Source: Candidatus Saccharicenans sp.
GTDB taxonomy: Bacteria > Acidobacteriota > Aminicenantia > Aminicenantales > Saccharicenantaceae
NCBI GenBank assembly: GCA_017992175.1
Contig: JAGOPD010000002.1
Location: 1 to 41,546 of the forward strand
Length of the DNA: 41,546 nucleotides
Reading direction: 5' to 3'
Part shown: positions 1 to 41,546 of the stretch, piece by piece
Numbering within the stretch: position 1 is the stretch's first letter
Layout of the letters: each line of letters starts with the position of its first letter
The notes under the pieces: generated by a model
Databases searched by the model: none
What the model saw: the letters and a program-made list of their open reading frames with translations, nothing else
Told to the model about the DNA's origin: nothing
Position numbers and translations under genes: made by a program

Positions 1-177
1 GTAGAAGGCTTTTCTCAAGAGGAGATAGCCACCATGCTCAAGCTACCGGTGGGGACAGTCAAAGCCAGGATCAGCCGGGGACGAGAATATTTGAGGCGAT
101 GGCTGGAAGAAGGCCGGGAAATTAAAAACAGGGGAGAAGAGAATGAGGGTTACGGTCTGAAGTTACCTGATGATTGA
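1..177 (+). CDS. ECF-type RNA polymerase sigma factor, C-terminal part (5' end outside window)
   Basis: The frame is open from the window edge to TGA at 175-177, giving the last 58 residues. They contain a sigma region 4.2 helix-turn-helix: FSQEEIATMLKLPVGTVKAR followed by ISRGREYLRRWL. This is the DNA-binding helix pair of sigma-70 family ECF factors, which recognises the -35 element. Regions 2 and 3 lie outside the window, so the ECF subgroup cannot be assigned. The next gene starts 20 bases downstream and encodes a small one-pass membrane protein, followed by an HtrA-like protein. That is the usual layout of a sigma / anti-sigma / envelope-stress operon. The acidic tail after the HTH (about 20 residues) is unremarkable. 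Confident as a sigma region 4; the ECF call rests on the motif plus context. Confidence 0.88.
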   Translation, partial: VEGFSQEEIATMLKLPVGTVKARISRGREYLRRWLEEGREIKNRGEENEGYGLKLPDD

Positions 178-197
178 AATATAGATGGAGAGTGGAA

Positions 198-569
198 ATG
201 GAAGAAAAAAAGTATATTAGTCGGCTGCCTGTGGTCGAGGCTCCGCCTGGCTTTGAAAGCCAGGTGTTGGCCAGGGTAAGAGACCGGAAAGTCAGGGCTG
301 TCCGCCGGCGACGCTGGGAATTCGGGCTGGCTGGAGCGGCCGCCGCCGCCTTGGTCATCACAGTTTTGATTTCCCCCGGGCCGAAACGGCCAGAGTATCC
401 TGCCAGTCAGGCTCAAGTTAAAGCTGATAACTCTTCCGTTGAAACTATTGAGGTTATGGAGCCGCTTAACCTGGAAAATGAGATGAGACGGGCAACGGCT
501 GATCCTCAAACTGTGTTTATTCTCGAGAAGGTATCAGACCAGCCGCTTATTCAGCAGGTCAGGTATTGA
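198..569 (+). CDS. Small one-pass membrane protein, probable anti-sigma factor
   Basis: This 123-residue protein has a charged N-terminal half (residues 1-40, ending in an Arg-rich stretch), one hydrophobic segment at about residues 42-59 (FGLAGAAAAALVITVLIS), and a roughly 60-residue extracytoplasmic tail. The topology and position directly after the sigma gene fit an anti-sigma factor that holds the sigma factor at the inner membrane. There is no cysteine in the protein, so the zinc-binding HxxxCxxC motif of ZAS-type anti-sigma factors is absent. An in-frame TTG at 174 would extend it by eight residues. The ATG at 198 is preferred because GGAG at 187-190 lies 7 bases upstream. Its TGA (567-569) lies just before the HtrA-like gene. 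Function is inferred from context, not from a recognised domain. Confidence 0.72.
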   Translation: MEEKKYISRLPVVEAPPGFESQVLARVRDRKVRAVRRRRWEFGLAGAAAAALVITVLISPGPKRPEYPASQAQVKADNSSVETIEVMEPLNLENEMRRATADPQTVFILEKVSDQPLIQQVRY

Positions 570-589
570 CCGATCTGAGGAGAAAGAAG

Positions 590-2026
590 ATGAAAAACAA
601 TAAAATCATAACCAACAGCTTGAAACTGGCCGTGACTGTGTTCTGTTTGACTTCCTTTATTTTTGTCACTGAAGCCAGGTCTGATCCGGCTGACGTTCAG
701 GTCAAAGAAATCATTAAGAAAGCTTCGTCAGCAGTAGTCAGGGTGGAAGTAAGAGATGGCCTGATCCGGGTGGCTACCGGAGTGGTTATAGATAAGGATG
801 GCTATATCGCCACCACTGCTTTGATTTCTCCCCGGGAGGAGGAAGTTAGAATTATCGATCAGGAAGGTAACCAGGCTGAAGCTAATTTTCTTGGTTTTGA
901 TCCTGAGAGCCGGATCGCTTTTCTCCAGGTTAAGAACAAAAAATTAAAGGCTATCTCTATGGGCAGCAGCGCCGATTTAGCTCCGGGCAGCTGGGTTTGT
1001 GCCTTAGGAATTTCACCGGAGTCAGGCCTTCAGGTGACTCAAGGAATTGTCAGTTCGGTGAGTGGTAACAGGCTCAGGTTGAATATTGCCATTACGCCTG
1101 GCATGAGCGGTGGTCCGGTGCTGAACGATCAGGGGCAACTGGTTGGGTTGCTGCGCGGGGTCTATGCCGGTGACCGGTTGTTTTTCCCGGCTTTAAGAGG
1201 TGGGGATGCCTCTGCTGGTAATTATCCATTCGGCGGCATTGAGACTCCACCCGCCGGCCAGGGCCTGGCCATGGCCATCACCGTTGAAACTCTGAACGAC
1301 ATATTTAAGGAAATCAAGACTAAAGGAAAAGTGGAGAGGGGCTGGCTGGGAGTCTTAATTGACCAGGAAGCCCGAAACCAGGTCATCATTACTGACGTTG
1401 AAGATGACAGCCCGGCCTCCTTAGCCAAACTCCAGCCAGGCGACCAGGTAATTAAGATCAATGGCCGGGAGATCAAAGATCAAGACCACTTCATTTCTGA
1501 AATCAGGAGCCGTCACCCGGGTGAGAAATTGACTTTGACCATTAACCGGCAGGGCAAGCAGCTGGAGGTAGAAGTCAGGCTGGGCAATCTTCCAGAGGAA
1601 GAAGCCTTTCGTGAGCTGGAGCTTCGCTTCCCGGAAATTTTCCGCTCCGCTCCCCGCAACCTGCCTTTGCCTGCCTGGCCTAAGGGGCAGAGATTTGAAT
1701 TTTCCATCCAGAGTTATGGCTTTATGGGCATGTCTTTAGAACAGTTAAATCCTGAGCTGGCTAAGTATTTTGGTGTTCAGGCTGGCCAGGGCTTGCTGGT
1801 CAGCAGCCTTAGCCCGGAGAGCCCGGCCAGCCGGGCTGGACTTAAGGTCGGAGATGTTATCGTCAGTGCTGATGAAGTGAGAGTCGAAACCTTGCCGGCT
1901 CTGGCCAGAATTATGGAGCAAAAGAAAAAAGGAGACAAGCTGACTCTGGAAGTAATTAGAGACCGGAAAAAAGTGAAAATTGAAATAGAAATCCCTGACT
2001 CCATTCTCGATGAAGGGCGGGACTGA
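590..2026 (+). CDS. HtrA/DegP-like periplasmic protein with degenerate catalytic triad and two PDZ domains
   Basis: This 478-residue protein has a signal peptide (residues 1 to about 28), a trypsin-like domain (about 35-240) and two PDZ domains (about 245-330 and 365-465). HtrA proteins are envelope proteases and chaperones acting on misfolded proteins. The serine motif is present (GMSGGPV, Ser173). The histidine of the usual NNHVV motif is replaced by Ala77 (GYIATTALIS), and the aspartate of the usual TDLA motif by Arg108 (DPESRIAFL). With two of three triad residues missing, normal proteolysis is unlikely; a chaperone, PDZ-binding or sensing role is inferred. The ATG at 590 is chosen over an in-frame TTG at 566 because AGGAG at 578-582 sits 7 bases upstream and the signal peptide then begins correctly. 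It closes the sigma/anti-sigma operon. Confidence 0.9.
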   Translation: MKNNKIITNSLKLAVTVFCLTSFIFVTEARSDPADVQVKEIIKKASSAVVRVEVRDGLIRVATGVVIDKDGYIATTALISPREEEVRIIDQEGNQAEANFLGFDPESRIAFLQVKNKKLKAISMGSSADLAPGSWVCALGISPESGLQVTQGIVSSVSGNRLRLNIAITPGMSGGPVLNDQGQLVGLLRGVYAGDRLFFPALRGGDASAGNYPFGGIETPPAGQGLAMAITVETLNDIFKEIKTKGKVERGWLGVLIDQEARNQVIITDVEDDSPASLAKLQPGDQVIKINGREIKDQDHFISEIRSRHPGEKLTLTINRQGKQLEVEVRLGNLPEEEAFRELELRFPEIFRSAPRNLPLPAWPKGQRFEFSIQSYGFMGMSLEQLNPELAKYFGVQAGQGLLVSSLSPESPASRAGLKVGDVIVSADEVRVETLPALARIMEQKKKGDKLTLEVIRDRKKVKIEIEIPDSILDEGRD

Positions 2027-2050
2027 TTTGTCCCGCTCTTCTCTATCTTT
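2012..2050 (+). terminator. Intrinsic terminator of the sigma/anti-sigma/HtrA-like operon
   Basis: A 12-bp stem (2012-2023 with 2030-2041, one G-T pair) encloses a 6-base loop and is followed by a T-rich stretch. The stem begins inside the last codons of the HtrA-like gene and its TGA lies in the loop. The reverse strand lacks a T run after the hairpin, so it probably acts only on plus-strand transcripts. Confidence 0.7.
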
Positions 2051-2067
2051 TATCAATAGTTAACCGG

Positions 2068-2682
2068 TCATTTTTTTTCAAGGAAAGATTGCCGCTGACG
2101 GTCATTAGCCAGCCAGATTTTTAACAACTGGTCAAATTCAAGGTCGGTCAGCCTGCGCTTAGCGTACCAGCCGCTCGCCTGGCGCTGCCGGAAAGCTTCA
2201 TAAAGGATAATAGCCGCTGAGACCGACAGGTTGAGGCTCTGGACCAGTCCGACCATTGGAATGTGGATTTGATAATCAGCCAGTTTAAGGGCTTCGGCCG
2301 AAACTCCTTCTGCTTCATTGCCAAAGACCAGAGCCAGCGGCTGGCAATAATTCAGAGCAGTATGTTCTATGGCCTGGGGGGAGAGGGTGGTGACGGCGAT
2401 CTTCAAGCCCTGGCTTCTTAAAAGGTTCAGACATTCAGCTGTTGATTGATGGAAATGAATCGAAAGCCATTTTTCAGCTCTGGTGGTAATGGCTTCATTA
2501 AACACCACCTTCTCCAGGTGGGAGGAGATAATGTGGAGATTTAAAGCTCCAACTGCTTCACAGGTTCTGGCTACGGCGCTGGCATTATGGGCAATTGAGA
2601 CCTCTTCCAGAACAACCTGGAGGTCAGGCTGCCGTCTGGCCAGGACTCTGCTTAATTTTTCTTTTCTAACTTCAGTTGGCAC
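2068..2682 (-). CDS. trmH: tRNA (guanosine-18)-2'-O-methyltransferase, SpoU/TrmH family
   Basis: The 204-residue product transfers a methyl group from S-adenosylmethionine to the 2'-O of G18 in the tRNA D-loop. The N-terminus reads LSRVLARRQPDLQVVLEEV, like the TrmH N-terminus. The SPOUT knot motifs follow: NASAVARTCEAVG (motif 1), LVFGNEAEGVS (motif 2) and IPMVGLVQSLNLSVSAAI (motif 3, cofactor loop). The C-terminal extension after the knot resembles TrmH rather than TrmL or RlmB. The start is GTG at 2682-2680: no upstream in-frame start is evident, the alignment to TrmH begins there, and a strong promoter ends only six bases upstream, so the mRNA seems to be leaderless. It is transcribed convergently to the HtrA-like gene and is a single-gene unit. 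Confidence 0.92.
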   Translation of the reverse strand: MPTEVRKEKLSRVLARRQPDLQVVLEEVSIAHNASAVARTCEAVGALNLHIISSHLEKVVFNEAITTRAEKWLSIHFHQSTAECLNLLRSQGLKIAVTTLSPQAIEHTALNYCQPLALVFGNEAEGVSAEALKLADYQIHIPMVGLVQSLNLSVSAAIILYEAFRQRQASGWYAKRRLTDLEFDQLLKIWLANDRQRQSFLEKK

Positions 2683-2688
2683 ACAGCA

Positions 2689-2717
2689 TTTATAGCAGAG
2701 CTGTCTGGAGTTGACAA
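2689..2717 (-). promoter_or_regulatory. Promoter of trmH, placed against the start codon
   Basis: Reading the minus strand, a -35 TTGTCA (2717-2712) is followed by a 17-base spacer and a -10 TATAAA (2694-2689) with an upstream TG (extended -10). Only six bases separate the -10 from the GTG start, so transcription should begin at or next to the start codon. Confidence 0.7.
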
Positions 2718-2882
2718 CTGCCGGTCCGAGGGAAAATAAGCCGGTCTTGAAAAAATTGATTAATTTTTCTATAGTTGATAGGCTTAGCTGTTTTCAGGAG
2801 GTTAACAGGACAGCGGGAGTGGTTCCCGGCTGGCAGTTGAGAGCTATCAAATAAGAAGCAATTCAGTTAAAATCAAATACAG
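2718..2882. other. Spacer between trmH promoter and tRNA-Leu
   Basis: No coding sequence is seen. It holds an A+T-rich inverted repeat (AAAAATT-GATT-AATTTTT, about 2751-2768). The TTGACA at 2711-2716 could serve as a plus-strand -35 with a weak -10 (AATAAG, 2735-2740, 18-base spacer) leading toward the tRNA. An SD-like AGGAGG near 2797-2802 is not followed by a usable reading frame. Confidence 0.4.
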
Positions 2883-2968
2883 GCCGGAGTGGCGGAACAG
2901 GCAGACGCGCTGGACTCAAAATCCAGTCCGATTCACTTCGGGTGTGGGTTCGATTCCCTCCTCCGGCA
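2883..2968 (+). tRNA. tRNA-Leu, anticodon CAA
   Basis: This 86-base class II tRNA has acceptor stem GCCGGAG (2883-2889) pairing with CTCCGGC (2961-2967) and discriminator A at 2968. The D-stem is GCG/CGC. The anticodon stem CTGGA/TCCAG encloses loop CTCAAAA with anticodon CAA, which reads UUG. A long variable arm has a CCGA/TCGG stem. The T-loop is TTCGATT. The T-stem GTGGG/CCCTC contains one T-T mismatch at its second pair (positions 50-64). The 3' CCA is not encoded and must be added by the CCA-adding enzyme. A short T run follows directly. Confidence 0.95.
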
Positions 2969-3247
2969 TTTTTTCTTTAAGAGCCGGTACCGGGCGGAAG
3001 GGGCCTGAAAAGCACATCAATTAATCAATATTATTTAACTCCGATTAATCCTGGCAGTTTGTTTTTCTGAGAGAAGTTTTTCGGGCAGGAGACCTTTTCT
3101 TCAGATTGGTTAACCTGGTCCCTGGCTTTTGAATTCTGGATTTAAGCTGGTATTGATGATGACAGCCAGGAACAGATCTTAGCTATTACTTTTCCATTTT
3201 AGAAGTTTGCCGGTCAGCCGTCCTTAATCTCGATAAAATTTTTTTCC
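2969..3247. other. Intergenic stretch after tRNA-Leu, no gene seen
   Basis: About 280 bases have no convincing reading frame or RNA fold. They contain a 10-bp palindrome CCGGTACCGG (2984-2993) just after the tRNA, and a 7-bp inverted repeat ATTAATC (3020-3026) / GATTAAT (3043-3049) that could be a protein binding site. Confidence 0.4.
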
Positions 3248-3277
3248 TTGACAGACAGGTCAATTAAGTTTTATCTA
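3248..3277 (+). promoter_or_regulatory. Probable promoter of the first TonB-dependent receptor gene, with overlapping inverted repeat
   Basis: A consensus -35 TTGACA (3248-3253) is followed after 18 bases by a weak -10 TATCTA (3272-3277). The -35 is one arm of an inverted repeat, TTGAC-AGACAG-GTCAA (3248-3263), so a repressor bound there would block polymerase. This gives a leader of about 175 bases before the receptor start. Confidence 0.5.
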
Positions 3278-3365
3278 TAAAAAGTGAGGAGTTGGGTTCT
3301 GAGCTACTTATTATGACCGGAATAGCCAGCCTGCCTCTTTGCCAAAATTTTAGTCAGGAGGTGGA

Positions 3366-3434
3366 ATGACGGGTAAAAAAAGTTTTTTGGTTATCGGCTG
3401 GGAAGGAGAGCTCTCTTCTTCCTGTGAGGGTTAA
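3366..3434 (+). CDS. Possible 22-codon leader peptide upstream of TonB-dependent receptor
   Basis: An ATG at 3366 is preceded by AGGAGGTG (3356-3363), one of the longest anti-Shine-Dalgarno matches in the window. The frame runs 22 codons to TAA at 3432-3434, starting MTGKKSFLVIGWEGEL and ending SSSCEG. It lies inside the predicted leader of the receptor mRNA and stops 24 bases before the receptor ATG. It could be a leader peptide coupling translation to expression of the receptor. The protein matches nothing I recognise, and a frame this short may occur by chance; the ribosome binding site is the main evidence. Confidence 0.35.
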   Translation: MTGKKSFLVIGWEGELSSSCEG

Positions 3435-3458
3435 AGGGTTTCGTAGGAGAAAAATAAA

Positions 3459-6400
3459 ATGAACAAAACTAAGTCATGGTTAACAGCAATTATTCTGATC
3501 ATTTTCTTATTAACCGGTATTTCTCTCTATGCCCAGATCATGCCTGAAGGTAAGATTACTGGACGGGTGGTTGATGATCAAGGCACGCCGCTTCCCGGCG
3601 TAACGGTCGAGGCCACCAGCCCTAAACTGGTGGGCAAAGCAGCAACTGTTACTGACAGTAACGGGACTTTCCGCTTGATGGCTCTGCCATCGGGGACTTA
3701 TGAAGTTACTTTTAACTTGCCGGGATTTAAGAAACTGGTCAGAAAGGAAATCTATCTTGAATTATCTCAGACTCTGGTCCTCAACGTGACCATGGAGCCA
3801 GCGGCCATCGAAGAAGAAGTGACCGTCGTCGGCCAGAGCCCGCTTATTGATGTCAAGAGCACAGTCAAAGGTCAGGTCATGACCAAGGAGACATTTTTGA
3901 CCCTGCCTCGTGGCCGGACTTTTGATTCTTTAATCAACGTTATGCCCGGCGTTCAGAGTGAAAGCATTGCTGGTGGTTTTTCTATGGATGGTGCCACCGG
4001 GGCTGAAAACATGTGGTATCTGGATGGAGCTGATATCACCAACCTGCATTATGGAACCAAGGCTCAAAATGTGGTTCTGGAACTGTTGGACGAAGTCAAA
4101 GTCGTAGCCTCGGGGTATAATGCTGAATTTGGTGGTTCAATGGGTGGTGTGGTGAACGTCATCACCAGGTCAGGCGGAAACACCTTCCATGGCGATATCA
4201 TGGCCTTTTATGAAAACAACAAAACCTATATGCAGGGCAAATCACGTGATTATCTGCGTCAAAATCCCTATGATGACAATCTTTATGAATATGTCAACAG
4301 CGATGACCTGTATTTTGATGGTGGCAAGAAGCGTGACCCCTATTACCGGGTAGAAGGGGTTTTCAGTCTGGGTGGTTATATTCTAAAAGACAAGCTGTGG
4401 TTCTTTGGTTCAATCAACCCCATCTATTCTCAGACAGAAGCTCTCAGGGATTTTAATGCCCGCCAGGGTCCTTTTTATCAATTTTTAAATAAGAATACCT
4501 ATTATAATGGCTCAATCAAGTTGACAGCCGCTCCGGCCAAGGGCTTGAGACTCAGCGGCAGCTTCGTTAATAATTTCTATAGGTATCGCGGAGCCATTCC
4601 TGATATTGACGGCACGGAGGACCCGACTTATCAATGGACACAGGAAGGGTTTGACTATCCGAACTGGACCGGGACTTTCACTGCTGATTATGCCGGCAGC
4701 AATAATCTCTTGATCAGCTTGAGGGCTGGCTGGCACCGGCAGAATGAAACCAATCAACAGATTAAACCGCCGGACAGCTCAACTTACTGGTTTGTCTATT
4801 CAAATAGCCGTTATGCCACTGATCCTTTTTATGTAGCCCATCCTGATCTCATTCGTTATGCTGGCTGGGATAGCTGGCCGAATTATTTTGAAACAGAGAG
4901 AAGAATCTACGAAAAGATTTCTTCCAATCTCGATGTCACTTATTATCTAAGCTGGATGGGCGAGCACGCCATTAAAGGCGGAATTCAGTACATCAGGCTT
5001 CATGAAGACGTGGCCGATATTGCTCCTCATCCCCGGGTAGCTGTTTACTGGGGCAGGACCTACAATGGCCTGGGTTATCCGGTTGGGGCCGGAGCTGATC
5101 CTACCAGTCCATATTATGGACCCTATGGTTATTATTATATTCGAAGCGGCTGGACTTCTGTCTATGGTGGCTTATGGAATATCCACAGTAATAACTGGGC
5201 CCTTTACCTGCAGGATTCCTGGACAATTGGTAATAAGTTGACTCTGAACTTCGGCTTGAGAACAGAAAGCGAATATGTTCCTTCGATGGCCACTGATCCT
5301 GAATGGTCAGACCCGAAATACCAGAAGCCCATAAAATTTAGCTTTGAGGATAAGCTGGCTCCCAGAGTGGGTCTGGTCTATGATGTTTTTGGTGACTCCA
5401 GCCTGAAGATTTTTGGCAGCTTTGGCATCTATTATGATGTCATGAAGCTCTATATGGCTGAGCTGACCTTTGGCGGTTGGAAGCATAAAAGAGATTATTA
5501 TGCCATTACCGATCCTGATTGGACCAAGATTGCAGCCAGCGGCCTGATTGATGACCGGGCGAGCCAGGAAAATGGCAATGTTTATGCCGGAACACTTGAT
5601 TTCTTACCCCCCAGCTTTGACCGGGTTGATCCTGATTTAAAACCTGTTGCCCAGAGAGAAATCTCTTTTGGAGTTGAAAAAAAGCTGATGGAAAATCTTT
5701 CTCTATCAGCCAGATTTGTTCAGAAACATCTGATCCGGACAATTGAAGATGTTGGGGCCCTGGAATGGGTAACTGACCAGGAGACTGGTGAAACAACTTT
5801 GCAGGAAATATTCTACATTACTAACCCTGGCTATGGCTACTCGCGGCCGGTAAGCGAGGGGGGAAAGTTTGCTGATGAATATTGGCGCTGCCCGAAGGCG
5901 AAGAGAGAGTATTACGCCATGAATCTTTCTTTAGAAAAAAGATTCAGCCATAACTGGCAGGGCGGAATCAATTATACTTTGAGCCGGGTAGCTGGAAATT
6001 ACTCCGGACTGGCCAGTTCGGATGAAGATGGGCGACTGGCTCCGAATGTCGAGCTCTATTATGACGACTGGTTTATGTTGTATGACCTCTATGGCAATGT
6101 TCTAAAGGGACCTCTTCCTCATGATAGAACTCATTATATTAAAGCCTATGGTTCTTATGTTTTTCCTTTTGGCCTGACCGTTGGCCTGACAGCTTATGGC
6201 CGCAGTGGTTTGCCTTTGACCTCCAGGCTGGACATGAACAACCGGTACATCTATCCTGAGAACCGTGGGGATCTTGGCCGTCTGCCTTTTACTGTCTGGG
6301 CTGATCTCTATCTTGAATATGCCTTAAGATTTGGTGGAAAGTACACCGCGGCAATTAACCTTCAGGTGAACAACTTTACCAATACCAAGACTGTTCAGAG

Positions 6401-6584
6401 CAAGGTAACTGACCTCAACCGGACTGCCATCTGGGTTGATGATGCTGACATTTTGAGCGGGGCAGCTGCTCAGAATTATAGAACCTGGGTTCAAGAAGAT
6501 GGAGACCCGCATCCGGCTTTTGGCTGGTGGTCAAGTAGATATGGTGCCTGGTCGGCCAGAGTTGGCTTCAAATTTTCGTTCTGA
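3459..6584 (+). CDS. TonB-dependent outer membrane receptor, Oar-type, with N-terminal carboxypeptidase-regulatory-like domain
   Basis: This 1041-residue protein begins with a signal peptide cleaved near LYA|Q (residue 25). A carboxypeptidase-regulatory-like beta-sandwich (about 30-112; GRVVDDQGTPLPGVTVEAT) follows, then a TonB-box-like EEEVTVVG (118-125) and a plug domain (about 126-240; YLDGADITN, YNAEFGGSMGGVVNVITRSG). The remainder is a large aromatic-rich beta-barrel ending in SARVGFKFSF, with the terminal Phe typical of BAM substrates. Such receptors import large or scarce nutrients (glycans, peptides, metal complexes) using TonB energy. The substrate cannot be read from the sequence, and no SusD-like partner lies nearby. 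AGGAG at 3445-3449 supports the ATG at 3459. It is a single-gene unit with its own promoter and terminator. Confidence 0.93.
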   Translation: MNKTKSWLTAIILIIFLLTGISLYAQIMPEGKITGRVVDDQGTPLPGVTVEATSPKLVGKAATVTDSNGTFRLMALPSGTYEVTFNLPGFKKLVRKEIYLELSQTLVLNVTMEPAAIEEEVTVVGQSPLIDVKSTVKGQVMTKETFLTLPRGRTFDSLINVMPGVQSESIAGGFSMDGATGAENMWYLDGADITNLHYGTKAQNVVLELLDEVKVVASGYNAEFGGSMGGVVNVITRSGGNTFHGDIMAFYENNKTYMQGKSRDYLRQNPYDDNLYEYVNSDDLYFDGGKKRDPYYRVEGVFSLGGYILKDKLWFFGSINPIYSQTEALRDFNARQGPFYQFLNKNTYYNGSIKLTAAPAKGLRLSGSFVNNFYRYRGAIPDIDGTEDPTYQWTQEGFDYPNWTGTFTADYAGSNNLLISLRAGWHRQNETNQQIKPPDSSTYWFVYSNSRYATDPFYVAHPDLIRYAGWDSWPNYFETERRIYEKISSNLDVTYYLSWMGEHAIKGGIQYIRLHEDVADIAPHPRVAVYWGRTYNGLGYPVGAGADPTSPYYGPYGYYYIRSGWTSVYGGLWNIHSNNWALYLQDSWTIGNKLTLNFGLRTESEYVPSMATDPEWSDPKYQKPIKFSFEDKLAPRVGLVYDVFGDSSLKIFGSFGIYYDVMKLYMAELTFGGWKHKRDYYAITDPDWTKIAASGLIDDRASQENGNVYAGTLDFLPPSFDRVDPDLKPVAQREISFGVEKKLMENLSLSARFVQKHLIRTIEDVGALEWVTDQETGETTLQEIFYITNPGYGYSRPVSEGGKFADEYWRCPKAKREYYAMNLSLEKRFSHNWQGGINYTLSRVAGNYSGLASSDEDGRLAPNVELYYDDWFMLYDLYGNVLKGPLPHDRTHYIKAYGSYVFPFGLTVGLTAYGRSGLPLTSRLDMNNRYIYPENRGDLGRLPFTVWADLYLEYALRFGGKYTAAINLQVNNFTNTKTVQSKVTDLNRTAIWVDDADILSGAAAQNYRTWVQEDGDPHPAFGWWSSRYGAWSARVGFKFSF

Positions 6585-6607
6585 TTTAGCTGAAGCAAGT
6601 TGCAGCA

Positions 6608-6643
6608 AAGGCCTGCCCTGAGAACAGGGCGGGCCTTTTTTTT
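6608..6643 (+). terminator. Intrinsic terminator after first TonB-dependent receptor gene
   Basis: A 13-bp G+C-rich stem (6608-6620 with 6625-6637, one G-T pair) with loop AGAA is followed by a run of eight T (6636-6643). This is a textbook intrinsic terminator that separates the two receptor genes. Confidence 0.92.
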
Positions 6644-6730
6644 GCCCTGAGCGGCAAAAAAATGGCGATCAATCCTGTTCTGAAATTCGGCCACGGTCTG
6701 GACCGGGGAACGGAGAGATTAATTATTCTA

Positions 6731-6759
6731 TTGACAAGGCCAGATAAAAAAAATATAAG
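6731..6759 (+). promoter_or_regulatory. Strong promoter of the second TonB-dependent receptor gene
   Basis: Consensus -35 TTGACA (6731-6736), 17-base A-rich spacer and -10 TATAAG (6754-6759). The predicted mRNA leader is about 47 bases and contains the AAGGAGG ribosome binding site at 6801-6807. Confidence 0.85.
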
Positions 6760-6812
6760 ATACAATATAAAACGGAAGGTAAAGGCGCAAAAGAGAAGGA
6801 AAGGAGGCCCTT

Positions 6813-9566
6813 ATGTCTAAACAATTAAAGTTATTATCTGTTCTTATGTTATGCCTTTTAGTGCTGGCTTCTCTTGGAGTTGCTCAGGAAAGAGGCTCGG
6901 TGAGAGGCCTGGTAAAAAGTGATCAAGGCCTGGCTCTGGAAAATGTGACGGTGGTCATTTCCGGTCCGGCCCTGCCGATGGGTAGAGAATATGTTACCGG
7001 GAAGGATGGCAGCTTTATCTTTCAAGCTCTCCCACCTGGAAAATATACTCTGGTTGCTACTCACCCGGAGATGATTGATTTTACAGCTGAGGTCATAGTA
7101 GCCATGGCTAAGGAGACTTTCGTCAACACCGTTATGCTCCCCTTAGGTAAAATCAAAGAAGAAGTAACAGTCGTGGCGGCAGCCCCGATCATTGATCTTA
7201 AATCAACTGAGGTCTCGTCTAACTGGGTCTCTGAAGTGGTTCAGAAACTGCCGCTCGGGCGTTCCTATTCTTCCCTTTTCCAGTTAGCTCCGGGGGTAGC
7301 TGATAACCGTGATTTCGCCCCTAACGCCGGTGGTAACAAACAGGACAATGTTTATCTCTATGACGGTTCGAACATCACCAACCCCTTTTATGGTTATCTC
7401 GGAGCTAATTTTTCTGAAATGGATATCCAGGAGGTTAACATCAAAAGGGGAGGCATCAGTGCTGAATTTGGCCGGGCGGCTGGCATGGTGACTAATGCCA
7501 TCACCAAATCGGGCTCAAACAGTGTGTCCGGGACGCTCCGTTTTATCTTTTCTCCTTCTGACTTTACCTGGGATAGCCATGATCCGAATCTGGTTACCAA
7601 ATATGATTCCTACTCGCCCTCCATCGGAATTGGAGGGCCGATCATTAAGGATAAGGTCTGGTGGTATGTCTCCGGCAATTTGCCCTATACTAGAACGACC
7701 GGGCGGATAAACAATCTGGGCCCGGTGCCTAATGCCAAGACTACCTCAACTGAATTGTTCGCTAAAATTACAGCCAATCCCTGGCGGGCTCATTTGTTTT
7801 CTGTCAGTTTTAGAAATAATGATTTTACTGAAAAAAATGCTGGTATCGGAGTCAATGATCATCCGGCGGTGGCAGTCAATGGTGACGGGCTATCCAGGAT
7901 TATCTATGCTTCCTGGGTCTGGACAATTAATCAGTCAACCATCCTCGAAGCCAAATATGATCATGTCAATGAAAACTACAAAAGTGTTCCCATAACTGAG
8001 CTGGGATATCTGCCAACTCCGTTCAACTACCTGGAACCCTGGACCATGGGTTATTTTAGAACGGCGGCCGGTTATATCGGCGGGGGAGCAACAGCCTCAG
8101 GCCAGTATGTTGGAGCGGCCTCCGAATATAATACCCAGAACTTTTTCCGCGATGAATTCAAGCTGGTTCTGACTAAATATCTGGATTTTACCGGTCATTC
8201 TCATGTGATTAAGGCTGGATTCAGTTTTGATGACGGCGGGGAATATCTTGATCGCTTAACCAATGGCTGGGGAAGTATCATCACCACGACCTATTCCAGT
8301 CAGGCAGCTTTCAGGGCTCGCTATTATTCAGACCAGCCCGCTCAGGATTCGCGCGGGCGAACTTACGGCCTCTTCTTTCAGGACAATATTACCATTGGCG
8401 AGCGCTTCACTCTTACTCTTGGCTTGTTAGCCAACCGGGACGAATTTAGCAGCAAGACTGATGAAAAACGCACCTTTTTAAAATTCAACTTTGATAAGGA
8501 ACTCCAGCCCCGCTTAGGCTTCACCTTTACACCAAGCTTGAAGGTTGGTGATAAGGTTTTTGCCAGTTTTGGACGCTATAACAATATGGATAACCGTTCT
8601 ATTGCCAGAGCGGCCTCGCCTATTCGCATTGTCCGCACCGATTCTTATATTTCCCGGGCTGATGGCAGTATTATTGCTACTATTGTTCAGGGCAATGAAA
8701 CCGGCAAGATTATTCTGCCTGATCTCAAGCCGATGTATACCGATGAATTCGTGGCTGGTTATAGCCGCCCCTTCGCCAATCACTGGAGTGTTGAAATCTG
8801 GGGCGACTATCGTTATGTCAAGCATGTTATTGAAGATTTTCCTACCCGTAACCGTGAAACAGGTCCTTCCAGTTATGTTTATGGCAACCTTGATGGCCAG
8901 TTGATGTCCTGGCAGAACCTGCCTCCTGAAATACAGGCTCTGATTCCCGAGGCTGGCTTTACCGATTTTTATGCTGGCCAGGCTAAGAGAACCTATAAGG
9001 CTGTGACCTTTGAATTAAAAAGGCAATATGCCAATCGCTGGTCATTTAACCTGTCTTATACACTGAGCCGCTTGAGTGGTAACTGGGATCTTGATTACGC
9101 AGCGGGGACGGCCTTATTTTATGCTTCATCGTATATTGAAGATGCTCCCGGACTCTATCTGAGCGACCCCAACCGTAATGGAAAATTATCTGGGGACAGG
9201 ACCCACGTTTTAAAGTTGTTTGGCACCTGGGAATTTGCCAAGAGGTTCAGTCTCGGTGGCTATTTAAGAGTCCAAAGTGGACTTCCCTGGGAAAAGCGGG
9301 GGCTTGATTATTATGGCAACTATTATGCCTATCTCGAACCGGCTGGGACCCACCGGTTAAAAACCTGGGTTAATTGTGACCTGCAGTTGACCTATGAAAT
9401 TCCTCTGGGGAAGTTCAGAGGAATGATCGAAGCCAGGATGATGAATTTGTTTAATAACCAGACTGCTCTTAGAGTTGATGTTCGCGGTGATCAGCCGAGT
9501 TACATGATGCCGACCTCTTTTGCTCCGCCCCGGACCTTTGCCCTGACGTTTTATCTGTCTTATTAA
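6813..9566 (+). CDS. TonB-dependent outer membrane receptor, Oar-type, second copy
   Basis: This 917-residue protein has a signal peptide cleaved near GVA|Q (residue 24). A carboxypeptidase-regulatory-like domain (about 28-108) comes next, then a TonB-box-like KEEVTVVA and a plug (YLYDGSNITNPFYG; AEFGRAAGMVTNAITKSGSN). A beta-barrel ends in TFALTFYLSY with terminal Tyr. It shares the architecture of the receptor encoded just upstream, but is about 125 residues shorter and clearly diverged, so it is a paralogue rather than a recent duplicate. AAGGAGG at 6801-6807 fixes the ATG at 6813. It has its own promoter and terminator, which suggests the two receptors can be regulated independently. The substrate is unknown. 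Confidence 0.93.
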   Translation: MSKQLKLLSVLMLCLLVLASLGVAQERGSVRGLVKSDQGLALENVTVVISGPALPMGREYVTGKDGSFIFQALPPGKYTLVATHPEMIDFTAEVIVAMAKETFVNTVMLPLGKIKEEVTVVAAAPIIDLKSTEVSSNWVSEVVQKLPLGRSYSSLFQLAPGVADNRDFAPNAGGNKQDNVYLYDGSNITNPFYGYLGANFSEMDIQEVNIKRGGISAEFGRAAGMVTNAITKSGSNSVSGTLRFIFSPSDFTWDSHDPNLVTKYDSYSPSIGIGGPIIKDKVWWYVSGNLPYTRTTGRINNLGPVPNAKTTSTELFAKITANPWRAHLFSVSFRNNDFTEKNAGIGVNDHPAVAVNGDGLSRIIYASWVWTINQSTILEAKYDHVNENYKSVPITELGYLPTPFNYLEPWTMGYFRTAAGYIGGGATASGQYVGAASEYNTQNFFRDEFKLVLTKYLDFTGHSHVIKAGFSFDDGGEYLDRLTNGWGSIITTTYSSQAAFRARYYSDQPAQDSRGRTYGLFFQDNITIGERFTLTLGLLANRDEFSSKTDEKRTFLKFNFDKELQPRLGFTFTPSLKVGDKVFASFGRYNNMDNRSIARAASPIRIVRTDSYISRADGSIIATIVQGNETGKIILPDLKPMYTDEFVAGYSRPFANHWSVEIWGDYRYVKHVIEDFPTRNRETGPSSYVYGNLDGQLMSWQNLPPEIQALIPEAGFTDFYAGQAKRTYKAVTFELKRQYANRWSFNLSYTLSRLSGNWDLDYAAGTALFYASSYIEDAPGLYLSDPNRNGKLSGDRTHVLKLFGTWEFAKRFSLGGYLRVQSGLPWEKRGLDYYGNYYAYLEPAGTHRLKTWVNCDLQLTYEIPLGKFRGMIEARMMNLFNNQTALRVDVRGDQPSYMMPTSFAPPRTFALTFYLSY

Positions 9567-9620
9567 AAAGAGAGGTTTAAAAGCTCGTCTGAGCTCAAAC
9601 AGAAAATAAGACGAAACCAA

Positions 9621-9650
9621 AAGGGGGTGCTCAAAGGCACCCCTTTTTTT
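9621..9650. terminator. Bidirectional intrinsic terminator between receptor gene and tautomerase gene
   Basis: GGGGTGC (9624-9630) pairs with GCACCCC (9637-9643) around loop TCAAAG. On the plus strand seven T follow (9644-9650), ending the receptor transcript. On the minus strand the hairpin is followed by TTTTGGTTT, so it can also end the transglutaminase/Nudix/tautomerase transcript, whose last stop codon (9649-9651) overlaps the T run. Confidence 0.88.
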
Positions 9651-9852
9651 ATGATTTCTTAACCTGCTTTTTTTCTGAAGCCAGAAGGCCAGCTGACATG
9701 AATTCGTCTGATGGAAATTCCTGAATCCAGACTCTAATCGAATCAAGCGGGGCCTGGATGGATTGATGGACAGCAGCCGTAACTGCTTCCAGTAAGGCCT
9801 TTTTTTGCTCTTTGGTCCGGCCCTCCAGCAAATGGATTTCGACTAAGGGCAT
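9649..9852 (-). CDS. 4-oxalocrotonate tautomerase family protein
   Basis: The 67-residue product is close to the length of the 62-residue 4-OT of the catechol meta-cleavage pathway. After removal of the start Met, the catalytic residues align one for one with the family: Pro1 (general base), Arg11 (HLLEGR), Arg39 (SIRVWI) and Phe50 (SDEF). The active site is therefore intact and the protein is probably a keto-enol tautomerase hexamer. No meta-cleavage genes are present, so the natural substrate is unknown. AAGGAG about seven bases upstream supports the ATG at 9852. It is the last gene of a minus-strand unit, 16 bases after the Nudix gene. Confidence 0.9.
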   Translation of the reverse strand: MPLVEIHLLEGRTKEQKKALLEAVTAAVHQSIQAPLDSIRVWIQEFPSDEFMSAGLLASEKKQVKKS

Positions 9853-9868
9853 GATTTTTCTCCTTTTT

Positions 9869-10558
9869 TCAGCCCGGGTTTTTATGGCTGGTCAGCCGGG
9901 CTGGCTCTATTTTTTCGTTTAAAATATCAATCAGTTCAGACAGAACCATAGCTGTCGCCCCCCAGATTTGATAACCATTAAATTCATAATAGGGAATCAG
10001 AACTGATCGCCCTCTTAACCACTGCCATTCCTCTTTTTTATTTAGGGGGTCGAGAAGGTGACTGAGCGGCAGCTCGATAATTTCGGCTACCTCCTGGGGG
10101 TTAGGCTTGAAGTCTGGCCGGTGGCCAGCAGTCGCTACCACGGGCTGGAGGCAATAATTACTGATCTCAATAAAAAGAGGGGTTAGACGGCCGGCCAATT
10201 TTATTTGCCCCGGATTTATGTTCAATTCTTCCCGGGCCTCTCTTAAAGCCGCTTGCTCTATGGATTCACCTTCTTCTTTCTGGCCGCCGGGAAAAGAGAT
10301 CTGATGCTGATGATACCGGACCTGACCGCTTCTTTTTATCAAGACTAAAAAAATTCCGGCTTGGAAGGGATAAAACAGGACAAGGACACCGGCTGGCCAG
10401 GCTTCCTGGTTCATTTTTTGACGGGTCAGACTGGAGGCAAGGGGATTAAGGCTCATTTTTAGCTGAGAATCCGGGCCGGGCAGGGGCCGAGCCAGGCGGC
10501 AGGTCAAATAGTTATCCAGAAAATTGATGTCTTTAAGGAGGTTGTTAGTCTCACTCAT
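9869..10558 (-). CDS. Nudix hydrolase, CoA pyrophosphatase (NudL)-like
   Basis: The 229-residue product has a full Nudix box at residues 91-114 (GGQKEEGESIEQAALREARE then ELNI), which binds Mg2+ and cleaves nucleoside diphosphates linked to another group. Just before it, VLIKRSGQVRYHQHQISFPG matches the extra signature of the CoA pyrophosphatase subfamily (LLTxRS...R...G...FPGG). It would hydrolyse CoA or acyl-CoA to phosphopantetheine and 3',5'-ADP. The ATG at 10558 has only a weak Shine-Dalgarno sequence. It lies 47 bases after the transglutaminase-like gene and 16 before the tautomerase gene, and is probably co-transcribed with both. The subfamily call is good; the physiological substrate is inferred. 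Confidence 0.88.
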   Translation of the reverse strand: MSETNNLLKDINFLDNYLTCRLARPLPGPDSQLKMSLNPLASSLTRQKMNQEAWPAGVLVLFYPFQAGIFLVLIKRSGQVRYHQHQISFPGGQKEEGESIEQAALREAREELNINPGQIKLAGRLTPLFIEISNYCLQPVVATAGHRPDFKPNPQEVAEIIELPLSHLLDPLNKKEEWQWLRGRSVLIPYYEFNGYQIWGATAMVLSELIDILNEKIEPARLTSHKNPG

Positions 10559-10605
10559 CTATAGCTTACTCAATCCTGTTAAACCGTCTCGGTTGGTGCC
10601 TGGCT

Positions 10606-13287
10606 CTATTTAAGGTAGACTAAAGTTTTCATCAGCTGCTCGGCCAGTCCAATCCGGTAACCCTGGGAATAAAAAATTATTTCACCGTTACTCCTGACCG
10701 CCACCGCTAAGGGCAGGTCAGCCGAAGTAAGCTTTAAGGCCTGGCCAATGGCCGGTTGCAGCTGATTTTTAAAATCATAAACAACGACTGACCTGGCAGG
10801 CAAATGTGGATAAGTTGCGGACTGAAAGTCAGGCGGCAGCCTGTCTTTGGCGATGGCTACTATTAACTGGCCGGACCAGTCAGAAAAAGAAGAAGCCAGG
10901 GTTTGAATCTCTTCCATTAAATGCTTGGTTGGCTCCTTATCAGGTTCAATCAGCAGCAAAATAAAGTTATTCTGGCCGGTTATATTTTTTAAATTCAAAA
11001 GGCTTTTATCTTCAAACTTCATGATTTCAGGATTGGCCAGAAACTCACCAGCGGCCTGAGGCGGAGAAATCTCCTGTCTTATGCCCAGATCAATGTTCCT
11101 TTTTTCGCCTGGTTCAAGCTTAAAGAATAACAAACGGCAGAGAACGCTGCCATCGGCCTGACGATTACCGGTAATCAGGCTGTACTGACCAGGTTCAAGC
11201 TTAAGTTCGGCCGGAAAAGAGGCTAATAAGGGGTCATTCTCATAATTGAGTGTCTGATAACGGTGGCCATCGAAGTGGCCAAGAGTGAAATGAGTATAAT
11301 AAACAGGTGACTTGAGGCCAGCCGCCGGCTGGTAGGTCAGCCGCAAACTGGCTGTTTCTTTAGTTTCAGCCCGGATTTCCTGTTCTTCTGGTTTGATTTC
11401 TACCCAGTTGCCAGCTAAGAGAAAAGCTGGTTGTCCGCTGATCTGGTTTATTCTGGCCGGGCAGCCAGCAGTTCTGGCTACAGCCACCAGAAGAACTTTT
11501 ATTGAATAGCTATCAGCCAGTCCCAGCTCGAGAACCCGGTCGGGAAATAGGGGAACATTATAGTAGTTGCTCTCATCCAGCTTGATGTTCTTTCTTACCC
11601 AGTCTTCAATTAACCCGGGATTTTCCCGGAAAGCCTGTTGCTGGCTCTGGCTGAATTTTTGTTGAAGGGTCAAACGCCACGAGCTCAACAATTCGCGTCC
11701 AATTCTGGGTGAAATGACATACCGGACATAGGTTTCACTATCCAGGCCGGCCATCTTCTCCGGCCGTAGACTCAGGTGATGGAGCAGGACTTTGGCCGGA
11801 GTATCCCTCAAGTCCTTTTCGGTAATAGCTCCCAGCAGGAGCAGGCCATAATTTTTTTCTTCAGGCTTCAGATTTTCCAGAAATTGAATGATTTCCGGCC
11901 AGTTGCCACGGCTGGTCCGAAGATAGGGCCAGACGGTCTCAGGCGGAAAACCTTTTTCTTGAGCCCATTGACGGGCTTTTTCTTCTGTAATAAAAGTAGC
12001 TTCATAAGCCTGACGAATGGCATCTTCCTGGCGCAAGCGGCGGTTATTTTCCTCAACCTTGGTCTGGTCTAAAGGAGGGACATTTCTGGCTACCGGGGGA
12101 ACAAAATCAAGATCGGCCTGTTCTCCTGCCAGTTCCCGGCTGGCCAGAATCAGGACTGGCTGGCTGGCCTGACCGCCAGTGACCTTACTCCAGGCAATCT
12201 GACCGTCTTTTTCAGCCCAGATAAACATATCTCCCAGCCCGGTTGTAATCCTGGCTTCTCCTTTTTCATCAGAGAGCTGGCTGACTACGGGGTAAAACTC
12301 AGCATAATTGTAAAGGCAGAAGTCAACTCTGGCCCCGGAAACTGGCCGGCCGGAAGCATCTTTAACCTGAACTTTCAATTGAGCGGTTGGAGCGTAAAAG
12401 GCCAGCTGGTTAATCCGGGTGAAAAGCTCGGATCTGGTTATAATTTCTTCCGGTCCCTGGTATTGTCCGTAAACCGTGGTATGAACCATCATGGCTCTCA
12501 TCGCCGGGCCGGTAAACCAGCCACGGTTAAGTTCGGGCTCAGGTTCGCAAGCTCCCAGATAGTACCAACGTCCGTTAACCCAGACTTCTACCCAGGCATG
12601 ATTATCATCGGTATGAGCCCAGCGTGGAGTATAGACCTGTCTGGCCGGCAGGCTAACTGCCCTCAGGGCCGTCACGGTAAAAGTTGATTCTTCGCCACAG
12701 CGTCCGAAGGCGGTCTTGACCGTAGCCAGTGGAGCTGAGGTCCGCTCATCGCTCGCCCGGTAAGTCACTTTCTCATGACACCAGTGATTAACTTCCAGAG
12801 CCGCCTGATACATATCCAGATTTTTTATCCGTTCTTTGAGTTCTTCAAAGAAAACCTGGCGGGCTTCATCCGGATTTTCATTGTTAACCCGGTAAGGCAG
12901 AACAAAATGACGGAAAATGTCTTCCGGAATGGTTTTTCCCCAGGAGAAAAATTCCTTGGCGCCCAGAGCTGATCTAACCTGATTTAAAAAATAGCGGCCA
13001 TCAAGGTTGGCCAGATCGCTCAAGGGCATAAAAGCATATAGAAACTCCAGAGCTTCTTTTTCCTGGAGTGAGACGGGTTGATTAAAGACTTCAAGCAGTG
13101 CCTGTTCCCGGCCGGCCGCCGCTGCCATTCGCTTCTGAAATTGCTGATGAACAAGCTGGCGGTAGCCAGGATCAGAAATGAAATGTTCAGGCTGCCGGCA
13201 GCCAGTAGCCACTTCCAGGATAACTATTAAGCCCAGAAATGAGGAAAAAATTGACCAGAAGCGGTAATTAGCCGAGTTTTTTTTCAT
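10606..13287 (-). CDS. Transglutaminase-like lipoprotein with degenerate second repeat and thioredoxin-like C-terminus
   Basis: This 893-residue protein has an N-terminal signal with a lipobox-like VATGC (Cys30). A transglutaminase-like core spans about residues 140-260: nucleophile motif FGRCGEES (Cys197) and DDNHAWVEVW (His230). The third catalytic position, usually LDP, reads YLGACEPEPELN, a variant I recall from other transglutaminase-like proteins. An Ig/carboxypeptidase-regulatory-like domain follows (about 302-380). A helical region leads to a second, degenerate transglutaminase-like segment (about 560-632) where the Cys position holds Ser (ADSYSIKVLL). The C-terminus (about 770-893) looks like a thioredoxin fold without a CxxC pair. 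A protease, amidase or cross-linking role on the periplasmic side is possible but not shown. First gene of a unit with Nudix and tautomerase genes. Confidence 0.82.
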   Translation of the reverse strand: MKKNSANYRFWSIFSSFLGLIVILEVATGCRQPEHFISDPGYRQLVHQQFQKRMAAAAGREQALLEVFNQPVSLQEKEALEFLYAFMPLSDLANLDGRYFLNQVRSALGAKEFFSWGKTIPEDIFRHFVLPYRVNNENPDEARQVFFEELKERIKNLDMYQAALEVNHWCHEKVTYRASDERTSAPLATVKTAFGRCGEESTFTVTALRAVSLPARQVYTPRWAHTDDNHAWVEVWVNGRWYYLGACEPEPELNRGWFTGPAMRAMMVHTTVYGQYQGPEEIITRSELFTRINQLAFYAPTAQLKVQVKDASGRPVSGARVDFCLYNYAEFYPVVSQLSDEKGEARITTGLGDMFIWAEKDGQIAWSKVTGGQASQPVLILASRELAGEQADLDFVPPVARNVPPLDQTKVEENNRRLRQEDAIRQAYEATFITEEKARQWAQEKGFPPETVWPYLRTSRGNWPEIIQFLENLKPEEKNYGLLLLGAITEKDLRDTPAKVLLHHLSLRPEKMAGLDSETYVRYVISPRIGRELLSSWRLTLQQKFSQSQQQAFRENPGLIEDWVRKNIKLDESNYYNVPLFPDRVLELGLADSYSIKVLLVAVARTAGCPARINQISGQPAFLLAGNWVEIKPEEQEIRAETKETASLRLTYQPAAGLKSPVYYTHFTLGHFDGHRYQTLNYENDPLLASFPAELKLEPGQYSLITGNRQADGSVLCRLLFFKLEPGEKRNIDLGIRQEISPPQAAGEFLANPEIMKFEDKSLLNLKNITGQNNFILLLIEPDKEPTKHLMEEIQTLASSFSDWSGQLIVAIAKDRLPPDFQSATYPHLPARSVVVYDFKNQLQPAIGQALKLTSADLPLAVAVRSNGEIIFYSQGYRIGLAEQLMKTLVYLK

Positions 13288-13316
13288 TGAACCTGCCTTA
13301 AATTATCTCCTTTTTC

Positions 13317-13345
13317 ATTTTATTCTGGAGTCAGGGCGGATTCAA
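13317..13345 (-). promoter_or_regulatory. Promoter of the transglutaminase/Nudix/tautomerase unit
   Basis: On the minus strand, -35 TTGAAT (13345-13340), a 17-base spacer and -10 TAAAAT (13322-13317). The ATG lies 29 bases beyond the -10. Confidence 0.6.
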
Positions 13346-13425
13346 GACTCAATCTAATTTAAAGCTGCCCTGGCTCTTGCTCAGAATATTTTTTTCTTCA
13401 GATTGGGCAAACTGAAAATTGTTTT

Positions 13426-13453
13426 TTGCCTCGGGCCGGGATTGTTTTATAAT
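13426..13453 (+). promoter_or_regulatory. Promoter of the NamZ-like gene
   Basis: Perfect -10 TATAAT (13448-13453) preceded by -35-like TTGCCT (13426-13431) with a 16-base spacer. Together with the minus-strand promoter at 13317-13345 it forms a divergent control region. Confidence 0.6.
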
Positions 13454-13509
13454 TTGTTCGCTTTAAAAAGATTAATGACGAAAAAATAATTCAGGGGAGA
13501 AAGCCAGCT

Positions 13510-14877
13510 ATGAAAAAAATATTTAAACCTTCCGGTCCCGGTAAAGTTTATCAAAATTATTTCAAGCCGGTTGCCGGGGCGGCTGCTTTAATTATCTTTC
13601 TTCTGTTCTCGAGCTGCCGTCCGGGAGGGCAGGAGGCGGCCAGGCAAAAAGTGATTAAGCCTAAAGTTAAACCAGGCGTTGAGGTTTTTTTAGAAAAACA
13701 TCTCGACCTGGTCAAAGATAAGAAGGTGGGACTGATTACCAATCCTTCTGGCGTCAATTCAAAACTGGACAGCACCGCCTGGCTATTTAAGAATAATCCG
13801 GCTATAAATCTGGTGGCTCTTTACGGTCCGGAGCACGGGGTCAGGGGCGAGGCTCAGGCGGGGGAATATGTTCCTTTTTATTTGGATGAAAAGTTTAAGC
13901 TGCCGGTTTTCAGTCTCTATGGACAATCATTCAAGCCAGAGCCGGAAATGCTCAAAAACATTGATGAGCTGATGCGGAAGTTTGATACTCAATCTTCAGG
14001 CAAAATCCCTGAAGAGAATATGGTCAAAGGCCTGGATGTTCTGGTCTTTGATATCCAGGATGTAGGAACGAGGGTTTATACTTATGTGGCCACCATGGCC
14101 CTGGCCATGGAAAGTTGCGCTGAACTTGGAGTTGAATTTATTGTTCTTGACCGTCCTAATCCGATTGGTGGAAAGATTCTGGAAGGAGCAGTTTTAAAAT
14201 ACCCTGAATACAGCTCTTTTGTCGGCCTTTATCCTATACCGGAAAGACATGGCCTGACCATCGGGGAACTGGCCCGGTTATTCAACGACCAGTTCTTGAA
14301 GACCAGGGCCAAACTGACTGTTATCCCCTCCGAAGGCTGGAAAAGGGACTGGTGGTTTGACCAGACGGGCTTACCCTGGGTGATGCCTTCGCCTAATATG
14401 CCAACCCTGGAAACAGCGGCTGTCTATCCGGGTCAGGTCTATCTGGAAGGGACTAATCTGTCCGAAGGCCGGGGGACAACCCGTCCATTTGAGCTTTTCG
14501 GGGCGCCCTGGATTGATGGCTGGGAGCTCAGCCGGAAGCTTAACAGTTTGAATCTGCCTGGAGTTATTTTTAGAGAAGCCTGGTTTACCCCGACTTTTTC
14601 CAAATATCGGGGGGAAAGATGCGGCGGCTGTCAGCTTCATGTCCTTAACCGGGAAACTTTCCGGCCTTTTCTGACCAGCCTCTGGATTATCCAGACGGTT
14701 AGAGAGATGTATCCTGCTCAATTTGAATTTCATCCCGATTATTTCGATAAGATTATGGGCAATTCGGAGGTCAGACTGGCTCTGGAATCAGGACAGAGCC
14801 CGGAACAAATCGTCAATCAGCTGCGGGCTGGCTTAATAGAATTTGAGCGGCTAAGGCAAAAATATTTGCTCTATTAA
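13510..14877 (+). CDS. DUF1343 family lipoprotein, NamZ-like exo-beta-N-acetylmuramidase (GH171)
   Basis: This 455-residue protein matches the DUF1343 family throughout: KVGLITNPSGVN (72-83), ALYGPEHGVRGE (103-114), VFDIQDVGTRVYTYVATM (179-196), FIVLDRPNPIGG and TLETAAVYPG. The Bacillus NamZ member removes MurNAc from the non-reducing end of peptidoglycan fragments. The N-terminus has a hydrophobic segment ending in LLFSSC (Cys36), which suggests a lipoprotein; Phe rather than Leu at -3 is slightly unusual. AGGGGAGA 10-17 bases upstream supports the ATG at 13510. It may release sugars from wall fragments for the amino-sugar genes at 16646-22280, but MurQ and NagA are absent here. Family assignment is firm; exact activity is by homology. 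I leave the symbol blank because namZ is proven in few organisms. Confidence 0.9.
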   Translation: MKKIFKPSGPGKVYQNYFKPVAGAAALIIFLLFSSCRPGGQEAARQKVIKPKVKPGVEVFLEKHLDLVKDKKVGLITNPSGVNSKLDSTAWLFKNNPAINLVALYGPEHGVRGEAQAGEYVPFYLDEKFKLPVFSLYGQSFKPEPEMLKNIDELMRKFDTQSSGKIPEENMVKGLDVLVFDIQDVGTRVYTYVATMALAMESCAELGVEFIVLDRPNPIGGKILEGAVLKYPEYSSFVGLYPIPERHGLTIGELARLFNDQFLKTRAKLTVIPSEGWKRDWWFDQTGLPWVMPSPNMPTLETAAVYPGQVYLEGTNLSEGRGTTRPFELFGAPWIDGWELSRKLNSLNLPGVIFREAWFTPTFSKYRGERCGGCQLHVLNRETFRPFLTSLWIIQTVREMYPAQFEFHPDYFDKIMGNSEVRLALESGQSPEQIVNQLRAGLIEFERLRQKYLLY

Positions 14878-14906
14878 CCAGGCTTCTATCAGTCAAAATA
14901 AGAAGG

Positions 14907-14936
14907 TTGCTATCAGTTCAGGTTTTCCCTTAAAAT
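14907..14936 (+). promoter_or_regulatory. Possible promoter of the glutamine synthetase family gene
   Basis: -35-like TTGCTA (14907-14912), 18-base spacer and -10 TAAAAT (14931-14936), in the 109-base gap after the NamZ-like gene. Each box matches consensus only in part. Confidence 0.4.
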
Positions 14937-14986
14937 AGTGACTTAACCTTATCAATAACTTATTATTGAGGGAGGCAAATCAAGAG

Positions 14987-16552
14987 ATGAGCGAAAAACA
15001 GAAATTAGCCCTGAGCCAGCCGGTCTCGGTCATCCTGAACAAAGAACCGGAAGATTTCCGGAGAAAGGACTTTTTAAAGCTAATCGAATTGAAACAGCTG
15101 GAAAGAATCACTTTCCACTATGTCGGGCTGGACGGGAAGCTAAAAGAGCTTAAAATCCCGGTGACCAGCCTTAGCCAGGCTGAAACTATTCTGGCCGAAG
15201 GGGAAAGAGTTGATGGCTCTTCTCTTTACAAAGGCCTGGTTGATATGGGACTATCGGATCTGTATGTAGTTCCGGTTTATAAATCAGCCTTCCTTAATCC
15301 TTTCGATGAAGGCAGCCTGGATTTTATTGGCCGCTACCTGGACAGTCAGGGTCAACCTGCTTTTTTTGCCCTTGATAATATTCTGGCCAGAGCCCACCGT
15401 TTGTTCCAGAAAAATTCAGGCTTAGAACTAAGAGCTATGGGCGAGCTGGAATTCTTTCTGATTGGTGACTTTGGACCGAGGCTCTATCCGGTGGAGAAAA
15501 AAAGAAGTTACCAGGCAAGCTCGCCTTTTATCAAGAGCGGTCAGATCCTGGACGAAATGGTCAGGTTCATTGCTCAGATTACGGGGGCAGCCAAGTATGC
15601 CCATAGTGAAGCGGGCTATGTGGACAGCCTCAGAAGCGATCTGGAAGAGATTAAAGGGCAGGCGGCTGAACAACTGGAAATAGAATTCATTCCCAGGCCG
15701 GTTGAAGAGATGGGTGATTATCTGGTTCTGGCTCGCTGGGTGATCAGAAACGTAGCTTACAGACATGGAATGATAGCCACCTTTACCCCTAAAATCGAGG
15801 AAGGGGTGGCTGGGAATGGCTTCCATATCCATCTTGAGCTGGTTAAAGACGGTAAAAATGTCATGATTGGGCAGGATGGACAGCTAAGCCAGGAAGCCAG
15901 GCGTCTCATTGGCGGTTTAAGCTATTACGCTGATTCTTTAACGGCCTTCGGCAACACCGTTTCCTCGGCTTACTTACGGCTGGTGCCGAATCTTGAGGCT
16001 CCAACCCGAATCTGCTGGAGTGATCTCAACCGAAGCGCTCTAATCAGGGTTCCGCTGGGTTGGACCGGAGTCAAAAACCTGGCCGGACTGATCAATCCAG
16101 CCGATCAGGCTGCCTATCTGGAACAGTCAAGCCGCCAGACGGTTGAACTCCGTTCTCCTGATGGCAGTGCTCTGGTTCATCTCCTGCTGGCCGGCCTGGC
16201 CATGGCAGCTGATTGGGCTTTCAGACAGGATCTGTCCATTTTTCAAGGAGATCAGCCGCTGGAGCTGGCTAAAAAGCTGTACGTTAAAGGAAATATATTT
16301 GAAGATAAAAAACTACTGGAAACCCTGCCAAAACTCCCGGGCAGCTGCGTGGAATCGGCCCGAATTCTCAATGAAAAAAGAGAACTTTATGAGCGGGACG
16401 GGGTTTTTCCTTCCAGCATCATTGATTATCTGGTCAAACAGCTGGAATCAGAAAATGATGAATTTATGAATAAGAGGCTGTCTGATCTTCCAGCTGACGA
16501 CCGGCTGCATGAGATCAGAAAAATTATGCATAAAGATCTTCATAAGCATTGA
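14987..16552 (+). CDS. Glutamine synthetase family enzyme, divergent, with insertion in the active-site region
   Basis: This 521-residue protein has the glutamine synthetase fold signatures: VDGSSLYKG (beta-grasp end, 76-83), metal ligands GELEFF (Glu153, Glu155) and QLEIEF (Glu231), GVAGNGFHIHLEL with His280, RLVPNLEAPTRICWSDLNRS with ALIRVP, and VELRSPDGSA (386-394). The usual HHExxPGQHE loop is stretched to HSEAGYVDSLRSD...GQAAEQLE, about 15-20 residues longer. The SDmxLxPD motif reads SDLYVVPVYKSA. No adenylylation-site sequence typical of GlnA is seen near the C-terminus. It may make glutamine from glutamate and ammonia, or a gamma-glutamylamide; the sequence does not decide. The ATG at 14987 is preferred over TTG at 14966, because GGGAGG (14970-14975) lies upstream of it. 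Confidence 0.85.
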   Translation: MSEKQKLALSQPVSVILNKEPEDFRRKDFLKLIELKQLERITFHYVGLDGKLKELKIPVTSLSQAETILAEGERVDGSSLYKGLVDMGLSDLYVVPVYKSAFLNPFDEGSLDFIGRYLDSQGQPAFFALDNILARAHRLFQKNSGLELRAMGELEFFLIGDFGPRLYPVEKKRSYQASSPFIKSGQILDEMVRFIAQITGAAKYAHSEAGYVDSLRSDLEEIKGQAAEQLEIEFIPRPVEEMGDYLVLARWVIRNVAYRHGMIATFTPKIEEGVAGNGFHIHLELVKDGKNVMIGQDGQLSQEARRLIGGLSYYADSLTAFGNTVSSAYLRLVPNLEAPTRICWSDLNRSALIRVPLGWTGVKNLAGLINPADQAAYLEQSSRQTVELRSPDGSALVHLLLAGLAMAADWAFRQDLSIFQGDQPLELAKKLYVKGNIFEDKKLLETLPKLPGSCVESARILNEKRELYERDGVFPSSIIDYLVKQLESENDEFMNKRLSDLPADDRLHEIRKIMHKDLHKH

Positions 16553-16645
16553 CCTGAGGTGCAGAGTTTAACTGGTTGACCGGTAGTGTTCTATCTCTAC
16601 GGGGCTATTATTGGACCTGGGATAAATCTTCTTCCGCTCCGGCGG

Positions 16646-18139
16646 CTACCGCTTGAATTCCGGTTTAAGCCTTCGCCACAGTGAGTCATATTTCTGATAA
16701 AGTTCCCGGTAAAGAGAGAATAAATTTTTATCAGGCAGGATGGTCCGGCTGCCGGTTTTGACCAGTCTTGATGCTATCTCATTTATCTCAATTTTCTGTC
16801 CATTTTCCCGGTAATAACACCAGCTGGCTTGCAGGGCAGCCCCAAAGGCGGCTGATTCTGGTTCCTGCAGGGTGACTACCGGAGTCTCAAAGATAGTGGA
16901 AATAATCTGAAGCCAGCTCAGGCTTCTGGCTCCACCTCCGGTGGCCCTTATTTCTTTAGGCTCAAGCCCCAGGCTGGTCAGCCGTTTAAAGCCATAATTC
17001 AGATTCAAACAGGTCCCTTCCATGACGGCCCTGGCCAGGCAGGCTGAATTAAAACTCTGGCGCCGAAGCCCGAAGAAAACGCTGCTGGCCTCCGGCAGGG
17101 CCGGAGTTCTTTCTCCATCAATGAAGGGAAGGAAGAGTAGTCCGGCGGCGCCGGCTGGAGCCTTTTCCACCAGCTTATCCAGGCCATCGTTATCCACATT
17201 TATCAGTCCCTTAAGCAGCTCGGTGGTGTTGGTCACATTCATGGTACAGATGAGCGGCAGCCAGCCGCCAGTGCTATCGCAGAAGGCGGCTATCTCGCCT
17301 TCAGGATCAACAAATGGCTTAGAGCTAAAGGAAAAAATCGTGCCGGAGGTACCCAGGCTGAGAGTGTAAATCCCCTCCCTGACATTACCTGAGCCAATGG
17401 CCGCCATCATATTATCTCCGCCTCCAGCTGAGACCAGAACCCGCTTGAAACCGAATTCTCTGGCTATTTCAGTTTTGACATAGCCGAGCGGCTGGTCTGG
17501 AGGAGAGAGGGGAGGTAATTTGTCTAAAAGCCCGGGATCGATCAGGTCAATGATCTCGCTCTGCCATTGACGGTGCCGAATGTCCATCAGGCCGGTGCCG
17601 GAGGCATCGCCATATTCCATCTGAAGCCTGCCGGTCAGATAAAAATTAAGATAATTATGAGGTAACAGGAGGCAAAAAAGCCGGGCATAATTTTCCGGTT
17701 CATGTTTTTTCAGCCACAGGACTTTTGAGGCCGTATAACCGACAGCCAGGCTGAGCCCTGTCCGGTCAATAAAAGCCTTCTGGCCCCCGGCCGCTGAGAT
17801 CAGCTCTTCGGTTTCCCGGACAGTTGAGGTGTCATTCCATAGCTTGGCTGGCCTGATGGGTTTTAAGTTTCTATCCAGAGCTACCAGCCCGTGCTGCTGT
17901 CCTGAAACTCCTAAGCAGGCGACCTGGGCCGGATCTATACCAGAATCCTGGAGAGCTTCACTCAGGGATTTTTTAAGGGCCTCTGTCCAGGTTTCAGGCA
18001 GTTGCTCTGATTCACCCGGCGGCAAGCCTTCAACCATCTGGTGGGGGGCATAGCCGCGTCCGGCCACCCGGCCGGTTTCCATCTCGACAATCAGGGCTTT
18101 AGTCCCTTGTGTCCCGGAGTCGAAGCCTAAGGCATACAT
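16646..18139 (-). CDS. xylB: Xylulokinase (FGGY family carbohydrate kinase)
   Basis: The 497-residue protein is the usual length for the family. It shows LGFDSGTQGTKALIVE (phosphate 1, Asp7), GVSGQQHGLVALD (sugar contact, 78-90), KLWNDTST (99-106), the catalytic Asp in SAGGGDNMMAAIG (Asp242), SLGTSGTIFSF (phosphate 2), FLPFIDGERTPALPEAS and ATGGGARSLSWLQIIS (adenosine motif). QQHG and WND match xylulokinases better than glycerol or gluconate kinases. It phosphorylates D-xylulose to xylulose 5-phosphate, or a related ketose. AGGAG about ten bases upstream supports ATG 18139. It is the last gene of the minus-strand sugar block, 59 bases after the SSS symporter gene, which likely supplies its substrate. 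No xylose isomerase is in the window, so the true sugar is uncertain. Confidence 0.88.
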   Translation of the reverse strand: MYALGFDSGTQGTKALIVEMETGRVAGRGYAPHQMVEGLPPGESEQLPETWTEALKKSLSEALQDSGIDPAQVACLGVSGQQHGLVALDRNLKPIRPAKLWNDTSTVRETEELISAAGGQKAFIDRTGLSLAVGYTASKVLWLKKHEPENYARLFCLLLPHNYLNFYLTGRLQMEYGDASGTGLMDIRHRQWQSEIIDLIDPGLLDKLPPLSPPDQPLGYVKTEIAREFGFKRVLVSAGGGDNMMAAIGSGNVREGIYTLSLGTSGTIFSFSSKPFVDPEGEIAAFCDSTGGWLPLICTMNVTNTTELLKGLINVDNDGLDKLVEKAPAGAAGLLFLPFIDGERTPALPEASSVFFGLRRQSFNSACLARAVMEGTCLNLNYGFKRLTSLGLEPKEIRATGGGARSLSWLQIISTIFETPVVTLQEPESAAFGAALQASWCYYRENGQKIEINEIASRLVKTGSRTILPDKNLFSLYRELYQKYDSLWRRLKPEFKR

Positions 18140-18198
18140 ATTTTTATGCTCCTGCTCTTCTCAGGCCCGAGAATTATTTCCGAACGAACGGATCCGAC

Positions 18199-19989
18199 TC
18201 AGGTTTTTTGAGTTTTAGGTGCGCCCCAGATTTGTGACATGATTTTGATGAGAGCTAAAGTGCTGATAACAAACAGGACACTCCAGAAAATTCCTAAGCT
18301 GATCCGGCCATAGATATAAGCTCCAGAGCCGAAAAGAGCTGAATAAACAAATAAACAACCGGTGACCCAGCCAGCCAGGTTTAAGGTCAGTTTATCAGGA
18401 GAGGGATCAAGGTTAGCTTCCCGTCTTATTTTGTTCCAGCCAGGACCAGCCGGTTTGACCAGTTGATAAAAAGATATTAACTTGCTTTTCTCTTCTGGCC
18501 TGGTCAGATAGGTTGCGACCAGCCAGACAACCGTGGTAAAAGCAATCGTAATTAAAAGAGAAATATGCTGGGGGACGGGGTGGCCGAGTTTACCGCCAAT
18601 AAAAAAGAAAACAGCTACTCCAAAAGAGCTGGCCATAGCCGCTATTTCCGACCAGGCATTTATTCTCCACCAGAACCAGCGCAGAAGATAAATTAAACCT
18701 GTCCCGGCTCCGATTGATAACATCAGATCAAAACTGGCTTTGGCCGATTCAAGAATGAAAGTGAGCAGACTGGCCAGAATCATCAGGATAACGGTCGTCA
18801 GCCTGGCGACGCTGACATAATGCTTTTCTGAAGCTCCCGGATGGAGGAACCGGCGATAAAAATCATGAACCAGATAAGAGCTGCCCCAGTTTAAATGGGT
18901 TACCAGGGTTGAGATATAAGCAGCCAGCAGGCCGGCCACCATGATTCCCAGAAAGCCATGAGGCAGGAAACGGAGCATGGCCGGATAAGCCATATCATGC
19001 CCGATTAACCGGGGGTCAACGTTGGGAAAAGCCCGGCTAATATCACTTAGATTTGGATAGATAATAAAAGAACAGAGAGCAACCAGAATCCAGGGCCAGG
19101 GCCTGATCGCATAATGGGCAAAATTAAAAAACAAGGTTCCTGACAGGGCATCTTTTTCGCTTTTGGCGGCCAGCATCCGCTGGGCAATGTAGCTGCCTCC
19201 GCCCGGCTCGGCCCCCGGATACCAGACTGACCACCACTGAATAAAAATGGGAATGATAAAAATTGATAAGGCTATTGACCAGTTGCCAAAGTCGGGAAGA
19301 AAGTTAACGATCTGAGGGTTGAGCACTTCGAGTTTCTGAAAAAGACCGGTCAGCCCGCCTATTTCTGGCTGCTTCAGAGCGAAAATGGCCGCGGCAAAGG
19401 CTCCAGTCATGGCGATGCCGAACTGGATTAAATCCACCACCAGCACTCCCCATAAGCCGGCCGTGGCAGCAAAAATCACATTGATAATACTGCAAAAAAT
19501 CAGAGTTCTGGTCATTGGCCAGCCCAGGATAACATTGGCAATTTTAGCTGCGGCCAGATTGACTGAAGCCATAATGACACAGTTAAAGAAAAGCCCGAGA
19601 TAGATAGCTCTGAATCCACGGACAAAAGAAGCCGGTTTGCCTGAATAACGAACTTCATAAAATTCAAGGTCAGTCAGAACTTGGGACCGGCGCCACATCC
19701 GGGCATAAAAGAAGACAGTCATCATGCCGGTCAGAAGAAAAGCCCACCAGACCCAGTTGCCGGTCACCCCGCCATTATTGCGGACAATATTGGTGATCAG
19801 GTTGGGGGTGTCGGTACTGAAGGTCGTGGCCACCATGGAAATTCCGATTAGCCACCAGGGTGCAGCCCGCCCGGAAGTGAAGAATTCGGCCGTATTTTTT
19901 CCTGCCCGACGGCTAAGAATAACTGGCGGTAAGAAACAGATGGTAATTGAGATGATGACAATCAACCAATCAACTGTGCTTAGCTGCAT
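18199..19989 (-). CDS. Sodium:solute symporter family (SSS) transporter
   Basis: The 596-residue integral membrane protein has about 14 hydrophobic segments and the SSS arrangement. It opens VDWLIVIISITICFLP, followed by RRAGKNTAEFFTSGRAAPWW (the 'ysfFlgGR' region) and ATTFSTDTPN. Further in come ATAGLWGVLVVDLIQFG and VAGLLAAYISTLVTHLNWGS (sodium-site helix 8 region). Length and the long C-terminal part resemble the sugar-transporting branch. It would import a sugar or related solute with Na+. Lying between nagB and the xylulokinase gene, it is probably the uptake system for the sugar those enzymes use. A separate promoter in the 93-base gap after nagB suggests that symporter and kinase can be made without the upstream genes. 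Substrate not determinable. Confidence 0.9.
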   Translation of the reverse strand: MQLSTVDWLIVIISITICFLPPVILSRRAGKNTAEFFTSGRAAPWWLIGISMVATTFSTDTPNLITNIVRNNGGVTGNWVWWAFLLTGMMTVFFYARMWRRSQVLTDLEFYEVRYSGKPASFVRGFRAIYLGLFFNCVIMASVNLAAAKIANVILGWPMTRTLIFCSIINVIFAATAGLWGVLVVDLIQFGIAMTGAFAAAIFALKQPEIGGLTGLFQKLEVLNPQIVNFLPDFGNWSIALSIFIIPIFIQWWSVWYPGAEPGGGSYIAQRMLAAKSEKDALSGTLFFNFAHYAIRPWPWILVALCSFIIYPNLSDISRAFPNVDPRLIGHDMAYPAMLRFLPHGFLGIMVAGLLAAYISTLVTHLNWGSSYLVHDFYRRFLHPGASEKHYVSVARLTTVILMILASLLTFILESAKASFDLMLSIGAGTGLIYLLRWFWWRINAWSEIAAMASSFGVAVFFFIGGKLGHPVPQHISLLITIAFTTVVWLVATYLTRPEEKSKLISFYQLVKPAGPGWNKIRREANLDPSPDKLTLNLAGWVTGCLFVYSALFGSGAYIYGRISLGIFWSVLFVISTLALIKIMSQIWGAPKTQKT

Positions 19990-20026
19990 GTTCCGGTCCT
20001 TTCCAGCCTAAGTCATTAATCCAGAT

Positions 20027-20056
20027 TTTATATCACAAGCCCCGAAATTAAGTCAA
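20027..20056 (-). promoter_or_regulatory. Internal promoter for symporter and xylulokinase genes
   Basis: On the minus strand, -35 TTGACT (20056-20051), an 18-base spacer and -10 TATAAA (20032-20027). It lies in the 93-base gap between nagB and the symporter gene, with a predicted leader of about 30 bases. Confidence 0.65.
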
Positions 20057-20082
20057 AAATAGTATTTCAGCACCCCGGAAAA

Positions 20083-20865
20083 TCAAAATTTCTGCCAGGC
20101 CGGCTTGTGCTCATAGACCCATTGATAGTAATCGGTCAGGCGCAGCTCAGAAGCTGCCTCTTTATCCAGCAGGACAACGGTCCGGGGATGAAGCTGCAGG
20201 GCAGAAGCTGGAACCATGGAAGTTACCGGGCCCTCCACAGCCAGGGAAACAGCTCTGGCTTTTTTCTTACCAAAGGCCATCAATAAACAAATTCTGGCTT
20301 CGAGTATAGTTCCGATCCCCATGGTAATAGCATGATAGGGGACGTTCTCTTCAGCCCCAAAAAAAATAGCATTGTCTTTTCTGGTCTGGTCAGTCAGGGT
20401 CTTGATTCGAGTGCGCGAGGATAGCGAAGAAGATGGTTCATTAAAGCCAATATGGCCATCAGTTCCCAGCCCTAAGATCTGGATATCCAGGCCCCCGGCG
20501 GCTTTGATCTCTTCTTCATATTGAAGGCAATAATCTTCGACATTAGTGGCCAGGCCGTCAGGCAAATGGGCATTTTCGGGCTTGATATTGACCTGACTGA
20601 AAAGATTTTTCCACATAAATTGATAGAAAGAGGCTGGATGCTCAGGCGAAAGCCCAAGATACTCATCCAGATTAAAAGTTACAACCCGGCTAAAATCCAG
20701 GCCTTCTTGACGGTGCATTTGGGCCAGCAGCCGGTAAAGCAGAAGAGGCGTCTGGCCGGTGGCCAGGCCGAGCACCGGCTTTTCCTTCTGTCTCATTATT
20801 TTGTTGATCAACCTGGCGGCCAGCAGGCTGGCTTGCTGGCTATCGGGTTGAATAATAATTTCCAT
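20083..20865 (-). CDS. nagB: Glucosamine-6-phosphate deaminase
   Basis: The 260-residue protein matches NagB in length and motifs: GLATGQTPLLLYRLL (phosphate loop, 33-47), VVTFNLDEYLGL with Asp67 (proton transfer), and ILGLGTDGHIGFNEPSSSL. The last contains Asp136, His138 and Glu143, corresponding to Asp141, His143 and Glu148 of the E. coli enzyme. It converts glucosamine 6-phosphate to fructose 6-phosphate and ammonia. AGGAG lies upstream of ATG 20865. It begins 11 bases after the ROK-like gene and is surely co-transcribed with it. Ammonia released here could feed the glutamine synthetase family enzyme encoded at 14987, which is only a suggestion. The allosteric site for N-acetylglucosamine 6-phosphate cannot be judged by eye. 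Confidence 0.94.
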   Translation of the reverse strand: MEIIIQPDSQQASLLAARLINKIMRQKEKPVLGLATGQTPLLLYRLLAQMHRQEGLDFSRVVTFNLDEYLGLSPEHPASFYQFMWKNLFSQVNIKPENAHLPDGLATNVEDYCLQYEEEIKAAGGLDIQILGLGTDGHIGFNEPSSSLSSRTRIKTLTDQTRKDNAIFFGAEENVPYHAITMGIGTILEARICLLMAFGKKKARAVSLAVEGPVTSMVPASALQLHPRTVVLLDKEAASELRLTDYYQWVYEHKPAWQKF

Positions 20866-20876
20866 CGCTTTTTCTC

Positions 20877-22280
20877 CTATTTTTTTATTTCCGGCAGGGT
20901 AGCGGCAGCCACGGCCTGGCCAACCCGCCGGCTTTGTTCATCTGAGAGGTGAATGACAATTTTTTCGGCCAGTTGAGGAAAATCAGTCTTCAAAACGGTT
21001 TCAGCTTGATATTTAATCAACTCGCCACCTGAACCAGAAGTCACCCGGCCGAGAATCAGCAGAGGGCTGAAATCATAAAAAAGCGAATAAAGGTGAGCCG
21101 TATAACCAAGGTAAACCCCGATATCCTGAAAGATCCTAATAGCTACCGGATCGTTTTTCTCAGCTAAAAATTGAATTTGCTTCAGCCGTTCTGGCAGCTT
21201 CATTTCCTCTGGAAATTTAAAGCCTGCCCTCCTGGCCAGTTTATTAACTGCCTGCTGGGAAAAATACATGGCTCCGACTCCGCGGTCGCCCGACCATTCA
21301 TCAATGGCTGCTTCTGGATTAAGGTCAACTGGCGCGAAGGCCAGTTCGTCCAGCCAGCCAGGCAGATGACCGGCTGAATCAAGATAACCGCCAGCCTCAC
21401 TTGAACCCATGGCTACCCCCAAGATAGCTGGCTGATTCAAGCTCAGATAACCGGCCAGGGCAGTAACCTCGCCGTCATTGATAACTTCCAGTGGAACTCC
21501 CCATTCACGCTGTAAATCTACAAACAGGTTCTTTACTTTTTGATCGAAGATCGGCCTGGGAACGGAGCGGAAAAGAGAAGCAATTCTCACCTGATTGTTG
21601 ATATAAATTCCGGCGGCGCTGCCGCCAATGGCCTCGACGGCTGGCAGGCTGGCTGCCGCTTTTTTCAGCCCGGCTTGAAGATGCTGATAATGATAGGCGG
21701 GGTCCGCCTGCTCCTGTGGCTGCCAGGGAATCTCTTCACTAAAAACTACCTGTCCGGCCTGGAGTGCAGCTACTTTAAAGTCACTGGCTCCAAGGTCAAA
21801 ACCCAGCCGGCAGCCGTCAACATGGCCACCTAAGGAAACAGGGCTCTGACGCCCGGCCGGCAGGTCTGGCTTTTTGACTTGAACCACCGAAAACGGCTGT
21901 TCATAGACTGTACTCATCAGATCAACATCAAAGGCCCGTTGTCCTGGTGGTGAATAATGATTTTTAATCTCCTGATAAATAGCTTCCGGGCCATAAAAAT
22001 AGATTTTGAAGCCTCCTTTTTGCCATAACAGAAATTTGATCAGGCGCTCAACAAAGGCCAGAGTCAGCGGCCAGTTTTTTGCAGTCAAGGGAAGAATCCG
22101 GCCTGTCCAGACTGAGGTCAGGCCATTCTCGCGCTCAATAGCCAGCCCTATTTCTTCCCGGCTTCCGGCTGCTGCCCGCTGGTACCAGTCAAAAAACAGG
22201 CCGAGCGGCAAAAAATCAGGATCATAAACAGGAGAGACTGATGACTTTAATTCAGGCCTAATGTCTTTTAGCCAATCCAT
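20877..22280 (-). CDS. ROK/ASKHA-fold sugar kinase-like protein with a 150-residue N-terminal extension
   Basis: The 467-residue protein has an ASKHA ATPase core from about residue 155: RLGFDLGASDFKVAAL (phosphate 1, Asp162), EVINDGEVTALAGYL with the expected catalytic Asp269, ILGVAMGSSEAGGYLD (phosphate 2) and GDRGVGAMYF. The spacing is ROK-like, but the CxCGxxGC zinc motif of ROK proteins is absent, with NPEAAIDEWSGDRG in its place. Residues 1-150 have no domain I recognise and are not a helix-turn-helix, so it is unlikely to be a repressor of the NagC/XylR type. It may phosphorylate an amino sugar for NagB, whose gene follows after 11 bases. ATG 22280 has AGAGG upstream. Kinase role is inferred from fold and neighbour; it could also be a regulator or sensor. 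Confidence 0.72.
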   Translation of the reverse strand: MDWLKDIRPELKSSVSPVYDPDFLPLGLFFDWYQRAAAGSREEIGLAIERENGLTSVWTGRILPLTAKNWPLTLAFVERLIKFLLWQKGGFKIYFYGPEAIYQEIKNHYSPPGQRAFDVDLMSTVYEQPFSVVQVKKPDLPAGRQSPVSLGGHVDGCRLGFDLGASDFKVAALQAGQVVFSEEIPWQPQEQADPAYHYQHLQAGLKKAAASLPAVEAIGGSAAGIYINNQVRIASLFRSVPRPIFDQKVKNLFVDLQREWGVPLEVINDGEVTALAGYLSLNQPAILGVAMGSSEAGGYLDSAGHLPGWLDELAFAPVDLNPEAAIDEWSGDRGVGAMYFSQQAVNKLARRAGFKFPEEMKLPERLKQIQFLAEKNDPVAIRIFQDIGVYLGYTAHLYSLFYDFSPLLILGRVTSGSGGELIKYQAETVLKTDFPQLAEKIVIHLSDEQSRRVGQAVAAATLPEIKK

Positions 22281-22308
22281 AGATTAACCTCTGCTTTCAA
22301 TTAAAAAA

Positions 22309-22317
22309 ATTATAGCA
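22309..22317 (-). promoter_or_regulatory. Extended -10 promoter of the ROK-like/nagB operon
   Basis: On the minus strand TGCTATAAT (22317-22309), a perfect extended -10 with consensus hexamer. No good -35 is visible at the usual distance, as is common for extended -10 promoters, and an activator may be needed. Confidence 0.6.
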
Positions 22318-22378
22318 AAAAACACCAGCTCAAAGACACCTTTTTCTCAGCGGAAGCCTTCTTCATCTATTATTCTGA

Positions 22379-22407
22379 TTGACATCGCTTTCTTTCTAAA
22401 ATAGCAT
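22379..22407 (+). promoter_or_regulatory. Promoter of the EF-hand-like exported protein gene
   Basis: Consensus -35 TTGACA (22379-22384), 17-base spacer and -10 TAGCAT (22402-22407). It is divergent to the ROK-like/nagB promoter, with about 65 bases between the two cores. Confidence 0.65.
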
Positions 22408-22450
22408 TAAATTAATTCTTCAGGCATATATTGATTTTTGGGACTGGCCA

Positions 22451-24346
22451 ATGAAAAAGTTAATAAAGTCAAAAGCAGGCTGGAGCTTGATTTTAACAGT
22501 TATCATCAGTCTATCCTGGTTGTCCGGGAAAGATCCGGCCTCAGATGAAAAACTACCGGTAGCCTTAAAAGCTGGCCAGGAAAAAGCTGGCAGCTGGTGG
22601 ATGAAACAAACAGCCCTGTCGGCTGACGGACGGTTAATCAGCCTCCGGACAAAAAGGTGGTGGAAAAATGCCCTGAATTTAAAAACCGGCGAAAGTTATC
22701 TGATCCCGGAAAAAGGTGAAGCTAAGGACAGAATGATGATCAGGGCTGAAAGCTATAAAGGGGAGGATGGCCGTCTGACTGAGGGACTGGTCTGGATCAT
22801 TGATGATGATGGTAACGGCAGCCTGGCCACCGGCGGCGATTATAGCCAGGACTGCTACCTTTATGATCTTAACCGTGATGGACTGGCTGAAGTCATGGTT
22901 GATTATGCCGATGAAAATGGAGACGGCCAGGCAGATTATATGGAGATCAGGTTTTATGACCGCGGTTATCTCAGCCGGGTCTGGGGCGGTTATGATTATG
23001 AAAATATAGGCGAGATTTTTAAATATGAAACACCGCTTGATTTGCTTTCAGGTAAGTTCCTGGAAAACTTAGCTGGCGATAAATTATATTTTAAAAATAT
23101 CTTTAACCCCTTAACCGGCAGCTTCTGGCCGGCTGACATTTGCCCCGAAAGCAGTTATGATTTAAACCAGGATGGACTCAGCGATCTCATCATTCGCAGC
23201 CAGGTGCAATCAGCCGGCGATAAGAATAATTTTATTAAGGCGATAAATAACTGGTCAAAAGACCTGAGGGAGCCAGTTATCAGAAGTCTGGAAGCCAGTT
23301 TTGACCTGTCAGGGGAAAATAACCAGGAAAAACTTTTTGATTATGATTTTAGCTTGATTCAGTCTGGCCAGCTGACTTTTGATTTAAAACTGTTCAGGAG
23401 TTATTCTGCCTGGAGACGGCCTCCCCAGGAAGTCTATTTTGTCCCCAGGGAAGATTTGAAGAAATTAGTTTATTCTTATCAACCAGAGGCCGCTGGTTTT
23501 TCCTGGAGGGAATATTCAGATGACCTGCTCGGCGGCCCGGCTTCTACTCTGGAAACTCGGGGCCAGGGAATTGGCTGGCTGCCAGAGAGAGTCATCTTGC
23601 CAGGAACTTCTTCTTTTATTCAGAAGTGGAATATCAGGAGAGAAATTGCCCGCCATCTAAACGGACCGGTTGAGTTTTATTATAGCCAGCTTGACCAGAA
23701 GATTCATTTATTTGGCTCAAAGGAAGGCTGGTGTCAGTTCGGTTACCTGGCTGGCTGTCCTGGACTTGGGGAGATCCGTTATTTTGATACCGATGATGAC
23801 GGTTTTTATGACCGGGAGGAAATTTATTTGATAAATAGCTCCAGGCCGGTTCTGGTTATTTCTCCAGACGAACCCCGGGCTAAGAAAATTCCCTTCGATT
23901 TTTCTCAGCTTCAGGAATTTTATAGAAGGGAAGTCCTGCCGGCCGCTCTGGACCGGGATGACAGGTTGCTTCAAGCCATGAAAGAGGTCTATCAATATGA
24001 ACCTCCAGCCGGCCTGCTGGAAGAAATCGAAAAGGTTAACGGGAGCGAGAAACGTTATCTCCTTGATATTTATTGTCTTCTATATTTTATAAATCTTCGT
24101 GATCATTTTTTAACTCTGGCCAACCAGGTCCTTTTTCAGCCGGGCTTCCGTGGCGGCAGTGGTCAATGGCCTGGTGATCTTAATCCAGCCATTATCCGCA
24201 GTCCGAGAGAGGTTAGTTCTTTTTTAAAGTCGGATATTGCCTGGCAGCTGGCCGGTTTGCTCAGCCGGCTGGACCGGGCCTGGAGTCAGGTGGACGACGG
24301 TTCGGTTATAGAAGTGCTCAAAGAAATAAAGAAGCTGAAATTATGA
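22451..24346 (+). CDS. Exported protein of unknown function with five EF-hand-like Asp-rich loops
   Basis: I do not recognise a named family for this 631-residue protein. It begins with a signal peptide (KKLIKSKAGWSLILTVIISL, cleaved around residue 25). Five Asp-rich loops of the DxDxDG type occur at about residues 118-123 (DDDGNG), 139-147 (DLNRDGLAE), 154-165 (DENGDGQADYME), 237-245 (DLNQDGLSD) and 446-457 (DTDDDGFYDREE). These resemble the calcium loops of EF-hand, dockerin or FG-GAP-like repeats, so calcium binding is likely. The C-terminal 160 residues are predicted helical by composition and lack such loops. No catalytic motif is evident. It is divergent from the amino-sugar operon, so a shared regulator is possible. 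The Shine-Dalgarno is weak, but the signal peptide supports ATG 22451. Confidence 0.75.
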   Translation: MKKLIKSKAGWSLILTVIISLSWLSGKDPASDEKLPVALKAGQEKAGSWWMKQTALSADGRLISLRTKRWWKNALNLKTGESYLIPEKGEAKDRMMIRAESYKGEDGRLTEGLVWIIDDDGNGSLATGGDYSQDCYLYDLNRDGLAEVMVDYADENGDGQADYMEIRFYDRGYLSRVWGGYDYENIGEIFKYETPLDLLSGKFLENLAGDKLYFKNIFNPLTGSFWPADICPESSYDLNQDGLSDLIIRSQVQSAGDKNNFIKAINNWSKDLREPVIRSLEASFDLSGENNQEKLFDYDFSLIQSGQLTFDLKLFRSYSAWRRPPQEVYFVPREDLKKLVYSYQPEAAGFSWREYSDDLLGGPASTLETRGQGIGWLPERVILPGTSSFIQKWNIRREIARHLNGPVEFYYSQLDQKIHLFGSKEGWCQFGYLAGCPGLGEIRYFDTDDDGFYDREEIYLINSSRPVLVISPDEPRAKKIPFDFSQLQEFYRREVLPAALDRDDRLLQAMKEVYQYEPPAGLLEEIEKVNGSEKRYLLDIYCLLYFINLRDHFLTLANQVLFQPGFRGGSGQWPGDLNPAIIRSPREVSSFLKSDIAWQLAGLLSRLDRAWSQVDDGSVIEVLKEIKKLKL

Positions 24347-24428
24347 GCCAGGCCGGCTACCGGCTGCGAAGCTGAGGCCAGACCGGTTGGAGCGAGGCCT
24401 TTCTTTCCCGGATCTGTTCATTTTTCTC

Positions 24429-25313
24429 TTAGCCAGCTTGATTGGCCTTAAATCCCTTGCCGAGGACTTCATAGGTGTCATTGACAATGACAAAGGCCTC
24501 AGGATCTGTTCTCCGGATAAAGCTCTTGAGTTCAGCTAACTGCTTGCGGTGAATTACTGTAATTATTATTTCACCATCGCGGTTAAGATAAAGAGAACGG
24601 GACTTGAGGGCACTGCCGCTTCGGTCCAGCTGATGCAGAATGAAATCAGCAATTAGTTCCGGCTGGCTGGAAGTAATAATAACCAGTTTAGAAAAATTCC
24701 AGCCTTCGAGTACCAGGTCAATGACCCGGGAAGAAATAAAAAGAACAATATAACCATAAAGCGGTGCCTCCAGCTGCCTGAAAACCAGACCCGAAGCCGA
24801 GATGATGATAAAATCGGTGATCATGATTCCCATGCCAACGGAGACCCCGAGGTATTTGTTGAGGATCAGGCCGATGACATCGGAGCCGCCAGTTGAAGCT
24901 TCCCCTCTAAAGACCAGTCCCAGTCCAAGCCCCAGAAGGAGCCCGCCATAAATCGAGGCCAGCAACATGTTCTCAGTGCCTTTTGGCCAGTTAAGAACCT
25001 GGTTAAAGAAATCAATCAAAAGAGAAGATGACAGCATGCCGGCCAGGGTGGTAAAGACATATTTCCGGCTGAGGAATCTATAACTGATCAGAAGAACAGG
25101 AATATTCAAAACAATGATTACCAGGCCGACTGGCAAATGGAACAGATAGTTGAGCATGATGGAAATGCCGGACAGGCCGCCTGGCACTAAGTGGAAAGGA
25201 ATCAGGAATAAGGCATAACCGATGCCCATGATGATTGAGCCGGACAAAATCAATAAAGAATCCAGCCCCAATCTTTTTATGATTGTCCGGTCAGAAAAAT
25301 TTATTTTTTTCAT
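24429..25313 (-). CDS. YitT family membrane protein (DUF161 plus DUF2179)
   Basis: The 294-residue protein has about five hydrophobic segments between residues 18 and 195: LLILSGSIIMGIGYALFLIP, GGLSGISIMLNYLF, VGLVIIVLNIPVLLISYRFL, IYGGLLLGLGLGLVFRGEAS and YGYIVLFISSRVIDLVLEG. The conserved STGGSDVIGLIL follows the GLGLGLVFR segment. A soluble DUF2179 domain occupies about residues 205-285 (KLVIITSSQPELIADFIL; EIIITVIHRKQLAELK; PEAFVIVNDTYEVLGKGF). YitT proteins are widespread and their transport role is unproved. It stands alone on the minus strand between two plus-strand genes and has a TTGACA promoter. Family assignment is firm; function is open. Confidence 0.92.
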   Translation of the reverse strand: MKKINFSDRTIIKRLGLDSLLILSGSIIMGIGYALFLIPFHLVPGGLSGISIMLNYLFHLPVGLVIIVLNIPVLLISYRFLSRKYVFTTLAGMLSSSLLIDFFNQVLNWPKGTENMLLASIYGGLLLGLGLGLVFRGEASTGGSDVIGLILNKYLGVSVGMGIMITDFIIISASGLVFRQLEAPLYGYIVLFISSRVIDLVLEGWNFSKLVIITSSQPELIADFILHQLDRSGSALKSRSLYLNRDGEIIITVIHRKQLAELKSFIRRTDPEAFVIVNDTYEVLGKGFKANQAG

Positions 25314-25341
25314 TTTGGCCCTGCCGCTAAAGATTTGATGT

Positions 25342-25370
25342 TTTTTATCATTTTACTTATTGTCTGTCAA
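25342..25370 (-). promoter_or_regulatory. Promoter of the YitT family gene
   Basis: On the minus strand, consensus -35 TTGACA (25370-25365), 17-base spacer and -10 TAAAAA (25347-25342). Divergent from the MFS promoter 33 bases away. Confidence 0.6.
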
Positions 25371-25402
25371 ACCAGCCTGTTCTTCATACTGATTGACCAG
25401 GG

Positions 25403-25431
25403 TTTACAAACCGGCGGATTTGGGTTATTAA
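25403..25431 (+). promoter_or_regulatory. Promoter of the MFS transporter/nitroreductase unit
   Basis: -35 TTTACA (25403-25408), 17-base spacer and -10 TATTAA (25426-25431), about 40 bases before the MFS start codon. Confidence 0.55.
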
Positions 25432-25471
25432 AATACTTTAATCCTGACAGAACTAAGGCAAAGTGTAGAGC

Positions 25472-26674
25472 ATGGTCGAATTAAATCAGGGCAAAAAGTC
25501 CGCTCGCTTCTGGACTCTGGATTTTGTCCTGGGCGTTTCAGCCTATTTTTTTCTTTATCTGGCCATCAGCCTGTTTTTTATTCTGCCCCTTTTTTTAAAA
25601 CAGTTTAATCCCAGAACGGCCCAGATCGGCCTGATTATGGGTATCCACAGTGTTACCGCCATTTTAATCCGGCCTTTTTTCGGTCACTTGATTGACCGGC
25701 GAGGGGGGAAGAGAATTTCAGTCTTCGGCTTGCTTATCTTAATTGGAGTTATTCCCTTTTTTCATCTGGTCAGGGATGCCGGCTATTTGCCGGTAATTCT
25801 AAGGTCTGTCATGGGTCTGGGCTGGGGTATTAGCATGACCGCTAATATTGCCATGTGCACCGACTTGGCTCCGGTCGAGAGTGTGGCCAGGTCAATTGGC
25901 ATTGTGGGGGTGGCCGGCTTGATTGCCAATGCAGTTGGTCCCTCTCTGGGCGAAGAAATAATCAACCGCTGGGGCTTTCCCTGGCTGGTCAATTCGGCCC
26001 TGATCTGCCTGGTCATATCCTTAATTCTGATCTTGATCACTAAAGAGCTGCCCCGGGAAGAGCTGGAAGAAGACTTAACTCCTGGCGGCCGGCAAACTGA
26101 CTGGAAATATGCCACCTGGCTCATTTTGCTCTTTATCGGCTTGATGCCCGTTGTCCACGGCTCGGTCAGGGGAGCTATGATTTATTTTATGCCGCTTTTA
26201 GTCAATTCTCTTAACCTTGGCCGGGTTGGTCCTTTTTTCATTGTTTTTTCAGTCGCGGCAATTCTCTCCCGTTTCCGGTTTGGCGGAATCTCTGATCAAT
26301 ATGGACGCAAGAAGGTGGTTTTTCTTTCGGCTTTGTTAATCGTCTTTAACCTTTTTTTAATCTCCAGAATCAACAGTCAGTGGCTCCTGCTGACCACCGG
26401 CTTTCTGGGGGGCCTTGGTCAGGGGTTAATCTTTCCGGCTCTGAGCGCCTACCTGATCGATTTCATGGGCCGCGGCAATAAAGGTCTGGCCATCAGTCTT
26501 TATAATTCTTTATTTGACGTCGGCATGGGATTCGGCTCAATCTTTTATGGCTGGGTCTCCGAGCTGGTCGGCCTGAAGCAAATGTATCTGGCCGCCGGGC
26601 TCTTCTTGCTGGCCGTCAATTTGGTTTTTAATTTTATAGCGCCTGAGCCAGGTCAATCAAAAAAAACTGCTTGA
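25472..26674 (+). CDS. Major facilitator superfamily transporter
   Basis: The 400-residue protein has twelve likely membrane segments in two halves. The loop 2-3 signature of MFS is visible as GHLIDRRGGKRISVFG, and repeated after the sixth segment as GGISDQYGRKKVVFLS. Helix 4 holds GLGWGISMTANIAMC, and the hydrophilic centre (ELPREELEEDLTPGG) separates the halves. It most resembles sugar or drug exporters of the YhhS/arabinose-efflux branch, but the substrate cannot be read. The ATG at 25472 has only a weak Shine-Dalgarno. The nitroreductase gene follows 13 bases later, so export and reduction of a related toxic compound is possible but unproved. Confidence 0.88.
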   Translation: MVELNQGKKSARFWTLDFVLGVSAYFFLYLAISLFFILPLFLKQFNPRTAQIGLIMGIHSVTAILIRPFFGHLIDRRGGKRISVFGLLILIGVIPFFHLVRDAGYLPVILRSVMGLGWGISMTANIAMCTDLAPVESVARSIGIVGVAGLIANAVGPSLGEEIINRWGFPWLVNSALICLVISLILILITKELPREELEEDLTPGGRQTDWKYATWLILLFIGLMPVVHGSVRGAMIYFMPLLVNSLNLGRVGPFFIVFSVAAILSRFRFGGISDQYGRKKVVFLSALLIVFNLFLISRINSQWLLLTTGFLGGLGQGLIFPALSAYLIDFMGRGNKGLAISLYNSLFDVGMGFGSIFYGWVSELVGLKQMYLAAGLFLLAVNLVFNFIAPEPGQSKKTA

Positions 26675-26687
26675 AGAGGAGGTCCAA

Positions 26688-27296
26688 ATGGAAGACCTGA
26701 TGAGTTTAATCAGGAAAAGAAGGACAATCAGACAGTTTCAACCGGCGGAGGTGCCGCTTGATCTCCTGTTTAAATTAACTGATCTGGGGCGCCTGGCGCC
26801 CTCGGCCTCCAACCTTCAACCGCTGGAGTTTTTGGCCGTTAATGATGGAGAAATCAGGAAGCAAGTGTTTTCCTGTTTGCGCTGGGCAGCCTATATAAAT
26901 CCTGCCGGTGATCCTAAGCCAGGTCAGGAACCGGCCGCTTATATCATCATTCTGGTTAATACTCAGATCAGGACTAAAGGGTTTGAGTATGATGTCGGGG
27001 CGGCGGCTGAAAACATAATTCTCGGAGCTATGTCTGCCGGCCTGGGCTGCTGCTGGCTTATTTCCGTTGACCGTGACCGGCTCCAGCCCGTTCTAAAACT
27101 GCCGGAGGCGCTCAAAATTGACTCGGTTATTGCCCTTGGTTATCCGGCCGAACAACCAGTAGCTGAAGAATATTCTGGCTCAGTTAAGTACTGGAAGGAT
27201 GAGGCTGGCTGTCTTCATGTGCCCAAACGGAGCCTGAAGGATGTTAGCCACCTTAATTTTTATGGACAGAAATTCCCTGATAACCTGAAAGTTTAA
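26688..27296 (+). CDS. Nitroreductase family FMN-dependent oxidoreductase
   Basis: The 202-residue protein starts with the nitroreductase pattern MEDLMSLIRKRRTIRQFQ (FMN phosphate contact via Arg-Arg). LAPSASNLQPLEFLAV (residues 36-51) and DVGAAAENIILGAMSAGLGC follow, the latter corresponding to the FMN and dimer helix. The C-terminal IDSVIALGYPAE is also typical. It would reduce nitro, quinone or flavin substrates with NAD(P)H; the actual substrate is unknown. Ribosome site AGAGGAGG lies upstream of ATG 26688. It is co-directional with the MFS gene (13-base gap). Its stop codon overlaps the stop of the convergent tldE-like gene by two bases, leaving no space for a terminator between them. 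Confidence 0.9.
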   Translation: MEDLMSLIRKRRTIRQFQPAEVPLDLLFKLTDLGRLAPSASNLQPLEFLAVNDGEIRKQVFSCLRWAAYINPAGDPKPGQEPAAYIIILVNTQIRTKGFEYDVGAAAENIILGAMSAGLGCCWLISVDRDRLQPVLKLPEALKIDSVIALGYPAEQPVAEEYSGSVKYWKDEAGCLHVPKRSLKDVSHLNFYGQKFPDNLKV

Positions 27297-28642
27297 AGAC
27301 CAGCCACTGTCATTTCGGCCACCTTGATGGTCGGTCCGCTGAACTGGCTATAAAAATTAAGATCAGAGCCGGTCATCTCTATTGACTTCAATATTTTGCC
27401 CAGATTGCCCGAAACCGTGATCCCGGATACCGGAAAAGTAATCTGGCCATCTTCAATCCACAGGCCGAAGGCTCCGCGGGAGATATCTCCGGTCACCGGA
27501 TTAAGCCCGTGACCAATCGTTCTGGTCAGCAGCAAGCCTTTGGGGGTAGAGCTGATAATTTGTTCAGGTGAAACTGAACCAGGCTGGAGATAAAAATTGT
27601 TTGGCCCGATACCGTTTTCATCAGCATTGCCGGTGGAAGCCAGGCCGAGTTTCCGGCCGGCATAGGTATCGCACAGAAAGTTCTTTAAAAATCCGGAGTC
27701 AATAACCAGCGTGGTCTGAGCTGGAACTCCTTCAGCATCAAACGGCTTTGAACCGAGTTTGCCGGGCAACAGGCCGTCGTCAATTATTCTGAGAGCCTTA
27801 TCTCCCACCCTGTCTCCAAGCCTGTCCGCCAGAAAAGAGGCTTTCTGGTAAACAGCCTGACCGGAGACACATTGAAAAAGAAAAGCCAGCAGCCAGGAGG
27901 TCATCAGCGGTTCAAAAATAACTGGAACGGTCTGGGTTTTTACCTGACGGGAATTTAGCTGGCGGACTGTTCGGCTAAGCGCTTCTTTAGCTACTTCCTG
28001 GGGCGAAGCCAGGTCTTTTAGATGGCGGGCAGAGGAAAGCCAGTAATCTTCGACCAGCTGGTCACCCTGGCCGGCCTGCAGGCCCAGGCTCAAGCTGGCG
28101 TAGGTCTCATCGTATTCACCACTAAATCCATTGGAGCTGACCAGAATGTTCTTGAGTTCGTTGGTCACAAAACTGGCTCCAAAGGAATTAGTTAGGCGCC
28201 GGTCGGCCAGGCCAATTTTTTCTGTCTCCAGGGCCAGTTCTATCTTTTTCTCAGGCTTTAATTCAGTCAGGGCTGGGTCAGAGAGTTTTAGCGACAATTC
28301 GTCAACTTTATACCTGGGACGCTCGGGTAGTCCAGCCAATTGATCAGGCTGAGTCAAGGCTGCCCTTTTTATAGCCCTGTCCACTAAAGAAAAAAGAGCT
28401 GGCCGGGAGAGGTCAGAGGTGCTGAAAGAAGCTTTCCTTTTTTCCTTAAAAACCCGGATGGAGCAATACTTAGAACCGGCTTCGACCAGGTTTTCTATCT
28501 GTCCCAGACGGACTGTAACTTCGAACGTGCGCCCATCATAGATAGTGACCTCGATTTCGTCGGCCCCTTTTTTGAGTCCAGTCTCGACCAGTTCATCGGC
28601 CAGCAATCTCAGATCATTATTTTTCTTGCTTCGGATCTTCAT
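27293..28642 (-). CDS. tldE: TldE/PmbA family subunit of the TldD/TldE metalloprotease
   Basis: The 449-residue protein belongs to the TldD/PmbA superfamily: ADEIEVTIYDGRTFEVTVR in the N-terminal domain, then SIRVFKEKRKASFSTSDLSR. In the C-terminal domain VIDSGFLKNFLCDTYAGRKL, TSTGNADENG-like LASTGNADENGIGPNNFYL, and GSDLNFYSQFSGPTIKV appear. It lacks an HExxxH motif, as expected for TldE, the non-catalytic partner of TldD. In E. coli the heterodimer degrades unfolded or modified peptides, matures microcin B17 and destroys CcdA. Its ATG overlaps the end of tldD by four bases (ATGA), so translation is coupled. Downstream it collides with the nitroreductase gene. No peptide substrate gene is seen nearby. 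Confidence 0.9.
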   Translation of the reverse strand: MKIRSKKNNDLRLLADELVETGLKKGADEIEVTIYDGRTFEVTVRLGQIENLVEAGSKYCSIRVFKEKRKASFSTSDLSRPALFSLVDRAIKRAALTQPDQLAGLPERPRYKVDELSLKLSDPALTELKPEKKIELALETEKIGLADRRLTNSFGASFVTNELKNILVSSNGFSGEYDETYASLSLGLQAGQGDQLVEDYWLSSARHLKDLASPQEVAKEALSRTVRQLNSRQVKTQTVPVIFEPLMTSWLLAFLFQCVSGQAVYQKASFLADRLGDRVGDKALRIIDDGLLPGKLGSKPFDAEGVPAQTTLVIDSGFLKNFLCDTYAGRKLGLASTGNADENGIGPNNFYLQPGSVSPEQIISSTPKGLLLTRTIGHGLNPVTGDISRGAFGLWIEDGQITFPVSGITVSGNLGKILKSIEMTGSDLNFYSQFSGPTIKVAEMTVAGL

Positions 28643-30078
28643 GACTTACCTCCGATGGTCAGGCCGCCAACTTTCATCGTCGGACAGCCATCGTTGACAG
28701 GGACCCACTGACCCTCCTTGCCGCAGGTGGCGGTTTGCAAGCCAAATTTGAGATCGGAGCCGACCATCTCCACCTTTTGAAGAATATCCAGGTTGGTCCC
28801 GATTAAAGTTGCCTGTTTGACCGGTCTGGTCAGCCGGCCGTTCTCAATCAGGAATCCTAAGGTAACCGAAAAAGTAAATTTTCCGGAGTCTTCCACCTGA
28901 CCGCCGGATAAACGGCTGACATAAAAGCCTTTTTTGACCGACTGAATTATTTCTTCAGCTGAGTATTTTCCAGGAGCGATATAAGTATTGCTCATTCTGG
29001 GCAGCGGCCAGTTAGTAAAATCCTCCCGGCGTCCATGTCCGTTAGTCTTCTGGCCCATTAATCTGGCCGACAGCTTGTCCTGCAGAAACTGTTTCAGGAC
29101 GCCTGCCTCAACGAGCAGTGTTTTTTCTGGCCAGGTTCCTTCGTCATCAAGATTGTATGAGCCTCGAAAGCCGGGAATAGTCGGATCATCATAAATAGTA
29201 ATCTGTCCTGACGCTACCTGCTGGCCGAGCCTGTCGTAAAAAATAGAAGTTTTCTTTCTGATAAAATCAGCCTCCAGCAGATGGCCAACCGCTTCATGAA
29301 CCAGAACTCCGCTGTGTCCTGGAGATAAAACAACAGGCCACTGACCGGCCGGTGGATCAACTGCCTCGAGGAGCAGGCAGGCTTCCCGGGCTGATTCTTC
29401 GGCAATAGCTTCGGGAGTCAGGGAGTTCCTGAAAAACTCCAGCCCGACCCGGCCCCCGCCTCCATAGTAACCCGATTCCCAGTGTCCCTGCTTTTCGGCT
29501 AAGGTATGAACAACAAGCTTGACCATTGGCCGGCAGTCTTTAACCGACAACCCTTCTGAGTTTAATATCCAGACCTGCTGAGTGGATTCCGCATAAATTA
29601 CCTGAACTTTTTTTACAGCCTGATCAAAATTCAGAGCCGACTGGTAAGCCCGTTTGATCAGGCCGAGTTTTCCCTGAAGAGAAGAAGCTGTGGCCAGCTT
29701 TTTAACTCTACCCACCTGGTTTTTAATTCTTAAAGGCCTGAACTGAAAATCCTGAGGGTGGACCAGGCCGGCACCGGCAATAGCGGCCGCTGATCTGGCT
29801 GCCTCCAGAAGCTTTTCCTGGCTCAGGTCATTTGAATAAGCATAGCCTGTCCGGCCGCCTTTAATCACTCTGATGCCCAGGCCACTGGTCAGGGTTTCAT
29901 CGGTCTCTTTGATTAAATCTTCTTCCATCAGGATCGACAGAGACGTCCGGTACTCAAAGAAGAGATCAGCAAAATCACCGCCCTGACTTAAGGCGGTCAT
30001 CAGCACTTTTTTCAAGAGAGAGGTGCTTAACTGGAAAGGATCCTGGCAGACAGAGTCTGTCACCAATTGTTTGCTCAT
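28639..30078 (-). CDS. tldD: TldD zinc metalloprotease subunit
   Basis: The 479-residue protein carries the catalytic motif HEAVGH (His261, Glu262, His266) inside SGVLVHEAVGHLLEADFI. A C-terminal Cys452 (TATCGKEGQ) is well placed to be the third zinc ligand, as in E. coli TldD, where two His and one Cys bind zinc. GTWPEKTLLVEAGVLKQFL and the final PTMKVGGLTIGG are also typical. With TldE it forms a chamber-like protease that admits unfolded peptides. It is first in a two-gene unit with tldE, overlapping by four bases. The start ATG at 30078 has only a weak Shine-Dalgarno. A possible minus-strand promoter is TTGATT (30140-30135) with CAGAAT (30117-30112), which is weak. Divergent to nadC. Confidence 0.94.
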   Translation of the reverse strand: MSKQLVTDSVCQDPFQLSTSLLKKVLMTALSQGGDFADLFFEYRTSLSILMEEDLIKETDETLTSGLGIRVIKGGRTGYAYSNDLSQEKLLEAARSAAAIAGAGLVHPQDFQFRPLRIKNQVGRVKKLATASSLQGKLGLIKRAYQSALNFDQAVKKVQVIYAESTQQVWILNSEGLSVKDCRPMVKLVVHTLAEKQGHWESGYYGGGGRVGLEFFRNSLTPEAIAEESAREACLLLEAVDPPAGQWPVVLSPGHSGVLVHEAVGHLLEADFIRKKTSIFYDRLGQQVASGQITIYDDPTIPGFRGSYNLDDEGTWPEKTLLVEAGVLKQFLQDKLSARLMGQKTNGHGRREDFTNWPLPRMSNTYIAPGKYSAEEIIQSVKKGFYVSRLSGGQVEDSGKFTFSVTLGFLIENGRLTRPVKQATLIGTNLDILQKVEMVGSDLKFGLQTATCGKEGQWVPVNDGCPTMKVGGLTIGGKS

Positions 30079-30179
30079 ATTAGTTACTGCCCTGAAGAAA
30101 AATTAAAATCAATTCTGGCATAAATTCTGCTAATAATCAAGCCTCCCGCCAGCCCCTGGCTCCAGGCTAAGTTCTTTAA

Positions 30180-30208
30180 TTGACTCACCAGAGAACAATT
30201 CATATAAT
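30180..30208 (+). promoter_or_regulatory. Near-consensus promoter of nadC-nadB, placed against the start codon
   Basis: -35 TTGACT (30180-30185), exactly 17-base spacer, and a perfect -10 TATAAT (30203-30208). Only nine bases separate the -10 from the ATG at 30218, and none of them can act as a ribosome binding site, so the transcript is probably leaderless. Confidence 0.8.
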
Positions 30209-30217
30209 CAACTTCTT

Positions 30218-31054
30218 ATGGCTATGGATGAAAGGAAACTTGACGGTTTAATTGCTCTGGCCCTCGAAGAAGACCTGCCGGCCGGGGACGTTACCACTGA
30301 GGCGATTGTCCCACCCGGGCTGCCAGCTTCGGCCGTCTTTCTGGCTAAAGAAAAGGGTGTGCTGGCTGGCCTTGGGATCGCAGCCAGGGTTATGCAGGCC
30401 GTGGATCCTGACCTCAAATTGTTAAATCCAAGAGAGGACGGTTATCTATTCAGTCCGGGAGAAATCCTGGCTGAAGTCTCGGGCTCAGCGGCCTCGATTT
30501 TAAAAGCTGAACGAACAGCCTTGAATTTTCTGCAGAGATTATCAGGGATTGCGACTTTAACCCGCTCCTTTGTTGAGGCGGTGAGCGGAACAAAAGCCTC
30601 TATTCTTGATACCAGAAAAACAACACCGGGCTGGCGGGCGCTGGAAAAATATGCGGTCAGAGTTGGTGGTGGGAAAAATCATCGAATGAGCTTATCGGAT
30701 ATGGTGCTTATTAAAGATAACCATATCAGGATAGCCGGCGGGATTCCAGCTGCTTTGAAAAAGGCTAAGGAAAAAACAACTCCAGGGCTAAAAATAGAAA
30801 TTGAAGCGACCAATCTCCGGGAAGTAGAGGAAGCTCTGGCGGGCGGAGCTGATCTGATCATGCTTGATAATATGGGATTGGAAATGATCAGACAGGCGGT
30901 CAAGCTGGTCTCTGGCCGTCTGCCGCTGGAGGTGTCGGGTAAGGTTAATCTCAGCACGGTTAGAGATCTGGCTCTCGCCGGAGTTGATTTTATTTCAGTT
31001 GGAGCTCTGACTCATTCTTTCCGGTCGGTTGATATCTCCCTTGAATTTGTTTAA
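30218..31054 (+). CDS. nadC: Nicotinate-nucleotide pyrophosphorylase (carboxylating), quinolinate phosphoribosyltransferase
   Basis: The 278-residue product condenses quinolinate and PRPP to nicotinate mononucleotide with loss of CO2, in de novo NAD synthesis. Diagnostic motifs include LEEDLPAGDVTTEAI (16-30), ERTALNFLQRLSGIATLT, TRKTTPGWRALEKYAVRVGG, GKNHRMSLSDMVLIKDNHI and LPLEVSGKVNLSTVRD followed by GVDFISVGALTHS. Start is ATG 30218 or ATG 30224; both lie before the conserved helix. There is no Shine-Dalgarno, and the promoter ends nine bases upstream. nadB follows after 11 bases, so the pair forms the first-and-third-step NAD operon. nadA is not in the window. Confidence 0.95.
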   Translation: MAMDERKLDGLIALALEEDLPAGDVTTEAIVPPGLPASAVFLAKEKGVLAGLGIAARVMQAVDPDLKLLNPREDGYLFSPGEILAEVSGSAASILKAERTALNFLQRLSGIATLTRSFVEAVSGTKASILDTRKTTPGWRALEKYAVRVGGGKNHRMSLSDMVLIKDNHIRIAGGIPAALKKAKEKTTPGLKIEIEATNLREVEEALAGGADLIMLDNMGLEMIRQAVKLVSGRLPLEVSGKVNLSTVRDLALAGVDFISVGALTHSFRSVDISLEFV

Positions 31055-31065
31055 GAAAGGCAGAC

Positions 31066-32646
31066 ATGTCGGAAGTTACTGAACAGGAAGTATATTCAGA
31101 TATTCTAATTATTGGCAGCGGAATTGCTGGCGGGATTACTGCCCTGGAAGCAGCCAGGCGAGGACTGGAAGTAAATGTGGTGGTCAAATCACCAGGGATA
31201 GAGGGTTCCAATACTTACTGGGCTCAGGGAGGAATAGTTTCTTTCGGGCAGGATGATAAACCCGAGCTGCTCAAGGAAGATATTCTAAAAGCTGGCGATT
31301 ATATTAATAATCCTGAGGCGGTGGAGGTGCTGGTAGCTGAAGGCAAGAAAGCCATAGACCGGATTTTGATCCAGGAATTAAAAATCCCTTTTGCCCGTTC
31401 TTCACCTGATAAACTCGACTATGCCCTGGAAGGAGGCCATTCCCGGCGGCGGATTCTTCATGTGGCTGATGCTACTGGCCGGACAATAGCCACGGCTTTA
31501 TATAACCGGCTGAAGGATTTCCCGAATATCCACCTTTTTTTCGATCATACGGCTGTGGACCTGCTGACCAGTCCCCACCATTTGCTTGATCCTTTAGCCT
31601 CTTACCGGGAGCCTGTCTGTCTCGGCGCTTATGTTCTTGATAATAAGTCCCGCCAGGTTAAAAAATTCATAGCCAATTATACCGTCCTGGCCACCGGCGG
31701 CTGCGGAGCCATCTTTGAATTCACTTCCAATCCTAAGACGGCGATAGGTTCAGGTTATGCCATGGCTCAGCGGGCCGGAGCCAGAATTGTCAATATGGAA
31801 TATATCCAGTTTCATCCAACAGCTCTTTATCACCGAGAATCTGATAATTTTTTGATTTCAGAGTCGGTCAGGGGAGAAGGGGCCAGATTAAAGACCCGCG
31901 ATGGTGTGGCCTTTATGGATAAATATAGCCTGCTCAAAGATTTAGCTCCCCGGGACGAAGTCACCAGGGCCATTTATCAGGAGATGATTAATACCAATTC
32001 GAAGTTTGTTCTCCTTGATCTGGCCGAATATAGCCGGGTTGATATCAAAAAGCGATTTCCCTACATTTATCAGACCTGCCTGAAATATGGAATTGATATT
32101 ACCAGAGAACCAATCCCGGTTGTCCCGGCTGCCCATTTCTCCTGCGGGGGAGTTTTAGTTGATACCTGGGGCCGGTCATCCCTGCCAGGCCTTTATGCCG
32201 TGGGTGAAGTAGCCTGCACCGGGCTTCACGGAGCTAACCGGCTTGGTTCGACCTCGCTACTGGAAGGATTGGTCTGGGGGACAAGGGCTGTCAGCCAGAT
32301 AGCTGAAACTTTCGAACCTCAACTGAGGTGCGATCCGGGCTTGATCCGGGCCTGGCGCTACCCGGAGAAGGAGGAGCCGATTGACCCAGCCTTAATTTAT
32401 CAGGACTGGGCAACTATCCGTTCAACCATGTGGAACTATGCCGGTATCATCCGCACCACCAAGCGCCTGGAAAGAGCCAGAGCAGACCTCGAGTACCTGC
32501 AGCACCGGATTGACAAGTTTTATCAAGAGGCGCCTATGGATCCCCAGCTGGTTGATCTCCGGCATGGGCTACTGGTTGCCTTATTGATTACCAGAGCCGC
32601 CCTGGCCAACCCCGAAAGCAAAGGGGCTCACTACCGGCTCAACTAA
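31066..32646 (+). CDS. nadB: L-aspartate oxidase
   Basis: The 526-residue flavoprotein oxidises L-aspartate to iminoaspartate, which NadA turns into quinolinate. The FAD-binding Rossmann motif is DILIIGSGIAGGITALEAAR (15-34). Family motifs follow: GSNTYWAQGGIVSF, GGHSRRRILHVADATG, VLATGGCGAIFEFTSNP, MEYIQFHPTALYH, ESVRGEGARL, and the C-terminal VPAAHFSCGGVLVDTWGRSS with GLHGANRLGSTSLLEGLVWG. The helical C-terminal domain (about 420-526) is complete. The FTSNP and SVRGEGAR spellings match NadB rather than the related SdhA or FrdA. It starts 11 bases after nadC; AAAGG precedes ATG 31066. No frame damage is seen. Confidence 0.95.
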   Translation: MSEVTEQEVYSDILIIGSGIAGGITALEAARRGLEVNVVVKSPGIEGSNTYWAQGGIVSFGQDDKPELLKEDILKAGDYINNPEAVEVLVAEGKKAIDRILIQELKIPFARSSPDKLDYALEGGHSRRRILHVADATGRTIATALYNRLKDFPNIHLFFDHTAVDLLTSPHHLLDPLASYREPVCLGAYVLDNKSRQVKKFIANYTVLATGGCGAIFEFTSNPKTAIGSGYAMAQRAGARIVNMEYIQFHPTALYHRESDNFLISESVRGEGARLKTRDGVAFMDKYSLLKDLAPRDEVTRAIYQEMINTNSKFVLLDLAEYSRVDIKKRFPYIYQTCLKYGIDITREPIPVVPAAHFSCGGVLVDTWGRSSLPGLYAVGEVACTGLHGANRLGSTSLLEGLVWGTRAVSQIAETFEPQLRCDPGLIRAWRYPEKEEPIDPALIYQDWATIRSTMWNYAGIIRTTKRLERARADLEYLQHRIDKFYQEAPMDPQLVDLRHGLLVALLITRAALANPESKGAHYRLN

Positions 32647-32711
32647 GCAGAAGCTGAAGGCTGCTTCTTAAAAAATACAGCTGAAATCTGGCGGTTTGGT
32701 CTGAGCTGATT

Positions 32712-32717
32712 TATAAT
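32712..32717 (+). promoter_or_regulatory. -10 element upstream of ileS
   Basis: Perfect TATAAT 33 bases before the ileS start. No convincing -35 at 16-18 bases, so promoter strength is uncertain. Confidence 0.4.
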
Positions 32718-32750
32718 AGGAAAAATTTGGTAACGGCTGGAGATAGGTCA

Positions 32751-35534
32751 ATGGCTGACAAAAATGATCTGAAAAAGACGCTCAATTTGCCTCAGACTTC
32801 CTTTGCCATGAAAGCTCAACTGGTTCAGAAGGAACCTGAGATCCAAAAAAAATGGGAAAAAATCGATCTTTACCATAAAATTATAGCCAGCCGGCAGGGC
32901 CAGCCGGCCTTCATTCTTCATGACGGACCACCCTATGCTAATGGGCATATCCATTTAGGCACAGCTCTCAATAAAATTCTTAAGGATTTTATTGTCAAAT
33001 CAAGAACCATGAGAGGTTATTTATCACCTTATATCCCTGGCTGGGATTGCCATGGACTGCCGATCGAAATCAGGGTTGATCAGCTGCTTGGTCCTAAGAA
33101 GAAAGAGATGTCAATTATTGAGATAAGAGAAGAATGCCGGAAGTACGCTCTTAAATTTATTGAGATCCAGAGAGAGGAGTTTAAAAGACTGGGGGTCTTT
33201 GGAGAATGGTTAAAACCCTACTTAACGATGAATCCTGAATATGAAGCTGATATTTTGAGAATGCTGTCGGCTTTCTTTGCCTCGGGCAATGTCTATAAAG
33301 GCAAAAGGCCCGTTCACTGGTGTTTGCACTGTCAAACAGCTCTGGCGGAAGCGGAGATCGAATATAAAGACACCAAATCACCTTCGGTCTATGTTAAGTT
33401 TCCTTTGATTTCTGATCTGTCTCAGGAATTCCCGGCTCTTAAAGGAAAAAAAGTTTCAGTCATTATCTGGACGACGACCCCCTGGACTCTGCCAGCCAAC
33501 CTGGCCATAGCTTTTCACCCTGAACATGAGTATGTAGCGGCCGAGATGGACGGCGAAGTTTATATTATTGCCCGGCGGCTTCTGCCCGCGGTGGCTAAGG
33601 AACTTGGTTTTAGAGACTATAAAGAGTTAGCTATTTTCCCGGGCAACAAGCTGGAAGGCCTCAAAGCCAAACATCCTTTTATTGATCGCGAGTCGCAACT
33701 GGTCCTGGCTGACTATGTGACTCTTGAAGAAGGCACTGGCGCTGTTCATACGGCTCCCGGGCATGGTTATGATGATTACCTGACCGGCCTGGCTTACGGG
33801 CTTGACATCTATACGCCGGTAGATGAAGAAGGCCGGTTTTTGCCTCAGGTAGAAAGCTATAGCGGTCTTAATGTCTTTGAGGCTAATAACAGAATTATTG
33901 AAGATATGAAAAGGGATGGAACGCTTCTTAAAGAAGATGAAATCAGCCATTCTTACCCGCATTGCTGGCGCTGCAAAAATCCAGTCATTTTCCGAGCAAC
34001 CGAGCAATGGTTTATTTCTATGGATAAAAATGGTTTAAGAGAGAAAGTTCTAGACGAGATCAAAAAAGTTAGATGGATTCCTTACTGGGGAGAAGAGAGA
34101 ATAGCCAACATGATGTCCAGCCGGCCTGACTGGTGCATTTCACGGCAAAGATCCTGGGGAGTGCCTATTCCTGCTTTTTACTGTGAAAATTGCGGTCATA
34201 TTCTGGCTGATGAGCAAACAACCCGGTATGTAGCTAATATCTTTGAACGGGAAGGTTCTAATGCCTGGTTTAAAAGACAGGCGGCCGACCTGCTTCCACC
34301 TGAGACCAAATGCCCCGTCTGCCATTCCAGCCAGTTCAAAAAGGAAAATAACATTCTTGATGTCTGGTTTGAATCAGGAGCCAGCCACAGTCTTCTGGGA
34401 AAAAAGCCGGAATTGCCCTGGCCGGCTGACCTTTATGTCGAAGGGCATGATCAATACCGTGGCTGGTTTAACAGCTCACTGGTCATCGGAGTTGGAGCCC
34501 GCCAGAACTCGCCTTTCAAAACCTGTCTGACTCATGGCTTTGTTCTTGATGAGCAGGGAAGGGCTATGTCCAAATCCTTAGGCAACGTAGTCGAACCGGG
34601 AGAAATAATCAAACAGCATGGGGCTGAAATCTTGAGGCTCTGGGTGGCCATGCTGAATTATAAAGAAGATGCCCGCTTCGGGCCGGAGATATTACAGCGC
34701 CTGGTCGAAGCCTATCGCAAAATCAGAAACACCTGGCGGTTTCTGCTGGGTAACCTGTTTGATTTTAATCCGGCTACCGACCTAGTAGCCAGGCAGGAGC
34801 TTCACTGGCTTGACCGCTGGATCCTGGAAAGAGGACGCCAGGTGGCCAGCCGGGTGATCGAAGCTTATGATCAGTATGAATTCCATATCGTTTTCCATAC
34901 TCTTTATAATTTCTTTACTGTTGACCTGAGTGCTTTCTATCTTGATGTCATCAAGGACCGGATGTATTGTTCAGGGGCGGGGTCGCTGGAGAGGCGGTCG
35001 GGGCAAACGGCCATGTTTCAGGTTCTTAACCAGACCCTTCGCCTGATGGCACCAGTTTTGCCTTTTACCGCTGAAGAAGCCTGGGAGGTTATGCCCTCTT
35101 ATCCAGGCAAAGAGGAGTCAGTCCATCTTTGTTCCTTCCCTGATGAGAAAGAAGCCTGGCTATCTGAAGACAGCTTGAAGAAGGTCGGACGGCTGCTGGA
35201 AATAAGAGCCGAAGTTCAAAAAGAGTTAGAAAAAGCCAGAGAGAATAAACTGGTTGGGAATTCCCTGGAGGCTCAGATCATTATTCAGGCTTCGCCTGAT
35301 GATTTCGACCTGCTGGCCGGGTTCCGTCCTGACCTGCCGATGATTTTTATTGTCTCGGGGGTTGGGGTTAAACCACAAGCTGGTCCTGAATTAAAAATCA
35401 GGGTAGAACGGGCAGAAGGTCAGAAGTGTGAACGCTGCTGGAATTTTTCGACCACTGTCGGCGAGGATGCTGATTATCCCCAGGTTTGCGCCCGCTGTCT
35501 CAAGGTGCTCAAGGCTGATTATAAAAATAAATGA
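32751..35534 (+). CDS. ileS: Isoleucyl-tRNA synthetase
   Basis: The 927-residue protein is full length for bacterial IleS. It has the HIGH motif as GHIHLG (65-70, in PPYANGHIHLGTALNKI) and a CP1 editing domain (about 190-400; TTTPWTLPANLAIAFHPEH; GTGAVHTAPGHGYDDY). The KMSKS loop is written AMSKS (605-609, in GRAMSKSLGNVVEP). A C-terminal zinc site is formed by Cys893, Cys896, Cys913 and Cys916. It attaches isoleucine to tRNA-Ile and edits valine. ATG 32751 is chosen over an in-frame TTG at 32727, because GGAG at 32739-32742 fits the spacing and TTG lies too near the -10. Its end overlaps lspA by four bases. The Ala replacing the first Lys of KMSKS is unusual but the rest is intact. Confidence 0.95.
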   Translation: MADKNDLKKTLNLPQTSFAMKAQLVQKEPEIQKKWEKIDLYHKIIASRQGQPAFILHDGPPYANGHIHLGTALNKILKDFIVKSRTMRGYLSPYIPGWDCHGLPIEIRVDQLLGPKKKEMSIIEIREECRKYALKFIEIQREEFKRLGVFGEWLKPYLTMNPEYEADILRMLSAFFASGNVYKGKRPVHWCLHCQTALAEAEIEYKDTKSPSVYVKFPLISDLSQEFPALKGKKVSVIIWTTTPWTLPANLAIAFHPEHEYVAAEMDGEVYIIARRLLPAVAKELGFRDYKELAIFPGNKLEGLKAKHPFIDRESQLVLADYVTLEEGTGAVHTAPGHGYDDYLTGLAYGLDIYTPVDEEGRFLPQVESYSGLNVFEANNRIIEDMKRDGTLLKEDEISHSYPHCWRCKNPVIFRATEQWFISMDKNGLREKVLDEIKKVRWIPYWGEERIANMMSSRPDWCISRQRSWGVPIPAFYCENCGHILADEQTTRYVANIFEREGSNAWFKRQAADLLPPETKCPVCHSSQFKKENNILDVWFESGASHSLLGKKPELPWPADLYVEGHDQYRGWFNSSLVIGVGARQNSPFKTCLTHGFVLDEQGRAMSKSLGNVVEPGEIIKQHGAEILRLWVAMLNYKEDARFGPEILQRLVEAYRKIRNTWRFLLGNLFDFNPATDLVARQELHWLDRWILERGRQVASRVIEAYDQYEFHIVFHTLYNFFTVDLSAFYLDVIKDRMYCSGAGSLERRSGQTAMFQVLNQTLRLMAPVLPFTAEEAWEVMPSYPGKEESVHLCSFPDEKEAWLSEDSLKKVGRLLEIRAEVQKELEKARENKLVGNSLEAQIIIQASPDDFDLLAGFRPDLPMIFIVSGVGVKPQAGPELKIRVERAEGQKCERCWNFSTTVGEDADYPQVCARCLKVLKADYKNK

Positions 35535-36025
35535 AAATCAAAGGTTATTTTTATTTTATCTTTATCTTATTCTGGCTGGCGCTGGATCAGCTGACCAAGT
35601 ATTTAGTGGCCAGCTCTCTTTCGCTTTATCAGGTGGTCACTGTGATCCCTGGCTTTTTTAACCTGACCAGAGTTCATAACCGGGGGGCAATTTTTGGTTT
35701 CCTGAGTAATAGCCAGTATCCACTGAGCAGAATCCTGCTTAATCTCGGAGCTATCCTGGCCCTGGGAGTGGTGGTCTATTATTTTTTTAAGACTTCCCGC
35801 GAGATGATTCTTCCCCGGCTGTCACTTTCTCTCATTATCAGCGGAGCTATAGGTAATATTATTGACCGGCTTTTCCGGGGCTATGTTATTGACTTTCTTG
35901 ATTTTTATGCCGGGCGCTTTCATTGGCCTTTCTTTAATCTGGCTGATAGCTGCATAACTGTCGGGGTAATCTTGTTACTTTTTGATCTGTTGAGGAGCAA
36001 AAAACGTGTACCCGATCCTTCTTAA
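35531..36025 (+). CDS. lspA: Lipoprotein signal peptidase (signal peptidase II)
   Basis: The 164-residue, four-helix inner membrane aspartyl protease cleaves the signal peptide of diacylated prolipoproteins. Conserved boxes are ALDQLTKYLV (17-26), NLTRVHNRGAIFGF (44-57), SGAIGNIIDRLFRGYVIDF (104-122) and FFNLADSCI (134-142). The catalytic aspartates are expected at Asp121 and Asp139. The ATG overlaps the ileS stop as ATGA, and its own end overlaps lgt by 20 bases, so expression is likely coupled. It would process the lipoproteins of this genome, such as the NamZ-like and transglutaminase-like proteins in the same window. Confidence 0.95.
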   Translation: MKIKGYFYFIFILFWLALDQLTKYLVASSLSLYQVVTVIPGFFNLTRVHNRGAIFGFLSNSQYPLSRILLNLGAILALGVVVYYFFKTSREMILPRLSLSLIISGAIGNIIDRLFRGYVIDFLDFYAGRFHWPFFNLADSCITVGVILLLFDLLRSKKRVPDPS

Positions 36026-36803
36026 ACTGGGTCCGCTGACCATTCATACTTATGGTTTCTTCATGGCCTTGGGCGTGGCTGCGGCTCTCTGGTTTGTTTA
36101 TGTTCAGGGTAAAAAGGCCGGCTTTGACCCTAACCGGCTGCTGGATGCAGCTTTCTGGATCATTCTGGTCTCGCTTATTGGAGCTAAGCTGGTTCTTCTT
36201 TTTGGCCATTTTTCTTTTTATCTTCATAATCCTTCTGAACTGGTCAGCTTAGCTCGCTCCGGAGGAGTTTTCCAGGGGGGATTAACGTTTGGCGTGATTT
36301 TTGCGATTCTCTATTTCAGGCACAAACATATTCCACTCTGGCCGGTATCTGATCTAGTTGCTCCGGCTATTGCTCTGGGTCATGGTTTTGGCCGGCTGGG
36401 CTGTTTTTCGGCTGGTTGTTGTTATGGCCGGAGTTGTTCGCTCCCCTGGGCAGCTGTTTTTAAGAACGAATATGCCCGGGAATTAACCGGAATCCCCCTT
36501 AATATTCCCCTGCATCCAGTCCAGCTCTATGAAGCCATGCTTAATTTTTTGAACTTTCTGGTTCTATTTTTAGTTTTCAAAAGAAAAAAATTTGCCGGCC
36601 AGGTCTTTTCCCTTTACATCATCAACTATTCGGTCATCCGTTTTTTTACCGAGTATTTTCGCGGCGATCACGACGAGAGCACTTATGTTATAAGTAGCGG
36701 GAGTGCTCTGACCAGTTTATCCCTGCCCCAGCTTTACTGTCTGATCGGTTTGGTGGCCGGATTGGCCTTGTATTTTATTTTACGACAAAGGAAGAGTGAT
36801 TAA
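36006..36803 (+). CDS. lgt: Prolipoprotein diacylglyceryl transferase
   Basis: The 265-residue, seven-helix membrane enzyme moves diacylglycerol from phosphatidylglycerol to the lipobox Cys, the step before LspA. It begins MYPILLKLGPLTIHTYGFFM, the family N-terminus. The Lgt signature is present as HGFGRLGCFSAGCCYG (126-141), with GGVFQGGLTFGV (86-97) and LHPVQLYEAMLNF. The start is GTG at 36006, with GAGGAG at 35992-35997 upstream; it lies inside the last codons of lspA. The neighbourhood lspA-lgt places two successive steps of lipoprotein maturation together. The third enzyme, Lnt, is not in the window. The Cys-rich SAGCCYGRSC segment is found in many Lgt outside Proteobacteria. Confidence 0.95.
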   Translation: MYPILLKLGPLTIHTYGFFMALGVAAALWFVYVQGKKAGFDPNRLLDAAFWIILVSLIGAKLVLLFGHFSFYLHNPSELVSLARSGGVFQGGLTFGVIFAILYFRHKHIPLWPVSDLVAPAIALGHGFGRLGCFSAGCCYGRSCSLPWAAVFKNEYARELTGIPLNIPLHPVQLYEAMLNFLNFLVLFLVFKRKKFAGQVFSLYIINYSVIRFFTEYFRGDHDESTYVISSGSALTSLSLPQLYCLIGLVAGLALYFILRQRKSD

Positions 36804-37722
36804 TTACAAGTTTGAGGTGGCTGCTTCTGAGATTCAAAGGCTGGATCTTTTTCTAAAAGGCAGGCTAAAAGAAATCAGCCGGGCCAGAATTCAGAAAGCG
36901 ATCAAAGAGGGGCAGGTGACAGTTGACGGCCTTCCGGTAAAATCTGGTCATAAGTTAAAGCCTGGAGAAGTTGTAGAGATCTGGACTGAAGAGAGTATCA
37001 CAGACATAGAACTTGAGCCGCAGGAAATAAAGCTCAATATCATTTATGAAGATAGCCAGGTAATAGTTTTAGACAAACCGTCCGGTCTGGCTGTCCATCC
37101 AGGTGCTGGCCAGTCCCGGGGGACGCTGGTGAATGGCCTGGTTTTCTTTTATCCGGAGATCAAAAACGTTGGTTCTCCCTTGAGGCCTGGTATTGTTCAC
37201 CGCCTCGATAAGGACACCTCGGGTTTGATGGTGGTGGCCAGAACCCAGACTGCTTATCATTCCTTGAGGCGCCAGTTTGAAGACCGGTCGGTAGAAAAAG
37301 TCTATTTAGGCCTGGCGGCTGGCCGATTCAAAGATAAGAAGGGCATAATTGACCTCCCGGTGGGACGGCATCCGGCCGATAGACAGAAGATGTCGGTCAA
37401 AAGCCGAAAACCCCGGGTAGCTATTACCAGATATGAAGTTCTCCGGGAATTTAAAAATTCAACTTTGCTGGCCTTGAAACCTTTGACTGGCCGAACTCAT
37501 CAGCTGAGGGTTCATCTCTCAGCTCTGGGTCATCCTCTCCTGGGAGATAGCCGTTATGGTCAGACCGCCGGAAAGAAAGGTAAACCCGGGCCACGCTTAT
37601 TTCTTCATGCCTTTGAGTTATCATTTGAGCATCCCGTCAAAAAAGAACGTCTTAAATTCCGTTGCCCTTGGCCAGCTGATCTGCAGGAAATTCTGGACAA
37701 AGAGGCGGCTGCCCAAAAATAA
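36796..37722 (+). CDS. RluD-type pseudouridine synthase
   Basis: The 308-residue protein has an N-terminal S4 RNA-binding domain (about 12-70; RLDLFLKGRLKEISRARIQK) and an RluA-family catalytic domain. The active-site motif is GIVHRLDKDTSGLMVVART with catalytic Asp138. Other motifs are YEDSQVIVLDKPSGLAVHPG, RHPADRQKMSV and GRTHQLRVHLSALGHPLLGD. It isomerises uridines in 23S rRNA, most likely those in helix 69 (RluD targets), although RluC-like specificity cannot be excluded. GTG at 36796 is preceded by AAAGGA, and the gene overlaps lgt by eight bases. This makes it the last member of the ileS-lspA-lgt set. Confidence 0.92.
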   Translation: MINYKFEVAASEIQRLDLFLKGRLKEISRARIQKAIKEGQVTVDGLPVKSGHKLKPGEVVEIWTEESITDIELEPQEIKLNIIYEDSQVIVLDKPSGLAVHPGAGQSRGTLVNGLVFFYPEIKNVGSPLRPGIVHRLDKDTSGLMVVARTQTAYHSLRRQFEDRSVEKVYLGLAAGRFKDKKGIIDLPVGRHPADRQKMSVKSRKPRVAITRYEVLREFKNSTLLALKPLTGRTHQLRVHLSALGHPLLGDSRYGQTAGKKGKPGPRLFLHAFELSFEHPVKKERLKFRCPWPADLQEILDKEAAAQK

Positions 37723-37734
37723 TCAGGCTTTTCC

Positions 37735-37763
37735 TTGAGTCTATCCAGTTTTTTTATTATTAT
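37735..37763 (+). promoter_or_regulatory. Promoter of the EF-G paralogue gene
   Basis: -35 TTGAGT (37735-37740), 17-base spacer and -10 TATTAT (37758-37763). It would start transcription near 37770, which rules out an in-frame ATG at 37766 as start codon and supports 37826. Confidence 0.6.
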
Positions 37764-37825
37764 ATATGTTCAAGAGCCAAGAACTGCTTCTTGAGCGGAA
37801 AAAGCCAATCACTGGAGGAACAAGG

Positions 37826-39919
37826 ATGAAGGATTATAGCCCCGAACAGCTGAGAAATATAGCCATTATCGGGCATGGCTCTTCTGGTAAAACTTCTCTG
37901 ACGGCGGCCATGCTCTTTAATACCGGAGTAACTACCAGACTGACTAAGGTGGATAAAGGTAATACGGTCACTGATTTCGATCCGGAAGAAATAGAGAGAA
38001 AGATTTCTATCAACTCTACTCCCTGCTTTGTCGAATGGAAGGATCACAAAGTCAATATCATTGATACACCCGGCTATTCCAGTTTCCTCTGGGATACCAG
38101 AGCCAGCTTGAGAGCCGTGGATTCAGCCCTGCTGGTCGTTTGCGGAGTGGCTGGAGTTGAAGTTGGCACGGAAAAGGTCTGGGAGATGCTGGAAGAGCTC
38201 AAGCTGCCCAGGCTGATTGTTATCAACAAGCTCGACCGGGAAAATTCAAGTTTTAAGCGAACGGTAGAGGAAATTCAGCAATTTTTTGGCCGTCAGGCGA
38301 TTCCCGTTCAGATTCCCATTGGCGAAGAAAAGAATTTTTCCGGCGTCATTGATTTATTAAAGCAGAAAGCTTATGTCTTTGAAAAAGATGAAAGCGGGCA
38401 ATTTAAAGAAACAGCGATTCCAGCCGATCGGCAGGAGGAAGTTAATAAACGTTACACTGAGCTGGTAGAAACAGTGGCCGAAACCGACGAACGGCTGATG
38501 GAGAAATATTTTGAGCAGGGTGAACTGACGCCGGAAGAGCTGGTTCAAGGCTTGAAAAAAAGTGTCTTTAACCACCAGCTTTTTCCTATTTTTGCTGTTT
38601 CTGCTCTTGGTAATATCGGCACTCAGCCGCTTCTGGACGGCCTGGTTGACTTCATGCCATCACCCTTAGAAAAAGGAAAAATAAAGGCGGTGATTAAAGG
38701 CCAGGAAGGGGAGTTAAATCTCAGTCCTGAGGGCCCTCTGGCTGCTCTGGTTTTTAAGACCCTGTCGGATCCTTATACTGGCCGGATTACTTTGATGAGG
38801 GTGTTTTCTGGCCGGATTACTTCTGAGGCTGCGGTTTATAATGCTAATCGCGAAACCGAAGAAAAATTAGGCGGCTTATTCTTCCTTCAGGGGAAGGAGC
38901 AGGTTCCAGCTGGCCAGGCTAAGGCCGGCGATATTGTGGCCACTGCCAAACTTAAGGTCACGCTGACCGGTGATACCCTGACTGCTAAAGGTGCAGATAT
39001 TAAATTTGAGCCTATTAAGTTTCCTGAACCTTCTATCTCTTTTGCCATTGAGCCTAAAACCAGGGCCGATGAAGATAAAATTTCTCAGGCTACCCACCGG
39101 ATTACAGAAGAAGATCCGACCATCAGGATAGAAAGAGATCCGGAAACCAACCAGCTGCTGATTTCTGGCAATGGTGAATTGCATGTCCGGATTGTAACTG
39201 AAAAACTGAAAAAACGTTATAACGTTGACGTCGAGCTCAAACCGCCCAAGATCCCTTATCGGGAAACCATCAAAGGCCGTTCAGATGTTCAGGGAAAATA
39301 TAAGAAGCAGACCGGCGGGCGCGGTCAATATGGAGATGTCAAAATTAAAATGGAGCCTTTATCCCGGGGGCAGGATTTCGAATTTGAAGATAAGATATTT
39401 GGCGGAGCGATACCCAAGAACTATATACCCTCAATTGAAAAAGGTATCCAGGAGGCCAGGAAGAAGGGAGTTCTGGCCGGTTATCCGGTGGTTGATTTCA
39501 AGGTGGTTCTCTATGATGGTTCCTACCATGAAGTAGATTCTTCGGATATTGCTTTTAAGATAGCAGCTTCTATGGCTTTTAAAAAGGCGATGAAAGAAGC
39601 CAGGCCGACTATTCTTGAACCCATTATGACGGTCGAAATTTACACCCCGGAAGCCTATATGGGGGATATTATGGGTGCTCTTAACGGGCGCCGGGGAAAA
39701 GTTCAGGGCATGGAGCAAAAAGGTAATATGAGAATTTTAAGAGCCCTGGTCCCCATGTCTGAAATGTTAGATTTTGAGCCGACTTTAACTTCAATTACCG
39801 GCGGCCGCGGATCATTTTTGATGGAATTTTCTCATTATGAGGAAGTTCCTGTTCAGCTTCAGCAAAAAATTATTGCTGAAGCAGTTAAAGAAGGCCGGAT
39901 CAGGCCGGAAGAAGAATAG
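37826..39919 (+). CDS. Elongation factor G paralogue, EF-G-2 type
   Basis: The 697-residue GTPase has all five EF-G domains. The G1 loop reads GHGSSGKTS (16-24) instead of the EF-G GHVDAGKTT, and switch II reads DTPGYSSF (80-87), so the catalytic His of DTPGH is Tyr83. G4 is NKLD (134-137). Domain IV and V motifs are complete: GGRGQYGDVKI, GAIPKNYIPSIEKGI, and GALNGRRGKVQGME with GRGSFLMEFSHYEEVP. These features mark the EF-G-2 branch, distinct from the main FusA. Its role is unclear; GTP binding and ribosome contact are likely. ATG 37826 is chosen because GGAGGA (37814-37819) precedes it. It is a single-gene unit between rluD-like and Ntn-hydrolase genes, not near str-operon ribosomal genes. 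Confidence 0.9.
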   Translation: MKDYSPEQLRNIAIIGHGSSGKTSLTAAMLFNTGVTTRLTKVDKGNTVTDFDPEEIERKISINSTPCFVEWKDHKVNIIDTPGYSSFLWDTRASLRAVDSALLVVCGVAGVEVGTEKVWEMLEELKLPRLIVINKLDRENSSFKRTVEEIQQFFGRQAIPVQIPIGEEKNFSGVIDLLKQKAYVFEKDESGQFKETAIPADRQEEVNKRYTELVETVAETDERLMEKYFEQGELTPEELVQGLKKSVFNHQLFPIFAVSALGNIGTQPLLDGLVDFMPSPLEKGKIKAVIKGQEGELNLSPEGPLAALVFKTLSDPYTGRITLMRVFSGRITSEAAVYNANRETEEKLGGLFFLQGKEQVPAGQAKAGDIVATAKLKVTLTGDTLTAKGADIKFEPIKFPEPSISFAIEPKTRADEDKISQATHRITEEDPTIRIERDPETNQLLISGNGELHVRIVTEKLKKRYNVDVELKPPKIPYRETIKGRSDVQGKYKKQTGGRGQYGDVKIKMEPLSRGQDFEFEDKIFGGAIPKNYIPSIEKGIQEARKKGVLAGYPVVDFKVVLYDGSYHEVDSSDIAFKIAASMAFKKAMKEARPTILEPIMTVEIYTPEAYMGDIMGALNGRRGKVQGMEQKGNMRILRALVPMSEMLDFEPTLTSITGGRGSFLMEFSHYEEVPVQLQQKIIAEAVKEGRIRPEEE

Positions 39920-39986
39920 TAGGACTGGCGACTGAAACCATAGTCTGTCTTTTTAACTTACCGGAAAAAGGGCAGTTGCTCTGGCT

Positions 39987-40014
39987 CTGACTCTGTAATT
40001 AATGTTATTATAAT
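39987..40014 (+). promoter_or_regulatory. Promoter of the exported Ntn-hydrolase gene
   Basis: Perfect -10 TATAAT (40009-40014) with -35-like CTGACT (39987-39992) at 16 bases. An in-frame ATG at 40013 overlaps the -10 and cannot be the start, so 40043 is used. Confidence 0.55.
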
Positions 40015-40042
40015 GATTCAAAACATATCAGGAGTCGGAGTT

Positions 40043-41290
40043 ATGCCGAAATCAAAGATTTTCTTGTTGGTTATCCTGACCTTTCTCTTTCTGGTTCTCC
40101 AGTCAATCCCGGATGGGGCTTCAGCCTGCACTTTAATTGTAGCTTCTGGCCGGGCAACTACCAGTGGCCGGCCATTATTATGGAAAAACCGCGATACTTC
40201 AGAGGTACTGAACAAGCTGATGTATTTTAAAGGAGCTAAATACGGCTTTATTGGTCTGATTAATTCCACTGATGCTGGTGGCCTGGAGATCTGGGGAGGG
40301 TTAAACGATCAGGGGCTGGCTATTGTCAATTCTCAGGCTGATGATCTGGCGGTCAAGGACAAAAAATACGATGGGGCCGATAATGGTCTCCTGATGAAAA
40401 TGGCTTTGGGTGAATGTGCCACCGTCGATGAAGTTGAGAAGCTCTTGCAGAGAGAAAAAGGCCGGCTTGACCTGGCCGCCAATTTTGGGGTAATAGATGC
40501 CCTGGGCGGGGCAGTCTTTTTTGAGACTTCGAGCGATTATTATACGCGCTTTGATACCGCTGACAGAAAAGTCGCTCCTTTTGGTTATATCGTCAGAACC
40601 AATTTTGCCTATACTTCGCCTGATTATCTGGAAGGTGGTGGCTTTATCAGGCTGGAAAGAATGTCCCGGCTGGCCGAAACCGCCCGGGCGACTGGCCAGC
40701 TGGATGTCCGTTTTGTCTTGCAGGCAGCGGCCAGGGATTTAAACCAGGAAAAGCTTCATTCCTACCCCTTGGCTATGACCTTGCCTCAGGATCCGGCCCG
40801 GCCTTTATATATAAATACTAATGACACTATAAACCGGAACAGTACGGCCGCGGCTATTGTCTTTTCAGGAGCTCCTTCTCCCCAGCGGGCAGACCTGGCC
40901 ACCATGTGGGTCATTCTGGGTCAACCGGTCACTTCAGTAGCTATACCGGTCTGGCCTTATTCGGGGAAAATTCCAGAAGTGGCGGCGGCTGCTGGCCAGG
41001 AAACCTGCCAGTTAAATGCTCTCTCCCGAAAATTAGTGGCATATCTCTATCCTGATCGTCGTGGCAGGATGCCTCAATATCTCAATGTGACCCGGCTGAG
41101 AACTTATGGTGGAGAAGGACTGCTGACCAAACTCCTGCGGATAGAAAATCAGGTCCTGGAAAGGACCGCAGCTCAATTGTCCTTCTGGGAAAAAAAGAAG
41201 GAACCAGCTGACAAGGTTGGTCAGTTTCAGGCCGAAATGGCTAATTTTGTCTGGCAGTCTTTACTGCTGGAATTTTCGGACTTAAAATAA
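40043..41290 (+). CDS. Exported Ntn-hydrolase, peptidase C45 / linear amide C-N hydrolase family
   Basis: The 415-residue protein has a signal peptide (KIFLLVILTFLFLVLQS) ending in GASA|C. Cleavage would expose Cys29 as the N-terminal nucleophile, as required in the Ntn-hydrolases of the C45 and choloylglycine hydrolase type. Family-like motifs follow: CTLIVASGRATTSGRPLLWK with NRDTSE (Asp and Arg of the active site), IWGGLNDQGLAIVNSQAD, and ANFGVIDALGGAVFFETS. Such enzymes hydrolyse or transfer linear amides (acyl-amino acids, peptides, lactam side chains); the substrate is unknown. GGAG at 40031-40034 lies eight bases before ATG 40043. Single-gene unit. Confidence 0.82.
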   Translation: MPKSKIFLLVILTFLFLVLQSIPDGASACTLIVASGRATTSGRPLLWKNRDTSEVLNKLMYFKGAKYGFIGLINSTDAGGLEIWGGLNDQGLAIVNSQADDLAVKDKKYDGADNGLLMKMALGECATVDEVEKLLQREKGRLDLAANFGVIDALGGAVFFETSSDYYTRFDTADRKVAPFGYIVRTNFAYTSPDYLEGGGFIRLERMSRLAETARATGQLDVRFVLQAAARDLNQEKLHSYPLAMTLPQDPARPLYINTNDTINRNSTAAAIVFSGAPSPQRADLATMWVILGQPVTSVAIPVWPYSGKIPEVAAAAGQETCQLNALSRKLVAYLYPDRRGRMPQYLNVTRLRTYGGEGLLTKLLRIENQVLERTAAQLSFWEKKKEPADKVGQFQAEMANFVWQSLLLEFSDLK

Positions 41291-41295
41291 TTTTT

Positions 41296-41337
41296 TTGGC
41301 CTGGACTTTTTTCAATCAGAAAAGAAGACCAGGCCAA
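41296..41337. other. Long imperfect hairpin after the Ntn-hydrolase gene
   Basis: TTGGCCTGG (41296-41304) pairs perfectly with CCAGGCCAA (41329-41337). The 24-base interior can pair further (CTTTTTTC with GAAAAGAAG, one bulge). A T run lies before the hairpin, not after it, so it does not fit an ordinary intrinsic terminator, though it may protect mRNA ends or slow polymerase. Confidence 0.5.
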
Positions 41338-41380
41338 CCTCAAGCTAACTGCTTAAAGTCAACCTGGAAGGGAGGCCAGT

Positions 41381-41546
41381 ATGAAGTTTAAAAAGCCAGC
41401 TATTTTCAGTCTGATTATTTTTCTGAATCTAGTTTTTTATTCAGGAGCTACAGATCTCAAAACACCGGCTGAAGAGATAAGATATACGGGTTACAGCCAG
41501 AATGAAGACATTGCCCGCTTTCTCTCCCGGCTTCAAAGTCAATCAG
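41381..41546 (+). CDS. Exported protein, N-terminal part (3' end outside window)
   Basis: ATG at 41381 is preceded by GGGAGG (41370-41375). The 55 visible residues start with MKFKKPAIFSLIIFLNLVFY, a signal peptide, with cleavage probably near SGA|T (residue 23). The mature start reads EEIRYTGYSQNEDIARFLSR, which loosely resembles the opening of exported M14-type carboxypeptidases, but this is too little for an assignment. No stop codon occurs before the window end. Confidence 0.7.
   Translation, partial: MKFKKPAIFSLIIFLNLVFYSGATDLKTPAEEIRYTGYSQNEDIARFLSRLQSQS

Follow-up and report, generated by a model that had tools for sequence, protein, structure and literature searches.

To our knowledge, pseudoproteases have rarely been recognised in bacteria, and few of them have a known job. 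One proven example is MamO of magnetotactic bacteria, which descends from HtrA and promotes the active HtrA protein MamE non-catalytically (PMC4794232). MamO keeps the catalytic His and Asp, carries Thr in place of the catalytic Ser, binds a metal through two His residues and has a transporter domain (PMC4794232). In the RpoE-RseA-RseB-DegS system of E. coli and the AlgU-MucA-MucB-AlgW system of P. aeruginosa, the fate of an anti-sigma factor is under the control of PDZ domains that recognise hydrophobic C-termini (PMC11642142, PMC8545111). The PDZ protein of the DegS/AlgW systems is an active site-1 protease, and its ligand is the end of an outer-membrane protein (OMP) or of MucE. RseB or MucB shields the anti-sigma factor. 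In mycobacteria, the genes for an ECF sigma factor, its anti-sigma factor and an HtrA adjoin at the sigE/rseA-htrA-tatB locus; published work describes this HtrA as an essential serine protease, and sigE and rseA do not share a transcript (PMC10027907).

The window, which is the whole stretch of 41,546 nucleotides analysed here, runs from the first base of its contig (JAGOPD010000002.1, Candidatus Saccharicenans sp.), and its source genome is 63% complete. Near its start lies a gene for an HtrA-like protein with the following features.

590-2026, forward strand: predicted HtrA-type pseudoprotease of 478 aa with signal peptide, trypsin-like domain, PDZ1, linker and PDZ2 (translation, Pfam, DegP/MucD alignment)
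722-1324, forward strand: predicted inactive trypsin-like domain, residues 45-245, lacking any His (Pfam, His count, dN/dS)
821-823, forward strand: Leu78, in the column of the catalytic His (DegP His105; alignment)
911-913, forward strand: Arg108, in the column of the catalytic Asp (DegP Asp135; alignment)
1106-1108, forward strand: Ser173, in the column of the catalytic Ser, within GMSGGP
1325-1594, forward strand: PDZ1 with the carboxylate-binding loop KVERGWLGV, residues 247-255 (Pfam, MucD alignment)
1715-1999, forward strand: PDZ2, residues 376-470 (Pfam; aligns with the PDZ1 region of DegP)

Pfam reports a Trypsin_2 match at residues 62-187 (E 1.3e-23) together with the two PDZ domains, and the signal peptide at the start of the protein predicts secretion. 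Among solved structures, DegP and MucD are the closest relatives. Domain order, a trypsin-like fold with GxSGGP, two PDZ domains and a MucD-type loop (KVERGWLGV in the window, KVSRGWLGV in MucD) are shared with DegP, DegQ and MucD of the Do family (TIGR02037). Unlike these proteins, the window protein lacks the catalytic His and Asp, and it reaches 212.3 bits against the NCBIfam Do family, under the curated cut-off of 416.2. The preliminary description, made from the same DNA, had already called it an HtrA-like protein with the Ser and without the His and Asp, and the reading frame, the family and the losses all proved real. It had placed the His position at Ala77, which is one column off. In the ungapped alignment with DegP and MucD, in which GYVVTNNHVV (DegP) lies against GYIATTALIS (window), Leu78 faces DegP His105, and Ala77 pairs with the Asn preceding the catalytic His. 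Its other assignments stand: Arg108 pairs with DegP Asp135 (DPRSDIAL vs DPESRIAF), the intact Ser173 pairs with DegP Ser210 (GNSGG vs GMSGG), and both PDZ domains are present. An AlphaFold model of the window protein and UBA6228 had a pLDDT of 37.5.

In place of a Ser-His-Asp triad the window protein thus presents Leu78, Arg108 and Ser173. The only His residues in the protein are H300 and H309, both in PDZ1; the protease domain has none, so that no His-based triad can form and no other His is at hand to enter the active site. The di-histidine metal site of MamO is likewise absent from this domain, and so is the triad with which a site-1 protease of the DegS/AlgW type would cut an anti-sigma factor. 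The gene product is almost certainly a true pseudoprotease of HtrA/Do descent, without catalytic proteolysis, and is predicted to retain the fold, the oxyanion-turn motif and both PDZ domains. It resembles MamO in being derived from HtrA and, if its role is similar, in doing non-catalytic work beside an active HtrA (PMC4794232). It differs from MamO in that His and Asp are lost and Ser is kept, the domain holds no His, and the gene lies in a sigma-factor operon.

To place these losses in a wider context, 60 related genomes were searched. Each gave some match, and the matches fell into two separate groups. In the order Aminicenantales, 56 orthologues, 38-92% identical to the window protein, all carry Leu in the His column and all keep the catalytic Ser, while the Asp column holds R (25), Q (13), H (11), G (4), N (2) or S (1) and never D. 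The 20 relatives from other lineages of the class have I, V or L in the His column and S, G, A or R in the Asp column; 13 of them keep Ser, and the remaining 7 have A, T or I in its place. The second group, in the same lineage, is a separate HtrA, 25-29% identical to the pseudo-HtrA, with an intact triad in all 11 sequences checked. In a maximum-likelihood tree these 11 cluster together with full support (100/100) and sit on a long branch. The His and Asp columns are replaced in 76/76 family members, as against 0/11 intact paralogues. The simplest reading of these alignments would be a single early loss that predates the diversification of the class, followed by drift of the Ser outside the order. 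Aminicenantales genomes without a match were all at most 84% complete. One family (f11), represented by 7 genomes, most of them nearly complete, contained no pseudo-HtrA. When 297 sampled genomes of the phylum were searched, none from outside the class was among the matches listed at E 1e-60 (four candidates scored per genome).

The closest orthologue, in UBA6228 (locus L033), is 92% identical and shows the same His and Asp losses. A sequencing error or local mutation, which had been raised as an explanation, is excluded because this protein and all other orthologues carry the same losses; a search for orthologues that retain the whole triad yielded none. Between the window and UBA6228, dN/dS is 0.069 in the protease domain, 0.157 in PDZ1 and 0.216 in PDZ2. 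Strong purifying selection acts on the dead domain, which is maintained and is not decaying. Residues conserved among the order orthologues include T75, T76, L78, R163-L-N165, G171-x-S173-G, P176 and R189-G-x-Y192. The invariance of the Ser and of the GxSGxP turn in the order (56/56) is what speaks for a protein that still cuts, either through Ser alone or through another catalytic arrangement, as the preliminary description had also considered. This reading is hardly credible: the window domain is devoid of His, a His or Lys conserved in the protease domain was sought among the orthologues and none was found, and Ser has given way to Ala, Thr or Ile in 7 of the 20 relatives. Since these relatives manage without Ser, the invariant residue may be kept for the oxyanion turn and not for catalysis.

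Some orthologues appear to carry long N-terminal extensions (up to 140 aa). These were considered as anti-sigma fusions and rejected, as the open frame merely runs back over the partner gene. At the other end, most order orthologues (e.g., L008 1501-3144) have a C-terminal coiled-coil of about 40-95 aa after PDZ2, usually ending R-I or R/K-V, which is possibly a self-ligand for a PDZ domain. The coiled-coil is absent from the window protein and from all five species of its subclade.

The genes upstream of the pseudoprotease, one cut by the contig end, have the following features.

1-177, forward strand: 3' part (region 4) of an ECF sigma factor gene, its 5' part lost at the contig end (Pfam Sigma70_r4_2, E 7e-9)
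198-569, forward strand: small protein of 123 aa with a single transmembrane (TM) segment, predicted anti-sigma factor without zinc finger (profile match, gene position)
213-305, forward strand: RsiW-like segment (VxAPpgFExxVLxxL), presumed to lie on the cytoplasmic side (profile match)
324-371, forward strand: predicted TM segment of the small protein, GLAGAAAAALVITVLI (hydrophobic run)
555-566, forward strand: C-terminus QVRY-COOH of the small protein, of the form phi-x-Y, proposed PDZ ligand (tail conservation)

The sigma-factor operon reported earlier is confirmed, with its sigma gene truncated at base 1 of the window. A full-length sigma orthologue with regions 2 and 4 is found in UBA6228 (L033 4992-5594), and by its NCBIfam scores the sigma factor lies near SigW. 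The order of ECF sigma gene, small one-TM protein and pseudo-HtrA holds in all 55 order loci with upstream sequence, the genes overlapping or separated by short gaps, and also in 14 of the 20 loci from other lineages of the class. As in the mycobacterial sigE/rseA-htrA-tatB locus (PMC10027907), the genes for an ECF sigma factor, an anti-sigma factor and an HtrA adjoin; unlike there, the HtrA is without a triad.

The small partner protein has the attributes expected of an anti-sigma factor, namely an ECF sigma neighbour and one TM segment. No Pfam family matched it, and the NCBIfam anti-sigma model NF052375 does so weakly (E 3.8e-6, under cut-off). The profile of the partner family gives a short and marginal match to residues 48-78 of the RsiW anti-sigma domain (E 0.0058), in which the partner's VEAPADFTANVMAKL aligns with VkAPedFEerVlaKL. 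This segment and the SigW-like sigma factor recall the SigW-RsiW pair of Bacillus; unlike RsiW, the partner lacks the zinc-binding half of the domain. We know of no HtrA in the Bacillus SigW-RsiW operon. From these features we infer that the small protein inhibits the sigma factor.

The C-terminus of the partner is strongly constrained. Counted over related sequences, hence not as independent events, the last residue in the order is Y in 54/55 and F in 1/55, and position -2 is I, V or A in 52/55; positions -1, -3 and -4 are mostly polar. This conservation stands out, given that between genera the partners often share only 25-40% identity. The C-terminal residue of the adjacent sigma protein, unlike that of the partner, varies widely. 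In 14 members from other lineages the partner always ends in a hydrophobic residue (I 8, L 4, Y 1, F 1). Tyr-x-Phe ends are bound by the PDZ domain of DegS (PMC11642142), and in the PDZ1 loop of the pseudoprotease R250, G251, W252 and G254 are conserved in at least 55/56 order orthologues. As the phi-x-Y alternation and the hydrophobic end match PDZ ligands and the PDZ1 loop is intact, binding of the partner tail to a PDZ domain of the pseudoprotease is plausible. In the window, an overlap of the tail codons with the ribosome-binding site of the HtrA gene was rejected as the cause of the conservation, since that site follows the stop codon.

OMPs end phi-x-F in these genomes, with F in both the order and the non-order groups. 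Mimicry of OMP ends as a class-wide rule was rejected, because OMPs end in F in both groups and the non-order partners end in I or L. Downstream in the window (3459-6584 and 6813-9566) lie two large outer-membrane receptor-like proteins that end FKFSF and YLSY; nearly all copies of this type that were examined end phi-x-F. A tRNA-Leu (CAA) gene is located at 2883-2968, between a SpoU-type methylase gene and the receptor genes.

The sigma gene is preceded by TGCAACTTTT (or TGTAACTTTC), then GGTT(T), at mostly constant spacing. Of the 19 genomes of the genus, 14 have the strict motif, each at a single site. In 13 of them this site lies at the sigma operon, and in the other (G018) it precedes the intact HtrA gene. 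The form G[CT]AAC-N17/18-GTT occurs upstream of the intact HtrA gene in 10 of 11 genomes, against an average of 0.1 and a maximum of 2 in dinucleotide shuffles and 0 on the reverse strand. This match to a consensus, a candidate promoter, points to a sigma factor that acts on its own operon as well as on the active HtrA gene. In the incomplete window genome, an intact HtrA and the promoter of the operon are both missing, and they are known from relatives. No motif was present upstream of the DegS-like, RseP and outer-membrane protein genes examined. A relaxed scan for more regulon members was mostly uninterpretable and included a recurrent TGAAACTTTT match resembling coding sequence. Upstream regions of intact HtrA genes (e.g., L068, L065) also contain TTGAATTT-N-TATG.TAATTT near the start codon, an element resembling a housekeeping promoter; with it beside the sigma-type motif, the intact HtrA may have two promoters.

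The motif shared with the intact HtrA, and co-transcription with the sigma gene, would suit a pure output, in which the sigma factor induces the pseudo-HtrA along with the intact HtrA, as a holdase or chaperone of the periplasm that has no signalling role. Inactive HtrA variants can indeed protect cells against abnormal proteins (PMC11642142). Such a role leaves unexplained the 55/55 linkage to the anti-sigma gene and the phi-x-Y end that the partner has kept, and it is considered rather improbable. The lost cutting machinery, the sigma/anti-sigma operon and the docking-type partner tail indicate that the pseudo-HtrA is probably no enzyme but a switch or sensor. Control of the anti-sigma protein by a PDZ-based sensor had been suggested beforehand; the class-wide triad loss and the strict operon linkage lend this idea support, to which the RsiW-like partner, its conserved ligand-like C-terminus and the motif common to the intact HtrA now add.

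The favoured reading is that the pseudoprotease shields the anti-sigma tail, and would gate the envelope-stress response by holding it. As long as cells are unstressed, the pseudoprotease would use a PDZ domain to bind the periplasmic tail of the partner at the C-terminal I/V-x-Y-COOH and would shield this tail, and the dead active-site groove could help to grip the anti-sigma chain. Misfolded envelope proteins, e.g., OMPs exposing phi-x-F ends, would compete for the PDZ site. An active site-1 protease would then cut the freed tail, and an RseP-type site-2 protease, of a family found in 9/9 genomes, would cut the stump left in the membrane; the released sigma factor would raise its own operon and the intact HtrA. 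Binding, shielding, competition and the order of cleavage are all steps that we infer. There is about an even chance that the ECF sigma, RsiW-like anti-sigma and pseudo-HtrA form a module that controls an envelope-stress regulon including the intact DegP-like HtrA, with the pseudoprotease shielding the anti-sigma tail. That the anti-sigma factor carries its own OMP-like PDZ ligand, locked by the dead HtrA, with damage read by competition for the PDZ site, is proposed more tentatively. Counted against the favoured shielding model are the shortness and marginal score of the RsiW match, the coiled-coil extension of most orthologues, which the window protein lacks, and the partner ends of other lineages (-TI, -QI, -PL or -TL, not phi-x-Y). 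It is also counted against this model that in 6 of the 20 relatives the pseudo-HtrA gene is not beside the sigma gene. These six loci belong to family f12 (L130, L131, L133, L139, L141 and L142).

The pseudoprotease could instead act as a positive co-factor, presenting the anti-sigma tail to an active HtrA or co-oligomerising with it, thereby promoting cleavage. MamO provides the precedent, being required for MamE-dependent proteolysis without a triad of its own (PMC4794232), and candidate active partners coexist with the pseudo-HtrA in relatives, namely intact DegP-like HtrAs and DegS-like HtrAs that have intact His and Ser motifs. The operon linkage and the C-terminal data fit this role too. 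The promoting part of MamO is, however, its C-terminal transporter domain, which the pseudo-HtrA lacks, and the pseudo-HtrA shares only 25-29% identity with the intact HtrA, so a co-factor role is regarded as unlikely. Shielding is favoured over both the co-factor and the output chaperone. The locus also differs from the DegS and AlgW systems, in that the PDZ protein is inactive here and the anti-sigma factor itself bears the ligand-like end.

A literature search, with subscription papers outside its reach, turned up no description of a module of this kind, with a pseudo-HtrA as a constant member of a sigma operon. HtrA pseudoproteases are already known from MamO; the sigma-operon setting is apparently new, as far as could be found. 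The pseudo-HtrA is fixed across nearly the whole of a class of uncultured bacteria, with sigma factor, anti-sigma factor and predicted regulon around it, and with these at hand, how a dead HtrA might regulate can be tested with a few purified proteins. If the shielding model is true, sensing and cutting, joined in DegS, would be split between a pseudoprotease sensor and a separate active protease, and the PDZ sensing step of the DegS/RseA type could be uncoupled from proteolysis. Annotation pipelines would label the pseudo-HtrA an active protease.

Directly upstream of the operon in UBA6228 (L033 3197-4789, reverse strand) lies another ECF sigma gene, which is divergent and accompanied by a zf-HC2 anti-sigma gene. 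This divergent module also includes a LiaI/LiaF-like TM protein and a DUF4097 protein, so that two ECF modules stand back to back. A GGAACTTTT-like motif faces the divergent module in several genomes of the genus.
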